From a virus: DNA of 46,411 nt. The position numbers and the translations under genes were made by a program. Below are positions 1-46,411 of the stretch, piece after piece (position 1 is the first letter of the stretch; every line of letters starts with the position of its first letter). The DNA lies in the IMG/VR virus record IMGVR_UViG_3300050029_000048, positions 1-46,411 of that record, one strand, 5' to 3'. The notes beneath the pieces were generated by a model, which had not been told where the DNA came from, searched no databases, and saw only the letters and a program-made list of their open reading frames with translations.

Positions 1-858
1 GCGTCGGCCACCACCAGTTCGCTCATCAAGCAGACGCAGAAACTGCTGACGGTGGCCTCGACGGTCAGCTTCGTACTACTCAAGCAAATCGGCAAGCTGC
101 TGGCTATCGCATCGGCCACTACTTCGATATTGACCACCATGCGGTCCCGAGTGGTTACCCTGATTGTCACCAGCGCCATCGCGGTCACGCTGACGAAGCA
201 AATCGGCAAGGTCGTCGCGGTGGTATCGCCGGTACTTAACTCGTTCCTCAAGCAAGTCGGTAAGGTCGTTGCGGTGTCGTCGCCGGTACTTATCGCGCTA
301 TATAAGCAAATCGGTAAACTGCTTATAACTGCTACCACAGTTGTCCCGTCCGTACTGGCGAACGCCGTTCGGCGTGTCATTCTTGCGGTTGTTTCCGCAA
401 CGAGTGTCACGCTCACCAAGTCCATCGGCAAGGTGTTGGCAGTAGCGTCCTCGGTGATCCCTGCGCTGGCGACGATAGTGACGCAAGCCTTTGTCGCCAC
501 TAAGGGCTTCTTAACTTCGATTGTCGCTCTGCTGTTCGGCCCCTCTGCCGTCGTGGCCGACAGCTCTCTTGTGAACGTCACGACCGTCAGCGGTGGCCCC
601 ATTGGCACCGTTGTCGCCAGCGGCCTCTCGTCGGTCGCCAACAACGAAAGCCCAACCGGCACTCAGCAAGTCGTTGCCGTTTTCCTCAAGGGCTTTCTCA
701 CCTCCCTCGTCGCTCTGATATTCGGCCCCACGGCTATTGTCGCTGACAGTATTCTCGTGGTGGCTATCACTACCAGCGGAGGCCCCATCGGCTCTGTAGG
801 CATTAGCAGCCTGACGACGGTGGTCACCGACCAAAGCCCAACGGGCTTCTCGCTATAG
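1..858 (+). CDS. C-terminal part of an 18-residue-repeat structural protein (5' end at window end)
   Basis: The frame is open from base 1, so this is the 3' part of a gene whose start is at 45888. The N-terminal two thirds is built of hydrophobic repeats about 18 residues long, each with a K-Q/S-x-G/Q-K-L/V-L/V core followed by an Ala/Ser/Thr/Val stretch. The C-terminus holds two tandem copies of a ~53-residue unit (502-660 and 688-846), beginning KGFLTS and ending SPTG. No family is recognised. It sits among fibre-like genes between portal and scaffold, so a virion surface or fibre role is plausible. No signal peptide or catalytic motif is visible. Confidence 0.7.
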   Translation, partial: ASATTSSLIKQTQKLLTVASTVSFVLLKQIGKLLAIASATTSILTTMRSRVVTLIVTSAIAVTLTKQIGKVVAVVSPVLNSFLKQVGKVVAVSSPVLIALYKQIGKLLITATTVVPSVLANAVRRVILAVVSATSVTLTKSIGKVLAVASSVIPALATIVTQAFVATKGFLTSIVALLFGPSAVVADSSLVNVTTVSGGPIGTVVASGLSSVANNESPTGTQQVVAVFLKGFLTSLVALIFGPTAIVADSILVVAITTSGGPIGSVGISSLTTVVTDQSPTGFSL

Positions 859-866
859 GAGAATTC

Positions 867-1154
867 TTGCAGTATTTCGTGATCGGTGACGCCCTGAACT
901 TTGCCCTACAGGTCAAGGACAAAACCGGCGCCTTCGTGACCCCCGCTACGGTTGTGCTCACGCTCATCAAGCCTGACGAGACTACGGTGGTTCCTACCCC
1001 GATTAACAATCCCTCGACAGGCAACTACAACGTTGATTACGTCCCCACGGCAAGTGGTGAGTGGCAGTGGCGCTACGAAACTACGGGCCCCGGCGTCGGA
1101 GAGTCCGAGGGCCGATTTATCGTCAAACCCAGCGCATTCAAACCGGGGGTCTAG
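867..1154 (+). CDS. Small beta-rich, Ig-like virion protein (hypothetical)
   Basis: A 95-residue protein with a TTG start at 867, chosen because AGGAGAA lies a few bases upstream and no ATG fits. The sequence alternates short hydrophobic strands and turns (VTPATVVLTLIKPD, GEWQWRYETTG), like the Ig-like or carbohydrate-binding folds found in phage appendages. Its stop abuts the ATG of the fibre gene at 1155, so the two are coupled. Role inferred from fold and context only. Confidence 0.6.
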   Translation: MQYFVIGDALNFALQVKDKTGAFVTPATVVLTLIKPDETTVVPTPINNPSTGNYNVDYVPTASGEWQWRYETTGPGVGESEGRFIVKPSAFKPGV

Positions 1155-2675
1155 ATGGCAACTTTAGTCGCGGTGACGGGTAAGTTAGAGTCGTTCGGGG
1201 TCGCTCTTGGAGCGGTGACGATTACAGCTATCGTGAACGTGCAGGCGGTCACTACGAATATCGCCGAGGTTGTCAATCAGGCATTTGCTATTTCCGCCTT
1301 GGACGGCACCTACACGTTGATGCTGTACAAGAATAGTGATCTCACCCCGGCCAATACGTACTATAGCGTACATCTCGGTGGCTATGGCTTGCTGAACATC
1401 GTAGTCACGGGTGCGGGGACCATCGAGAGTATGTTGGTCGCGGTGCCCCCCTTGCAGTCACCCGGCTCAATTCTGCCCATCCCCACAGCCAACGGGACAG
1501 CGCTGTTCAGCACCGGGGCTACGTGGGCGGGGAGGGCAATCACCAACGCGGACGTGGGGACGCTGGTAGGCGACCTGGCCGAGATCGAGGCAGACATCAT
1601 CGGGCTGGAGGGTTCCAACGTCCTCTCGGTAGCGGGCCGAACCGGCGCGGTCGTGCTGACATCGGCAGACGTGAGCGGGGTACTCGACACCTCCGCGACC
1701 GGGCAGACCAAGACTGGGGCGCTGACTGTCGGGGGGTTGCTCACGGCCAGCAGCCCAGCCACCTTCCCAAGCCTGACTCTTACCAACGCAGGGGGCGGAA
1801 CGGCAGACTCGGCGCTGTACCTCGGCGGTCTGACGATGGATGCTCAGTGGAGCAATCAGGGCGCGATCCGCGTCGGCACCAAGATGGTCGCGGGCGTTGA
1901 GAAATACACGATCGGGAACGGCAACATCGTCCTGGGACTCAACCTGCTCGGGGACACCACCGCCTTCCTGTTCAACGTCGGGACCAGTACCGGCTTCGGA
2001 AATACGGCCGCCCTGACCACTGTGGCCAGGATCTCCTCTGACGGTAAAGGGTGGTTCAACGGAGGCGCAGCGATAGGCCCACCATCCGGAACGTGGTTCA
2101 ACTTCAGCACGGGCGGGAACGTCACAATAGCCTCCAACCTGGCCAACGACAACATGGTTCTCGGCGCGAAGGGGGCGGGCTTTATTGGGTTGGGCTACGG
2201 GGACGGCTCAGGCGGGACTCGGTTCTTCGATGGAACAAACAACGTGGTTGCTTCGGTGGATGGCACCGGCCACGGCATCCTCAATAACGGTCTAGAGGCA
2301 GTCGGCGCGACCGGGACTGGTGCGGTCTTTACTACTGGGGGCCGGATCAATACCAAATCCACCGTCGCCGATGACAACCTGATCCTGAACGCCAAGGGAA
2401 ATATGCCCCTGTATTTCAACTACGACGACGGCACAAGCGGAGTTGAGTTCTACAATGGCGCTCACGGTAAGGTCGCCAGCATCAATGGCGTCGGCCTGGG
2501 CACCTTCAACGGGGGGCTGACTGTCCCCGGAGCCGTTAGCTTGCCCGCCAGCGGCCCGGCAGTCCTCAATGGTGGAATCCAGTCCATTCTCCCCGCCTTT
2601 GCTGCCGCCGACAAGTACGTAACCATCGACGCCAGCGGCAACCTCCACAAGTCGGCCATAGGACCAGCGTCGTAA
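1155..2675 (+). CDS. Fibre/appendage protein with SVAGRTGAV motif
   Basis: A 506-residue protein. Around residues 158-173 it carries SVAGRTGAVVLTSADV, a motif widespread in phage fibre and appendage proteins. The rest is rich in Gly, Asn, Thr and Ser with repeated NLILNAKG / GFIGLGYGDGSGG-like strands, as in trimeric beta-structured fibres. ATG directly follows the preceding stop. It lies upstream of scaffold and capsid genes rather than after the tape measure, so it may decorate the head rather than the tail. Receptor binding is possible but not shown. Confidence 0.75.
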   Translation: MATLVAVTGKLESFGVALGAVTITAIVNVQAVTTNIAEVVNQAFAISALDGTYTLMLYKNSDLTPANTYYSVHLGGYGLLNIVVTGAGTIESMLVAVPPLQSPGSILPIPTANGTALFSTGATWAGRAITNADVGTLVGDLAEIEADIIGLEGSNVLSVAGRTGAVVLTSADVSGVLDTSATGQTKTGALTVGGLLTASSPATFPSLTLTNAGGGTADSALYLGGLTMDAQWSNQGAIRVGTKMVAGVEKYTIGNGNIVLGLNLLGDTTAFLFNVGTSTGFGNTAALTTVARISSDGKGWFNGGAAIGPPSGTWFNFSTGGNVTIASNLANDNMVLGAKGAGFIGLGYGDGSGGTRFFDGTNNVVASVDGTGHGILNNGLEAVGATGTGAVFTTGGRINTKSTVADDNLILNAKGNMPLYFNYDDGTSGVEFYNGAHGKVASINGVGLGTFNGGLTVPGAVSLPASGPAVLNGGIQSILPAFAAADKYVTIDASGNLHKSAIGPAS

Positions 2676-2706
2676 TGTTTCACGTCCACACATTAGGAGA
2701 ATTGTT

Positions 2707-2835
2707 ATGAACGAACAACAGATACATGAACTCATCGGCAGGCTAACCGTACAGATCGAAGCCCTGCGGTTGGCCTTGGTAGCGGTACAGAGTCAACCAA
2801 AGGCTAAACGATCAGTATTGCGTAGCAAGAAATAA
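2707..2835 (+). CDS. 42-residue basic-tailed small protein
   Basis: ATG at 2707 preceded by TTAGGAGAATT, a good ribosome binding site. It encodes MNEQQIHELIGRL followed by a short amphipathic, probably helical segment and a Lys/Arg-rich C-terminus (RSVLRSKK). The stop is directly followed by the ATG of the next small gene. Such short helical proteins between fibre and head genes are common in phages, but no function can be assigned. Confidence 0.6.
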   Translation: MNEQQIHELIGRLTVQIEALRLALVAVQSQPKAKRSVLRSKK

Positions 2836-2994
2836 ATGTACGAAGTGATCTTACTGATCGGCGCCATCGTCTGTTTTGCTTGTGCGTCCTTCAAGGTCAG
2901 GTCCACGATTGAGTTTGTCCCTGTTGGACTGCTTCCCTGGGCGCTGTCTATCGCGATTCCCCGGATACCCCAACTCGCAGCCGTTCTCAAATAA
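2836..2994 (+). CDS. 52-residue small membrane protein
   Basis: Starts with ATG immediately after the TAA of the preceding gene. It has two hydrophobic stretches: roughly residues 4-18 (VILLIGAIVCFACAS) and 27-42 (FVPVGLLPWALSIAI). They are separated by a short charged turn, suggesting a membrane hairpin. No family recognised. It precedes a weak hairpin and the scaffold gene. Confidence 0.55.
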   Translation: MYEVILLIGAIVCFACASFKVRSTIEFVPVGLLPWALSIAIPRIPQLAAVLK

Positions 2995-3001
2995 CCAACC
3001 A

Positions 3002-3019
3002 GCCGCTCAGAAGCGGTTT
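3002..3019 (+). terminator. Weak hairpin with short T run upstream of scaffold gene
   Basis: CCGCT (3003-3007) pairs with AGCGG (3012-3016) over a 4-base loop, followed by TTT. The stem is only five to six base pairs, so it is at best an attenuator between the fibre genes and the highly expressed scaffold and capsid genes. It may be chance. Confidence 0.25.
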
Positions 3020-3037
3020 ACTCACAGGAGACTGTAA

Positions 3038-3733
3038 ATGACTGATCCAGTAATCATCGCTACTAGTGCCCCCGTCACCGAGCCCGGTACGGTCGTTACC
3101 CCCGCTCCCCCGCCCACCGTGGAGCCTGCTAAGGCGCCTGCGGCCACACCGCCTAGCCAAAGTCCTCCGGTGTGGATTGACGGCAGCCCCTACGACCCCG
3201 ACCGCGCCAAGGCGCAGTGGGACAAGTTTCGCGAGGGCGAAAAGACCGCCAAGCAGGAGCACGGCGTCCTCACCCAGCTCCAGAAACTACTTGGAGTGGA
3301 TAAGACGATGCCCACCGAACCCGCCGAATTGCAGGCCCGCGTTGCCGAACTCGAAAGTAAGCACGCCGAGGCTATAGCCGAGAATCGTAACTTGCGACTC
3401 GGGACGGCAGTTGATCGGGCGGTGATCGCCCAAGGCGGTAACGCTGAATTGCTTACCGGATATCTCAAGGGAATGGGACAGCTCGACAGTCTCGATCCCG
3501 TAGGGGCAAGTTTTGAGAAAGACCTGTCCGAGATCGTGAAATCCACGCTCGAAAAGTTCCCATCTTTCAAGTTGAACGGACAGACACCGTCCGTTTCCAG
3601 CGTACCCTTCCCAGCGGGAAGTGGTGGCGCCACCGATTTGATTACCCGCGACACGCTCGCCACCATGTCCAATGAAGCTATCAACGAAGCTCGGCAGGCC
3701 GGGAAGTTGGAGCATCTGGGCGTCAAGGCTTAA
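3038..3733 (+). CDS. Capsid scaffolding protein
   Basis: A 231-residue protein directly upstream of the major capsid gene, the usual place for scaffold. The N-terminus is rich in Pro, Ala, Thr and Val and probably disordered. Residues about 80-130 contain charged heptad-like segments (LQARVAELESKHAEAIAENRNL) typical of the coiled coil of scaffolds. The C-terminus (about residues 200-231) is short, charged and helical, as in coat-binding ends. ATG has AGGAG upstream. It would guide procapsid assembly and then leave the head. Assignment rests on position and architecture. Confidence 0.8.
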   Translation: MTDPVIIATSAPVTEPGTVVTPAPPPTVEPAKAPAATPPSQSPPVWIDGSPYDPDRAKAQWDKFREGEKTAKQEHGVLTQLQKLLGVDKTMPTEPAELQARVAELESKHAEAIAENRNLRLGTAVDRAVIAQGGNAELLTGYLKGMGQLDSLDPVGASFEKDLSEIVKSTLEKFPSFKLNGQTPSVSSVPFPAGSGGATDLITRDTLATMSNEAINEARQAGKLEHLGVKA

Positions 3734-3757
3734 GCGGTCACCTAAAGGAACCAAAAC

Positions 3758-4591
3758 ATGTCCGTAACATCCTTTATTCCCGAGGTTTGGAGCGCCGCCA
3801 TTATCGAAGCACTTCGTAAGGCGTTCGTCTACCAAGCTCTCGTGAACCGAGACTATGAAGGTGAGATCGCCAATGCTGGCGATACCGTCCACATTACGTC
3901 AGTTTCTGACCCGACGATCAGCAACTACGCAAGTGGTGGAACTCTCACCTACGAGTCCCTCTCGACCGCTGATCGTGCTCTGGTCGTTGACCAAGGCAAG
4001 TCGTTTAGCTTCGTGGTCGATGACGTGGACGCTCGCCAGATGGCCGGAACCATCATGGGTGAGGCTATGACTCGCGCAGCCTACAAGCTCGCGGATTTGG
4101 TGGATCAGCTCATCTCCGGGGTTTACCCCGGTATCCAAGCCAGCAACAAGATCGGCACCACGTCGATCACAACCGCCGACTTGGCGTACACCAACTTGGT
4201 CAAGCTCAACCAGAAATTGACTGAGGCAAACGTTTCAACCACAGGTCGGGTAGTGATTATCCCCCCGTGGTACCAGTCGTACTTGCTGCAAGATGTTCGC
4301 TTCACCAGCGCATTCGCCTCGCAACAGCCTGCCGCGCAGACCGTTGGTTTCGTCGGCGAAGTCGTTGGCATGAAGGTCTTTGTGTCGAACAACACTCCCG
4401 TCCCGGGTGGCGTTCGTAACATCGTCCTTGCAGGCGTTCCGACAGCAATTACCTACGCTGACCAGATCAATCAGGTCGAGGCCCTGCGTTTGCAGACAAC
4501 CTTCGGCGACGCCGTTCGTGGACTTCATGTCTACGGCTGCAAGCTGATCCGGCCAGACTCCCTCGTTTCCCTAGACGCCAACACTGTCTAG
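3758..4591 (+). CDS. Major capsid protein, P22-coat-like (HK97 fold)
   Basis: A 277-residue protein beginning MSVTSFIPEVWSAAIIEAL, with the conserved early segments of P22 coat-like capsid proteins: VNRDYEGEIANAGDTVHI, then a QGKSFSFVVDDVDA stretch and the AYKLADLVDQLISG helix. The middle RVVIIPPWYQSYLL and the later VGMKVFVSNNTP are also typical. It forms the icosahedral shell with the portal and scaffold. ATG has an upstream AAAGGA. Identification is by pattern, not alignment, but the neighbours fit exactly. Confidence 0.9.
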   Translation: MSVTSFIPEVWSAAIIEALRKAFVYQALVNRDYEGEIANAGDTVHITSVSDPTISNYASGGTLTYESLSTADRALVVDQGKSFSFVVDDVDARQMAGTIMGEAMTRAAYKLADLVDQLISGVYPGIQASNKIGTTSITTADLAYTNLVKLNQKLTEANVSTTGRVVIIPPWYQSYLLQDVRFTSAFASQQPAAQTVGFVGEVVGMKVFVSNNTPVPGGVRNIVLAGVPTAITYADQINQVEALRLQTTFGDAVRGLHVYGCKLIRPDSLVSLDANTV

Positions 4592-4620
4592 TCATCGCTA
4601 GGCTTTCACCCTTGACCGGG

Positions 4621-4648
4621 GCGCGGGTAATGTCTCAAATGCCCGCGT
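4621..4648 (+). promoter_or_regulatory. GC-rich hairpin downstream of the capsid gene
   Basis: CGCGGG (4622-4627) pairs with CCCGCG (4642-4647), extended by a G-T pair, over a 14-base loop. There is no U tract, so it is not a classic terminator. It could stabilise the 3' end of capsid mRNA or attenuate read-through into the next gene. Confidence 0.35.
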
Positions 4649-4676
4649 CCAGTCGTAACAACTAGGAGTAGCCTTC

Positions 4677-5057
4677 ATGGCTCGTACAAACATTCCCGTC
4701 GTGTCAAGCACGACAAATGCCGGTGTGCAGGAAACTGCCGGAACCGCAATCGACCAGGCCAACGGCATGAAAGTGTCGGCCAAGCGGTTCAACAAGTTGC
4801 AGCTTGTGATTCTTTACACCACAGCCCCGGCTTCCAACACGATTCTGCGTGCAGGCGCGAACCCTCCCGGCCTTGAGGCTGGACAGGGTGACCTGACCGT
4901 GACTGGCGCTACTGGCGCTGGTAACCGGATGTTCATTGGTCCCTTCGTGGGTGGCCGTTTTGCGCAGGCAAACGGTGACCTCAATGTGGACTTCGCCTCT
5001 ACCACGGCGGGGACCATCTGGGCCTACGAACTCGCGCGGCCTAACAACACCGACTAG
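4677..5057 (+). CDS. Probable head decoration protein
   Basis: A 126-residue, beta-rich protein with Gly, Ala, Thr and Asn abundance (TTNAGVQETAGTAIDQANGMKV; FVGGRFAQANGDLNVDFA). It follows the capsid gene with a good binding site (TAGGAGTAGCC). Small beta-rich proteins at this place often coat the capsid surface. No family is recognised with certainty; the call is from position and composition. Confidence 0.55.
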   Translation: MARTNIPVVSSTTNAGVQETAGTAIDQANGMKVSAKRFNKLQLVILYTTAPASNTILRAGANPPGLEAGQGDLTVTGATGAGNRMFIGPFVGGRFAQANGDLNVDFASTTAGTIWAYELARPNNTD

Positions 5058-5060
5058 TAG

Positions 5061-5456
5061 ATGTCTTACGCGACAGTTGACGACCTGCGCGACTGGCTCT
5101 GGGATGAGCCTCCTAATGACGCAGATCGTCAACTTAGCAACGCTTCTCGCGTAATAGATAGCGCCCTCTTCGGCGCTATCTATACTACCGACCCCACGAC
5201 TCATCTACCCACCGATGCCCTCATCATCGCTGCGCTCAGGGACGCTACCTGTGCTCAGGTGGAGTGGTGGCTGGAAACCGGCGACGAGCTGGAACAGTAC
5301 GGGGCTTATCACAAGATCGACAACCTCGACGCTGGTGTGAACCTCCAGCGCGAACCGGGGAAACGCTCGCCGCTCGCAGATCGAGCCTACGAGATTCTGC
5401 ATATCGCAGGACTCTTACCGCCCACCATCATACTCGGCTGGGGGCCACACGGATAA
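5061..5456 (+). CDS. Head-tail connector (adaptor, gp6-like)
   Basis: A 131-residue protein beginning MSYATVDDLRDWLWDEP, then a helical region with ALIIAALRDATCAQVEWWLETGD and a C-terminal SPLADRAYEILHIAGLL segment. This all-helical plan matches the adaptor proteins (HK97 gp6-like, SPP1 gp15-like) that dock under the portal ring. It is the first of a run of four overlapping neck genes. Its stop overlaps the next ATG by one base (TAATG). Confidence 0.75.
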   Translation: MSYATVDDLRDWLWDEPPNDADRQLSNASRVIDSALFGAIYTTDPTTHLPTDALIIAALRDATCAQVEWWLETGDELEQYGAYHKIDNLDAGVNLQREPGKRSPLADRAYEILHIAGLLPPTIILGWGPHG

Positions 5457-5629
5457 TGAAGATTCTCAGCGAAGAGTACCTCTTCGCTTACATCGGCAAG
5501 CTGGCGATTCAGCAAACCGCACTCCAGGGTGCTCTTGAGGATGCCATTGCTCGGGCCGAACTGGCTGAGGCGGCGATGGTTCGCCTTCACCCGCCTCTGC
5601 AAACAAAAGCCGTTCCCAAGGATAACTAA
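5456..5629 (+). CDS. 57-residue small helical protein in neck operon
   Basis: ATG at 5456 shares its A with the preceding TAA; the stop in turn overlaps the next ATG at 5629. The protein is helical and Ala/Leu rich (LAIQQTALQGALEDAIARAELAEAAMV) with a short Pro/Lys tail. No family recognised. The tight two-sided overlaps support that it is translated. Confidence 0.6.
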   Translation: MKILSEEYLFAYIGKLAIQQTALQGALEDAIARAELAEAAMVRLHPPLQTKAVPKDN

Positions 5630-5958
5630 TGGGCCTGCCGGGGATTCCGGGGCTCAACCGTGACCACGTCGTTATTCGCCGCGACATAAAGGGCGTTGAC
5701 GCCGATGGGATGGCGTCGCCCGACAGCAAGCTCATATACGACGGCCCTGGTTCTTGGCGCAACATGGGCGTCAAGGAAATACCCTACGCCCAGGCTCTCG
5801 GGCAACGCATCGACGGTGCCGTCGCTCTCCCAAACGACTGCGGGGTCCTGGTCGGAGATGATCTTACCGTTCGCGGTGTCGAGTGGGAAGTCCTCGGCAC
5901 TGTGGACGTCCGTCTATATATTCGAGCCCTAGTACGCAAGACGGAGGTAGAACTGTAA
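5629..5958 (+). CDS. Head-completion / stopper protein
   Basis: A 109-residue beta-rich protein (NRDHVVIRRDIKGVDADGM; CGVLVGDDLTVRGVEWEVLGTVDVR) between adaptor and gp10-like genes. Both the position and the strand pattern fit SPP1 gp16-like stopper proteins, which close the portal channel after packaging. It overlaps neighbours by one base at each end. Assigned mainly from synteny. Confidence 0.65.
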   Translation: MGLPGIPGLNRDHVVIRRDIKGVDADGMASPDSKLIYDGPGSWRNMGVKEIPYAQALGQRIDGAVALPNDCGVLVGDDLTVRGVEWEVLGTVDVRLYIRALVRKTEVEL

Positions 5959-6374
5959 TGGGTATGCGATTTAGCGGCTACAAGTCATGGGAGACTGGAC
6001 TGAAGGTGGCGAGCGCCGTTAATTACGAACTGGCATATGTTCGTCAACTCGACATTGCAGAAAGGATTTCCCAACGCGCCAAGCAAAAGGTTCACAAGGT
6101 TGATGGCACAATGGAAGAGGCGATTGGGGTGCGCGAGGAACAGGCTCGCAGCACAACAGGAGAATTCGGTACGGGCCATGTAGTCGTAGTCGGCGTTGTC
6201 GAAGACCTCGAACGCCTCGGCGGTAAGCGCGATGAAGAGACTACATTTAAGTATGCCGTTCCACTGGAGTTCGGTCACGAAATGGGCGGTATTGCCGGGG
6301 GCGGCTGGGTCCAAGGCCGACCCTTCCTGCGGCCTGCGATTGAAGAGGTTCTGGCCGAGGAAGAGGCCATATGA
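5958..6374 (+). CDS. HK97 gp10-like tail-completion protein
   Basis: A 138-residue protein starting MGMRFSGYKSWETGL. ATG 5958 is chosen because it overlaps the preceding stop by one base; in-frame codons upstream lie inside the neighbouring gene. The C-terminal half has FKYAVPLEFGHEMGG followed by GRPFLRPAIEEVL, the E-F/Y-G ... PFLRPA signature of the HK97 gp10-like family, which joins neck to tail. Its stop overlaps the next gene (ATGA). Confidence 0.8.
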   Translation: MGMRFSGYKSWETGLKVASAVNYELAYVRQLDIAERISQRAKQKVHKVDGTMEEAIGVREEQARSTTGEFGTGHVVVVGVVEDLERLGGKRDEETTFKYAVPLEFGHEMGGIAGGGWVQGRPFLRPAIEEVLAEEEAI

Positions 6375-6811
6375 GCCTAACAGGATCGACCGCCATAAAG
6401 GCGTGGCTCGAAAACCAGAGTCTCGGCGTAAGCGTGGATACCCGGTGGCGGGCAAGCCCTCTACCCACCATAGTTGTTTCAGGCCCCTACGCTAATCCTG
6501 ACGACCGTACCGCGGCGTTCAGTCAGAAGCGATCCATCCCCACGTACCAGATTGATGTGTGGCAGCGCGAGTTTGGTCCCAAGGACCAGTGGGGCAAGAC
6601 CCCGCGACTGGAAGACCCACTACTTCCTGAACTTGTTGCCTTCGCGCTGGACGGCGCCGTGCTCGGCAAGATAGGACCCTCGCCCGGAGCGCGAATCTAT
6701 CGCTGCAACGTAATCCTGTGGCCCTACGAACTGCCCGAGCCAGAGGAAGCTAACATGGTTCATCATGTCATCGACGTTCAGCTCCACCGCAACGTCATCA
6801 CTCATCGCTAG
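6371..6811 (+). CDS. Tail terminator protein
   Basis: A 146-residue protein with STAIKAWLENQ near the N-terminus, RSIPTYQIDVW in the middle strand and VHHVIDVQLHRN at the end. This order of helix, strand with x-x-Y-Q-I-D-V-W, and C-terminal strand resembles tail terminator proteins (gpU/HK97 gp10 follow-on, DUF3168-like). It lies just before the tail tube gene and overlaps the gp10-like gene by four bases. Confidence 0.65.
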   Translation: MSLTGSTAIKAWLENQSLGVSVDTRWRASPLPTIVVSGPYANPDDRTAAFSQKRSIPTYQIDVWQREFGPKDQWGKTPRLEDPLLPELVAFALDGAVLGKIGPSPGARIYRCNVILWPYELPEPEEANMVHHVIDVQLHRNVITHR

Positions 6812-6826
6812 TCACAAGGAGAATAT

Positions 6827-7009
6827 ATGCCAACCGCGAAGGCCAGTAAGGTCAAGGCCGTGAAGGCTGAGGCGCCTGCCGAAGCCCCCGTCAAACACCT
6901 GATGGGCAGTCAAGGATCGGGTCAACTGCGCAACCACGTCACCGCGATAGCGCCCGCCAACTGGACGCCCGAGTCCGTTTTGCGCGCGCACGGACTGTGG
7001 ATGTTCTAA
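6827..7009 (+). CDS. 60-residue Lys/Ala-rich small protein
   Basis: ATG at 6827 with AAGGAGAATAT upstream. The N-terminal half is Lys/Ala/Pro-rich, followed by LMGSQGSGQLRNHVTAIAPANW and a hydrophobic C-terminal segment (SVLRAHGLWMF). The stop overlaps the ATG of the next gene. Unknown function; small proteins between terminator and tube genes are common. Confidence 0.6.
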   Translation: MPTAKASKVKAVKAEAPAEAPVKHLMGSQGSGQLRNHVTAIAPANWTPESVLRAHGLWMF

Positions 7010-7230
7010 TGGGCGTTCGCATATCCGTTCCGTTCGATGGTGAGGTCAGCTTTGCGACCGCCACCAAGTCACGTCTTTACGCCGTCGAGGACGGTATTGT
7101 CGAGGTTGACGCCGAAGACGTAACAGATTTTCTTCGCATCCTCGAAGGGACAATAACAGCAACAGAGGCTAAGGACTCGAAACCCGAGAAGGCAGCCGAT
7201 TCATCCTCGAAATCCGGGGACAAGGAGTAA
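7009..7230 (+). CDS. 73-residue acidic small protein
   Basis: ATG 7009 shares a base with the preceding TAA. The protein reads MGVRISVPFDGEVSFATATKS, then an acidic segment (DGIVEVDAEDVTDFLRIL) and a charged Ser/Lys/Glu tail that is probably disordered. Four bases separate it from the tail tube gene. No family recognised. Confidence 0.6.
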   Translation: MGVRISVPFDGEVSFATATKSRLYAVEDGIVEVDAEDVTDFLRILEGTITATEAKDSKPEKAADSSSKSGDKE

Positions 7231-7234
7231 CTAA

Positions 7235-8053
7235 ATGGCCTACGTTGGTCTAGTCGAATCATTCGGAGTCGATGCGGCTGGGATTAAGCCCATCCTGACA
7301 GACCCCGTCTCCCTCGTCACGGGTATTACCGGCGCCACGTTCGTGACGACCGCACTGACCCTGACGGTTCCAACCCCATCAGGAACCAGCTATACCACGG
7401 GTATGCCCGTTAAGGTTGCTGGCCTTGTCGGTTTCGCAACCACCCCCGTCAACGGCAACTTCGTGGTTGCCTCGCAAACCGCAACCACCGTGGTTGTCAC
7501 ATTGACAGGCACTCCAACCGGCGCCTACGTGTCGGGCGGTGTCGTGACCGGCTATCCGCCAACGACCTTCGGTTCGCTTATTGCCGTCCCGGCAATTAAG
7601 ACCGTCACGGTCGGGGGTAAGATCAAGGAAGAGGACCTCCGTGGTGACGGTCAGTTGATCGACCACCGTGCGAAGCTACTCTCACTTGACGTCACCTTCA
7701 ACCACGGACAGTTGTCGTTCGCTGAAGTGGCGGCCGCCCTCGGTGGGTCACAGTCCACCACGGGTTCGACGCCCAACCAGATCACCACCTACCAGTTGCT
7801 CGGTACGGACCCGGCGTTGCTGCGGTTCAAGTTCGAGTGTCAGTCCTTGGTCGGTGTTGATACCCCCGGTGACCTCCACTTCGTCGCATGGAAGTGTCAG
7901 GCTAACGTATTCCCGGGTCTGGGGTTTGCTGACGAAGCATTCCACACCTTCACTGGCGGCGCCGTTGCGCTACCGTTGCGAGGCGCGGTCGGTTCCGTTG
8001 CTGCGAAGTGGTTTGATATCGTCGCGAACGAAACAGCCACCGCCATCGCTTAG
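7235..8053 (+). CDS. Major tail (tube) protein
   Basis: A 272-residue protein. The N-terminal part includes an inserted beta domain (about residues 25-105) rich in Thr, Val and Gly. The remainder has tail-tube-like strands: IKTVTVGGKIKEEDLRGDGQLIDH, LLSLDVTFNHGQLSF, RFKFECQSLVGVD and the LHFVAWKCQANV strand. It lies between tail terminator and the frameshifted chaperone genes, exactly where the tube gene sits in siphoviruses. It polymerises as hexamer rings around the tape measure. Confidence 0.85.
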   Translation: MAYVGLVESFGVDAAGIKPILTDPVSLVTGITGATFVTTALTLTVPTPSGTSYTTGMPVKVAGLVGFATTPVNGNFVVASQTATTVVVTLTGTPTGAYVSGGVVTGYPPTTFGSLIAVPAIKTVTVGGKIKEEDLRGDGQLIDHRAKLLSLDVTFNHGQLSFAEVAAALGGSQSTTGSTPNQITTYQLLGTDPALLRFKFECQSLVGVDTPGDLHFVAWKCQANVFPGLGFADEAFHTFTGGAVALPLRGAVGSVAAKWFDIVANETATAIA

Positions 8054-8066
8054 TCCCCGGTGGGTT

Positions 8067-8089
8067 GGCCCGGGGGACGTGCCCGGGCC
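8067..8089 (+). promoter_or_regulatory. Very stable GC hairpin between tube and chaperone genes
   Basis: GGCCCGGG (8067-8074) pairs perfectly with CCCGGGCC (8082-8089) over a seven-base loop; there is no U tract. It lies in the only sizeable gap of the tail operon and could lower read-through or protect tube mRNA, matching the high need for tube versus chaperone protein. Confidence 0.55.
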
Positions 8090-8136
8090 GATCCTCTCAC
8101 GTCAAACTGCGTCGAAACCCGGCGCAAGGGAGTTCT

Positions 8137-8718
8137 ATGACTGTTACTACCTCTGATCGCATCTTCGCCGCTGGCGTTCCGCTCAGGATCAACGACGAGC
8201 TGACGATCAACCTCAAGTTCAACATGCTTTCCGCGATGGCGCAGGAGCACCGATTCTCCAGCTCCAACCCTCTCATGCCTTTGATGAAGCAGAAGGAGGG
8301 AACCTTTATCACGGATACTGTGATGTTCATCCTCGGCTCTGGTTGTCTCCACGCGGGCAGCGGAGTGGAGGTTGACATGGCTGGCCTAAAGCTCCGTACG
8401 GCTACCCCCGAAGAGGAAGCCGACCGACTGGCCGGTCTTTTGAGCGTAGAACTGGAATCCGCCGACGCGCATCCACTTCTGAACGCTATCGCCAAGGCGC
8501 AGGATATCGCTGCACCCATCCCCACGTGCCATACGTGTGACCACGCCTTCTCGGACCACGACTGGATCGACAACGTGTGCAGTGGCGAGGGATGCAAGTG
8601 TGAGAACTATACCCGCCCCGAGGCGGAAGCCGCCCCAAAAGCGAAAGCGGCTACAACTGGCCGCGCTTCTACTTCGCAGCGGCGCACTACAAAATCAGCG
8701 AGTGGAACTTCTGGCTAA
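8137..8718 (+). CDS. Tail assembly chaperone, short form (G-like), with zinc-ribbon insert
   Basis: A 193-residue protein; ATG 8137 is chosen for the AAGGGAG just upstream. It lies between tube and tape measure genes, as G/T chaperones do. After the helical domain, residues 131-155 hold a cysteine/histidine cluster (C131, C134, C148, C153, C155 with nearby His) resembling a small zinc-binding module, unusual in this family. The tail after it is Ala/Lys/Ser/Thr-rich. The -1 frameshift site C CCA AAA at 8634 yields a longer form. Confidence 0.8.
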   Translation: MTVTTSDRIFAAGVPLRINDELTINLKFNMLSAMAQEHRFSSSNPLMPLMKQKEGTFITDTVMFILGSGCLHAGSGVEVDMAGLKLRTATPEEEADRLAGLLSVELESADAHPLLNAIAKAQDIAAPIPTCHTCDHAFSDHDWIDNVCSGEGCKCENYTRPEAEAAPKAKAATTGRASTSQRRTTKSASGTSG

Positions 8719-8885
8719 TGACACTGTCGCAGTTGGACGCGCTGATGGAAGGTGAGGCTGACTCCCAGCCAAAACGTACCGGCGACCCCCTGCACTCGCC
8801 TCGCGTTCCTAAGCGCGTATCGCGCGAAGAGAGTCAGGCGGCCCTGAAGCGACTCGGCGGCCTTGTGCCGCAGGCGCAACACTAA
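8137..8885 (+). CDS. Tail assembly chaperone, frameshifted long form (GT-like)
   Basis: Read as 8137-8640 joined to 8640-8885 by a -1 slip, giving about 249 residues. The -1 frame is open from the slippery site through YNWPRFYFAAAHY, ISEWNFWLMTLSQLDALMEG and a charged tail ending at 8885. The aromatic ISEWNFW segment is typical of the T domain, which recruits the tape measure. An ATG at 8718 in this frame could also start a 55-residue peptide, but the coding quality upstream of it argues for frameshifting. The stop overlaps the tape measure ATG. Confidence 0.8.
8634..8640 (+). other. Programmed -1 frameshift slippery heptamer CCCAAAA
   Basis: In the zero frame the codons are CCA (8635-8637) and AAA (8638-8640) preceded by C, a perfect X XXY YYZ heptamer. 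After slipping, both tRNAs can re-pair on CCC and AAA. The -1 frame then runs 82 codons to 8885. This is the expected kind and place of site for tail assembly chaperones. Confidence 0.85.
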
Positions 8886-11263
8886 TGACAGCGCGCATCC
8901 TCCCGAGCATGATCGCTCCGCTGGAGCTTTATGACCTCCAGTACAAGACTAATATGGCCGATGACATCGCCGTTACTGCGGGGTTCTCGGAATGGGTCAA
9001 GAAAGCCGATGTGGCTGTCGTGGGACTGGACGTGGCTACGGCTGCTGCTGGCGCTTCTGCCGGTAAGATGGCCGTTGCGACTGAAGCAACCAGTGTGGCT
9101 CTCAAGAAGACCGCGGCTAGTGCTATCGAGCTTGGCGGCGCCTACGACCTGATGGGCGCACAGGCGGCCCGGGCCGGTAAGCTGGCCGGTGCGGCGGGCT
9201 TGGAGTCGGGCGGTATCTTTGGCGGCCTGAGTGCTGGTACTGCTGTTCTCGGCGTAGGAGCCCTTATTGCCGCGCCCCTTGCCCTGCTCGGCGTATTAGA
9301 GAAGCTGACCACCCAACAGGCTGATTATGCTGCTGGCGTCAAACGCGTTGCTGACGTGACCGGCATAGATACCACACAGGTGCAGGTGCTCGGTCACGCG
9401 ATGGAGGCGATAGGCGTCAACTTCACCGAGTTCCAGAAGATGTTTGCGATGTTCGGGAAGAACCTTGAGGCGGGCTTGCCGGTGTTGAAGAAGTACGGCC
9501 TGACGATGGAAGACATCGGCGTGACCACTACCAATATCGGGCAGGCGTTTATGCAAGTGTCGAAGTTTATTCACGGCAGTACGGATGAAGCCCTGAATGC
9601 CGCGGTCGCACAAGCTACCTTCGGTCGTACTGGCCAGAAATTGATTGAGGTTCTACGTCAGGGTCCGGGTTTCTTCGCGGAATACACCAAGGAGCTGACA
9701 AACTACGGTGTCATTCTGAGCGAGGGTGAGGTACAGACTGCTGCCTTCACCAAGACCGCACAGACACAATTCGACCTGACGATGGAGGGGATCAAGACCC
9801 GCTTTATCGCTCCCATGCAAAGCGGTTTCTCGCTACTCTTTATGGTACTGACCGAGGGTTTCAGTAAGAGCGGGGATGCCGCTACCCGCTTTGGCACTAT
9901 GCTCAGTGGCATCATCGGTAAGATTGCATCTTTTGTGAGCGGTTTGTTCGGTCTGAAGCTCACGCAAGACGATGTAAATAAGTCGCTTGATAAGATGCAG
10001 GGGAGCGCCGTGGCGGCTCTGAACGCTATCAATGCCCTTCAAGAGGACAGTTCTGCCGCTGCTGATCGTTCTCTCCAAGTGTCGAAAGATCAGACGGAAG
10101 CCTTGAAGCGCCAAGAGGCAGCCACCAATGCCGTCACTAAGGCACAGGACGACCAATACGAGTCTCAGATTGCTCTACTGACAGCAGAAGATAAACAGCT
10201 CTCGCTCGAACAACAGCTTCTCGCCGAAGAGCGCACCTTAGAAGCAGATCGTCTCAAGATCACACAGGATTCACAAGCGGCTGCGCTTGAAGCCTATCAG
10301 GGCAACTACGCAGACTCTTTCAAGACCGGCCAGCAGCTTGAACAAGACAAGCAGAAGCTCGGCGACGATACCACCAAGCAGGCAATGAGTGCAGCCCAGC
10401 GCGTTCTTCAAGCTCAGATCAAGGCAATCCAGGACGAGAAGAAAGCATTTGATTCCCTACAGGCCGACAAGCTACAGGGATATCGCGATGCTTCTGCCGC
10501 GATTGTGACCGCAGCACAGGATGCCTCTAACGCCACTACCAAGGCTTATAACGCGGCGGTGACGAATTATCAGGACCTCTCGACAGCAACGAAGAAAACG
10601 ATTACTGCACAGTTAGACCCACAGTGGCAGAAGTACGCAGAGGATGTCGTGAAGTGGATACAGGACCCCTGGAGTCCTCAGCATCAGGCTCAACTACGCG
10701 GCCTTATCACCGACTGGATTCATGCGATTGGTGGATTCTTCGATCCTACGAAGGAACCCGGACATAGTATCGTTGTAGCGGGGGTGACGCTGGGGTCAGC
10801 GATTGGAGCCGGGATTGTAGGCGGCCTATGGGATGCGTTGCAAGCTAATCTTCTCAACGGTCCCCTCGTGACTCTGATGCACGCTCTCTTTCTCTTCGAT
10901 ACTGGTCATTATGTTGAAGCATGGAATCAGTTCAATAGTGCCAAATATCAGCCACCGTCAGCGAGCCCCAACGCTACCTCCAGTAGCTTTGGAATGGTCG
11001 CCCTTGCCAGTCATCCTTACGGTGTCGGTGGCCGCGCTACTGGTGGTTCGATGGCGGCGGGCGCTCCGAGCTGGGTCGGCGAAAAAGGCCCTGAGCTGTT
11101 CGTCCCCAGCGTGGGCGGCCAAATTCTCTCCCACGCCGACTCGATGGCCGCGGCAGTACCTAGCGGTGCAACCTACAACTTCAACTTCCCCAACTATCTC
11201 GGTGATCGCGCAGAGCTGGGTCGAGCGATGCGATCTGAGATGGCCGCGGTTCATCGTTACTAA
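8885..11263 (+). CDS. Tape measure protein
   Basis: A 792-residue protein; ATG shares a base with the preceding TAA. There is a hydrophobic Gly/Ala segment near residues 110-140, then VLEKLTTQQADYAAGVKRVADVTGIDTTQVQVLG and long helical, Gln/Ala/Lys-rich stretches. It has the common C-terminal motif GGSMAAGAPSWVGEKGPELF. At the usual 1.5 angstrom per residue it would set a tail of about 120 nm. It is the scaffold around which the tube polymerises and is ejected ahead of DNA. Confidence 0.92.
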   Translation: MTARILPSMIAPLELYDLQYKTNMADDIAVTAGFSEWVKKADVAVVGLDVATAAAGASAGKMAVATEATSVALKKTAASAIELGGAYDLMGAQAARAGKLAGAAGLESGGIFGGLSAGTAVLGVGALIAAPLALLGVLEKLTTQQADYAAGVKRVADVTGIDTTQVQVLGHAMEAIGVNFTEFQKMFAMFGKNLEAGLPVLKKYGLTMEDIGVTTTNIGQAFMQVSKFIHGSTDEALNAAVAQATFGRTGQKLIEVLRQGPGFFAEYTKELTNYGVILSEGEVQTAAFTKTAQTQFDLTMEGIKTRFIAPMQSGFSLLFMVLTEGFSKSGDAATRFGTMLSGIIGKIASFVSGLFGLKLTQDDVNKSLDKMQGSAVAALNAINALQEDSSAAADRSLQVSKDQTEALKRQEAATNAVTKAQDDQYESQIALLTAEDKQLSLEQQLLAEERTLEADRLKITQDSQAAALEAYQGNYADSFKTGQQLEQDKQKLGDDTTKQAMSAAQRVLQAQIKAIQDEKKAFDSLQADKLQGYRDASAAIVTAAQDASNATTKAYNAAVTNYQDLSTATKKTITAQLDPQWQKYAEDVVKWIQDPWSPQHQAQLRGLITDWIHAIGGFFDPTKEPGHSIVVAGVTLGSAIGAGIVGGLWDALQANLLNGPLVTLMHALFLFDTGHYVEAWNQFNSAKYQPPSASPNATSSSFGMVALASHPYGVGGRATGGSMAAGAPSWVGEKGPELFVPSVGGQILSHADSMAAAVPSGATYNFNFPNYLGDRAELGRAMRSEMAAVHRY

Positions 11264-11272
11264 AGGAGTCCT

Positions 11273-12619
11273 GTGAAACTGACCTCTGGCGCCACTCAAA
11301 TCGTTTTGGTCGATCCGGCGGTTGGCGGCTTCCAGCCCATCCCCTCGGTCAAGCTGACACAGGCGTTCGAGTCGTACAAGATTGAGGGCGGCACCACCAA
11401 GTACGTCCCCCACGGCAACGACCAGCCCGCGGTGTCCCCCGCTGTCGTCCTGATCGACCAAGTGGACGATGTGACTGCACAGGCAATGCTGGTCGCCGTT
11501 CGCGCTCTGGTCGCCGACCCGCTCAACCAGCCCATCACCGTCCAGTGGAACGACCTCGTCCCCAATGGTCCCTTCGACGGCGCGTGGTGGATCATGGACG
11601 TGTCGGCACCCGAAACCTCAACCGACTGGCCCGGTCGCATTAAAATCTCCCTCTCGATGGCCCCCGCGACCGGGATGCCGGTTGGGCTGGGCCCCGACGA
11701 ATCCTTTGCGGGCGCCACCGACGTCAGCCTGTCCAGCCCGGTAGACGGCGACGTTGTCACCTACCGTATTTCCGACGCCAAGTGGACCAACAAGCACCTG
11801 TTCGGCGTATGGCGGGCGCTCTGGCTCGTGGGTACCGCGTATGCGGTAAACGATCTTGTCTACTACTCAGGGTCGAGCTATGTCGCCATCCTCGCGGGCA
11901 CCGGCCAGCAGCCTGACACCGCGACCACCTACTGGAGTCTCGTCGCGCAGAAGGGCGCTACCGGGTCTACTGGTGCGACGGGAGCCGCGGGTACGATGTC
12001 AGCCAGCGGTACGGTTACCACCAGCGCCGTAGGCGATACAGGCGTCCCGGGATCAGCCGCTACGGCGTCGGCTGGTGATCACAAGCACGGACGAGAGTCG
12101 TTTACGACGCCCGCGATTGCGCTCGGGTCTACCGCCGCTGCGGGGTCGGCAACGACGCCTATCCGCTCTGACTCTACCATCGCCGCCTTCGACACCACTG
12201 CCCCCCCGCAGCCCGGAGCGAACGCCGTAGGGTCGATCAACTTCGGCGCTCGGCGTGACCACAACCACGGCAACCGCCCCACCGTGGGGCTCGTGGAGAA
12301 ACTGACGACGATTGCTGCCTCGGGGACGGCGCAGACGTTGGATGCCACTGTCTCGAACACGTACGACATTACGCTCACCGGGACGCCGCTGGTCCTGACC
12401 TTGACCGCACCCCCAGCAGGCTTAGTCAGGCTGGCGCTCTATCTCAAGCAGGACGCTACCGGAACCCGACTGGTGACGTGGCCTGCGTCGGTCAAGTGGG
12501 CCGGGGGTACGGCGCCAACTCTGTCCACCGCAGCCGCCAAGCTGGATCGCGTCGAGCTTGAAACTAAGGACGCCGGAACGACTTGGTATGGCGTGGTCGT
12601 CAATCTGGACCTTCGCTAA
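11273..12619 (+). CDS. Distal/minor tail protein with chitin-binding-like and collagen-like modules
   Basis: A 448-residue protein with GTG start after AAAGGAGTCC. Residues 1-150 resemble a distal tail domain (TQIVLVDPAVGGFQPIPSV; TVQWNDL). Near residues 158-174 is the SSPVDGDVVTYRISDAKWTN segment of phage appendage proteins. Residues about 175-222 form a CBM5/12-like module (W-x3-TAYAVNDLVYYSGSSY ... YWSLVAQ), followed by a short GAT-GST-GAT collagen-like run. The C-terminal part is beta-rich. Likely located at the tail tip, where the module could bind cell-wall sugar. Confidence 0.75.
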   Translation: MKLTSGATQIVLVDPAVGGFQPIPSVKLTQAFESYKIEGGTTKYVPHGNDQPAVSPAVVLIDQVDDVTAQAMLVAVRALVADPLNQPITVQWNDLVPNGPFDGAWWIMDVSAPETSTDWPGRIKISLSMAPATGMPVGLGPDESFAGATDVSLSSPVDGDVVTYRISDAKWTNKHLFGVWRALWLVGTAYAVNDLVYYSGSSYVAILAGTGQQPDTATTYWSLVAQKGATGSTGATGAAGTMSASGTVTTSAVGDTGVPGSAATASAGDHKHGRESFTTPAIALGSTAAAGSATTPIRSDSTIAAFDTTAPPQPGANAVGSINFGARRDHNHGNRPTVGLVEKLTTIAASGTAQTLDATVSNTYDITLTGTPLVLTLTAPPAGLVRLALYLKQDATGTRLVTWPASVKWAGGTAPTLSTAAAKLDRVELETKDAGTTWYGVVVNLDLR

Positions 12620-15142
12620 ATGGCGACGAGCTGGCGGTATCGCGTCCTACGCCACGACGGTACGGAACTCACCACCGACCTTCCGCATACCGTTAACTCG
12701 CATTCCCAGACCTTCGGGATGGTGCGTGGGCTCTGGCCGCCGAAGTCGCAGATCGGACTCCTGAACGTACCGCTGATTCCCCCGAAGGGACAGACGCAGG
12801 CGCAGTCCGAATGGGCAGGGGTCAACGTCGAGGCGCTGTACAAGCAGCTCCGGTACGGGCAGCGGATCGAACGGTATACGCGGGCGACTGCGTGGTCGGC
12901 GACCAAGGCATACAACCGCAATGACGTCGTAGTAGTGAGTGCCGTGGAGTACGTCTGCATCTCCCCCCATACCAACCACACACCGCCGAACGCAACCTAT
13001 TGGGCGCTGGCGAATCCGACCTTTACCGGGCTGATCGACAAGACCCCTCGCGACCTCAAGACATTCGCACTAGAAGCGCAGGACAGTTGGTTCTTACATC
13101 AGAAAGCCGAGTCCGAGCGCAAGGACTACTTTCAAGACACGGCCACCAACATCATCAAGTACGCTATCACGGATTGGCAGTTACTCTACGGTGACGACTT
13201 CGCTACGCAGGATACTACCATACAGGACGGGTCCCTAGCTCAGTACGCACAGGTCCAAGTCCCTGTATCCTCAGTCTCGTGGACGCCAACGATGACCGGA
13301 AAGACTGCTTGGCAGCAGATGACTGGCATGGAAGCGGGGCGACGCTACATCATGCACAACAACGCGGCGTACACCACCGGACAGCTCGTCCCGTCGAAGA
13401 TCGAGGGCACCTTTCGTATCAACGCTCCCGCGAACGCTCCACTGGTGACCGCGGGCCTCATTGTAGGACTCAATCCATCAACGGGTGCCTGCCAACAAAT
13501 AGAACTTGGAGTCGATACCACTCCCGGGCCCGGACAACTCGCTAATCTCTGGCTGAAGTTTTTCTCGTATAGTACCTGGGGTACGGTTTCGGCGACTCAA
13601 TTTTCCCTCTTCGGTGCCAACGCGGGCGGTATCATCGCCGCTGACGGAACTTCGCAGGCGGATTACCAGCTCACGGTCTTGCCCAAGGATGCCGCGTCGG
13701 GTGGGTTCGCTGGGATCAGGGTGCTGGTTCAAGGACAGGATATCCCCGGCTCGACGTTCTTGGCCCCTGGCCTCGCCCTGACAGGAGCCGTAGGGTTCTA
13801 CGCTTACTCGGCCAACGGCGGTGGTACTGTCAAGGCGCGAGACCTGTACGTCTTCTCACGGGGCAACCAGATGACCTTGAGTGCTGGGTTCCCCGTCACG
13901 ACTTCGATTCTTGAAATGACTTTCAACCAAGCGTCGGGGCTGGAGATGATGATGCTCGCCGCCAATGCCGCTGACATTACACTGCGTAAGGAATGTCGCA
14001 AGGATCAGGACATCCTCGACGGTATCGTCGGTGACTTTCCTCCGATCACGGGTGGACCGCCTGTCATCAAAGAGCAATTCCAAGCCAACTCCCCTGGCAA
14101 CCTCATCACCGCGCAGGAGGCCGACAACGCCAGTATCTTCGCCACGCAGCTTAAGGTGCAGGCCATTTCGAGGCAAGGGTTCCCGGTTCTCTATGCAGCT
14201 CGCAACTTGCAAGCGATCCGCGATTACGGCCTGTGGACCCGCATGGAAAATCTTGAGGACATCTCGGATTTCCGTACGCTTTCCGCCGCGGGCGACGCTG
14301 CCGCCAAGCTCAGTTCTGACCCCGCGACCTCTCGCACCATCGTCTTTGAAGACAACGCATCCACCGTGGGTCTGTGGCGCGAGCTGTCCACGATTCAACT
14401 TCAGGCTCCGCACCTTGACCCTGCGCTCGCGAACAGTATGCGTCAGATCATTGGTTATGAGGAAACCGAGGGCTCGCCGCAGAAGAGCGCACACCTGGAC
14501 GAATACCCGGCGTCGATGGCACTCTCTGACGTTAGTCAACTCAAGACCTCGATTGATAACCTGATCGGCTCGGCACTGACCTATCGTGCTCAGACAACTC
14601 CCGGCGTTACTCAGGTTGTGGACAATCCCAACAACTGGACGATCACTACTTACGGTGGCAGCAGCGGCGGTGGCGGGACTGGCCTCAACTGGCCAGTCGT
14701 TGGACCTTCGGGCTCAACCCCCGGCGGTACTGCCACCGGCGGTAACATGACCCTGATTGGCGGCGGGCCAATACCATCAGGTATTACACTGCCCCTGACT
14801 TATACGGCTAGCGACCTACCTGTGATTGTCTCCATCCCGTTCAACGTCTACGATCATGCCTGTAATATTCTCGCCTTTGCGACGTTAGGCGCCCAGTTCG
14901 CCAGCTCTGAGGCTTACGTCACGGTTCAGCTCCATACCGGCCCTGACGTGAATACGGTAGTGAACGAATCTCAACCCACACGCATGGGTAGTAACCAGAC
15001 GCTTGAAACCGGCACCGCCATGATCGCCCCACCCTTCACGTCACTGGCACCCGGTAGTTATGTCGCTTGGATCACCATTAAGCCAACCGGCGCTGGAACC
15101 CTCGTGGATGCGATTGGCGAAATCCAAATCTACTGCGTCTAA
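12620..15142 (+). CDS. Large minor tail protein (tail-tip, Tal-like position) with CBM-like module
   Basis: An 840-residue protein whose ATG directly follows the preceding TAA. Residues about 85-130 repeat the chitin-binding-like pattern (ATAWSATKAYNRNDVVVVSAVEYVC ... YWALANP). Later come lectin-like beta segments (about residues 240-420) and helical stretches with NLQAIRDYGLWTRMENLEDIS. The position after tape measure and distal tail protein fits a tail-associated or hub protein. No catalytic motif was seen. The C-terminus is Gly/Ser/Pro-rich then beta-rich. Confidence 0.7.
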   Translation: MATSWRYRVLRHDGTELTTDLPHTVNSHSQTFGMVRGLWPPKSQIGLLNVPLIPPKGQTQAQSEWAGVNVEALYKQLRYGQRIERYTRATAWSATKAYNRNDVVVVSAVEYVCISPHTNHTPPNATYWALANPTFTGLIDKTPRDLKTFALEAQDSWFLHQKAESERKDYFQDTATNIIKYAITDWQLLYGDDFATQDTTIQDGSLAQYAQVQVPVSSVSWTPTMTGKTAWQQMTGMEAGRRYIMHNNAAYTTGQLVPSKIEGTFRINAPANAPLVTAGLIVGLNPSTGACQQIELGVDTTPGPGQLANLWLKFFSYSTWGTVSATQFSLFGANAGGIIAADGTSQADYQLTVLPKDAASGGFAGIRVLVQGQDIPGSTFLAPGLALTGAVGFYAYSANGGGTVKARDLYVFSRGNQMTLSAGFPVTTSILEMTFNQASGLEMMMLAANAADITLRKECRKDQDILDGIVGDFPPITGGPPVIKEQFQANSPGNLITAQEADNASIFATQLKVQAISRQGFPVLYAARNLQAIRDYGLWTRMENLEDISDFRTLSAAGDAAAKLSSDPATSRTIVFEDNASTVGLWRELSTIQLQAPHLDPALANSMRQIIGYEETEGSPQKSAHLDEYPASMALSDVSQLKTSIDNLIGSALTYRAQTTPGVTQVVDNPNNWTITTYGGSSGGGGTGLNWPVVGPSGSTPGGTATGGNMTLIGGGPIPSGITLPLTYTASDLPVIVSIPFNVYDHACNILAFATLGAQFASSEAYVTVQLHTGPDVNTVVNESQPTRMGSNQTLETGTAMIAPPFTSLAPGSYVAWITIKPTGAGTLVDAIGEIQIYCV

Positions 15143-16107
15143 TGGCAGGACCGCCTAGTACGAACTACGCGACTGGACGGCCTTGTGCAACGCATTCTGT
15201 AGACCCGAGGCGATCCCCATCTGCATGGCAACCGAATAGCCTGAACGAAACCTCATGGGCTGCGGCCAACGGCGCCTTTTACGATCTAGACGACGCACCA
15301 ACGGATACGGAAGCCGGGGAGCCTGGACCCATTTTCGGTGGCCCCTGGTTTTACGATCACATCAGCGCCTCCAATCAAGGGTCTTATACTCTTAATGGAG
15401 GCAACTCGATTGGGCGATCTGGTGGCGCACCACTCGGCGGGACAACATCCCTGTCCTTGACGCGAGTCAATACAGCAGCGAATAAAGCTCACGTTATGTT
15501 GCCCTTGTCGTCCTCGGGCGGCGTGGCACAGGCGGCGATAGTGTGGACACGATTTGTAGCCACGACCTTTGCTCCCCCCTACCAGATAGTGCAGTCAGGC
15601 AGTGCCATTGACTTGCATGGCAATAACCCGGTTGCGTGGATTACTGCACTACGCATCAGCAACTCGGGAGCTAACTCGGCGGGAAGCCATGTCTATACGG
15701 CTGATGGGGGTCAGACGCTACATTACGTTGATGACTCCTACAACTTACTGACAGCATCGGGACCCGGACCCGGGCGGTGGTTCATGACGTCATTAATCTG
15801 GCAACCGATCATTGACTCGACTCACGGAACAATGGAGTGGTATAGGGGCTATCAAGGTATCGGGGGACTCTCACGCATAGGCACACTCACCAACGTAGGT
15901 CCATTTAATAACACCCAAGCATCGTTTGGGTTAACGGCGGGCATTGGTATCCCCGGGTGGGCGAATTATGAGAGCGGCTTTACGGCAGAATGGTGTGCCC
16001 TGGGGGCGTGGAAGGGTTCTTCAGCAGATGCAATTCGAGAAACGCTGAACGGCAATAGCGACGGTTCAGGAAACTTTGCCGACGCCTTCTGCCCACCGGG
16101 CAGGTAA
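15142..16107 (+). CDS. Minor tail protein, lectin-like, possible receptor binder
   Basis: A 321-residue protein, ATG overlapping the preceding stop by one base. The N-terminus is polar and Pro-rich; the rest alternates short strands with Gly, Ser and aromatic residues (GPWFYDHISASNQGSYTLNGG; MEWYRGYQGIGGLSRIGTL; WCALGAWKG), suggestive of a concanavalin-like sandwich. It is the last gene of the tail module. Receptor binding is inferred from location only. Confidence 0.6.
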   Translation: MAGPPSTNYATGRPCATHSVDPRRSPSAWQPNSLNETSWAAANGAFYDLDDAPTDTEAGEPGPIFGGPWFYDHISASNQGSYTLNGGNSIGRSGGAPLGGTTSLSLTRVNTAANKAHVMLPLSSSGGVAQAAIVWTRFVATTFAPPYQIVQSGSAIDLHGNNPVAWITALRISNSGANSAGSHVYTADGGQTLHYVDDSYNLLTASGPGPGRWFMTSLIWQPIIDSTHGTMEWYRGYQGIGGLSRIGTLTNVGPFNNTQASFGLTAGIGIPGWANYESGFTAEWCALGAWKGSSADAIRETLNGNSDGSGNFADAFCPPGR

Positions 16108-16152
16108 CTAGACTGGCTCGTTGAGTTCAAGTTCTAATAGATTGGAGAACAC

Positions 16153-16752
16153 ATGATCGCTTTCAACTTCGCCCCCTACCCGATACTCGGTGCGCCGTGG
16201 GACGGCATCCTGACCGTGGCGAGTGTGGTTGTGGCATTCAGCGTCATTGTCAAGACCCCCGGCTTCCTGTGGAGCAAGATTATCCAGCCCTTCGCTCGCA
16301 GTGTAGTCGAGATTGACACCGTGACCCAGCTCGCCAAGGTTGCCCCTGATCTGATTATGCTTTCACACATGGGTCCCGTGCTGGTGGATATCGCGAGTCA
16401 ATTCAAGACTGACTCAGGTTCCTCGCTGCGCGACGTTATCAATCGCCTTGAACTCACCGCCAAGGAGAACTCTGCTGCCCTCAAGGAAGCTGCCAAGATA
16501 GCTAGGACCACTAGGGCCGAGGCCGACGCGACCGCCGTCAACGTGGAAAAGGTCCGTAAGGAAGCGGCCACTGAGGTTGCCTCTGTCGCCAAGGATACCG
16601 CCGCGGCGCTGGCCCTTGCGGTTGAAGCAGTCAAGCATCTTGCGGCTCTGGACGCCGGGACGCTGCAAGAGGTATTGAAACTGGCGGCTTCAACCGACGC
16701 CACCGCGACTCGCATCGAAGACACTAACCCCACCGTACCGAGGAAGGAGTAG
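16153..16752 (+). CDS. Membrane-anchored coiled-coil protein (DUF2746-like)
   Basis: A 199-residue protein after GATTGGAGAACAC. An N-terminal transmembrane segment lies near residues 17-35 (DGILTVASVVVAFSVIVKT). A long Ala/Lys/Glu coiled coil occupies about residues 95-180 (NRLELTAKENSAALKEAAKIA and onward). The layout resembles DUF2746 proteins found beside lysis genes of actinophages. It could be an accessory lysis or membrane protein. Its stop is followed by the GTG of the peptidase, with one base shared. Confidence 0.6.
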   Translation: MIAFNFAPYPILGAPWDGILTVASVVVAFSVIVKTPGFLWSKIIQPFARSVVEIDTVTQLAKVAPDLIMLSHMGPVLVDIASQFKTDSGSSLRDVINRLELTAKENSAALKEAAKIARTTRAEADATAVNVEKVRKEAATEVASVAKDTAAALALAVEAVKHLAALDAGTLQEVLKLAASTDATATRIEDTNPTVPRKE

Positions 16753-17468
16753 TGCAGTACCTCGGCAAGCTACCTGCCGTCTACGACCCTAGACATCTGA
16801 GCGCGGTCGAATACCTCGACCCCTCGAAGCTGTCTCCTCCGGAGACTGTGGACCTGACGGCAGGGATCACCGACTGGCCGATGTACGCCAACGACCAGAT
16901 GGGCGATTGCACCTGCGCTGCTATTGGACACATGATTCAACGCTGGTCATTATCAGCCACGGGCGAGCAGACGGTCATTTCGCAGGACGACATCGTGGCC
17001 TACTACCGTCACCTGAGCCCACAGGATACCGGCGCAGCCATCGCCAATGTGCTATCCTATACTCGTGACGTTGGGCTGGTCGGACACAAGATCGAGGGGT
17101 TCATCAGCGTCAGCGTCAGCGACCCGCGCATGGTCAAGCTTGCCGCATGGCTATTCGAGGGGCTTGACATCGGTGTGCTTCTACCACGGACGGCTCAGGG
17201 TCGGGCGAGCTGGGACGTCGTTAGCGGGACTCCCGACGCTCGCCCGGGTTCGTGGGGAGGGCATAGCGTCAATGTTGTCGCCGTGGATGACACGGGAGTG
17301 ACCGTAGTGACGTGGGGCAAGTTGCTGCACATGAGCTGGGACTTCTGGGCTACCTACGTCGATGAGGCATGGGCAATCCTGCCCGACGACTTCGCCGCCT
17401 ACGCCACCAAGAACAGCCCCGAGGGGTTCGACCTCGAATCGCTGCGTAAGGACTTGAGGGCGCTCTAG
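16752..17468 (+). CDS. Papain/C39-like cysteine peptidase-fold protein
   Basis: A 238-residue protein, GTG start overlapping the preceding TAG. It has a QMGDCTCAA motif (C53, C55) at the start of a helix, a GGHSVNVVAVD motif (H171) and a TWGK strand near residue 187, the Cys-His order of papain-like/C39-like folds. No signal peptide is seen. Next to lysis-type genes it may cut cell-wall peptides or act at the tail tip. Activity is unproven. Confidence 0.6.
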   Translation: MQYLGKLPAVYDPRHLSAVEYLDPSKLSPPETVDLTAGITDWPMYANDQMGDCTCAAIGHMIQRWSLSATGEQTVISQDDIVAYYRHLSPQDTGAAIANVLSYTRDVGLVGHKIEGFISVSVSDPRMVKLAAWLFEGLDIGVLLPRTAQGRASWDVVSGTPDARPGSWGGHSVNVVAVDDTGVTVVTWGKLLHMSWDFWATYVDEAWAILPDDFAAYATKNSPEGFDLESLRKDLRAL

Positions 17469-17884
17469 TGTTTGGGCCGGGGATGTTCATGTCACCCGAA
17501 CAGGGCGCCAACACCACACACCTTCTATGCCTTGGCTGCAAGAACACCTACCTACTCGACACCGGCACCGCTGCCGCTCGTATCGCCTCGGGTGAGATCA
17601 GAGAGAATGAGACAGCCCGCATGGGGCCGATGCATAAGTATACGACCACGGACTGTACGTCCTGTCGTGCCACGCACCTGCCGCCGAGCATGGAAACCCT
17701 CATGGCAACCATGTGCGAAGAGCGCCGACACTTTGAGGCCATCGGCGTGAGTCGTGCGGTGGCGGTGCGCGAGGCTGTCGCCTCCAATATGGAAACCTCC
17801 GAGCGTCGAGATACGGCGAAGTACCGCGAGCAAGTCAAGGCGTATCGAGCAGACCACTCTTGGGACGACTACCCTCACGTCTGA
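17468..17884 (+). CDS. Zinc-ribbon hypothetical protein
   Basis: A 138-residue protein, GTG start sharing a base with the upstream TAG. Two CxxC pairs (CLGC near residue 21 and CTSC near 63) suggest one bound zinc. The C-terminal half is charged and helical (MCEERRHFEAIGVSRAVAVREAV). No family is recognised. It closes the operon before the leaderless promoter at 17891. Confidence 0.6.
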   Translation: MFGPGMFMSPEQGANTTHLLCLGCKNTYLLDTGTAAARIASGEIRENETARMGPMHKYTTTDCTSCRATHLPPSMETLMATMCEERRHFEAIGVSRAVAVREAVASNMETSERRDTAKYREQVKAYRADHSWDDYPHV

Positions 17885-17890
17885 CGGGTA

Positions 17891-17899
17891 TGCTATACT
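17891..17899 (+). promoter_or_regulatory. Extended -10 promoter (TGcTATACT), leaderless type
   Basis: TG at 17891-17892 and TATACT at 17894-17899 form an extended -10. Only six bases separate it from the ATG at 17906, so transcription would start at or very near the start codon. No ribosome binding site is present. No clear -35 is seen. Confidence 0.65.
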
Positions 17900-17905
17900 T
17901 ACTCC

Positions 17906-18154
17906 ATGAACAACACCCCTGAATCAAGACTGGCAGCAGCCGTACTGACACAAGCGGCTGAAGACTTTATCAACCCGGAGCTCGAGGGCGAATTCTCCAA
18001 GAAAGTACGACTCTCTCACCAGCATAAGCTTCGCAAAGAGGCGCTCCAGTTCCTCCAAGGGAATAGTCGCTGGCACGAACTCGCGGAGTTTGAGTTCACC
18101 GAGACTCGTTTCGGCGCCCTGCTCGATCAAGCCGTCAAGCTCCAGCCGCTGTGA
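17906..18154 (+). CDS. 82-residue helical protein, leaderless
   Basis: The first gene after the promoter at 17891; its ATG lies six bases beyond the -10. The protein is charged and helical (SRLAAAVLTQAAEDFINPELEGEF; HKLRKEALQFLQGNSRWHELAEFEFTE). No family recognised. The stop overlaps the GTG of the following gene by four bases, so both are on one mRNA. Confidence 0.65.
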   Translation: MNNTPESRLAAAVLTQAAEDFINPELEGEFSKKVRLSHQHKLRKEALQFLQGNSRWHELAEFEFTETRFGALLDQAVKLQPL

Positions 18155-18864
18155 GCTACGAGTACCCCGGTGACCTCCCCGAACATCGCTGGGAAACCTG
18201 TCCCGTCTTTGGCGGCTGCGACGACTGTCGCAGCTCCAAGTTCGAGAAGAACTCCCCCGACGTAGCCTTCCCGACAGCTCTTGACATTGAAGATGACACG
18301 CCGCACCCTAAGTATAAGATTCACGAACCGGAGCGCCATCAGGTAGTTGGCTGGGACGACGAGAACTTGAGTCAATTTGAAGAGGGCATCGGGGCGATAG
18401 TCGCTCACAACATCGAGGTCGAACAGATTCGCACCGCCAAGCAAGAGGCAGCAAGAGCATGGACCGTCGAGGCGGCAGACGACGTCGAAGACGCTCGTGT
18501 AGCTGCGAATAATTCGTTCTACACGCCTGCTGCCTTCAACGCCGCCGTCAACGAGACTCTCGACCGCGCCCGTGAGGTTAGTGACACCCGCGGCCTTGAA
18601 TACGGCGATACGTGGGCGCTGGCCAACCAGTTCACCCCATTCTCTGACTCTGTTGAAAATCTCGATGACCCCCTGGTCAGAGGATGGCATCGTGTAGCAG
18701 AACAGTCTGTCGAGCTGAAGCGGCTCAAGCTCATTGCGGGTCTGATCGACGTCAAGATCAGCCGAATGCGCGGCCCTTGGAAGGCAGATACAGTTGAAGA
18801 CCTTATCAACTATCTCGCGGCGTTCCGTACATGGCGTGACGAATTCGAGATAGGCAAATTCTAG
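18151..18864 (+). CDS. DUF6378-like protein with N-terminal cysteine segment
   Basis: A 237-residue protein with GTG start. The N-terminus has a short cysteine cluster (CPVFGGCDDC). The C-terminal ~100 residues carry RGLEYGDTWALANQF, then LVRGWHRVAEQSVELKRLKLIAGLIDVKISRM and VEDLINYLAAFRTW, the conserved helices of phage proteins annotated as DUF6378. That group is thought related to all-alpha nucleotide pyrophosphohydrolases, so a nucleotide-pool role is possible but inferred. Confidence 0.6.
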   Translation: MSYEYPGDLPEHRWETCPVFGGCDDCRSSKFEKNSPDVAFPTALDIEDDTPHPKYKIHEPERHQVVGWDDENLSQFEEGIGAIVAHNIEVEQIRTAKQEAARAWTVEAADDVEDARVAANNSFYTPAAFNAAVNETLDRAREVSDTRGLEYGDTWALANQFTPFSDSVENLDDPLVRGWHRVAEQSVELKRLKLIAGLIDVKISRMRGPWKADTVEDLINYLAAFRTWRDEFEIGKF

Positions 18865-18876
18865 TAGGAGGTTCCT

Positions 18877-19851
18877 ATGCCCGCTACTAATGTTGTCCGT
18901 GCCGAACGGTGGCGGCTCATCGGAGAAGCCTATGACCGCGGTGATAGCGCCACGGAAACTATCGTCCCGGGCCTTACGCCCGAGGGCGTTCGTACCTACT
19001 TCAGGCAGTTAGTGGGTACTGCGGTCCCGGGAGCCTACGCCGCCGCACGTATCGCCGCCCTTACCGCGACCCCCGCCCCCGCACTACCCGAGGCCCGCAT
19101 CCTGCTCTATGACCTTGAGACTGCGCCCAACCTCGGCTACGTCTGGGAGAAATGGCAGACAAACGTGATCGAGTTCAAAGAGGATTGGTACATCCTGTCA
19201 ATCGCGTGGAAGTGGATCGGCGACAGTAAGGCTCATGTCCTCGGACTGCCCGACTTCGACCTCTATAAAACCGAACCAGCCAATGACCGCGAACTAGCAC
19301 TCAAGCTCCGCGAACTATTCGATGAAGCCGACATCGCGGTTACACACAACGGAGTCTCATTCGACGCCCCCAAGGCGCAGAGTCGCATGATAGTCCACGG
19401 CCTAACGCCGCCGTCACCCTTCAAGGACGTCGATACGCTCAAGGTCGCCCGCCGGAACTTCTCATTCGTATCGAACCGCCTCGGTGACCTCTGCGCATTT
19501 TTGGGCATCCCGGCTAAGGCAGAAACGGGCGGGTTCAAGACGTGGCTCGGCTGTATGGCGGGAGAGGGGGGGGCGTGGGCTCGAATGAAGCGATACAACA
19601 AGCGCGACGTCGAAATCCTTGAGCAGCTTTACTTCCGCTTTCGCCCGTGGATACCGCGACACCCGAACCTTGCGGTTCTCAGTGACGAACCGGACGGCTG
19701 CCCGCGGTGCGGATCGACGGCGGGGATGAGCCCACGGGGCTGGTCCGCGAACGCCGTGACCAAACGTCGTCGGTTCCAATGCTTTGCCTGCGGCGGCTGG
19801 TGCTTAGGCCGTGTAACGTATAAGACCGCCAACAAGTACGTGGCTGCATAG
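18877..19851 (+). CDS. DEDDy-type 3'-5' exonuclease (RNase H fold) with zinc ribbon
   Basis: A 324-residue protein after TAGGAGGTTCCT, a strong binding site. Residues 10-60 look helix-turn-helix-like. The RNase H-like domain has D79 and E81 in LLYDLETAP, D163 in THNGVSFDAP, and Y240/D244 in YNKRDVEIL, the four acidic sites of DEDDy exonucleases (YprB-like). A C-terminal zinc ribbon has C275/C278 and C302/C305. Predicted to degrade single-stranded nucleic acid, perhaps in repair or host DNA turnover. Confidence 0.8.
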   Translation: MPATNVVRAERWRLIGEAYDRGDSATETIVPGLTPEGVRTYFRQLVGTAVPGAYAAARIAALTATPAPALPEARILLYDLETAPNLGYVWEKWQTNVIEFKEDWYILSIAWKWIGDSKAHVLGLPDFDLYKTEPANDRELALKLRELFDEADIAVTHNGVSFDAPKAQSRMIVHGLTPPSPFKDVDTLKVARRNFSFVSNRLGDLCAFLGIPAKAETGGFKTWLGCMAGEGGAWARMKRYNKRDVEILEQLYFRFRPWIPRHPNLAVLSDEPDGCPRCGSTAGMSPRGWSANAVTKRRRFQCFACGGWCLGRVTYKTANKYVAA

Positions 19852-19861
19852 ATGTTGAAAA

Positions 19862-20059
19862 GTGTCCAGCCGCGACCGTGAACCCCGCGCCGTGAGAGAT
19901 AAGTATGGGGAAACGATTTGCTACTGCGGGGACCCGGGGGTGGTTCATGCTGGGGGTATTGATTACTGCCAGCGTCATCGTCCTGATCCACTTAGGACAG
20001 CCATCACAGAGGCGCAGGGCCGCGAGATCAAGGCGCGTATTGACGCTGCACGGCAATAG
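19862..20059 (+). CDS. 65-residue small zinc-binding protein
   Basis: GTG start at 19862, eleven bases after the exonuclease stop; no strong binding site is seen, so the start is uncertain. The core CYCGDPGVVHAGGIDYCQRH has three Cys and two His in a zinc-knuckle-like arrangement. The C-terminal part is a charged helix (TEAQGREIKARIDAARQ). A competing frame through the same bases lacks this pattern. Confidence 0.5.
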   Translation: MSSRDREPRAVRDKYGETICYCGDPGVVHAGGIDYCQRHRPDPLRTAITEAQGREIKARIDAARQ

Positions 20060-20063
20060 GCCA

Positions 20064-20261
20064 ATGCGTCACGCTGAGCCACGCTGGACCGAGCCGCCGC
20101 ACGATTGGGCACAGTGGGTCAACGAACTACTGGCACCAGCTCCTCCCGCACTCACTGATGACGAAGTCCGGGCGCGATTCAACGCCGCCCGTCAGCGAGC
20201 GTGGGAGGGCTGGCTTCCCCCCGGCGCTCCGACTCCCAAGGACCCGTGGCCCGATGACTAA
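20064..20261 (+). CDS. 65-residue Trp/Pro-rich hypothetical protein
   Basis: ATG 20064 four bases after the preceding stop. The open frame extends upstream, but that part is the shadow of the zinc-binding gene. The protein is Pro/Trp-rich (RWTEPPHDWAQWVNELLAPAPPALTD) with a helical DEVRARFNAARQRAWEGW segment. It overlaps the next gene by eight bases. Function unknown. Confidence 0.5.
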   Translation: MRHAEPRWTEPPHDWAQWVNELLAPAPPALTDDEVRARFNAARQRAWEGWLPPGAPTPKDPWPDD

Positions 20262-20649
20262 GTACGAAGAACCTGACTACGGGCAGAAAATTCCAGTGGT
20301 CAAATACTGGCAACCACCCCCGGGCTGGACCGTTGAATGGATGAAGCCCGAACCCAAAGTCAAACTGGGAATCCCGACCTTCCTAATGGCTGCCGGTCAG
20401 CTCATGGACCTCGTCACGACTATGGTCGGCATCAACGTCGGGAAGCTCACGGAAGTCAACCCGATTGCCAGAGCCGTCCTCGACCACGGCTGGGCTGCTA
20501 TCATAGGCTTCAAGATTCTGTTTGTGATGCTGGTGCTGGTGCTGCTCGCCCCCTCGCCCCCCAAGCGCCGCCGCCGCGCCCTGCTCTTCGTCGCCGCGGT
20601 CGGCATGCTCGTGTCCCTCAGTAACGCCCTTCAAGCCTACTTACTTTAG
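20254..20649 (+). CDS. DUF5658-like membrane protein, possible lysis accessory
   Basis: A 131-residue protein, ATG overlapping the previous gene by eight bases. The N-terminal ~45 residues are soluble. Then come three hydrophobic segments: around residues 47-65 (FLMAAGQLMDLVTTMVGI), 80-105 and 112-128. The motif D-x-x-T-T ... TEVNPIA ... FK resembles DUF5658 membrane proteins. Being directly upstream of the lysin gene, it may be a second holin or lysis regulator. Confidence 0.55.
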   Translation: MTKYEEPDYGQKIPVVKYWQPPPGWTVEWMKPEPKVKLGIPTFLMAAGQLMDLVTTMVGINVGKLTEVNPIARAVLDHGWAAIIGFKILFVMLVLVLLAPSPPKRRRRALLFVAAVGMLVSLSNALQAYLL

Positions 20650-20659
20650 GAGAACTCAC

Positions 20660-21796
20660 TTGACCAGATACATGTACGACAGCACGAACATCTTTGACAT
20701 CCCGGCTGACGCACAGATGGTGGCCTACTACGTTGATGGCTCATGGCCCGTGAATCGCGCCGTAGTCCAAGCGCGCTTCCCGAATGCGGTCCTTGTCTCA
20801 ATCACCGTGGGGAACACCGAGAACGCCGACGTCATCGACCGCGAAACTGGCGATGCCTCGGCTGCCTATGCCGCGGGATGGGTCAGGCGTCGTAACGCGC
20901 TTGGTATCCGACCGACCGTCTACTGTAACCGCAGCTCACGCGCCGAAGTTGTGGCGCTCTGCGCGGGCCTGAGCTACGACCTCTGGATCGCTACTCTCGA
21001 CGGCGTGGAAACCATGCAGCCCGGGGCTGTCGCCACGCAGACTCAAGGCCAAGGCACGAATGGCGGCTTCCACTGGGACCGCAGCCTCGTCGTTGATAGC
21101 TGGCATCCCGGTGGCGTCGCACCACCGCCTCCCCCGCCGCCCGCGGGAGCAAAAGACACGGTTGCTGCCGACCACTGGTGGGGTGCATACGTAGCTGGCG
21201 CCGACCAGGTGGTCGAGCTGAACAGCATGTGCCACGCTCCTGTCTACCAAGCAGTAGGCCAGTGGTACAGAAACACCACCCCCATCGGAACTCCCGCAGT
21301 CGGACAATACGCCGAGTGGGCGCTGGCCAATCGCGTCAATGGCGTCTGGTACGTCATGGACGAGTCTGGTGGCCCGCCCGGGTCTGGTGGTCCTAACGGA
21401 CGGCTGGCCCCAGCACAGGCGTACTGGATCACCGACAGCTCCACTGACTCCACCGCCTGTGGCGGCACCAATCCTCCAGCGGTAGCACAATCGGGCAAGG
21501 GTACATGGTACAACCTCGTGGCTGCGCCTCCCCCGCCGCCCCCGCCGCCTCCCCCGCCGCCGCCTCCCCCGCCGCCCCCGCCGCCCCCGCCGCCTCCCCC
21601 GCCGCCTCCCCCGCCGCCGCCGCCCCCGCCGCCCCCGCCGCCTCCCCCGCCGCCTCCCCCGCCGCCTCCCCCGCCGCCGCCTCCCCCGCCGCCCCCGCCT
21701 CCCCCGCCGCCTGATGGGCCTCCAGTGCCCGACCCCACGACCCTCAACTGGATTCAGAGCTTCATCGCTTGGCTACGGGCCTTCCTGCACATCTGA
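20660..21796 (+). CDS. Glycoside-hydrolase-like lysin with 62-proline linker
   Basis: A 378-residue protein; TTG 20660 is favoured by TTAGGAGAA upstream (ATG 20672 is an alternative). Residues 1-150 resemble the TIM-barrel of Rv2525c/DUF1906-like glycoside hydrolases: YMYDSTNI, VAYYVDGSW, ALGIRPTVYCNRSS, DLWIATLDGV and the terminal HWDRSLVVDSWHPGG. A Pro-rich linker precedes a second domain (about 170-285), followed by 62 straight prolines and a hydrophobic C-terminus (NWIQSFIAWLRAFLHI). The next gene is a holin, so endolysin is the best call. Catalytic residues could not be fixed. Confidence 0.65.
   Translation: MTRYMYDSTNIFDIPADAQMVAYYVDGSWPVNRAVVQARFPNAVLVSITVGNTENADVIDRETGDASAAYAAGWVRRRNALGIRPTVYCNRSSRAEVVALCAGLSYDLWIATLDGVETMQPGAVATQTQGQGTNGGFHWDRSLVVDSWHPGGVAPPPPPPPAGAKDTVAADHWWGAYVAGADQVVELNSMCHAPVYQAVGQWYRNTTPIGTPAVGQYAEWALANRVNGVWYVMDESGGPPGSGGPNGRLAPAQAYWITDSSTDSTACGGTNPPAVAQSGKGTWYNLVAAPPPPPPPPPPPPPPPPPPPPPPPPPPPPPPPPPPPPPPPPPPPPPPPPPPPPPPPPPPPPPPDGPPVPDPTTLNWIQSFIAWLRAFLHI
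21527..21712 (+). repeat. Coding poly-proline tract (62 CCN codons)
   Basis: Bases 21527-21712 are an unbroken run of 62 proline codons, all CCT, CCC or CCG with no CCA, arranged as imperfect repeats of CCTCCCCCGCCG. It lies between the second domain and hydrophobic C-terminus of the lysin. Repeat slippage may change its length between isolates. Confidence 0.95.
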
Positions 21797-21798
21797 TG

Positions 21799-21807
21799 TG
21801 CTACAAT
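21799..21807 (+). promoter_or_regulatory. Extended -10 promoter (TGcTACAAT) for holin gene
   Basis: TG at 21799-21800 and TACAAT at 21802-21807, just after the lysin stop. The leader to ATG 21841 is about 27 bases and carries ACAGGAGAA, so this transcript is leadered. It could give the holin its own expression level. Confidence 0.5.
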
Positions 21808-21840
21808 AGCCTTACGCTAATCCACACAGGAGAATATATA

Positions 21841-22028
21841 TGTTCCTGAACCTGCATCCCAAGGTGTCACGCCCCGCTCTCGTGGTGGTGCTGACTGCCG
21901 TGGCTGCTTTCGTGTTCAACAGCTTCGGCTTCACCCCTACCGTACCCGAAACCATCCTCGTCACCGGAGCGATCTCCGGTTTCGTCGGCTACCTCGTGTC
22001 CACCGGCACATGGGTGTCCAGCTCGTAA
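21841..22028 (+). CDS. Holin
   Basis: A 62-residue protein with two transmembrane segments: about residues 12-29 (PALVVVLTAVAAFVFNSF) and 38-58 (TILVTGAISGFVGYLVSTGTW). They are separated by a short polar loop (GFTPTVPE). Size, topology and place after the lysin gene fit a class II-type holin. A strong GGAGAA binding site precedes ATG. It would permeabilise the membrane for the lysin. Confidence 0.75.
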
Positions 22029-22042
22029 GGACATAACCCCTG

Positions 22043-22051
22043 TGCTATAAT
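22043..22051 (+). promoter_or_regulatory. Extended -10 promoter (TGcTATAAT)
   Basis: TG at 22043-22044 and a consensus TATAAT at 22046-22051, just after the holin stop. Transcription should begin near 22058 and meets a strong terminator at 22096-22138. A GTG lies exactly six bases past the -10. Confidence 0.65.
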
Positions 22052-22057
22052 GCATAG

Positions 22058-22138
22058 GTGGACCCACGTTCTGTCCTCCGTGGCGTCACACGTCAAACCC
22101 CGTTCTCGGCCCTGCCTCCGAGAGCGGGGTTTCTTTTT
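22058..22138 (+). ncRNA. Predicted ~80-nt short transcript (sRNA or leaderless peptide)
   Basis: Bounded by the consensus -10 at 22046-22051 and an intrinsic terminator ending at 22138. It could be a small RNA. Alternatively the GTG at 22058, spaced like the leaderless starts elsewhere in this genome, opens a 36-codon frame (VDPRSVLRGV...) that runs through the terminator to 22168. The terminator inside that frame favours the RNA reading. No family is recognised. Confidence 0.45.
22096..22138 (+). terminator. Strong rho-independent terminator
   Basis: A 12-bp stem (22098-22109 with 22118-22129, one G-T pair) with an eight-base loop is followed by TTTCTTTTT. It ends the lysis/holin unit and the short transcript from 22043. 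Confidence 0.9.
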
Positions 22139-22149
22139 GCGTCCAGACG

Positions 22150-22158
22150 TGCTATACT
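22150..22158 (+). promoter_or_regulatory. Extended -10 promoter (TGcTATACT), leaderless type
   Basis: TG at 22150-22151 and TATACT at 22153-22158, then six bases to ATG 22165. It starts the operon of small genes after the terminator. No ribosome binding site lies before the ATG. Confidence 0.7.
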
Positions 22159-22164
22159 CCTAGT

Positions 22165-22335
22165 ATGAGCATAATCACAGTGGCTTTCTGCGACAAGGAC
22201 GATCACGTCATGGCCTACGCGATAGGCTCGGCCAACGACCGCGAGCTGCTGGTCGAAGACGCGGCAAGGGCCCGCAATAAGTTCGTCAAGGAATACCCAC
22301 GGGTGCAGATGAACCCCAAGCCGGTGATACTATGA
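22165..22335 (+). CDS. 56-residue hypothetical protein, leaderless
   Basis: ATG six bases past the -10 at 22153-22158. The protein reads MSIITVAFCDKDDHVMAYAIG, then a charged helical part (ANDRELLVEDAARARNKFVKEYP). The stop overlaps the next ATG (ATGA). No family recognised. Confidence 0.6.
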   Translation: MSIITVAFCDKDDHVMAYAIGSANDRELLVEDAARARNKFVKEYPRVQMNPKPVIL

Positions 22336-22544
22336 GCCGACCTTCAGTGAGCACCCTCGACTCTCTACGGAAGCTGCGGGATGGTGATTCACCTATACGC
22401 TTTGCGGCCCACGGTCCTGAGCCTGTCAGGTACACCATTCGCCTCGCAGAAGCAGCCGAGAGAGCGACCTATCTCCATCGACCCGGGACGCACATGGAGC
22501 TCCGTGCCGCCCTAGACGCTCCTATCGAGGGCTTAGAGCCGTGA
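22332..22544 (+). CDS. 70-residue protein, paralogue of the 25698 gene
   Basis: Contains STLDSLRKLR near the N-terminus and YTIRLAEAAER in the middle; the same two segments occur in the 25698 gene. At DNA level a ~33-base stretch around 22344 is nearly identical to 25698-25730. Its C-terminal DAPIEGLEP coding sequence reappears, detached, at 25977-26004. Function unknown. It is coupled to both neighbours by 4-base overlaps. Confidence 0.6.
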   Translation: MSRPSVSTLDSLRKLRDGDSPIRFAAHGPEPVRYTIRLAEAAERATYLHRPGTHMELRAALDAPIEGLEP

Positions 22545-22702
22545 TCGTCCCCCTATACGTTCGTCTGCTCTACTGGACCTTGATCTTCGCAAGCGTCCTG
22601 CTCCTGTTCCCGTTCATCGGGTGGTGGTCAGTGCCAGCGGTGGTGCTGGTTGTTGCTTGGCTTTCTGGCTGGGCTGAAGCAGGCAAGCGCATTGAGCCCT
22701 GA
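22541..22702 (+). CDS. 53-residue two-pass membrane protein
   Basis: GTG start overlapping the preceding stop (GTGA). Residues 5-27 and 29-46 are hydrophobic (LYWTLIFASVLLLFPFIGW; VPAVVLVVAWLSGW), with a charged C-terminus (AEAGKRIEP). Unknown function; one of several tiny membrane proteins in this operon. Confidence 0.55.
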   Translation: MIVPLYVRLLYWTLIFASVLLLFPFIGWWSVPAVVLVVAWLSGWAEAGKRIEP

Positions 22703-22793
22703 ACTACAAGCCGCCGTCGCCATCTTCAGCCTCGTGTGCCTCGCGCTGGTGGCACTGCTCATTAGCGTGACCGATGACCCGCCCAAGCGATAG
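22692..22793 (+). CDS. 33-residue single-pass membrane peptide
   Basis: TTG start at 22692 overlapping the previous gene by 11 bases. It encodes a short N-terminus, one hydrophobic helix (AAVAIFSLVCLALVALLISV) and a charged DDPPKR end. No strong binding site is seen, so translation is by coupling if at all. Confidence 0.4.
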   Translation: MSPELQAAVAIFSLVCLALVALLISVTDDPPKR

Positions 22794-22947
22794 CTTCAAC
22801 CGCGAGAAATCGTGGCTCGCAGAGCGTGACTTCGACCCGAAAGTGTGGTCCCCACGAATGCTTGCGGAGTTACGCAAGTCGGGGCTACTGGAGCGCCGCA
22901 AGTGGTGGCACTGGATCAACCGACAGTGGTGGAGGTTGCGGTGGTAA
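22774..22947 (+). CDS. 57-residue Trp/Arg-rich protein
   Basis: ATG inside the end of the preceding frame. The protein is basic and Trp-rich, with a helical core (MLAELRKSGLLERRKWWHWI) and a basic, Trp-rich C-terminus (WWRLRW). It overlaps the next gene by seven bases. No family recognised; possible nucleic-acid or membrane-surface binding from charge only. Confidence 0.5.
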   Translation: MTRPSDSFNREKSWLAERDFDPKVWSPRMLAELRKSGLLERRKWWHWINRQWWRLRW

Positions 22948-23135
22948 GGGGCGAAGACCCGTTTGCGGAGGCCCCGCTAGGCCTACCCCTCGCGTGGTCC
23001 CCGAGTCAAACGCTCGCCGAGGGGCGGCGCGCTGTGGTAGCACAACTACTCGCCGAACTCAAGGCGCAACAGCAGCGCATCGCAGAGCTAGAATTGGAGC
23101 TGGCCATCAGCTACTCCAGCCGAGGTGTGCTATAA
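22941..23135 (+). CDS. 64-residue protein with C-terminal coiled coil
   Basis: GTG 22941 is chosen because GGAGG lies at about six bases upstream; in-frame codons further upstream belong to the shadow of the previous gene. The C-terminal half (AVVAQLLAELKAQQQRIAEL) is a clear leucine heptad helix, likely oligomerising. The stop lies inside the next promoter. Confidence 0.5.
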   Translation: MVRGEDPFAEAPLGLPLAWSPSQTLAEGRRAVVAQLLAELKAQQQRIAELELELAISYSSRGVL

Positions 23136-23136
23136 T
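23128..23136 (+). promoter_or_regulatory. Extended -10 promoter (TGcTATAAT) for replication operon
   Basis: TG at 23128-23129 with consensus TATAAT at 23131-23136. The leader of about 40 bases to ATG 23182 carries TTAGGAGGAA, an excellent binding site. This is a leadered promoter, unlike most in this genome, and starts the SSB/nuclease operon. Confidence 0.65.
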
Positions 23137-23181
23137 TCACCCTACTGAACTCACCAACACAATCAACTTAGGAGGAACCCA

Positions 23182-23736
23182 ATGCCCCTGATTCCACCGC
23201 CCACGTCAGACTTCCCGCGACTGCCGGAACTGCAACCCATCCCGGTGATTGTGGACGAAGTCACGCGCTACATGGATACTCAGTTCCCCGAGCCGGATGG
23301 CACCATCGCCGAGAAAATTCGCGTCGTTCTCGTGCCGACAAGTGCTGGCCAAGAAGACGGAAAAATCTTCGTCAGTGGCAAGCCGTCTTGGAACTCCAAG
23401 TCGAACCTACTTCCACTGGTGCAGGCCGCTGCCAAGCGCCAGCTTACCCAAGACGAGCTGAACAAGCTCGACCCCGACGCATGGCTCCCCGGGAAGGAAC
23501 TCGTCGTCATCGGTCAGTACCCCGAAGGTAGCAACTACTTCAAGGTGTCTGCCTACATGCGTACTGCCGTCAACGGCGCCAAGCCCAAGGCCGCGGGTCC
23601 GGTGACCCAAGCTGCCATCGACCAAGGCGGCGTTGTCGTCACCCCGCAGCGCACCAGTCGTCAAGCTACAGCCGTTGGAGCCGGGAGCGCCTCGCCCACA
23701 CCGGTCGAGGTAGACGTGGATAGTATTCCGTTTTGA
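23182..23736 (+). CDS. SSB-like single-strand DNA-binding protein
   Basis: A 184-residue protein. A central region with IRVVLVPTSAGQEDGKIFVSGKPSW, VQAAAKRQL and ELVVIGQYPEGSNYFKVSAYMR is compatible with an OB-fold. A flexible Ala/Gly/Thr/Pro linker follows, and the C-terminus ends VDVDSIPF, the acidic-then-IPF tail that bacterial SSBs use to recruit partners. Next to a nuclease and upstream of the primase-helicase, an SSB role fits. Alignment was not possible. Confidence 0.6.
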   Translation: MPLIPPPTSDFPRLPELQPIPVIVDEVTRYMDTQFPEPDGTIAEKIRVVLVPTSAGQEDGKIFVSGKPSWNSKSNLLPLVQAAAKRQLTQDELNKLDPDAWLPGKELVVIGQYPEGSNYFKVSAYMRTAVNGAKPKAAGPVTQAAIDQGGVVVTPQRTSRQATAVGAGSASPTPVEVDVDSIPF

Positions 23737-23758
23737 CCGAAGCAAATCGGGTGGCGTC

Positions 23759-24025
23759 GTGGTAGTCAGACTCCGCAAGGGTGCTGGGCCCGGGAAGGTA
23801 CTCGGGCTCGGCGAAAGTACCCCCTCATTGGACGAGATACGCGGCAGCCTTGCCCTGCTGTCAACGCTTGAACAATGTCAGGCTATCTCGGACATGGTTC
23901 ACGAGCATCCCAGGCAAGCGTATTGGGACCCGGTTCTATATGATCTGATGAGCGTCAGAGAAGAGGCCTACCGCGCCCACTATGGCAATCATTGGTATCG
24001 AGTTGCAGCTACTGATGGGTACTAA
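23759..24025 (+). CDS. 88-residue hypothetical protein
   Basis: GTG start at 23759, no clear binding site, so the start is tentative. Basic N-terminus (VVRLRKGAGPGKVLGLG) then helices (SLDEIRGSLALLSTLEQCQAISDMVHEH). It overlaps the nuclease gene by 11 bases. Function unknown; its place suggests a partner of SSB or nuclease. Confidence 0.5.
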   Translation: MVVRLRKGAGPGKVLGLGESTPSLDEIRGSLALLSTLEQCQAISDMVHEHPRQAYWDPVLYDLMSVREEAYRAHYGNHWYRVAATDGY

Positions 24026-24899
24026 GACGCCCATCACCGACCACCTTTCCTACGGTCAGCTCTCGCACAACTGTGGGCTCCAGACCAAGTACCACCGAGA
24101 GCGCGTCCCCGAAGGACCGCCGAGCGTCAGCCTGAAGTACGGCACCGCTCTACACGCAGGGCTGGAAGCGTGGGCGTTGCTCAAAATAGCACCGCTCGAC
24201 CCCGTAGCAGCGAGCGATATGGCAACACGTACTCTCGAATACGCTCAAGCCAAATTTGCCAGCGAAATGCTCGAAGCTACTAAAAAAGGCGAGCCCATTG
24301 TCTTCGACGGCGAGCCCAAGCTGAAGAAAGACGGCGAGCTCTACGCCGATCAGCGCATGAACATCCAGAACCGCGACCGCGTTGACTCCATGCTTGCCAT
24401 GCATATCCGTGAGTTCGTTAGGATCAGTGCTGACGTCAAGCCCGCTGCCGCCGAACACCCGATGATCCTGACACTGACCACCGACCGGGGACCGCAGGAG
24501 CTGTGGGGACGCATTGACCGACTGGACGAAGACGGCACCATCACCGACTACAAGACCGCCAAAGAACCGTGGGGCGAGACTCAGGTTGCGCGGGCGAAAG
24601 CGCAGGCGTACATCTATCAGGCGGCGTACCGGCAGTTGTTTGACGAGCCGCCGTCCAAGTTCCAGTTCCAAGTGTTCGCCCGGGACTCGCTGACGATCCA
24701 GACGTTCGTCATCCCCTACGACCGCGAGGCCATCAACCAATACATCGAACTGGACGTCAAGCCGCGCATCAACAGCATCGACGCCGACGTCTTCATCCCC
24801 AACGAGAACGGCTGGTGGTGCAGCGAGAAGTTCTGCGCCTACTGGAACCACTGCCCTCTGGGCGCGGCCAAGTGGCCCGAGGGGAAGCCGTACCGATGA
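24015..24899 (+). CDS. RecB/Cas4-like PD-(D/E)XK nuclease with Fe-S-type cysteines
   Basis: About 294 residues from ATG 24015; ATG 23982 is an alternative 11 codons upstream. GRIDRLDEDGTITDYKTAKE gives the nuclease core (D168, D178, K180), followed by a QAYIYQAAY helix motif. One cysteine near the N-terminus (C20) and three near the end (C269, C274, C280) match the 4Fe-4S arrangement of Cas4/AddB-type exonucleases. Likely processes DNA ends in recombination-dependent replication with the SSB and RuvC-like proteins. Confidence 0.8.
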   Translation: MGTKTPITDHLSYGQLSHNCGLQTKYHRERVPEGPPSVSLKYGTALHAGLEAWALLKIAPLDPVAASDMATRTLEYAQAKFASEMLEATKKGEPIVFDGEPKLKKDGELYADQRMNIQNRDRVDSMLAMHIREFVRISADVKPAAAEHPMILTLTTDRGPQELWGRIDRLDEDGTITDYKTAKEPWGETQVARAKAQAYIYQAAYRQLFDEPPSKFQFQVFARDSLTIQTFVIPYDREAINQYIELDVKPRINSIDADVFIPNENGWWCSEKFCAYWNHCPLGAAKWPEGKPYR

Positions 24900-25123
24900 G
24901 AAAAAATCAAACCCTCAACATGATGGGCGGGGACACCATCCGAATTGAGACAACCAAAGGCGGCCAGCTAAACCTTTCCATTGCCGACTACACGCCGCAG
25001 TACGGACCCTTGATGCTTGGGCGTGAAGCCGAGTGGGACGAGGGACGTATTGCCATGCGTCGTATCGCATGGATGGAGGGGCGATGGATGTGGAAGATAG
25101 CCCTGTGGTTCGCGAAGTGGTAG
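24896..25123 (+). CDS. 75-residue hypothetical protein
   Basis: ATG overlaps the nuclease stop (ATGA). The N-terminal part is polar (TLNMMGGDTIRIETTKGGQLNL), the C-terminal part rich in Trp, Arg and Met (MRRIAWMEGRWMWKIALWFAKW), perhaps membrane-associated. No family recognised. Confidence 0.5.
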   Translation: MRKNQTLNMMGGDTIRIETTKGGQLNLSIADYTPQYGPLMLGREAEWDEGRIAMRRIAWMEGRWMWKIALWFAKW

Positions 25124-25142
25124 GGCCTCTACGAGGTCGGCG

Positions 25143-25289
25143 ATGAATCGCTGGGGCCCCCTGCTAGCCTATACGTTAGGTGTGCTCGACTTCGCTGTTG
25201 CCGGTGGCTACCTCTTCTCCCGCGACTGGACGCACAGCGCCTACTGGTTCTTTGCTGGTGCCATTGCCCTCACCGTCACGATGATGTAA
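25143..25289 (+). CDS. 48-residue two-pass membrane protein
   Basis: ATG 25143, 19 bases after the preceding stop. Two hydrophobic helices, about residues 5-22 (GPLLAYTLGVLDFAVAGG) and 32-47 (AYWFFAGAIALTVTMM), joined by a short SRDWTHS loop. The stop shares a base with the next ATG. Unknown function. Confidence 0.5.
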   Translation: MNRWGPLLAYTLGVLDFAVAGGYLFSRDWTHSAYWFFAGAIALTVTMM

Positions 25290-25519
25290 TGAAGATGCCG
25301 AAGTTAGTCGAGCTGACATGGGTCGATACATCCTGCCTGCCGCACTGGCAGGACGAGGGCGAGATACCCGAGCTGATAAAGTGTCACACGGTCGGTTATA
25401 TATTGCGCGACACAAAGCGTGACGTCACGCTGGCGTTCACGTACTCAGACGACCGCGGTACAATCTCGCCCATGACGATCCCCAAGTCCTGCATCACCAA
25501 GCGGCGGCGGATCAAATGA
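25289..25519 (+). CDS. 76-residue hypothetical protein (beta-rich)
   Basis: ATG shares a base with the preceding TAA and the stop overlaps the next ATG. The chain alternates strands (LVELTWVDTSCLPHW; HTVGYILRDTKRDVTLAF) and ends basic (KRRRIK). This pattern recurs in short phage proteins of unknown role. Confidence 0.55.
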   Translation: MKMPKLVELTWVDTSCLPHWQDEGEIPELIKCHTVGYILRDTKRDVTLAFTYSDDRGTISPMTIPKSCITKRRRIK

Positions 25520-25701
25520 GGATCGAGTTCCTGCCAGAGAACAAGGTCACCCTCGTCTTTTCCGACGACAAGTCCCTACCTTATACTGTCATACGAGAAA
25601 GGTGGAACACAGAGGACTCCTACCGCGAGGAATTCAAAGTCAAGGACATCCTCGATGTGATGCTGCTCATTGGAAACTACGTCGAGGCGTGGAGAAAGTG
25701 A
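25516..25701 (+). CDS. 61-residue hypothetical protein
   Basis: Coupled by ATGA to its upstream gene and by GTGA to its downstream one. Beta strands (MRIEFLPENKVTLVFSDDKS) are followed by a hydrophobic helix (DILDVMLLIGNYVEAW). No family recognised. Confidence 0.5.
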   Translation: MRIEFLPENKVTLVFSDDKSLPYTVIRERWNTEDSYREEFKVKDILDVMLLIGNYVEAWRK

Positions 25702-25880
25702 CCACCCTCGACTCTCTGCGGAAGCTGCGGCGAGATTGGTCCGACAAGGCAGAGGACGACACCGACCCTTGGCTGACGATTGAGGGTGACGCAGCCTATT
25801 GGCTGCTGGACTACACCATCCGCCTCGCCGACGATCCGATCAACACCTTTCTTCGCAAGTACGAAAAGGAGAACCAATGA
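25698..25880 (+). CDS. 60-residue paralogue of the 22332 gene
   Basis: GTG overlapping the upstream stop. It shares TLDSLRKLR at the N-terminus and DYTIRLADD in the middle with the 22332 protein, with matching DNA around 25698-25730. The C-terminus differs (INTFLRKYEKENQ). The lost C-terminal DNA segment of the paralogue lies about 100 bases downstream. Suggests duplication and recombination within the genome. Confidence 0.55.
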   Translation: MTTLDSLRKLRRDWSDKAEDDTDPWLTIEGDAAYWLLDYTIRLADDPINTFLRKYEKENQ

Positions 25881-25978
25881 AGACCATTCGCATGACCGCA
25901 GCCATAGCCGCCTATCGCTTGTCGAGAGCCGTTCTCGCCCTGTCTAAAACACTCCATCCATACCCGCGCCATGGCTGA
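25877..25978 (+). CDS. 33-residue basic peptide
   Basis: ATG 25877 overlaps the previous stop and has AAAAGGAGAACC upstream, an excellent binding site. It encodes MKTIRMTAAIAAYRLSRAVL and a short basic end. It may be a mobile remnant between two halves of the duplicated 22332-like sequence. Translation is likely, function unknown. Confidence 0.45.
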   Translation: MKTIRMTAAIAAYRLSRAVLALSKTLHPYPRHG

Positions 25979-26001
25979 CGCTCCTATCGAGGCCTGGAGC
26001 C

Positions 26002-26150
26002 GTGACTATCAACGACGTCAGGACGATGTTCTGGCGGGGCCTGCCATGCCCAACGTGTCAGCGCATTATGGACGCGGCTAATCCACCATCGCTGGTATCT
26101 ACCGCATCTTCTGCCGCATCTGTTTCGAGGAATTGACATGCTCAGAATGA
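26002..26150 (+). pseudogene. Frameshifted small zinc-ribbon gene
   Basis: From GTG 26002 the frame gives VTINDVRTMFWRGLPCPTCQ, with a CxxC pair. After about residue 26 the good coding pattern moves to the -1 frame (26082-26150), giving GIYRIFCRICFEELTC with the second CxxC. Together they look like one four-cysteine zinc ribbon broken by an indel near 26080-26092. It could be a mutation, a read error or a frameshift signal. Confidence 0.45.
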
Positions 26151-26710
26151 TTTCTCGGCAAATCTTCGAGCCCGGAAGGCTCGGTGCGATCCAGTCCACC
26201 ACCGACGTCACGAGCTGGGATACCCTCAGCGCGCCTGACGACGACATCCCGGCAGCAATCATCGCAGAGCAGGAGGCGGCGATTGCAATGTGGGGCGCAG
26301 CCAACATCGAACAGCACAGCTCACAGTACGGCTTCACCCTACAGGCTATCGCCGACCTCTTCAAGCAAATCTCATTCAACCCTGCCTCCCGCTACCTGTT
26401 CGATGCCACGCAGGGCGCAGGCACCGCCGAGAAGCCAATCATCGCAGACTTCTTCGCTCATGTACCCCGTGCACAGCGAGCCATCGGACGCACCAAGTTC
26501 GGACAGATTCTCCACGAGAAGGGGATCACAAACCTATACCCGGACGGGACCGGCTGGACCGTGACTGGCAGCTTCAACCTGTCAGCGTCAGCATCGAAGC
26601 AATTCAATGTGGTTGATATCGTGCGCTCCCGGTCGAGAGCAGAACTGTTCCGTTCACGCATTGACGAGATGTTCGACTACGTCAGTCAGAACCAGAAGCA
26701 GCCCGCATGA
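26138..26710 (+). CDS. 190-residue hypothetical protein
   Basis: ATG 26138, GAGG about eight bases upstream. Acidic, helical N-terminal half (DDDIPAAIIAEQEAAIAMWGAA), then YGFTLQAIADLFKQISFNP and a C-terminal RAELFRSRIDEMFDYVSQ helix. No family recognised. It follows the broken zinc ribbon and precedes a leaderless promoter, so it ends its operon. Confidence 0.55.
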   Translation: MLRMISRQIFEPGRLGAIQSTTDVTSWDTLSAPDDDIPAAIIAEQEAAIAMWGAANIEQHSSQYGFTLQAIADLFKQISFNPASRYLFDATQGAGTAEKPIIADFFAHVPRAQRAIGRTKFGQILHEKGITNLYPDGTGWTVTGSFNLSASASKQFNVVDIVRSRSRAELFRSRIDEMFDYVSQNQKQPA

Positions 26711-26716
26711 CGGCTC

Positions 26717-26725
26717 TGGTATAAT
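26717..26725 (+). promoter_or_regulatory. Extended -10 promoter (TGgTATAAT), leaderless type
   Basis: TG at 26717-26718 and consensus TATAAT at 26720-26725, then five bases to ATG 26731. It starts the operon containing endonuclease VII and primase-helicase. No ribosome binding site is present before the ATG. Confidence 0.7.
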
Positions 26726-26730
26726 TGAGC

Positions 26731-26916
26731 ATGACAGAACAAAACGATCACTACTACACACCACGACCTTGTCCTGACTGCGGCACCAGCCGCGACCATT
26801 CTCGACGTTGCCCTCGACACCCTGCCTGCAATGACAAAGAGCTGGGGCCGGTCTGGTCCTCGCTGGGCGACGGGCTGGTTGAGCGGGCGACCGTGATGCC
26901 AAAGCCTGTCGCATGA
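26731..26916 (+). CDS. 61-residue zinc-binding protein, leaderless
   Basis: ATG lies five bases past the -10. CPDCGTSRDHSRRCPRHPAC gives four cysteines with nearby histidines in a compact zinc-knuckle pattern. The stop overlaps the endonuclease gene. Unknown function; one of many zinc-ribbon proteins in this genome. Confidence 0.6.
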   Translation: MTEQNDHYYTPRPCPDCGTSRDHSRRCPRHPACNDKELGPVWSSLGDGLVERATVMPKPVA

Positions 26917-27395
26917 TGAGTCGCGACCACGCGGCTTCTATGAGAGAGTGGCGTAGTAGACCCGGAGTTCGCGAAAGAGTCAACGCGCAACGGCGACAAA
27001 GACGCAAGCCACTATCAGCCGATCAAAAACTGACACGACGAGCCCGCCACAGCGTAGGCATGCGCGACCCCGCCTATGCGGCTGCCAAAAGGGAGGCCCG
27101 TCGTAGGTCTAGAAATAAGCCCGGAATGAAAAAGAAAAGGTGGATTTATGCTCTATGGCATACTTACGGCATCACCCTAGGTCAGTACAATGCTCTATTC
27201 GCTCATCAGCACGGAATCTGCGTCGGTTGCGACAATGCACCCGCTGTCTGTATTGACCACGATCATGATTGCTGCCCGGGGAAGAAATCATGTGGTGGAT
27301 GTATCCGCGGACTGCTTTGCACCCCTTGTAACCTACATGGTGCGCTTGACAGCCTTATTCCGTATGCAATCATCGGCTTTGGTGCTTGGGCATGA
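26913..27395 (+). CDS. Recombination endonuclease VII-like HNH nuclease
   Basis: A 160-residue protein; ATG 26913 overlaps the upstream stop. A very basic N-terminal 75 residues precede the nuclease. YGITLGQYNALF is followed by C103/C106 (CVGC), the IDHDHD active-site strand (D115-H118), GGCIRGLLC (C136) and CTPCN (C139, N140). This is the endonuclease VII (PF02945-like) pattern. It would resolve branched DNA before packaging. It overlaps the primase-helicase gene by four bases. Confidence 0.88.
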   Translation: MMSRDHAASMREWRSRPGVRERVNAQRRQRRKPLSADQKLTRRARHSVGMRDPAYAAAKREARRRSRNKPGMKKKRWIYALWHTYGITLGQYNALFAHQHGICVGCDNAPAVCIDHDHDCCPGKKSCGGCIRGLLCTPCNLHGALDSLIPYAIIGFGAWA

Positions 27396-29230
27396 AGTCC
27401 CCCGCCCTCGAAGAACTCAAGGCCCGCGCGCAGTGGGTAGCTTGGGAGTGGCAGGAGCGCGGCGGCAAGCCGACCAAAGTTCCGCTGGACATCGTCCACG
27501 GTGGCAACGCCAGCTCGACTGACGCATCGACGTGGACGACGTTCGCAAACGCCGCCAAGAGCTACAAAAAAAATGGCAAACAAATGGGTTTCGTCGTCAG
27601 TATTAACGACCCCTACTGTGGCATCGACCTCGACCACTGCGTAGACGAAGAAGGTCTGCCCTCCGTATCTGCATTCGCCATAGTCAGGCGCTTCAACTCG
27701 TACACGGAAGTCACCCCTTCGGGAGAGGGCTTGCGCATCTGGATTAAAGCGAAACTTCCCGGCACTCGCCGCCGCGTTGGCAATATCGAGCTGTACGACC
27801 AAGACCGGTACTTCACGGTGACCGGCAACCACTTGGCCGGGACCGCCGATACCATCGAAGATCGTCAGACCGAGCTGGACGTGTGGTATACTGAGCTATT
27901 CCCGGGTCGCACCCGAGAGTCAGAGTCAGCCCGGGGTAATTTGAACGCCCCCGGGCTGAACGGCTATCAGGTACTCGAAGCCGCGGCGCGAGCCAGCAAT
28001 AGAGCCGGGATAACCCGGCTCTTGAGCGGCGACACGACCGGCTATTCCTCGCAAAGCGAAGCAGACTTGGCGCTGCTGTCGAAACTGGCATTCTACACGC
28101 AGGACGAGCATGTGCTCGACTGGCTGTTCAGGGGCTCAGGACTGATGCGTGACAAGTGGAATCGGGACGACTATCGCTCTGTAACGCTTTCTAAGGCGCT
28201 TGAGGGCCTGTCTGACACTTACAACGCACCCCAGCCCGTTCTGGGCCATAAAGTGTCACACACGCTACGTGAGCCCGATTCTGAGGCTCCTGAGCGGGTA
28301 GCTAAGAGCGTCGCTGACCTCATGGGTCGCGATCTGGGGAAAATGCGCTGGACGGTCGAGCCTATTATCCCGGAGGGGGCCACGATTCTCGCCGGTGCTC
28401 CCAAAATCGGTAAGAGCTGGTTGGTGATGGACCTGGCGCTGGCTGTCGCACGGGGTAGCACCATTTTGGGCGACTATACAGCAGCTCAGGGCGAGGTCTT
28501 ATATCTCTCTCTCGAAGATGGTGACAGGCGCTTCCAAGAGCGCCTCGAATACCTACTCAATGGCGACCCCTGCCCCGCTACTTTCGAGTACGAGACAGAG
28601 TGGGAAACCGCCGACGCTGGTGGTTTAGCGCGGCTAGAACAATGGCTCAAGTCGCGACCGACTGCTCGCCTGGTGATAATAGACACCCTACAACGCTGGC
28701 GGCCCCTGCAAACCGGACGCAATATCTACGCCGAGGATTACAATGCCGTCAAGGGTATTCAGAGCCTAGCCACAAAGTATCAGCTCGCCATTCTCATCGT
28801 CCACCACATTCGTAAGGCTGACAGCGAAGACCCGCTGGCCGCTGTCTCGGGTACTTACGGCCTGACCGGCTCGGCAGACGGCTCTCTGATTCTTCGCCGC
28901 GGTCGCCTTGCCATGAATGGCTCCTTAGAAGTGGGTGGTCGTGACGTTGATGACATGAAATTGGCCATGTCGTTCACGCAACATCGCTGGAAGGTTACTG
29001 GAGAAGTGGCCGCCGATGGACGCATCACGGCACAACGAGAGGATGCGAGAGCCGCCATGAAGCGTTACGGTGGACCTGTTGGGCCTAAGCTTTTGGGCGA
29101 ACTATTGCACATCAGCGAGGGAGCTGCAACACAGCAGCTACGGCGCATGATGGAACAAGGAATCGCCGAGCATGTAGGGCGAGCGTACGTCTTAACCGAG
29201 GCTCGTCTTCCGATGACCGATTTGCCATGA
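27392..29230 (+). CDS. Primase-polymerase-like / RepA-type helicase fusion
   Basis: A 612-residue protein; ATG 27392 overlaps the endonuclease stop. The N-terminal half resembles prim-pol domains: WVAWEWQERGGKPTKVPLD, MGFVVSINDPYCGIDLDHC near residue 77, and SYTEVTPSGEGLRIW. The C-terminal half is a RepA-like AAA ATPase with Walker A GAPKIGKS near residue 333 and Walker B VIIDTL near 427, then LAILIVHHIRKA. The last 60 residues look like a winged helix. It would prime and unwind at the origin; no DNA polymerase gene was found nearby. Confidence 0.85.
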   Translation: MKSPALEELKARAQWVAWEWQERGGKPTKVPLDIVHGGNASSTDASTWTTFANAAKSYKKNGKQMGFVVSINDPYCGIDLDHCVDEEGLPSVSAFAIVRRFNSYTEVTPSGEGLRIWIKAKLPGTRRRVGNIELYDQDRYFTVTGNHLAGTADTIEDRQTELDVWYTELFPGRTRESESARGNLNAPGLNGYQVLEAAARASNRAGITRLLSGDTTGYSSQSEADLALLSKLAFYTQDEHVLDWLFRGSGLMRDKWNRDDYRSVTLSKALEGLSDTYNAPQPVLGHKVSHTLREPDSEAPERVAKSVADLMGRDLGKMRWTVEPIIPEGATILAGAPKIGKSWLVMDLALAVARGSTILGDYTAAQGEVLYLSLEDGDRRFQERLEYLLNGDPCPATFEYETEWETADAGGLARLEQWLKSRPTARLVIIDTLQRWRPLQTGRNIYAEDYNAVKGIQSLATKYQLAILIVHHIRKADSEDPLAAVSGTYGLTGSADGSLILRRGRLAMNGSLEVGGRDVDDMKLAMSFTQHRWKVTGEVAADGRITAQREDARAAMKRYGGPVGPKLLGELLHISEGAATQQLRRMMEQGIAEHVGRAYVLTEARLPMTDLP

Positions 29231-29231
29231 G

Positions 29232-29358
29232 CGTAAGGTTGAGTGTAAGGTTTGAACACCACATCGTTACATCCTTAGTACCGTTGTTTAGCGTAAGGTT
29301 GATCTCAGAAACTTACGATAGCGACCTTCCAACCGTAAGGTTTGACCCTCAACCTTAC
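29232..29358 (+). repeat. Iteron-like cluster, candidate replication origin
   Basis: GTAAGGTT occurs four times in direct orientation (29233, 29245, 29293, 29335) and once inverted (AACCTTAC at 29351-29358), mostly with a T-T-G-A extension. The ~130-bp spacer is A+T-richer than its flanks and directly follows the primase-helicase gene, the usual place for an iteron origin. Confidence 0.55.
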
Positions 29359-29389
29359 GATAAAAACAGGGGAGTAGGGAAAACGAGTA

Positions 29390-29593
29390 ATGGCTGCTAA
29401 ACAAGGGCCTAAATGCGACTTCCTGCCCTGCCGACGCTACGCCACCCTGCTACTTGTCCACGACGAGCAATACCTGTGGTCCTGTCAGTATTGTGCAGAT
29501 TACGACCCGGCCATGACACCGGATGACGAGCAGCGCCTGACCTTAGATCAAGTGTCTGATATACTCAAACAGTTTTTGAAGGAGTCCAAGTGA
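29390..29593 (+). CDS. 67-residue zinc-ribbon protein
   Basis: ATG 29390, with AGGGGAGTAGGG upstream. C10 and C15 plus a later CQYC pair (about 32-35) form a four-cysteine ribbon; the C-terminal half is acidic and helical. An extended -10 (29557-29565) sits in its 3' end. Stop overlaps the next GTG. Function unknown. Confidence 0.55.
   Translation: MAAKQGPKCDFLPCRRYATLLLVHDEQYLWSCQYCADYDPAMTPDDEQRLTLDQVSDILKQFLKESK
29557..29565 (+). promoter_or_regulatory. Possible extended -10 (TGaTATACT) inside upstream gene
   Basis: TG 29557-29558 and TATACT 29560-29565 near the 3' end of the preceding gene. The downstream GTG 29590 has its own GGAG site, so this promoter would be leadered. It may be fortuitous. 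Confidence 0.3.
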
Positions 29594-29970
29594 ATCAACG
29601 AATCCCACTCACCGCCGCCGATTTTGCCGAGCTACGTCAGCTCGTGGTCGATACTAACCGCGGTAGAACTCATTGGGAGCACTGCTGGCGCTATCACACC
29701 GCCTGCGGCCTGCTGCGTGTCCTTGACGACTTAGTGCCGGTCAAGCTGGACGACCCCGTCGCTGGCAAGGCGACTAGGGTCAAGCGCTCTGACTTCACGC
29801 ACGGAACGCACACATTCGCCCCTCCCCCACCACAAACGCCCCGTCCACCGAAGCCTATTCGGACTAAGCCCAAGCTGTGTGGTTACTGCGGCGAAGACCA
29901 CAGTCGCTACACGGACGAGTGGAAGTTCCCGGGGTATGCAAAACGATTGAAGTCCGGTGTGGTAGAATAG
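29590..29970 (+). CDS. 126-residue protein with C-terminal CxxC
   Basis: GTG 29590 with GAAGGAG upstream. Helical N-terminus (TAADFAELRQLVVDTNRGRTHWEHCWRYHT), a Pro/Thr linker with PPPPQTPRPPKP, then KLCGYCGEDHSRY, a half zinc ribbon. No family recognised. Its stop lies just before the next leaderless gene. Confidence 0.55.
   Translation: MNQRIPLTAADFAELRQLVVDTNRGRTHWEHCWRYHTACGLLRVLDDLVPVKLDDPVAGKATRVKRSDFTHGTHTFAPPPPQTPRPPKPIRTKPKLCGYCGEDHSRYTDEWKFPGYAKRLKSGVVE
29960..29968 (+). promoter_or_regulatory. Extended -10 promoter (TGgTAGAAT), leaderless type
   Basis: TG 29960-29961 and TAGAAT 29963-29968 overlap the end of the previous gene. The ATG at 29975 lies six bases downstream and is thereby preferred over the adjacent GTG at 29972. 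Confidence 0.55.
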
Positions 29971-29974
29971 AGTG

Positions 29975-30307
29975 ATGAATCGCTTCGATATCGCTCAAGC
30001 GCAGGCTGATTGGGACCGCGCCCTTGGCGGTTTGCTCGATACTCATGCCCGCGAGGGTCTGTATCAGCCGAGCTGCTGTATGGCCTGTAGGGGTGATGTG
30101 TATGTGGTGCGGTCGCCGCAGACCGGCCTCGTCACCGTCGTAGACGCCAAGCCCGTGGTGGGCGGCCTCATCGAGATCAATTTCAACACCGGCTCCTATC
30201 GTACCTTGCCGATCCCGAAGGTGCGGTCCAAGAAAGAGGCTCACTTCGCGTATCACGGCTGCTTGGGTCGGACGGCAAACGTCGAAGTCTATGAGGCGAC
30301 AGTATGA
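29975..30307 (+). CDS. 110-residue protein, leaderless
   Basis: Start 29975 is set by the six-base spacing from the -10. MNRFDIAQAQADWDRALGG leads to a CCMAC cluster and beta strands (GDVYVVRSPQTGLVTVVDA; GGLIEINFNTGSY). Unknown function; ATGA-coupled to the next gene. Confidence 0.55.
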   Translation: MNRFDIAQAQADWDRALGGLLDTHAREGLYQPSCCMACRGDVYVVRSPQTGLVTVVDAKPVVGGLIEINFNTGSYRTLPIPKVRSKKEAHFAYHGCLGRTANVEVYEATV

Positions 30308-30573
30308 CTCAACGCTGGGACACTGAGGAATGGGTCCCCGACGAAGAGTTCCGCGACGCGCTTGCTGTTGTGCCGCTCTTCACGCCCTTGCAGTGCTTGG
30401 ATGCGTTGCAGACGTGGTGTGACAGTGCTCGTGATACTGATTGCGTTGATCGTGACTCGATGCAGATGTATCTTGACGCCTTTCAGCGCACCTACACGGC
30501 GCTGGAGGCTGCATCGCTGGCGTCCCCTCATAGTCTGACTCATTGGCTGTGGCTGGCGGGGCAGACGCGATGA
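30304..30573 (+). CDS. 89-residue hypothetical protein
   Basis: ATG overlaps the upstream stop. Acidic N-terminus (DTEEWVPDEEF), then helices (PLQCLDALQTWCDSARDTDC; DSMQMYLDAFQRTYTALEAA) and HWLWLAGQTR at the end. Resembles short phage helical proteins; no function inferred. Confidence 0.5.
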   Translation: MTQRWDTEEWVPDEEFRDALAVVPLFTPLQCLDALQTWCDSARDTDCVDRDSMQMYLDAFQRTYTALEAASLASPHSLTHWLWLAGQTR

Positions 30574-30734
30574 AGCCCATAGATCAGTTCCTCGCGGAGA
30601 GGGATCACTTGAGTATCATTGGCTGGGGCCTCGGGTATCTTCTGGGGGTTCTGGTGGTGGGCACAGTTATAGCTTCACTTGTCGTCTTTCTCTCCTTGCT
30701 CGTTAGGATCATCGCCAGTGGACCATATTCGTGA
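30570..30734 (+). CDS. 54-residue single-pass membrane protein
   Basis: ATG 30570 is chosen for its ATGA overlap with the preceding stop; the frame continues upstream without support. Soluble N-terminal 18 residues, then one long hydrophobic segment (LGYLLGVLVVGTVIASLVVF). Stop overlaps the resolvase GTG. Confidence 0.5.
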   Translation: MKPIDQFLAERDHLSIIGWGLGYLLGVLVVGTVIASLVVFLSLLVRIIASGPYS

Positions 30735-31270
30735 AGATTCTCGGCATAGACCCATCCTTGAACAGCACCGGCATCTGTATTCTGGAGAACGGAGTCATCG
30801 AGCTACTGACTAGCCTGCGGCCCCTGCGGCCAATGTCTCGTGACGAGAAGCTTCAGCGATTGTACGACAATATCTTGGGTATCGCGGGCGGCCTGATCGC
30901 TGATCGTGATGTTGCTGTGATCGAGGGGTATGCATTCGGCTCGAAGTATCAGCGTGAGACTATGGGTGAGGTCAGCGGCTTGATTCGACTGGTTCTGATT
31001 CAGACTGGTATTCCCTGTACTGCTATAGCGCCAGCGTCGTGGCAGAAGCAACTGCTTGGTCGAAAGGTCGCCAAGGACTTGCGCGAAGAGCTGCTATTGA
31101 CAAAATATGTGAGCCATTGGCCTGCTGGCGTTTTCCCTGAAACCTTGGATGAGACAGAGGCGTGGGCTCTTGCTTTCGCAAGGTGGGAGCGGTATACCGG
31201 CGCTTACATCGTTCCGCCCTATCCCCCAAAAAAATCGAAGGTAAAAGCGAAAAGAGGGGTTCTGGAGTGA
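30731..31270 (+). CDS. RuvC-like Holliday junction resolvase
   Basis: A 179-residue protein with GTG start. RNase H-fold acidic sites are present: D7 in ILGIDPSLNSTG, E65 in VAVIEGYAFG, and D140/E143 in LDETEAWALA, all in RuvC order and spacing. C-terminus is basic. It likely resolves junctions with endonuclease VII before packaging. GTGA overlaps couple it to both neighbours. Confidence 0.85.
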   Translation: MKILGIDPSLNSTGICILENGVIELLTSLRPLRPMSRDEKLQRLYDNILGIAGGLIADRDVAVIEGYAFGSKYQRETMGEVSGLIRLVLIQTGIPCTAIAPASWQKQLLGRKVAKDLREELLLTKYVSHWPAGVFPETLDETEAWALAFARWERYTGAYIVPPYPPKKSKVKAKRGVLE

Positions 31271-31698
31271 AAATCTACCTCGCCTCTCGCTACAGTCGCA
31301 TTGACGAGCTGAACACTTACGCTGATGATCTGCTCGAAGCCGGTCATTGGGTTACCTCCAGATGGCTTGAGGGCTATCATCACCTGTCCGACGAGTACCA
31401 GCCCAAGTTGGCGAAGAAATTCGCGACGGAGGATATCGCTGACGTCGAAAAGGCGGATTGCCTCATCATCTTCCCGGACCCCCCGCGGGAGTCTTCAACA
31501 ACTCGCGGCGGTATGAATGTGGAGTTCGGGTATGCGTTTGCGGCGGGGAAGCGCGTCATCATCGTGGGCCCTCGCTGCAACGTCTTCCACTATTTGCCCG
31601 GAATTGAGCATTACGCAGAGTGGGAGCAGTGTCTACGCAGGTTGTCGAAGGTGCAGCCCCTTAGTTATGCCGATCTTGGTATTGTGCCTCATGGGTGA
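31267..31698 (+). CDS. Nucleoside 2-deoxyribosyltransferase-like protein
   Basis: A 143-residue protein; GTG 31267 overlaps the resolvase stop. KIYLASRYSRIDELNTYADDL, VTSRWLEG, the DIADVEKADCLIIF strand and TRGGMNVEFGYAFAAGKRVIIVG follow the NDRT (PF05014) order, with the conserved Glu in NVEFG as probable nucleophile. It may salvage bases or hydrolyse nucleotides. Phage versions are usually uncharacterised. Confidence 0.75.
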   Translation: MKIYLASRYSRIDELNTYADDLLEAGHWVTSRWLEGYHHLSDEYQPKLAKKFATEDIADVEKADCLIIFPDPPRESSTTRGGMNVEFGYAFAAGKRVIIVGPRCNVFHYLPGIEHYAEWEQCLRRLSKVQPLSYADLGIVPHG

Positions 31699-32143
31699 CA
31701 CGCCGCCCACGCCAGCCCAGCTCAAACGTCGTCGCGAGCTGTATGTCGAGAATCGCGAGCACATCTTGGAGCGGCGAGCGGCGTGGTATCTCGCTCATAA
31801 GGAAAGGATCAAGGCGCAGCGACATCGCTATTACCTGGCGAACCAAGGCGATATTCTAGCTCGCGGCAGGGAGTATGATCGCAAGCGCATACGCCCAAGC
31901 AATGGGAAGACTCGCGGCTGGCGCGGCATGAGCATCAAGCAGGCTATTGCCGCCGAGCATCGTGTTGTGGAGCAGGCTATTGCGAAGGGCACCCTCACGT
32001 ACTTGTCGCCTTACTACGGCTGGTCGGTCCAGAAGTATCGCAATCACTTCCAGCTCGACACCGATCACCCAATCAGCGATACTCTCGTCTTCTCCGTGAC
32101 GGAGATGGCGACTCGCATCAATATCGCTCAAAAGGGCGCATAG
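31691..32143 (+). CDS. 150-residue basic protein
   Basis: ATG 31691 overlaps the previous gene by eight bases. The N-terminal 65 residues repeat a basic tyrosine/arginine unit (RRELYVENREHILERRAAWY; YLAHKERIKAQRHRYYLANQ), as seen ahead of HNH nucleases. Here no HNH motif follows; the C-terminal half (about 80-150) is unrecognised. Possibly a DNA-binding remnant. Confidence 0.5.
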   Translation: MGDTPPTPAQLKRRRELYVENREHILERRAAWYLAHKERIKAQRHRYYLANQGDILARGREYDRKRIRPSNGKTRGWRGMSIKQAIAAEHRVVEQAIAKGTLTYLSPYYGWSVQKYRNHFQLDTDHPISDTLVFSVTEMATRINIAQKGA

Positions 32144-32352
32144 TGGGTTACTTTCGTTTCTACGACATGCCAGCGATTCGATGGAAGCAGGAGTTACTGA
32201 TGCCCGGGGCTCTCGAACTGAATTGGGAGTATGCGGATGAATGGCCAACAGTGCTAATCGAGGCGGTGGACTTAAAACAAGCTCACAAGATCGCTCAAAT
32301 ACGCGGTCTATCTCCAGACGACTCTGGCTTTCTCGCCAGAAAAGGCGCATAA
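32143..32352 (+). CDS. 69-residue hypothetical protein
   Basis: GTG 32143 overlaps the upstream TAG. Aromatic, mixed strands and helices (MGYFRFYDMPAIRWKQELLM; LELNWEYADEWPTVLIEAVD), basic end. Abuts the next ATG. Function unknown. Confidence 0.5.
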   Translation: MGYFRFYDMPAIRWKQELLMPGALELNWEYADEWPTVLIEAVDLKQAHKIAQIRGLSPDDSGFLARKGA

Positions 32353-32763
32353 ATGGCTGCTGAAATCGCTGCAAAATCGCTGCCTAAATGGCTGCTGAAA
32401 CGGCGGATAAAAGATCGAATTGATTGGCAGAACAGTGTGGATGAAGCCTTTATCAAAGAGTTCAATGATGCGCTGCAAGATCGAGCTGCACGTCGTCGCG
32501 AAGATGCGTTTATGGCCAAGGCGAAGACGCCAGCCAAGAGATCGACGCACGGCCTGAAGGGCGATGGTAGTTGGAATCTCGAAATGGGTCGGTGTATCGA
32601 CTGTCACTGTGACCTGATGATTCCGCTGACTCCGTACAGGAGAGATTTCTACTGCATGGACTGCTGGCCCTGGAAGCAGCGTCGAACGATTACGAAAGAG
32701 CCGCGGCTAAAGCCTATACAAGTTCAGTGGGTTAGATGGTTTGTAGGGTTTCTTAGAGGGTAG
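32353..32763 (+). CDS. 136-residue zinc-ribbon protein
   Basis: ATG directly follows the previous stop. A charged helical N-terminus (WLLKRRIKDRIDWQNSVDEAFI) leads to CIDC and CMDC pairs (about residues 81-102), one zinc ribbon. The end is basic. The TAG stop lies in the first unit of a short tandem repeat. No family recognised. Confidence 0.55.
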   Translation: MAAEIAAKSLPKWLLKRRIKDRIDWQNSVDEAFIKEFNDALQDRAARRREDAFMAKAKTPAKRSTHGLKGDGSWNLEMGRCIDCHCDLMIPLTPYRRDFYCMDCWPWKQRRTITKEPRLKPIQVQWVRWFVGFLRG

Positions 32764-32808
32764 TTTCAAAATGGTAGTTTCAAATGGTAGTTCAAATGGT
32801 AGTTCTCC
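32759..32808 (+). repeat. Four tandem copies of a 12-14 bp unit at a gene junction
   Basis: Units begin GGTAGTT at 32759, 32773, 32786 and 32798 and mostly continue TCAAAT. The array spans the stop of one gene and the start of the next; each full unit creates an ATG. Copy number may vary by slippage. Confidence 0.8.
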
Positions 32809-32980
32809 CAAGATGCTCAAAACCCTAGCTGGCCGCGCCGGTCATCGCGTCACTGAACTGACCGGCACTATCACGGGGCGGTGCAACGAGTGCGGTCAGT
32901 TCGTGTACCTGACGGCGAACGGCAAGATCTGGATAAGCTCTCAGCCCTGCGTTGCCGGTGAGCATCGCTCGTTCTCATAG
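32771..32980 (+). CDS. 69-residue protein with CxxC
   Basis: ATG 32771 lies in the tandem repeat, giving a Ser/Asn/Gly-rich N-terminus. The folded part starts near MLKTLAGRAGHRVTELTG, with CNECG and a later single Cys, a possible zinc site. No clear binding site, so the true start may be MLK at 32813. Confidence 0.45.
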   Translation: MVVSNGSSNGSSPKMLKTLAGRAGHRVTELTGTITGRCNECGQFVYLTANGKIWISSQPCVAGEHRSFS

Positions 32981-33029
32981 CTTTCTCATAATATCGTTAC
33001 ATCCCTGAGTTGTAATCGCCCCTCTGCCG

Positions 33030-33039
33030 TGTAAATACT
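33030..33039 (+). promoter_or_regulatory. Weak -10-like element before the 33045 gene
   Basis: TGTAAATACT at 33030-33039 contains AATACT five bases before ATG 33045. Spacing matches the leaderless genes, but the sequence is a poorer match and TG spacing is imperfect. Confidence 0.35.
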
Positions 33040-33044
33040 CTGGC

Positions 33045-33326
33045 ATGAGGAATCGACAGGGGGCTCACCGTTCTGATACCGCCAAGAGGCAGGTAGCGGT
33101 GAGTCCTTCTTCGATAAGTGATATGTTTCTATCAGGACAAGCGGTTGTCATCACGCAAGGTCGCAAGGGCGACGGTGCGTTGAACTTCAAGGAAGACGTC
33201 TATGGGGTCGTGCGCGATGCGCGTCCAGACGGCTCGGTATCCGTTCAGACTGTATCTTATGATGGTCCGAACTATCGGCTCGGCGTCACCTATCATCTCA
33301 GTGCTTCAGAGATCGTGGCGATATGA
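33045..33326 (+). CDS. 93-residue hypothetical protein, probably leaderless
   Basis: First gene after a 64-base gap, with a weak -10 close to the ATG and no binding site. Basic N-terminus then beta strands (MFLSGQAVVITQGRKGDGAL; VYGVVRDARPDGSVSVQT), an SH3-like barrel is possible. ATGA-coupled to the next gene. Confidence 0.5.
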   Translation: MRNRQGAHRSDTAKRQVAVSPSSISDMFLSGQAVVITQGRKGDGALNFKEDVYGVVRDARPDGSVSVQTVSYDGPNYRLGVTYHLSASEIVAI

Positions 33327-33523
33327 ACGCGGCACAGGACGCATACATCGCAGCAGCGTCGGCAGCGGCGGCGCGTGAACTTGATAACTACGAAGCCGAC
33401 AGCGATTCAACCGAACAGACGTGTGAGTGGTGCAGCGCCACATATCCCGACGCTGGCGACGGCTGGGATGGATTGTGCCCAACTTGTGCGGATCGCGCTG
33501 AGTTGATAGGGCGGTTCGCATGA
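33323..33523 (+). CDS. 66-residue zinc-ribbon protein
   Basis: ATG overlaps the upstream stop. Ala-rich helix (AQDAYIAAASAAAARELDN), then CEWC and CPTC pairs 18 residues apart, a clear zinc ribbon. Its stop overlaps the Ku gene, so the two are coupled. Confidence 0.6.
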   Translation: MNAAQDAYIAAASAAAARELDNYEADSDSTEQTCEWCSATYPDAGDGWDGLCPTCADRAELIGRFA

Positions 33524-34299
33524 GAAGCATGAGCAGCAAACACCTATCCTTCGGGCTGGTCAACGTGCCAGTGCGACTCTACAGTGCCACCAGCGCCAAA
33601 GAGATCGCGTTCAATCAGATTACCCCGGCAGGCAATCGTGTCCAGCAGAAGCTCGTTGACGCCGTAACGGGAAAGCCCGTAGAGCGTACCGATCTTCGCA
33701 GGGGCTTCGAATACGAGCGCGGAGAGTTCGTGGTCGTGGACAAGGCCGCGCTCGAAGCTTGTAACCCCGAGGTCGAGGGTATCGAGATTAGCGAGTTCGT
33801 CGCAGCCGACGAGATCGACCCGATGCTGTATGACAAGACATACCTTATTGGCCCCGACAAGGGCGGTGAGAAGGCATACGCGCTACTTGCCCTGACCTTA
33901 GCTAAGGCTGGCAGGGTAGGGATCGCAAAGGTGGTTTTGTCCAGTCGCGAACACTTGGTCGCGATCAGGCCACGCGGCGACTTCTCGCTGACTATGACGA
34001 CTCTGTTCTATGCCGACGAGGTCGCGGATATAGGCGAACTGAACTTGGCGACGAGTGTGCCCGAGAAGGCGCTACTCGCCGAGGCGATGAAGTTGGTCGC
34101 CGGTCGAACCGTGAAGTTTAACCCGGGTTCCTACAGTGATAGCTACCGCGCCGCTGTGACGGCGCTGCTCGACCGCGAGGTCGCTAAGGCTATCAAGGGT
34201 CGCAAGGCGGCTAAGGTGCCGGTACAGGACATCATGGCGTCACTGAAGGCCAGCGTAGAAGCCGGTAAGCCCTCGAAGGGCAAGGCGGTGGCGGCATGA
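33520..34299 (+). CDS. ku: Bacterial-type Ku protein (NHEJ end binding)
   Basis: A 259-residue protein of normal bacterial Ku length; ATG 33520 overlaps the upstream stop, and ATG 33529 is an alternative. HLSFGLVNVPVRLYSAT, RGFEYERGEFVVVDKAALE, IEISEFVAADEIDPMLYDKTYL, the GIAKVVLSSREHLVAIRP core and MKLVAGRTVKFNPGSYSDSY are hallmark Ku segments. Ku rings bind double-strand ends and recruit LigD. Mycobacteriophages Omega and Corndog encode Ku to circularise their genomes with host LigD. No phage ligase was seen here, so host ligase is inferred. Confidence 0.95.
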   Translation: MRSMSSKHLSFGLVNVPVRLYSATSAKEIAFNQITPAGNRVQQKLVDAVTGKPVERTDLRRGFEYERGEFVVVDKAALEACNPEVEGIEISEFVAADEIDPMLYDKTYLIGPDKGGEKAYALLALTLAKAGRVGIAKVVLSSREHLVAIRPRGDFSLTMTTLFYADEVADIGELNLATSVPEKALLAEAMKLVAGRTVKFNPGSYSDSYRAAVTALLDREVAKAIKGRKAAKVPVQDIMASLKASVEAGKPSKGKAVAA

Positions 34300-34589
34300 C
34301 GCGCAAGGACTTCGTGCTGATCGCTGATACGATTCGGCACATGCCGATATATCATGGCGATTATCTGCAACGCCAGTTGATCGCGCAGCGGTTCGCTGAG
34401 GGGGCGAACATACGTTCGCACGAACATCCGTTCGGCGAACATTTGTTTTTTGACAGTGAAACACCCGAACATTTGTTCGCCCCCGAACATCCGTTCGCAG
34501 GCGAACATCCGTTCGTAAGGCTGACCAGGAGGAATCGAACATCCGTTCGCTCCTGGGGCGGATTGTACTTACACAATGGAGTTCTCTAA
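34296..34589 (+). CDS. Chimeric small protein; 3' half is a palindrome array
   Basis: ATG overlaps the Ku stop. The first ~35 residues (MTRKDFVLIADTIRHMP ... LIAQRF) match the start of a common short phage protein. The usual C-terminus is replaced by EHPF/EHLF repeats encoded by LexA-box-like palindromes (34405-34549). Either the protein tolerates this tail or the array has disabled the gene. Codes 97 residues to 34589. Confidence 0.5.
   Translation: MTRKDFVLIADTIRHMPIYHGDYLQRQLIAQRFAEGANIRSHEHPFGEHLFFDSETPEHLFAPEHPFAGEHPFVRLTRRNRTSVRSWGGLYLHNGVL
34405..34549 (+). promoter_or_regulatory. Array of seven LexA-box-like palindromes
   Basis: CGAACATCCGTTCG or close variants begin at 34405, 34421, 34436 (degenerate right arm), 34466, 34484, 34502 and 34536. 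They fit CGAAC-N4-GTTCG, the SOS/LexA box of Gram-positive bacteria. Spacing is irregular (2-30 bases between boxes). The last lies inside an additional inverted repeat (CCAGGAG 34525, CTCCTGG 34550). A similar box is at 40421. Confidence 0.7.
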
Positions 34590-34689
34590 TCTCGCTCTAA
34601 TGTGCCCTTGTATTCGCTGCTACCGTATGCCATACGCGGGTGCATCCTTTCGTCGGAATGAAACGGCGAGGCACCCGGGAGGATACAGA

Positions 34690-34887
34690 ATGGACCAGCT
34701 TACGCAGACAATTCGAGTTAATGCGTTGTACGACTACGACGGCGCATTTATTTCCGAAAGCGCGACGCCGGTTTGTAATTGCGGTATTTGCGATAACGTC
34801 AAAGCAAATAACCTGGCGCTTGCAAATTGGCGGATGCGTTTGATTAACGGCGCAACACTCGCAGCGATTCACGGCGAGGATAAGTAA
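34690..34887 (+). CDS. 65-residue cysteine-containing protein, first gene of foreign-looking cassette
   Basis: ATG 34690 is chosen for the GGGAGGA site upstream; the frame is open from ATG 34576, which is less likely. MDQLTQTIRVNALYDYDGAF then CNCGICDNVKANNLAL, a three-cysteine cluster. Codon use turns more A+T-rich here (AAT, GCG, TTA). TAATG-coupled to the next gene. Confidence 0.5.
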   Translation: MDQLTQTIRVNALYDYDGAFISESATPVCNCGICDNVKANNLALANWRMRLINGATLAAIHGEDK

Positions 34888-35066
34888 TGAACAGTATTTG
34901 GACACGCGACACGCGACAATTTCCAGAGTTGCAAGTAACGGCAGACATTTCAGAATACCTGTTCGAGAATGCCTGGGTCGCAGCGAAGCGTAACGGCCAA
35001 TGGACGCCCAACCCTAATGCGGACATATCGCTTGACGATATCCGCACCTATGCGAGGATTAAGTAA
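34887..35066 (+). CDS. 59-residue hypothetical protein
   Basis: ATG shares a base with the previous TAA and its own TAA shares a base with the next ATG. Sequence MNSIWTRDTRQFPELQVTAD, ISEYLFENAWVAAKRNGQW. No family recognised; coupling places it in the metallopeptidase cassette. Confidence 0.55.
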   Translation: MNSIWTRDTRQFPELQVTADISEYLFENAWVAAKRNGQWTPNPNADISLDDIRTYARIK

Positions 35067-36511
35067 TGCTAACCAGTTATGTATGGCAGCCCGAACTAAC
35101 CTATTGGCAAAACTTCGCAGCGAAGCAAGCGCAGCGCGCGCTACTTAATCGTTCACCTCAGCTAGCATTTGCGTTAGCGTTTCGCGCAATTGATGTCGCA
35201 ACGGATTACGACAGTGAGAAGTTGCGCCGTATGTTCTCCCTGCGAACACATTACAACTCCGCGAAGTTTTACAAAGTTGCGGGCATGGTTGGCGACACCG
35301 TGTTTACTTGTGAATCCTGCGCGCGCCCGACCTGGGACCGTTTCTCAACCGAGCACATCAGCGGTCGCCGTTATTGCGAAGAATGTTTTAACGAGCGGTT
35401 CACATACTGCGAGCATTGCGAGGGTTGCGAATGGGTCGAGAATATGGTGACAATAGACGATGCGTCAATTTGTGGCCGGTGTCGCGAGCTTGGTGATTTT
35501 TATTACTGTGATTCCTGTGATAAATGGTTCAATGGTCGCAACACGGAAAAGGTCGAAATTGACGGTGGATATCAAACAGTATGTTATTCGTGCGCGGGGA
35601 GTTATTACTACTACTGCGAAACTTGCGACGAATGGCACAGGCGTGGCCATAATCACGGGTGCGATTGCGAAGCAAGTAACCAAGAATTCTCGTTGAACAT
35701 CGCAGCCGACGGCGTATTACGAAACGATTCACGTTTAGTAATTACCGTTGGCGGTGGCAGCATGGATGATCAAGGTTTGCTTAAGTTGCAAACTGCGATA
35801 TGTAATGCGGGCGGCCCGTGGCAAGTGTTGAGCGATGAATTCGACATGACGTGGCAAACCAAATTGGGCAACCTGCCCAAACGCATATCTAAGGCGATGT
35901 ATGCACATTCTGGATTCAAGGCGACGCCGGAGTTGCTTGCCACTATTGGTAACCTTGCGGCGCTGCACGTTTGCAAGTCGGCAGAACATTACGTCGAATT
36001 GTCCCGCGACCTGTCGCCACAAGATAATTGGTACCACCCGACCGGGTCGAGTTGTTGGTGGTCTGATTTCTCGGCGAGTATGTGTCTGTTCAAAGCTTGT
36101 GGCGGGTTCGGTATTCGCTTCTTTGACAATGGACAGACCGATGATTCCAATGGGCGCGCTTGGGTTATGCCCTTGCGTAAGGTAACGCGCGACGTTGAAA
36201 CTTACAACGCAGACCTCGGACTCTATGTCATGGTGCCGACGTCAACATTGCAGCCAACAGACGACGTCAACGCAGAAGCCTATGTAGTGTTTAACACTTA
36301 CCTGTCGCGAAATGGCGATGGGTCCGATAGGAATAAGCGATACCCTGCGCGGATAATGGCGCAGCTTGTCGGCATGACATATCGGCATGTCGGCATGATT
36401 GTGAACAACGAGCAAATGTACCTTAATGGCGATAGCTTCTTAATCGCTGATATCGAAACACTCGCAGCAACGTCAAACTTGAACATCACGATAGATGTGG
36501 AGGTCTGCTAA
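35066..36511 (+). CDS. Multi-zinc-ribbon protein with conserved C-terminal domain
   Basis: A 481-residue protein. A helical N-terminus (~1-75) is followed by five or six CxxC/CxC knuckles between about residues 79 and 203 (CESC, CEEC, CEHC, CGRC, CDSC, CYSC, CETC), a train of small zinc ribbons. The C-terminal ~270 residues are unrecognised but show a distinctive SSCWWSDFSASMCLFKACGG segment. Such architecture suggests RNA, DNA or protein binding. Composition is more A+T-rich than the structural genes. Function unknown. Confidence 0.7.
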   Translation: MLTSYVWQPELTYWQNFAAKQAQRALLNRSPQLAFALAFRAIDVATDYDSEKLRRMFSLRTHYNSAKFYKVAGMVGDTVFTCESCARPTWDRFSTEHISGRRYCEECFNERFTYCEHCEGCEWVENMVTIDDASICGRCRELGDFYYCDSCDKWFNGRNTEKVEIDGGYQTVCYSCAGSYYYYCETCDEWHRRGHNHGCDCEASNQEFSLNIAADGVLRNDSRLVITVGGGSMDDQGLLKLQTAICNAGGPWQVLSDEFDMTWQTKLGNLPKRISKAMYAHSGFKATPELLATIGNLAALHVCKSAEHYVELSRDLSPQDNWYHPTGSSCWWSDFSASMCLFKACGGFGIRFFDNGQTDDSNGRAWVMPLRKVTRDVETYNADLGLYVMVPTSTLQPTDDVNAEAYVVFNTYLSRNGDGSDRNKRYPARIMAQLVGMTYRHVGMIVNNEQMYLNGDSFLIADIETLAATSNLNITIDVEVC

Positions 36512-36513
36512 CT

Positions 36514-37392
36514 ATGCGAAACAAAGCACGAAAGATACGCGCGGCGTTCGATGCCAATACGCTTAAGGCTATCTGCGCCGAGGATAACTTTGATGCATAC
36601 GGTCAGCGGTATATCTGCGAAGGGAAAGATCGTTATTTCCACTATGCAGATAACGGTAGCGATATCCTGGCCGTCGCTCACCTAGATAGCGTCGCAGACA
36701 ATATCCCAGCGCAAGTAATCGACACGGCGGCGGGCCCCATTGTATTATCGCCAGCGTTGGACGATAGACTAGGCGCTTACGTAATTCTCGACCTATTGCC
36801 AAAGCTAGGTGTTAACTGCGACGTGCTGTTAACAACCGGCGAGGAATCGTGCAATAGCACTGCGCGCGACTTCGCAACGGCGGAGCTTACAGACAAGCAA
36901 TACAATTGGACATTTAGTTTCGACCGCACGGGAACCGATGTTGTTATGTACGACTACGGAACCCAACACCTTAAGCAATTGCTGCGCGAGGTCGGCGCTG
37001 ATGTTGGGATAGGAAGCTATTCCGATATTGCCGACCTAGATACGCTCGGTTGCGCCGGTTTCAATTGGGGCGTAGGGTATCGCGACTATCACGGGCCGCG
37101 AGCGCACGCTTGGTTAAACGACACCTTTATGATGGTGTCCCAATTCTTGGAATTCCATCAACACCATAGCGCGGAGTTGTTCGAGTATGAACACATAATC
37201 CCAACGCGCGGATATTGGCGCAAATGGTCACAAGACATGGACGACGCTTGGGACAATAGCAGCGATACTCCATCAACGTTAATCCTTCCTGAAGATTGTC
37301 CGAATTGTCGCAGCGAACTAACTTATGGTTATTGCGAGGATTGCGGATCCGACTGGTGGAACGACCGCCATTTGCAAGCGTGGAATAAATGA
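36514..37392 (+). CDS. M20/M28/M42-like zinc metallopeptidase with C-terminal zinc ribbon
   Basis: A 292-residue protein, two bases after the previous stop. Metal ligands of co-catalytic zinc peptidases appear in order: H56 and D58 in AVAHLDSV, D83/D84 in LDDRLGAYV, E110/E111 in TTGEES, D137 in FSFDRTGTD and H193 in DYHGPRAHAW. The SDIADLDTLGCAGFNWGVGY stretch also fits. A zinc ribbon (C262, C265, C274, C277) closes the chain. Substrate unknown; a free-standing exopeptidase or amidohydrolase is unusual in a phage. Confidence 0.75.
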   Translation: MRNKARKIRAAFDANTLKAICAEDNFDAYGQRYICEGKDRYFHYADNGSDILAVAHLDSVADNIPAQVIDTAAGPIVLSPALDDRLGAYVILDLLPKLGVNCDVLLTTGEESCNSTARDFATAELTDKQYNWTFSFDRTGTDVVMYDYGTQHLKQLLREVGADVGIGSYSDIADLDTLGCAGFNWGVGYRDYHGPRAHAWLNDTFMMVSQFLEFHQHHSAELFEYEHIIPTRGYWRKWSQDMDDAWDNSSDTPSTLILPEDCPNCRSELTYGYCEDCGSDWWNDRHLQAWNK

Positions 37393-37628
37393 GAGATCGC
37401 ATCATTGATGCGCTGTGCGCTGCTATCGTTTGGGATACGTTGGCGCGACTATTGCATCATCGGACTTTGTCTGGTGACATAGGGCGCGCTGTGACGCGAT
37501 TGTGGCGTACACATTCCCCAACTAGCAACGTGTGCTGGAGCTGGCGACTGTTTATCCGCGACGTGTCTTGGCTGGCGCTGGGGCTGATGGCGCTAGGCGC
37601 CGGCATAGGCGCGCTGTGGCATCGGTAA
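37389..37628 (+). CDS. 79-residue membrane-anchored protein, last of cassette
   Basis: ATG overlaps the peptidase stop. The first ~55 residues are soluble and basic (ARLLHHRTLSGDIGRAVTRLW), then a hydrophobic segment (VSWLALGLMALGAGIGALW) ends the chain. The last gene before the terminator at 37753, so the coupled unit is 34690-37628. Confidence 0.55.
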   Translation: MRDRIIDALCAAIVWDTLARLLHHRTLSGDIGRAVTRLWRTHSPTSNVCWSWRLFIRDVSWLALGLMALGAGIGALWHR

Positions 37629-37752
37629 ACATCGCTGCGATATATGGGCCGATAGTGGCTCGCAGTTATCGCCGTGCGATGTTGCTTACGTTGCAGTCGT
37701 ACCTGTACCTGTGGAGTTGCCGTTAGATAGGTAATTGCAAGCTCCGAATATC

Positions 37753-37786
37753 AGAGGCACCGTTAATCGCGGTGCCTCTTTTATTT
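37753..37786 (+). terminator. Rho-independent terminator after metallopeptidase cassette
   Basis: A perfect 10-bp stem AGAGGCACCG (37753-37762) with CGGTGCCTCT (37770-37779), a seven-base loop and a TTTTATTT tail. Confidence 0.9.
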
Positions 37787-37854
37787 GGCGCTGCGTTGCG
37801 TTGTATGACGCGCGAGCTTGCAGCATGACGCAGACACCATCCGAGCTTGCCCTT

Positions 37855-37909
37855 GGCGCTTAGGTGAGATCGTAGAGCGATCCTGTATACGGATGATCTC
37901 AGAATCGCC
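37855..37909 (+). other. Long imperfect hairpin
   Basis: Nested pairing: GGCG (37855) with CGCC (37906), TGAGATC (37865-37871) with GATCTCA (37895-37901), and ATCC (37880) with GGAT (37891). It could be a structured RNA or a cruciform; part of the repeated-motif region. Confidence 0.5.
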
Positions 37910-37919
37910 AGCGTATCCG

Positions 37920-37967
37920 TAGGGTGTCACACTGGCGCTCACGTGCCACCTAAGACTGTCCACCCTA
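37920..37967 (+). other. Second hairpin in noncoding region
   Basis: TAGGGTG (37920-37926) pairs with CACCCTA (37961-37967), with a possible inner GGC/GCC stem. It directly follows the 37855 hairpin. Confidence 0.4.
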
Positions 37968-38391
37968 TGATGAGTGTTTGGCATCATGCGACCTTAGATA
38001 GGCGCTTAGATCGCATTGTAGGGCGATGTTTGGGCATGATGCAGCGCGTCATAGCATCAACCTATACAACGCAGTGTATACAATCATGACGCAGTGCAGC
38101 AATATGTGTGATTCCTTTAGCTTGGTAAAGTAGATTCTAATAATTGAAGGTCGTTATTTGTACCAATGGTGTGCCAATACTCTAATGATGGCGCGTTGCT
38201 GGCGCGTACCATACGTTATAGCGTGACTATCACATGACGCAATATGACGCAGCGTGTCACGGCCTGAGCCGTCTGGTTGTAACAAGTGATAGCAGCGGTA
38301 TAACATTAGACCCCACCCCGGACCCCCCTTTTTAACACGAATCTCGGATCGCCTATCGGTTTGGCAAAATTTGAACAAAAGGAAAAGTTTC

Positions 38392-38550
38392 ATGCTAGTT
38401 CGATGTACCTGTGGCCGGGGGCTGCGGTGCAAGTGTGGCCAATACACGCATTCCGTGTGGTTTCCGCATCGGGTCGTTCGGCGTGTTATACTCTCGCCAA
38501 GCCCTCTGCCCCAAAGCTGGTCAACAGAGAGTCAGCTACTTCTCCAATGA
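38392..38550 (+). CDS. 52-residue zinc-knuckle protein
   Basis: ATG 38392 with AAAAGGAAAAG upstream. CTCGRGLRCKCG gives four cysteines in a very compact arrangement. The competing frame through the same bases lacks both start signal and cysteines. Function unknown. Confidence 0.45.
   Translation: MLVRCTCGRGLRCKCGQYTHSVWFPHRVVRRVILSPSPLPQSWSTESQLLLQ
38484..38492 (+). promoter_or_regulatory. Extended -10 promoter (TGtTATACT)
   Basis: TG 38484-38485 and TATACT 38487-38492 inside the preceding small gene. No start codon lies at the leaderless distance, so it may be fortuitous or serve a leadered transcript of the 38615 operon. Confidence 0.35.
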
Positions 38551-38599
38551 GTGACTGATGGTGCGATTGGAGCGCCAGGGGTCGAGGGTTTATCTCATG

Positions 38600-38608
38600 T
38601 GCTATACT
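38600..38608 (+). promoter_or_regulatory. Extended -10 promoter (TGcTATACT), leaderless type
   Basis: TG 38600-38601 and TATACT 38603-38608, six bases before ATG 38615. The same nine-base element as at 17891 and 22150. Confidence 0.7.
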
Positions 38609-38614
38609 CTCGGC

Positions 38615-38740
38615 ATGGAAAGAAGTTATAGCGTAGGCTGTTTCGGATGTGCCACGTCACTCATTGGGCTCATCCTCGTCGTCTTCATCGTCACCCACGT
38701 CAGCGAAATCTTCGCCAAACTGGCGACGCTCGTCAAGTGA
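38615..38740 (+). CDS. 41-residue membrane peptide, leaderless
   Basis: Start fixed by the -10 six bases upstream; the frame is open earlier but unsupported. MERSYSVGCFGCATSLIGLI begins one transmembrane helix with a CxxC at its edge, followed by a short charged end. GTGA-coupled to the next gene. Confidence 0.55.
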   Translation: MERSYSVGCFGCATSLIGLILVVFIVTHVSEIFAKLATLVK

Positions 38741-38985
38741 GCAACGACGGCGGGCCGGTGAACGTCGGGGGGCGAGAGTGGTTCTCTAGCGCGTGGACTA
38801 CGGCGAGCGACGAGGAATGGTGGGCCGTTACGGATGCTGCTTATGGACGTGAGCGGCGGTCTTTCACTCGGGTTCTGAACGGGCGCCCTGAGATTCGATG
38901 GGAGCCGTGGGGCGAGTGGGGTAGTTCGGGGGGCGAGTGGGGCGACCTAGATGAACTGAAGGTGTTTGGGGGGGGCGAATGGTGA
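38737..38985 (+). CDS. 82-residue Gly/Trp/Glu-rich protein
   Basis: GTG overlaps the upstream stop. Tryptophan and glycine repeat strongly (EWWAVTDAAYG; WEPWGEWGSSGGEWGDLDEL). No family recognised. Stop overlaps the next GTG. Confidence 0.5.
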   Translation: MSNDGGPVNVGGREWFSSAWTTASDEEWWAVTDAAYGRERRSFTRVLNGRPEIRWEPWGEWGSSGGEWGDLDELKVFGGGEW

Positions 38986-39149
38986 GCGAACCCGAGCTGT
39001 CCCCCGAAGAGCGCGAGTTTCGCACCGCCCTCGAACACCTATGCCATCTCGGGCTGATCGAGAAGACGACCAAGGATGGAGAAGAGGCGTGGCAGTTGAC
39101 CCCCGAGGGGCGCATCACCGCGACCTTGATGTTCGGGGTGTCGAATTAG
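38982..39149 (+). CDS. 55-residue winged-helix-like protein
   Basis: GTG 38982 overlapping the previous stop. SPEEREFRTALEHLCHLGLI ... WQLTPEGRITATLMFG follows the helix-wing pattern of small wHTH proteins. A DNA-binding role is possible. Confidence 0.5.
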   Translation: MSEPELSPEEREFRTALEHLCHLGLIEKTTKDGEEAWQLTPEGRITATLMFGVSN

Positions 39150-39154
39150 TCGTG

Positions 39155-39163
39155 TGGTATCAT
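39155..39163 (+). promoter_or_regulatory. Extended -10 promoter (TGgTATCAT), leaderless type
   Basis: TG 39155-39156 and TATCAT 39158-39163, seven bases before ATG 39171 of the ClpP-like gene; no ribosome binding site. Confidence 0.55.
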
Positions 39164-39170
39164 AGTCGTC

Positions 39171-39977
39171 ATGGCTGACAACCCTCTTGTCGGCGCCTGG
39201 CCGACATTCGACAAGCCCGATCCCAAGACCGTGGCGCTGGAGCAGGAGAAGCTACGCGCCGAGATCAGCAAGATACGGACCGACGAGGCATCCGTTGTAG
39301 TGGACCAGATCCTGACCCGTGCCGAGTCAGACAAGGTCAAGGCTGAGACTCGTTCCGCGAAGTCAGCGGCGACCGTGGCCGCGATCAGCGAGCGCAAGTC
39401 TATTCTTGCGGAGTCTCAGGAGTTGCGCCTGAACAAGTTCAATCACGTCTACGTCTTCGATAGCCAAGTCTCCGAGTCGTCAGTGAAAGCCTGTATCGCC
39501 CAGCTCACCGAATGGTTGCGTGAAACCCCGCCCAAGGCCAAGCCTATGGCGCTGGAGATCATCTTCGATTCCCCGGGCGGTACGATTGTAGACGGCTTGG
39601 CGCTGTTCGACTACATACAGCTCGTGCGCGCTACTGGTCACCGCGTCACCACTTCTGCGCTTGGCATGGCCGCCTCAATGGCCGGTGTGCTCTTGCAGGC
39701 GGGAGATATCCGTGTCATGACTGAATCTGCGTGGCTCTTGATTCACGAAGGTTCCCTCGGGGCTATCGGTTCGGTGGGTGAGGTTGAGGATACAGTGGAG
39801 TTCGGCAGGCGTCTACGCGAGCGTATCGTGGCTATCTATGTCAAGCGCAGTGGCAAGATTACAAAGACTTCGTTCAAGGCGAAGTGGAAGCGCAAGAACT
39901 GGTGGCTGGACGCCGAGGAAAGTCTGAAGTACGGCTTCATTGACGAGATACGCGGGAAGCTCCCGGGCGGTAAGTAG
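39171..39977 (+). CDS. ClpP-like serine protease
   Basis: A 268-residue protein. An 85-residue charged, coiled N-terminal extension precedes a ClpP fold: LEIIFDSPGGTIVDGLALFDYI, S169 in GMAASMAG, H192 in LIHEGS and the terminal DAEESLKYGFIDEI. ClpP-like folds serve as capsid maturation proteases or as general peptidases in phages. Here the scaffold is a separate gene far away, so prohead maturation is uncertain. GTG of the next gene overlaps its stop. Confidence 0.8.
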   Translation: MADNPLVGAWPTFDKPDPKTVALEQEKLRAEISKIRTDEASVVVDQILTRAESDKVKAETRSAKSAATVAAISERKSILAESQELRLNKFNHVYVFDSQVSESSVKACIAQLTEWLRETPPKAKPMALEIIFDSPGGTIVDGLALFDYIQLVRATGHRVTTSALGMAASMAGVLLQAGDIRVMTESAWLLIHEGSLGAIGSVGEVEDTVEFGRRLRERIVAIYVKRSGKITKTSFKAKWKRKNWWLDAEESLKYGFIDEIRGKLPGGK

Positions 39978-40225
39978 TGCCGTACATCAAGCAGCCTGAT
40001 CGTTACGAGCTGGATCACGGGCGGCCACCGCGGTCCCCGGGTGAATTGAACTATCGGATTACCGCGCTGATTCGTGAGTATGTGGAGTTCTGGGGGTTGG
40101 GTTATCCCGCGATCAATGACGTTCTCGGGGCGTTGGATGGTGCTAAGAGCGAGTTCTATCGCCGCGTGGCCGCTCCCTACGAGGATGGCAAGATTGTCGA
40201 GAATGGCGACGTCTACGATGAGTAA
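39977..40225 (+). CDS. DUF6899-like phage protein
   Basis: An 82-residue protein, GTG start. MPYIKQPDRYELDHG, SPGELNYRITALIREYVE, AINDVLGALDGAKSEFYRR and PYEDGKIVENGDVY form the conserved pattern of phage proteins annotated DUF6899. Its function is unknown. It overlaps the following gene by eight bases. Confidence 0.75.
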   Translation: MPYIKQPDRYELDHGRPPRSPGELNYRITALIREYVEFWGLGYPAINDVLGALDGAKSEFYRRVAAPYEDGKIVENGDVYDE

Positions 40226-40415
40226 GTTCAACATCTGGCGCAACGGCGACTTTGTCACCTACCAAGGGTCCACGTACAGGGTCTTAGGCGTACGCAAGCA
40301 AGACCTGTGGGGGCGCACGGTAGACGTCGCCATACTGGAGGGCGGTGGTGTCGAGGTCAGCGTCATTGTGGGTCCCGACGAGGCCGCGAAATTGGTCCCC
40401 GCAATCAGCGACTAG
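40218..40415 (+). CDS. 65-residue SH3-like hypothetical protein
   Basis: ATG 40218 inside the end of the DUF6899 gene. Beta pattern (FNIWRNGDFVTYQGSTYRVL; VDVAILEGGGVEVSVIVG) resembling small SH3-like barrels. No function inferred. Confidence 0.5.
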   Translation: MSKFNIWRNGDFVTYQGSTYRVLGVRKQDLWGRTVDVAILEGGGVEVSVIVGPDEAAKLVPAISD

Positions 40416-40420
40416 CACCA

Positions 40421-40441
40421 CGAACATCCGTACGCTATAAT
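40421..40441 (+). promoter_or_regulatory. LexA-box-like operator beside a TATAAT promoter
   Basis: CGAACATCCGTACG (40421-40434) differs by one base from the boxes in the 34405 array. One base further is consensus TATAAT (40436-40441), and six bases after that the GTG start at 40448. A repressor on the box would cover the promoter. Confidence 0.6.
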
Positions 40442-40447
40442 CTATGG

Positions 40448-41017
40448 GTGAAGCTTCCATCGCTTGAACCGGCGCTACGCCGATATTCTACGGCAGTATG
40501 GAACACACACCCCCGCGCACACAGAGCGCACATAGACCCCAGCGCACCGCGAGAGCCCCGCGGTGACATTACCACCTTCAGTGCCGACATTCGTATCGCC
40601 GCACGTATTGTGGACGTCTGTCTTGGCGCCAACGTGGGAATACTAGAAAAGACGCTTGGGGAGGGGTTGACGGCCCGGTACGACCCACTGGAACGACTGG
40701 CACGGTATTTCCCCGTACAGGAGTGGGAGCGCGAGCTGGGGCGCGATCAGGTACGCGAGGCGATCTTTCTGGCCGTGGATGAGGCAGCGGGCCTGACGGA
40801 GATCGAGGCGCGGGTAATGCGCCTGCGAATGGATGGCGTGACAGAGAGCGTGGTGGCCAACGTCATCGAACGAACCCTGCGCCATACCGAGCGGCTGGTT
40901 GCCAGCGTCAAAGAGAAGTTGGTCGACCTCGGCATAGATGTCGTATGGGAGGCGGCGAAGCCGAAATTGGTCATCGCAGACTTAGACAACACATACGACG
41001 AGTGGGATAATGGGTAA
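40448..41017 (+). CDS. HTH protein (sigma-70 region-4-like C-terminus), leaderless
   Basis: GTG 40448 is set by the six-base distance from the -10; upstream codons overlap the previous gene. 189 residues: Pro/Arg-rich start, helical middle (ADIRIAARIVDVCLGANVGIL), then LTEIEARVMRLRMDGVTESVVANVI, a sigma-4/LuxR-like helix-turn-helix. It may regulate late genes or contribute to terminase start. Possibly controlled by the host LexA through the 40421 box. Confidence 0.6.
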   Translation: MKLPSLEPALRRYSTAVWNTHPRAHRAHIDPSAPREPRGDITTFSADIRIAARIVDVCLGANVGILEKTLGEGLTARYDPLERLARYFPVQEWERELGRDQVREAIFLAVDEAAGLTEIEARVMRLRMDGVTESVVANVIERTLRHTERLVASVKEKLVDLGIDVVWEAAKPKLVIADLDNTYDEWDNG

Positions 41018-41198
41018 GAGTGAGCACGAACGCCGCGTCAAGGAGTTCTTGGCGGCAGCGGAGGCGGAAGACCCCGAGCGGTATGCACTACTGAAGCATC
41101 TTTATCCCGTGCGGCCAGAGCGCAGTATGGCCTTGCGGCGACGGCGGGAAACTCGTATTCCAGCGGAAGTTGATCCTGATGTCGGTACGGTCGGGTAG
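41010..41198 (+). CDS. 62-residue charged protein
   Basis: ATG overlaps the previous gene by eight bases. MGKSEHERRVKEFLAAAEAE, then PERYALLKHLYPVRPERSM and a basic stretch (ALRRRRETRIP). Unknown; possibly helical partner of the HTH protein. Confidence 0.5.
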   Translation: MGKSEHERRVKEFLAAAEAEDPERYALLKHLYPVRPERSMALRRRRETRIPAEVDPDVGTVG

Positions 41199-41204
41199 TA
41201 TAAG
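41199..41204 (+). promoter_or_regulatory. Possible -10 (TATAAG) before terminase genes
   Basis: TATAAG just after the previous stop, six bases before GTG 41211. No TG extension. Weaker than other promoters, but with the same start spacing. Confidence 0.4.
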
Positions 41205-41210
41205 TAGAGG

Positions 41211-41357
41211 GTGAGCCCACCCGCCGATAAGTCGAACGCCTTAATGGCCCTGCCCGGTGAATGGTGTTTGAAGTGGCTCCCCTCCTTTATTAGCCGCCCG
41301 GTGAGATACCGAGGCACGGAGGAAGACCCCCTTGGCGCGTATTTCGCCCGCAACTAA
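41211..41357 (+). CDS. 48-residue protein overlapping terminase small subunit
   Basis: GTG six bases after TATAAG. VSPPADKSNALMALPGEWCL ... IPRPVRY-type basic end; overlaps the terminase gene by 26 bases in another frame. Reality uncertain. Confidence 0.35.
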   Translation: MSPPADKSNALMALPGEWCLKWLPSFISRPVRYRGTEEDPLGAYFARN

Positions 41358-41862
41358 AGCCGCTATGACGGCCCGACTCAGGGAAGACCCGCCCCCGAGC
41401 CGCTACGCCGTGGCCAAAGAGTTCGGGGTTTCGCAGCCAACCGTTGTCAATCTAGCTCGTGAGGCCGGTCTGCCAGTAGGCGTCCAAACGCCAGTCTTGC
41501 GCGAAGCCGTCGAGGCCGGGGTTCTCGCCGCTCGCGGCAAGCGCGCCGCCCTCGCAGAGCAAGCTCTGGACGAAGCGAAGTATTTTCTTGACGAATTGCG
41601 AGCACCGGAAACCATATATCACTTCGACGCAAAGATGGGCGCGTGGAACGAGAAGGTCATTCCGTCTCCGCTCCAGAGTAGTCGTCAATCCAAGATGATT
41701 TCGTTCGGCATTGCCGTGGACAAGGCGATGGCGATAGCCGCCTATGACTCCGAGGGGCCGACCGCCTCCAAGATCGCGATTATTTCCCTCGTAGACCAGC
41801 TCCGCGATGAAGCCGGAAATAGGGTAGAACCTATCGCCGTAACCCCGGCGAAACAGGTATAG
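41332..41862 (+). CDS. terS: Terminase small subunit
   Basis: A 176-residue protein; TTG 41332 is chosen for GGAGGAAGA upstream. N-terminal helix-turn-helix (SRYAVAKEFGVSQPTVVNLAREAGL) would bind the packaging site; a long helix follows (AALAEQALDEAKYFLDEL). It lies directly upstream of the large subunit. DNA recognition role is from family and synteny. Confidence 0.75.
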   Translation: MARISPATKAAMTARLREDPPPSRYAVAKEFGVSQPTVVNLAREAGLPVGVQTPVLREAVEAGVLAARGKRAALAEQALDEAKYFLDELRAPETIYHFDAKMGAWNEKVIPSPLQSSRQSKMISFGIAVDKAMAIAAYDSEGPTASKIAIISLVDQLRDEAGNRVEPIAVTPAKQV

Positions 41863-41865
41863 CCC

Positions 41866-43113
41866 GTGCAGCTAGCCAAGCCGACTGGATTACAAGCTAG
41901 GTCGATCACAGAGGCTAATCATCGTTTATGCATTTGGACGGGTGCTGTTAGAAGTGGAAAAACCGTCGCCAGCGTCATCAAATGGCTGGAGTTCATTGCC
42001 CGAGGCCCCGAGGGCGAGCTTCTTATGGCCGGGAAGACCGAACGCACGCTCAAGCGTAACATCCTCGACCTTATCGGGGAAATGGTCGGCGACGATCACG
42101 TCAAGGTCCGTCAAGGCGCTGGAGAGGCCACAATCTTCGGTCGTCGTGTATACCTCGCGGGAGCAAATGACGAACGATCTGAGACAAAGATTCGCGGGCT
42201 TACCATAGCAGGAGCTTATGGCGACGAGCTGACAACGTGGTCGCCGAACTTCTTCGGCATGATGCTGACCCGTATGTCGGTCAAGGGCGCTCAGTTCTTC
42301 GGCACCACTAACCCCGAAGGGCCGCGACACTGGCTTAAGCTCAACTATCTCGATCTTCCCGGCCTCGACATGGGCCACTGGCCCTTCCAGTTAGACGACA
42401 ACCCCAATCTCGACCCTGACGTTGTCGCGGCGATCAAGCAGGAAAATGTCGGCGTCTACTACAAGCGCTACGTTCTGGGCGAATGGGTCCAGGCTGAGGG
42501 CGCGATTTATGACAACTGGAATCCAAGTGTACACGTTGTACACAACATGCCGCGCATTATGCGCTGGATGGCCACTGGCGTTGACTACGGGCGCGTCAAC
42601 CCCTTCGTGGCGCTGCTTTTGGGGCTCGGCGAGGACGGGCGCGTGTACGTGACGTCCGAATTGCGCTGGGACAGTAAGAAGCAGCGTATGCAGAAGGACG
42701 ACCAGCAGTATTCGCGCGATTTTCAGCAATGGTTGGCGACATATCCCGGCTATGCAGACGGTGTTCAGCCCGAATGGTCCCTCGTGGACCCCACCGCTCG
42801 CTCATTCCTCGTCCAGCTCTACAAGGATGGCGTTATGGGTGTGCATGACGCCGATAATGAGGTTGGCGACGGTATTCGCACTGTTGCGCGGGCCCTCGGC
42901 CAAGATCGGCTTCGCATCCATGCTTCATGCATCGGCCTGATCGAAGAGTTCCCGGCTTACGCTTGGGACGAAAAGGCCGCAGAACGCGGTATCGACCAGC
43001 CCTTGAAACAAAATGACCATTCTCTCGATGCTTTGCGCTATGGCCTGATGGGTACGCGGCATATTTGGGAACAAACCACACTTCGGGACGCAGAGCCCGT
43101 GGAGGAACTGTAA
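41866..43113 (+). CDS. terL: Terminase large subunit
   Basis: A 415-residue protein with GTG start. Walker A GAVRSGKT (26-33), Walker B-like GAYGDE (D120/E121) and a GTTNPEG coupling-type motif form the ATPase. The C-terminal nuclease has TGVDYG (D240), SLVDPTA and KQNDHSLDALRYGLM. It cuts and pumps DNA into the prohead through the portal. The phage T4/SPP1-like terminase family in general; headful or cos type cannot be told from the sequence. Confidence 0.93.
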   Translation: MQLAKPTGLQARSITEANHRLCIWTGAVRSGKTVASVIKWLEFIARGPEGELLMAGKTERTLKRNILDLIGEMVGDDHVKVRQGAGEATIFGRRVYLAGANDERSETKIRGLTIAGAYGDELTTWSPNFFGMMLTRMSVKGAQFFGTTNPEGPRHWLKLNYLDLPGLDMGHWPFQLDDNPNLDPDVVAAIKQENVGVYYKRYVLGEWVQAEGAIYDNWNPSVHVVHNMPRIMRWMATGVDYGRVNPFVALLLGLGEDGRVYVTSELRWDSKKQRMQKDDQQYSRDFQQWLATYPGYADGVQPEWSLVDPTARSFLVQLYKDGVMGVHDADNEVGDGIRTVARALGQDRLRIHASCIGLIEEFPAYAWDEKAAERGIDQPLKQNDHSLDALRYGLMGTRHIWEQTTLRDAEPVEEL

Positions 43114-43116
43114 TTC

Positions 43117-43182
43117 GTGCTTGAAGCCATTGTCATCATCCTGATAGTCGTAGTGGTGCTCAAACTGTTTGGCGTATTCTAA
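43117..43182 (+). CDS. 21-residue hydrophobic peptide between terL and portal
   Basis: GTG 43117 with GGAGG 11 bases upstream. VLEAIVIILIVVVVLKLFGVF is a single membrane helix. Its stop abuts the portal ATG, so it may mainly couple translation. Confidence 0.4.
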   Translation: MLEAIVIILIVVVVLKLFGVF

Positions 43183-44793
43183 ATGCCACTTCCCGCAGGC
43201 GGCAAGAGCGAATGGCCGCCAGTTGAGCAAAAGGGCGAGTATTGGAACTACGCGCAGTACGGCGCGTGGTACGGTGGTGATCCGGTACGTCTAGCTGCCG
43301 TTTACGGTGGCGCAGCTAACATCGACTCGTACCTCGGCTATGCCGTTCAGTCCTCAAAGGACAAGGGCGGTCCTATGAGCTGGTTGCGAGGCATGTTCTG
43401 GGCTCGGCGGTCCACGGCGTTGCCGTTCCAGCGTATGCGCTTGCACGTTCCGCTGGCGGCTGATATCGCGACCACGTCGTCTGACCTCCTGTTCTCGAAG
43501 TCCATTTACATCAATGTCGGTGACGCTCATAAGGAAGGCGCCTCCACCGAGGACAAGGACGCCCAAACGCGACTGGAAGAGCTGATGCAGTTGAACGAGG
43601 TCCGTTCGACGTTGATTGAGGCCGCTGAATCGTGTGCGGCTCTTGGCGGCGTCTACCTGCGGGTCAGTTGGGACAAGAACTTCGCGGATCGCCCGCTCCT
43701 GAACGTCATACAGGCAGATAACGTCATTCCGACGTTCCAGTGGGGCGAATTGCGCTCTGCAATCCTCTGGCGCGTGGTTCAAGACAGCGACGGGACCGTT
43801 TTTCGGCAGCTTGAATGTCACGAGATAGGAAAGATCACTCATGCGCTCTACCAAGGCGATAAGGGGCATCTGGGGTATCCGGTATCTTACGATCGGCTCG
43901 ACAAGGCGAATATGCTCGCTGACGGCGAGCGAAATCTTCCCGCCGTTATTGACACCCAGCTCGACAAGCTAACTGTCGTCTACGTTCCCAATATGCGGCC
44001 CAACCGGGGCATATCTGGTTCTCCCTCGGGTCGTAGTGACTATCAGGGGGCCGTGGGGCTCATGGACGCGCTGGATGAGGTCTATACCTCGTGGATGCGC
44101 GATATTCGGCTGGCACGAGCCCGTTTGATCGTTCCCGAGCAGTATTTGGAAGGATTTGGCAAGGGTGGCGGCGCCGGGTTCGATGTAGACAACGAAGTCT
44201 ACACTCCGATGAAGATTTTGCCCGGAACGTCGGATGACAGCATCACGATCAACCAATTCGCGATTCGCCACGCTGAACACGCCGCTACGGCCAAAAACTT
44301 GGTTGAGCGCGTTGTTTCGACTGCCGGGTACTCATATTCGACTTTCGGGCTTGCTGGCGACGAAAAAGCGGCTCGACCGGCGACTGCGACCGAAGTGGCC
44401 GCCCGAGAGCGCCGTTCGCTGATTACACGCGAAAAGAAGTCACATTATTGGGGAAAGCCCCTTGCAGACATTCTGGAGGTCATGCTTTTGATCGACCAGC
44501 GCGTTTTCAACGGAAAGGGCGGTGGGCGGCCCACAATCGTCTTCCCAGACGGCGCACCGACTGAGCCGCTCGTGACCGCCAATACGCTGAATTACCTGGC
44601 AATGGCGAAGGCTGTGAGCACTCAGACGATGGTCGAAATGCTGCATCCCGAATTTGAGCCTGACGACGTGGCCGCCGAGGTAGCTCGTATCCAAGCGATG
44701 CCACAACCTGCTGGTGCGCCAGCATATTCCCCTGACTCTGCGGGACAGACAGAGCCTCCGCCTATGCCGCCCGTTCACGGCGAGCCCCTGTAG
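43183..44793 (+). CDS. Portal protein
   Basis: A 536-residue protein between terminase and head genes. Typical segments: FQRMRLHVPLAADIATTSSDLLF, AAESCAALGGVYLRVSWD, VGLMDALDEVYTSWMRDIRLARARLIVPEQ and GDEKAARPATATEVAARERRS, the latter the wing-crown region of SPP1 gp6-like portals. The C-terminal tail is Pro-rich. The dodecameric ring is the DNA channel and docking site for terminase and adaptor. Confidence 0.92.
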   Translation: MPLPAGGKSEWPPVEQKGEYWNYAQYGAWYGGDPVRLAAVYGGAANIDSYLGYAVQSSKDKGGPMSWLRGMFWARRSTALPFQRMRLHVPLAADIATTSSDLLFSKSIYINVGDAHKEGASTEDKDAQTRLEELMQLNEVRSTLIEAAESCAALGGVYLRVSWDKNFADRPLLNVIQADNVIPTFQWGELRSAILWRVVQDSDGTVFRQLECHEIGKITHALYQGDKGHLGYPVSYDRLDKANMLADGERNLPAVIDTQLDKLTVVYVPNMRPNRGISGSPSGRSDYQGAVGLMDALDEVYTSWMRDIRLARARLIVPEQYLEGFGKGGGAGFDVDNEVYTPMKILPGTSDDSITINQFAIRHAEHAATAKNLVERVVSTAGYSYSTFGLAGDEKAARPATATEVAARERRSLITREKKSHYWGKPLADILEVMLLIDQRVFNGKGGGRPTIVFPDGAPTEPLVTANTLNYLAMAKAVSTQTMVEMLHPEFEPDDVAAEVARIQAMPQPAGAPAYSPDSAGQTEPPPMPPVHGEPL

Positions 44794-44800
44794 GAGATAC

Positions 44801-45010
44801 ATGTCTGAACTTATAGCAAGGACTGAAAGGTCTGCCCAGATCGAAGTTGTCGTTTCCCGCTGTCAGTGCGTGGTCAAGGGCCAGCACCCCGGCGAACCCT
44901 GCCCTACTGGCCGAGTGGTCGATTTCGGCATCGTGAGTTACTGGCACAAGAATCCCCTGCGTCGATGGGCGTGGGCCATCAAACAAGCATTCAAAGGAGC
45001 GCCTGAATAA
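44801..45010 (+). CDS. 69-residue cysteine-containing protein
   Basis: ATG 44801 with TAGGAGAT upstream. Three cysteines (CQC ... PCPTG) may bind metal; the C-terminal part is basic and aromatic (YWHKNPLRRWAWAIKQAF). Precedes the fibre-like genes. Unknown. Confidence 0.5.
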   Translation: MSELIARTERSAQIEVVVSRCQCVVKGQHPGEPCPTGRVVDFGIVSYWHKNPLRRWAWAIKQAFKGAPE

Positions 45011-45406
45011 ATGGCTATCGTACTAACAAGCGCGGGTAAGGACATTCTTACCAACCGCGTGATCGGCGCTGGCACCGAGCCGAAGTGGCTGGCCATTGGG
45101 TCAGGCGCGGGCACCGCGGCCATCGGCGACACAACCTTGTTCACGGAATACACTTCCGGCACATGGACAAACACCCCGGCCTACGCCCGCCTCTTCGCTG
45201 GCGGAACTCGTAGCACTACTACCGTCACCAACGACACGGTGGGCTGGGTGGACACTTGGACCTGTGCCGCCGCACAGACCGTCACCAACGCCGGTAGCTT
45301 CGACGCGCTGACCACCGGAAACCTGTGCGTCAAGGGTGACTTCACTGGCGTCGTGCTGGCGAACGGTGACTCGATTCAGGTAACGATCAAGCTCCAGTTC
45401 ACCTAG
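45011..45406 (+). CDS. Beta-rich appendage protein
   Basis: A 131-residue protein directly after the previous stop. WLAIGSGAGTAAIGDTTLFTE, then ARLFAGGTRSTTTVTNDT and VTIKLQF at the end, a pattern common in phage tail-tip or fibre-attachment proteins. It lies in the portal-to-scaffold gap with other fibre-like genes. Confidence 0.6.
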   Translation: MAIVLTSAGKDILTNRVIGAGTEPKWLAIGSGAGTAAIGDTTLFTEYTSGTWTNTPAYARLFAGGTRSTTTVTNDTVGWVDTWTCAAAQTVTNAGSFDALTTGNLCVKGDFTGVVLANGDSIQVTIKLQFT

Positions 45407-45410
45407 GCCG

Positions 45411-45881
45411 ATGGCTCAACCGCTCTTCGACTGCTCCGTCCGAACCTCCGTAGTCGCGTCCGGTGGCGCGCTGGTACAGCTCGTCCCGCCCGCTGCCGCG
45501 CTGGGTACGGGTCGTCTTGTTCGTATGCGGCAGGTGGTGATCTCCAACACCACGGCTACCGCCTTTGGGGTTGGCCTCGGCATTGCGTCCGCAGCCGCCG
45601 TGACCCCGGCAACCGCAGGGACGGTGCTGCGTCGGTCTAATGCAGTCGGCTCTATCGACCCTGCCGGTATCTCGCTCGTGTGGTCAACGTTCGGCACGAC
45701 CCCCACGGCTCCCGCTGGATACTCGGCGCGACTGTGGGTACCCGCTAGCGGTGTGGTCGTTTGGGTCTGGAACGAGGGCGAAGAGCTGCTAGTCCCACCC
45801 GCCGCGACTCCGCTGCCGTTCTGTGTGTTCAACACCGGAGCCGGTCAGGTCGCCGACATAACCCTGACATGGGGCGAGTAA
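45411..45881 (+). CDS. Beta-rich appendage or decoration protein
   Basis: A 156-residue protein. Strand-rich and Val/Ala/Thr-rich (LVRMRQVVISNTTATAFGVGLG; GVVVWVWNEGEELLVPPAATP). No family recognised. It probably forms part of the virion surface module with the 45011 and 45888 genes. Confidence 0.55.
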   Translation: MAQPLFDCSVRTSVVASGGALVQLVPPAAALGTGRLVRMRQVVISNTTATAFGVGLGIASAAAVTPATAGTVLRRSNAVGSIDPAGISLVWSTFGTTPTAPAGYSARLWVPASGVVVWVWNEGEELLVPPAATPLPFCVFNTGAGQVADITLTWGE

Positions 45882-45887
45882 TCCCCC

Positions 45888-46411
45888 GTGCCGGTCTACA
45901 TACCGGGTAGCTTAGGCCCCGCCACTCAAACCAATCTCCAGTCAAAAAGGGCTGTGGTCGCCGCGCCCTATGCGGTCCTCCAGTCGCCGAATACTTGGCT
46001 GGTCGCCTTGACGCTCGCCAGTGCGACCGTTTCGACGCTAACCAAGCAGACGCAGAAGCTTCTGGCGCTGGCCAGTGCAACCATTTCGATTTTGCTCAAG
46101 CGGACGGGTAAGCTTCTGGTCGTTACCACCGCGCTCCCTACGCTGGTCGCCAGTCACGTCAAGTCCGTCGCTCTCTCAGTCGCCAGTGCGGTGACGCCGA
46201 CATTGACGAAGATGGTCGGCAAGCTCTTCTCGCTGGTGTCGGCGACCGTCAAGACCCTCGTGGCCGTCAAGCCAGTCGTGACGTGGTTCGTCAATATGGC
46301 GGTCGCAAGCCCTGTGACGGTCACGCTCACCAAGCAAGTCGGCAAGCTCTTGGTTCTCAGCTCGACCACCGTCAGCTCGCTTATCAAGCAGACGCAGAAG
46401 CTCTTCGCCGT
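45888..46411 (+). CDS. N-terminal part of the 18-residue-repeat protein (continues at base 1)
   Basis: GTG 45888 opens a frame running to the window end (174 codons plus two bases). After ~40 residues the same KQ-x-x-KL repeat begins (residues 53, 71, 108, 149, 167), so it is the start of the gene whose end is at 1-858. The join base count is off by one. No ribosome binding site is clear; alternative starts cannot be excluded. Confidence 0.65.
   Translation, partial: MPVYIPGSLGPATQTNLQSKRAVVAAPYAVLQSPNTWLVALTLASATVSTLTKQTQKLLALASATISILLKRTGKLLVVTTALPTLVASHVKSVALSVASAVTPTLTKMVGKLFSLVSATVKTLVAVKPVVTWFVNMAVASPVTVTLTKQVGKLLVLSSTTVSSLIKQTQKLFA

Follow-up and report, generated by a model that had tools for sequence, protein, structure and literature searches.

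The 46,411-base virus record IMGVR_UViG_3300050029_000048 of IMG/VR, taken here over its whole length and referred to as the window, carries directly behind a Ku gene a cluster of seven palindromic boxes that are very probably LexA operators in sequence, and on balance this array would place the adjacent phage operon under the control of the host SOS response. Known LexA control of phage genes consists of single cases with one or two boxes; here a single motif scan brings up dozens of virus contigs, cultured Gordonia phages included, in which three to seven operators of LexA type are clustered. The recurrence of such clusters in dozens of unrelated phages, often just before the packaging genes, suggests that many phages may wire their own genes to the host SOS response.

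Architecture of the box array

The array spans 145 bp on the + strand; six of its seven boxes fit CGAAC-N4-GTTCG perfectly, and the remaining one has decayed. The exact dyad CGAACATNNGTTCG is found at box 1 (34405-34418, CGAACATACGTTCG), box 2 (34421-34434), box 4 (34466-34479, CGAACATTTGTTCG), box 5 (34484-34497), box 6 (34502-34515) and box 7 (34536-34549), with boxes 2, 5, 6 and 7 all reading CGAACATCCGTTCG, and no other exact copy exists in the window. Box 3 (34436-34449, CGAACATTTGTTTT) retains its left arm and bears two mismatches in the right one. When up to two mismatches are allowed, the window contains 20 matches against 4.6 ± 2.15 expected, a count that none of 100 dinucleotide shuffles reaches, so that the cluster announced in the preliminary description, seven palindromes in 145 bases after Ku, is borne out. 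All boxes share one orientation, the centre ATCC occurs four times, every box has a purine after CGAAC, and there is no preference for an outer T..A pair. The gaps between boxes are irregular (1-31 bp) rather than near-constant spacers, and a CRISPR array was rejected on this ground. The pair CGAACATTTGTTCG followed by CGAACATCCGTTCG (34466-34497) recurs in the same order in phage contig IMGVR_UViG_3300027205_000002 (L021, 4502-4530), so pieces of box arrays may be exchanged between phages.

The reading frame through the array and the neighbouring genes

All called genes of the window, predicted with a simple codon-usage model, lie on the + strand. The Ku-like DNA end-binding protein gene (33529-34299; Pfam Ku, 7e-40; PHROG 4873, 2e-43) is immediately upstream of the array, and its stop codon overlaps the ATG of an open reading frame (34296-34589) that spans the boxes and reads them as EHPF/EHLF. 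The first 36 codons of this frame (34296-34403) carry a coding signal of +0.21 log-likelihood per codon, which ends at the array, where the score drops to -0.08, lower than in 99% of windows of equal length from called genes. The array is therefore non-coding and comes after a short remnant that looks coding; gene prediction leaves the interval from the end of Ku (34299) to the next called gene (34690) empty. Five boxes share one frame, yet an EHPF peptide repeat is rejected by the codon statistics; across virus arrays, box spacing has no clear bias modulo three (76, 73 and 53). Hence the EHPF translation noted earlier is real as a reading of the frame but not as a protein, and the placement of the array inside a gene does not hold. 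Nor did the proposed replacement of the 3' half of a common phage gene find support: the first 41 residues of the remnant, a short query of little power, match nothing at E<=10 in 50,697 phage records, and the whole frame has no PHROG match.

Downstream, the next start codon lies 141 bp past the array end and opens a run of genes encoding 65, 59, 481 and 292 aa (34690-37392, + strand), the last of which (36514-37392) is peptidase-like (PHROG 4191 peptidase, 8e-10). These genes form the proposed LexA-controlled unit; no convincing promoter is recognisable overlapping the window array. About 7 kb downstream of the array are the large terminase gene (TerL, 41866-43113, +) and, before it, a probable small terminase gene (41332-41862, +), assigned from its position and belonging to PHROG 5536, of unknown function.

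The nearest relatives of TerL are found in Streptomyces and Micromonospora phages (~48%) and those of Ku in Mycobacterium phages (~36%), and the host is therefore probably actinobacterial. Queries with Ku, the 481-aa gene product and TerL returned no close relative of the phage from IMG/VR, and a DNA search with the array region returned none among cultured phages. Both contig ends (45888-46409 and 1-858) encode similar hydrophobic repeats (TLTKQ.GKLL), probably of a single gene, and the contig is therefore probably a circularly permuted, nearly complete genome. A 374-aa protein encoded elsewhere in the window contains an extended polyproline tract that stems from a long tandem repeat of the CGCCGCCCC type (21525-21712).

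Operator rules of a class of virus arrays

A scan of 2.9 million IMG/VR virus contigs for triplets of the CGAAC-N4-GTTCG box, separated by gaps no longer than 30, yields 83 stretches, against one for the reversed-arm control CGTTC-N4-GAACG, which has the same composition, and none for N6 spacing; the N4 spacing is thus strict. Collapsing duplicates leaves 62 distinct arrays, 53 of which follow the rule CGAAC-R and mostly show a purine at the first and a pyrimidine at the fourth centre position. Within these 53 arrays, half-site position 6 is occupied by A 269 times, G 113 times, C five times and T once. Pairing across the dyad (49%) is rarer than the 57% expected from independent halves, which argues that the constraint acts on each half-site, as it would with a protein dimer, and not on a hairpin. 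In 14 whole virus records, most have their boxes in one cluster, and the reversed pattern is unmatched.

Conservation, in which the earlier account had placed the refutation of its proposal, is accordingly seen at the level of the class, which is kept in dozens of phages and in cultured Gordonia phages, and not in close relatives of the window phage, none of which was found. Two deposited phages with related terminases (the CN1A terminase end and MW202803) are devoid of such an array, so arrays come and go among related phages. Two further patterns were noted in the scan. Four low-GC virus contigs (L010, L013, L016 and L039) have CGAACATAYGTTCG-type boxes scattered along the entire piece at about one per kb, in a stoperator-like manner. 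A recurrent 391-aa reading frame (L078, L092, L098, L107 and L128) contains six in-frame boxes at multiples of 21 bp, so in this case the boxes may belong to a repeat in the protein and not be operators.

Similarity to chromosomal LexA operators

The same triple-box pattern, scanned once across a collection of genomes from 84,980 species, returns chromosomal matches of two kinds. One kind has mostly identical centres that do not read RNNY (Labilithrix, Chloroflexi GL140 and Saprospiraceae; L086, L088, L101 and L108) and was set aside as ordinary tandem repeats. The RNNY arrays belong mostly to Actinobacteria (Acidimicrobiia and Nitriliruptoria) and Elusimicrobia. All 11 actinobacterial arrays tested for a lexA-sized neighbour stand directly before a gene whose LexA_DNA_bind and Peptidase_S24 domains identify it as lexA, and these chromosomal lexA promoters carry three to four boxes. 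The lexA boxes of Acidimicrobiia and Nitriliruptoria have the same half-sites as the window and likewise show no outer T..A preference. Additionally, the LexA motif measured in S. venezuelae is tCGAAC-N4-GNNCGa, and the recA (TCGAACATCCATTC) and dnaE2-2 (TCGAACGTCCGTAC) sites are among the tighter LexA sites by SPR (PMC9380542); the window boxes differ from these two sites by one or two bases. The half-site rules, the arrays at lexA promoters and the near-identical bound sites of S. venezuelae together form the basis on which the window boxes are very probably identified as LexA operators in sequence, and the original match to the Gram-positive SOS box, here the actinobacterial one, is upheld by the same half-site and spacing rules.

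Elusimicrobia genomes also contain LexA-type arrays inside protein-coding genes (L163, 2582-4879; L170, 6013-7896; L209, 1961-3694; L148, 3078-4313), and in two of these genomes a HypF-like gene bears an in-frame RTSVRPEQVFGSEQVF insert at an identical position. Such intragenic arrays look like a spreading palindromic element and show that boxes of this kind can also occur where regulation makes little sense.

Placement of arrays in phage genomes

Distinct virus arrays lie outside called genes in 37 of 53 cases, against about 20% of random positions (p ~1e-14), and among the 29 intergenic arrays with genes on both sides, 11 occupy divergent gaps where 5.4 are expected (p = 0.012). Wherever a good large-terminase match was present on the same piece, the array lies upstream of the gene, at a distance of 0.6-2.6 kb (13/13 loci, in 8/8 groups unrelated in DNA; sign test on the eight groups, 0.004). 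In cultured Gordonia phages of the Emilbogenvirinae (Marietta, IDyn, NadineRae, Emianna and others), three boxes are kept in the divergent gp77-gp78 gap, with the arms TCGAAC/GTTCGA constant while centres and flanks vary. The more distant Gordonia phages Kabluna and Turuncu have only one full GAAC-N4-GTTC dyad left. A further exact box of Marietta (MH669007.1, 48584-48597) falls within the region where gp67 starts and shortly precedes a RecA-like recombinase gene.

A second motif, TGCCGAGGC, occurs about 90 bp past the arrays in six contigs (L018, L023, L060, L069, L096 and L102), before the terminase genes, and is often followed by TATATGTATAT or a similar sequence; it is possibly a cos site or a promoter. 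The window has a similar sequence, GGCGAGGCACCCGGG, near 34664-34680.

An eighth box ahead of the terminase genes

An eighth box (CGAACATCCGTACG, 40421-40434, +), with one mismatch and the ATCC centre of the array boxes, lies between genes, and the terminase genes (41332-43113) begin 0.9-1.4 kb downstream of it. One base past the box is a TATAAT (40436-40441, +), a putative promoter element, and six bases separate it from a GTG in frame at 40448, a possible leaderless start. Arranged in this way, box, TATAAT and GTG would make up a leaderless promoter with its repressor site, located before the terminase genes. A matrix built from chromosomal lexA-promoter boxes ranks the six exact array boxes and the eighth box as the seven best matches in the window, all of them intergenic. 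The eighth box scores 14.9, inside the shuffle range (maximum 17.8), so its weight rests on its context.

Proposed SOS control and alternative explanations

As regulatory DNA, the array would operate as follows. In an undamaged host, LexA dimers on the boxes would hold the adjacent phage unit, the genes from 34690 onward, in the off state, and the box at 40421 would likewise silence the gene ahead of the terminases. The region would be released when RecA* triggers LexA self-cleavage or, alternatively, when replicating phage DNA supplies so many boxes that LexA is diluted, and the SOS state of the host would thereby time part of the phage programme. LexA binding to the window DNA, repression, release and the identity of the responding genes are predictions drawn from the motif and its setting. 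More tentatively, actinobacterial phages may have evolved LexA arrays, typically at the entry to the terminase or late operon, repeatedly and independently; host LexA, whose level would depend on damage and on how much of it the replicating phage DNA titrates, would then serve as a widespread, shared timer of late genes. If the operators work, the link from SOS to phage timing would be general in actinobacteria and testable at once in cultured Gordonia phages.

The alternative that survives best, although unlikely, is that the host LexA sites act mainly as a sponge, titrating LexA during phage replication and so raising host SOS, recombination and repair functions while leaving the neighbouring genes uncontrolled; phages would then manipulate the SOS response through DNA alone. 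Each genome has three to seven strong boxes gathered in a single cluster, above the apparent need of one promoter, but chromosomal lexA autoregulation itself uses three to four, so box number is no argument. The lack of enrichment of -10-like hexamers beside virus arrays gives mild support to titration, yet the same test is blank at true chromosomal lexA promoters and is therefore blind. Placement in divergent gaps and before terminases is unnecessary for titration.

Rather improbable is a phage-encoded regulator, LexA-like or another repressor or activator, that binds the sites through the same motif. A phage-borne LexA homologue, gp6 of GIL01, does act beside LexA boxes (PMC6182141), and annotated helix-turn-helix proteins adjoin the array in the Gordonia relatives, but none of the window proteins scanned was recognisable as LexA-like or as a repressor, and one conserved host protein explains the common motif of unrelated phages more simply than many phage proteins would.

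It is also quite improbable that the array is a selfish palindrome or an RNA or single-stranded DNA hairpin repeat, spread by slippage or mobility, with any function exerted as folded hairpins. The common orientation and the fourfold ATCC centre of the window boxes also fit simple duplication, the RNA folding is strong (z -5.6), though this is expected of any palindrome array, and the Elusimicrobia arrays inside genes, such as the in-frame insert of the HypF-like gene, point the same way. Against folding stand the rule for half-sites, in which positions 6/9 and 7/8 do not pair more often than expected, the strict N4 spacing, and the Gordonia arms that are kept while their centres change. Least probable are terminase-binding, cosB- or pac-like packaging repeats near a genome end, as might be read from the pre-terminase position in eight unrelated groups and from the TGCCGAGGC motif that follows several arrays and could be a cos site. 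The box motif is constant though the products of the genes directly preceding the large terminase gene have no significant similarity between groups, the Gordonia arrays sit between divergent operons at ~9 kb from the end of the record, and the same arrays stand at chromosomal lexA.

Comparison with known systems

In mycobacteriophage L5 the stoperators, which are asymmetric 13-mers, are spread across the genome, and the repressor that binds them is that of the phage itself. The window resembles this system in having repeated, here putative, repressor sites on an actinobacteriophage genome, but its sites are dyads gathered in one cluster plus one outlying box, which does not make them stoperators. 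Sites of the cosB/pac type are bound by the phage's own small terminase, so their motif should differ between unrelated terminases, whereas the array motif is the same across groups with dissimilar proteins before TerL, and the array is not classed with them.

With the actinobacterial, or Gram-positive, SOS box the window shares the dyad arms, the N4 spacing and the purine at position 6. It differs in carrying seven boxes within 145 bp on a phage, where known chromosomal promoters have one to a few, and, relative to the S. venezuelae box, in not keeping the outer T..A pair. Prophage genes of S. venezuelae (vnz_21525 and its neighbours) are LexA-associated and strongly induced by mitomycin C (PMC9380542); they likewise place actinobacterial LexA sites at phage genes, but with single degenerate boxes and no arrays.

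A search of the literature, covering open-access papers, found no description of LexA decoys or LexA arrays in phages. The statement of the preliminary description that no phage system of this kind had been described is nevertheless too strong, since in the Bacillus tectivirus GIL01 host LexA on tandem boxes controls phage promoters, the late one included (PMC6182141). The lytic switch of GIL01 uses two boxes at P3 and requires both gp7, a co-repressor, and gp6, a LexA-like activator (PMC6182141). GIL01 is a phage of another type with a host of another phylum, and neither gp7 nor gp6 is recognised in the window, where the proteins scanned included no LexA-like one. The feature that the two would share is control of phage promoters by host LexA on tandem boxes. 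The window array lies 7 kb upstream of the terminases, and a single box precedes the large terminase gene by 1.4 kb; in eight other phage groups arrays stand ahead of the terminase.
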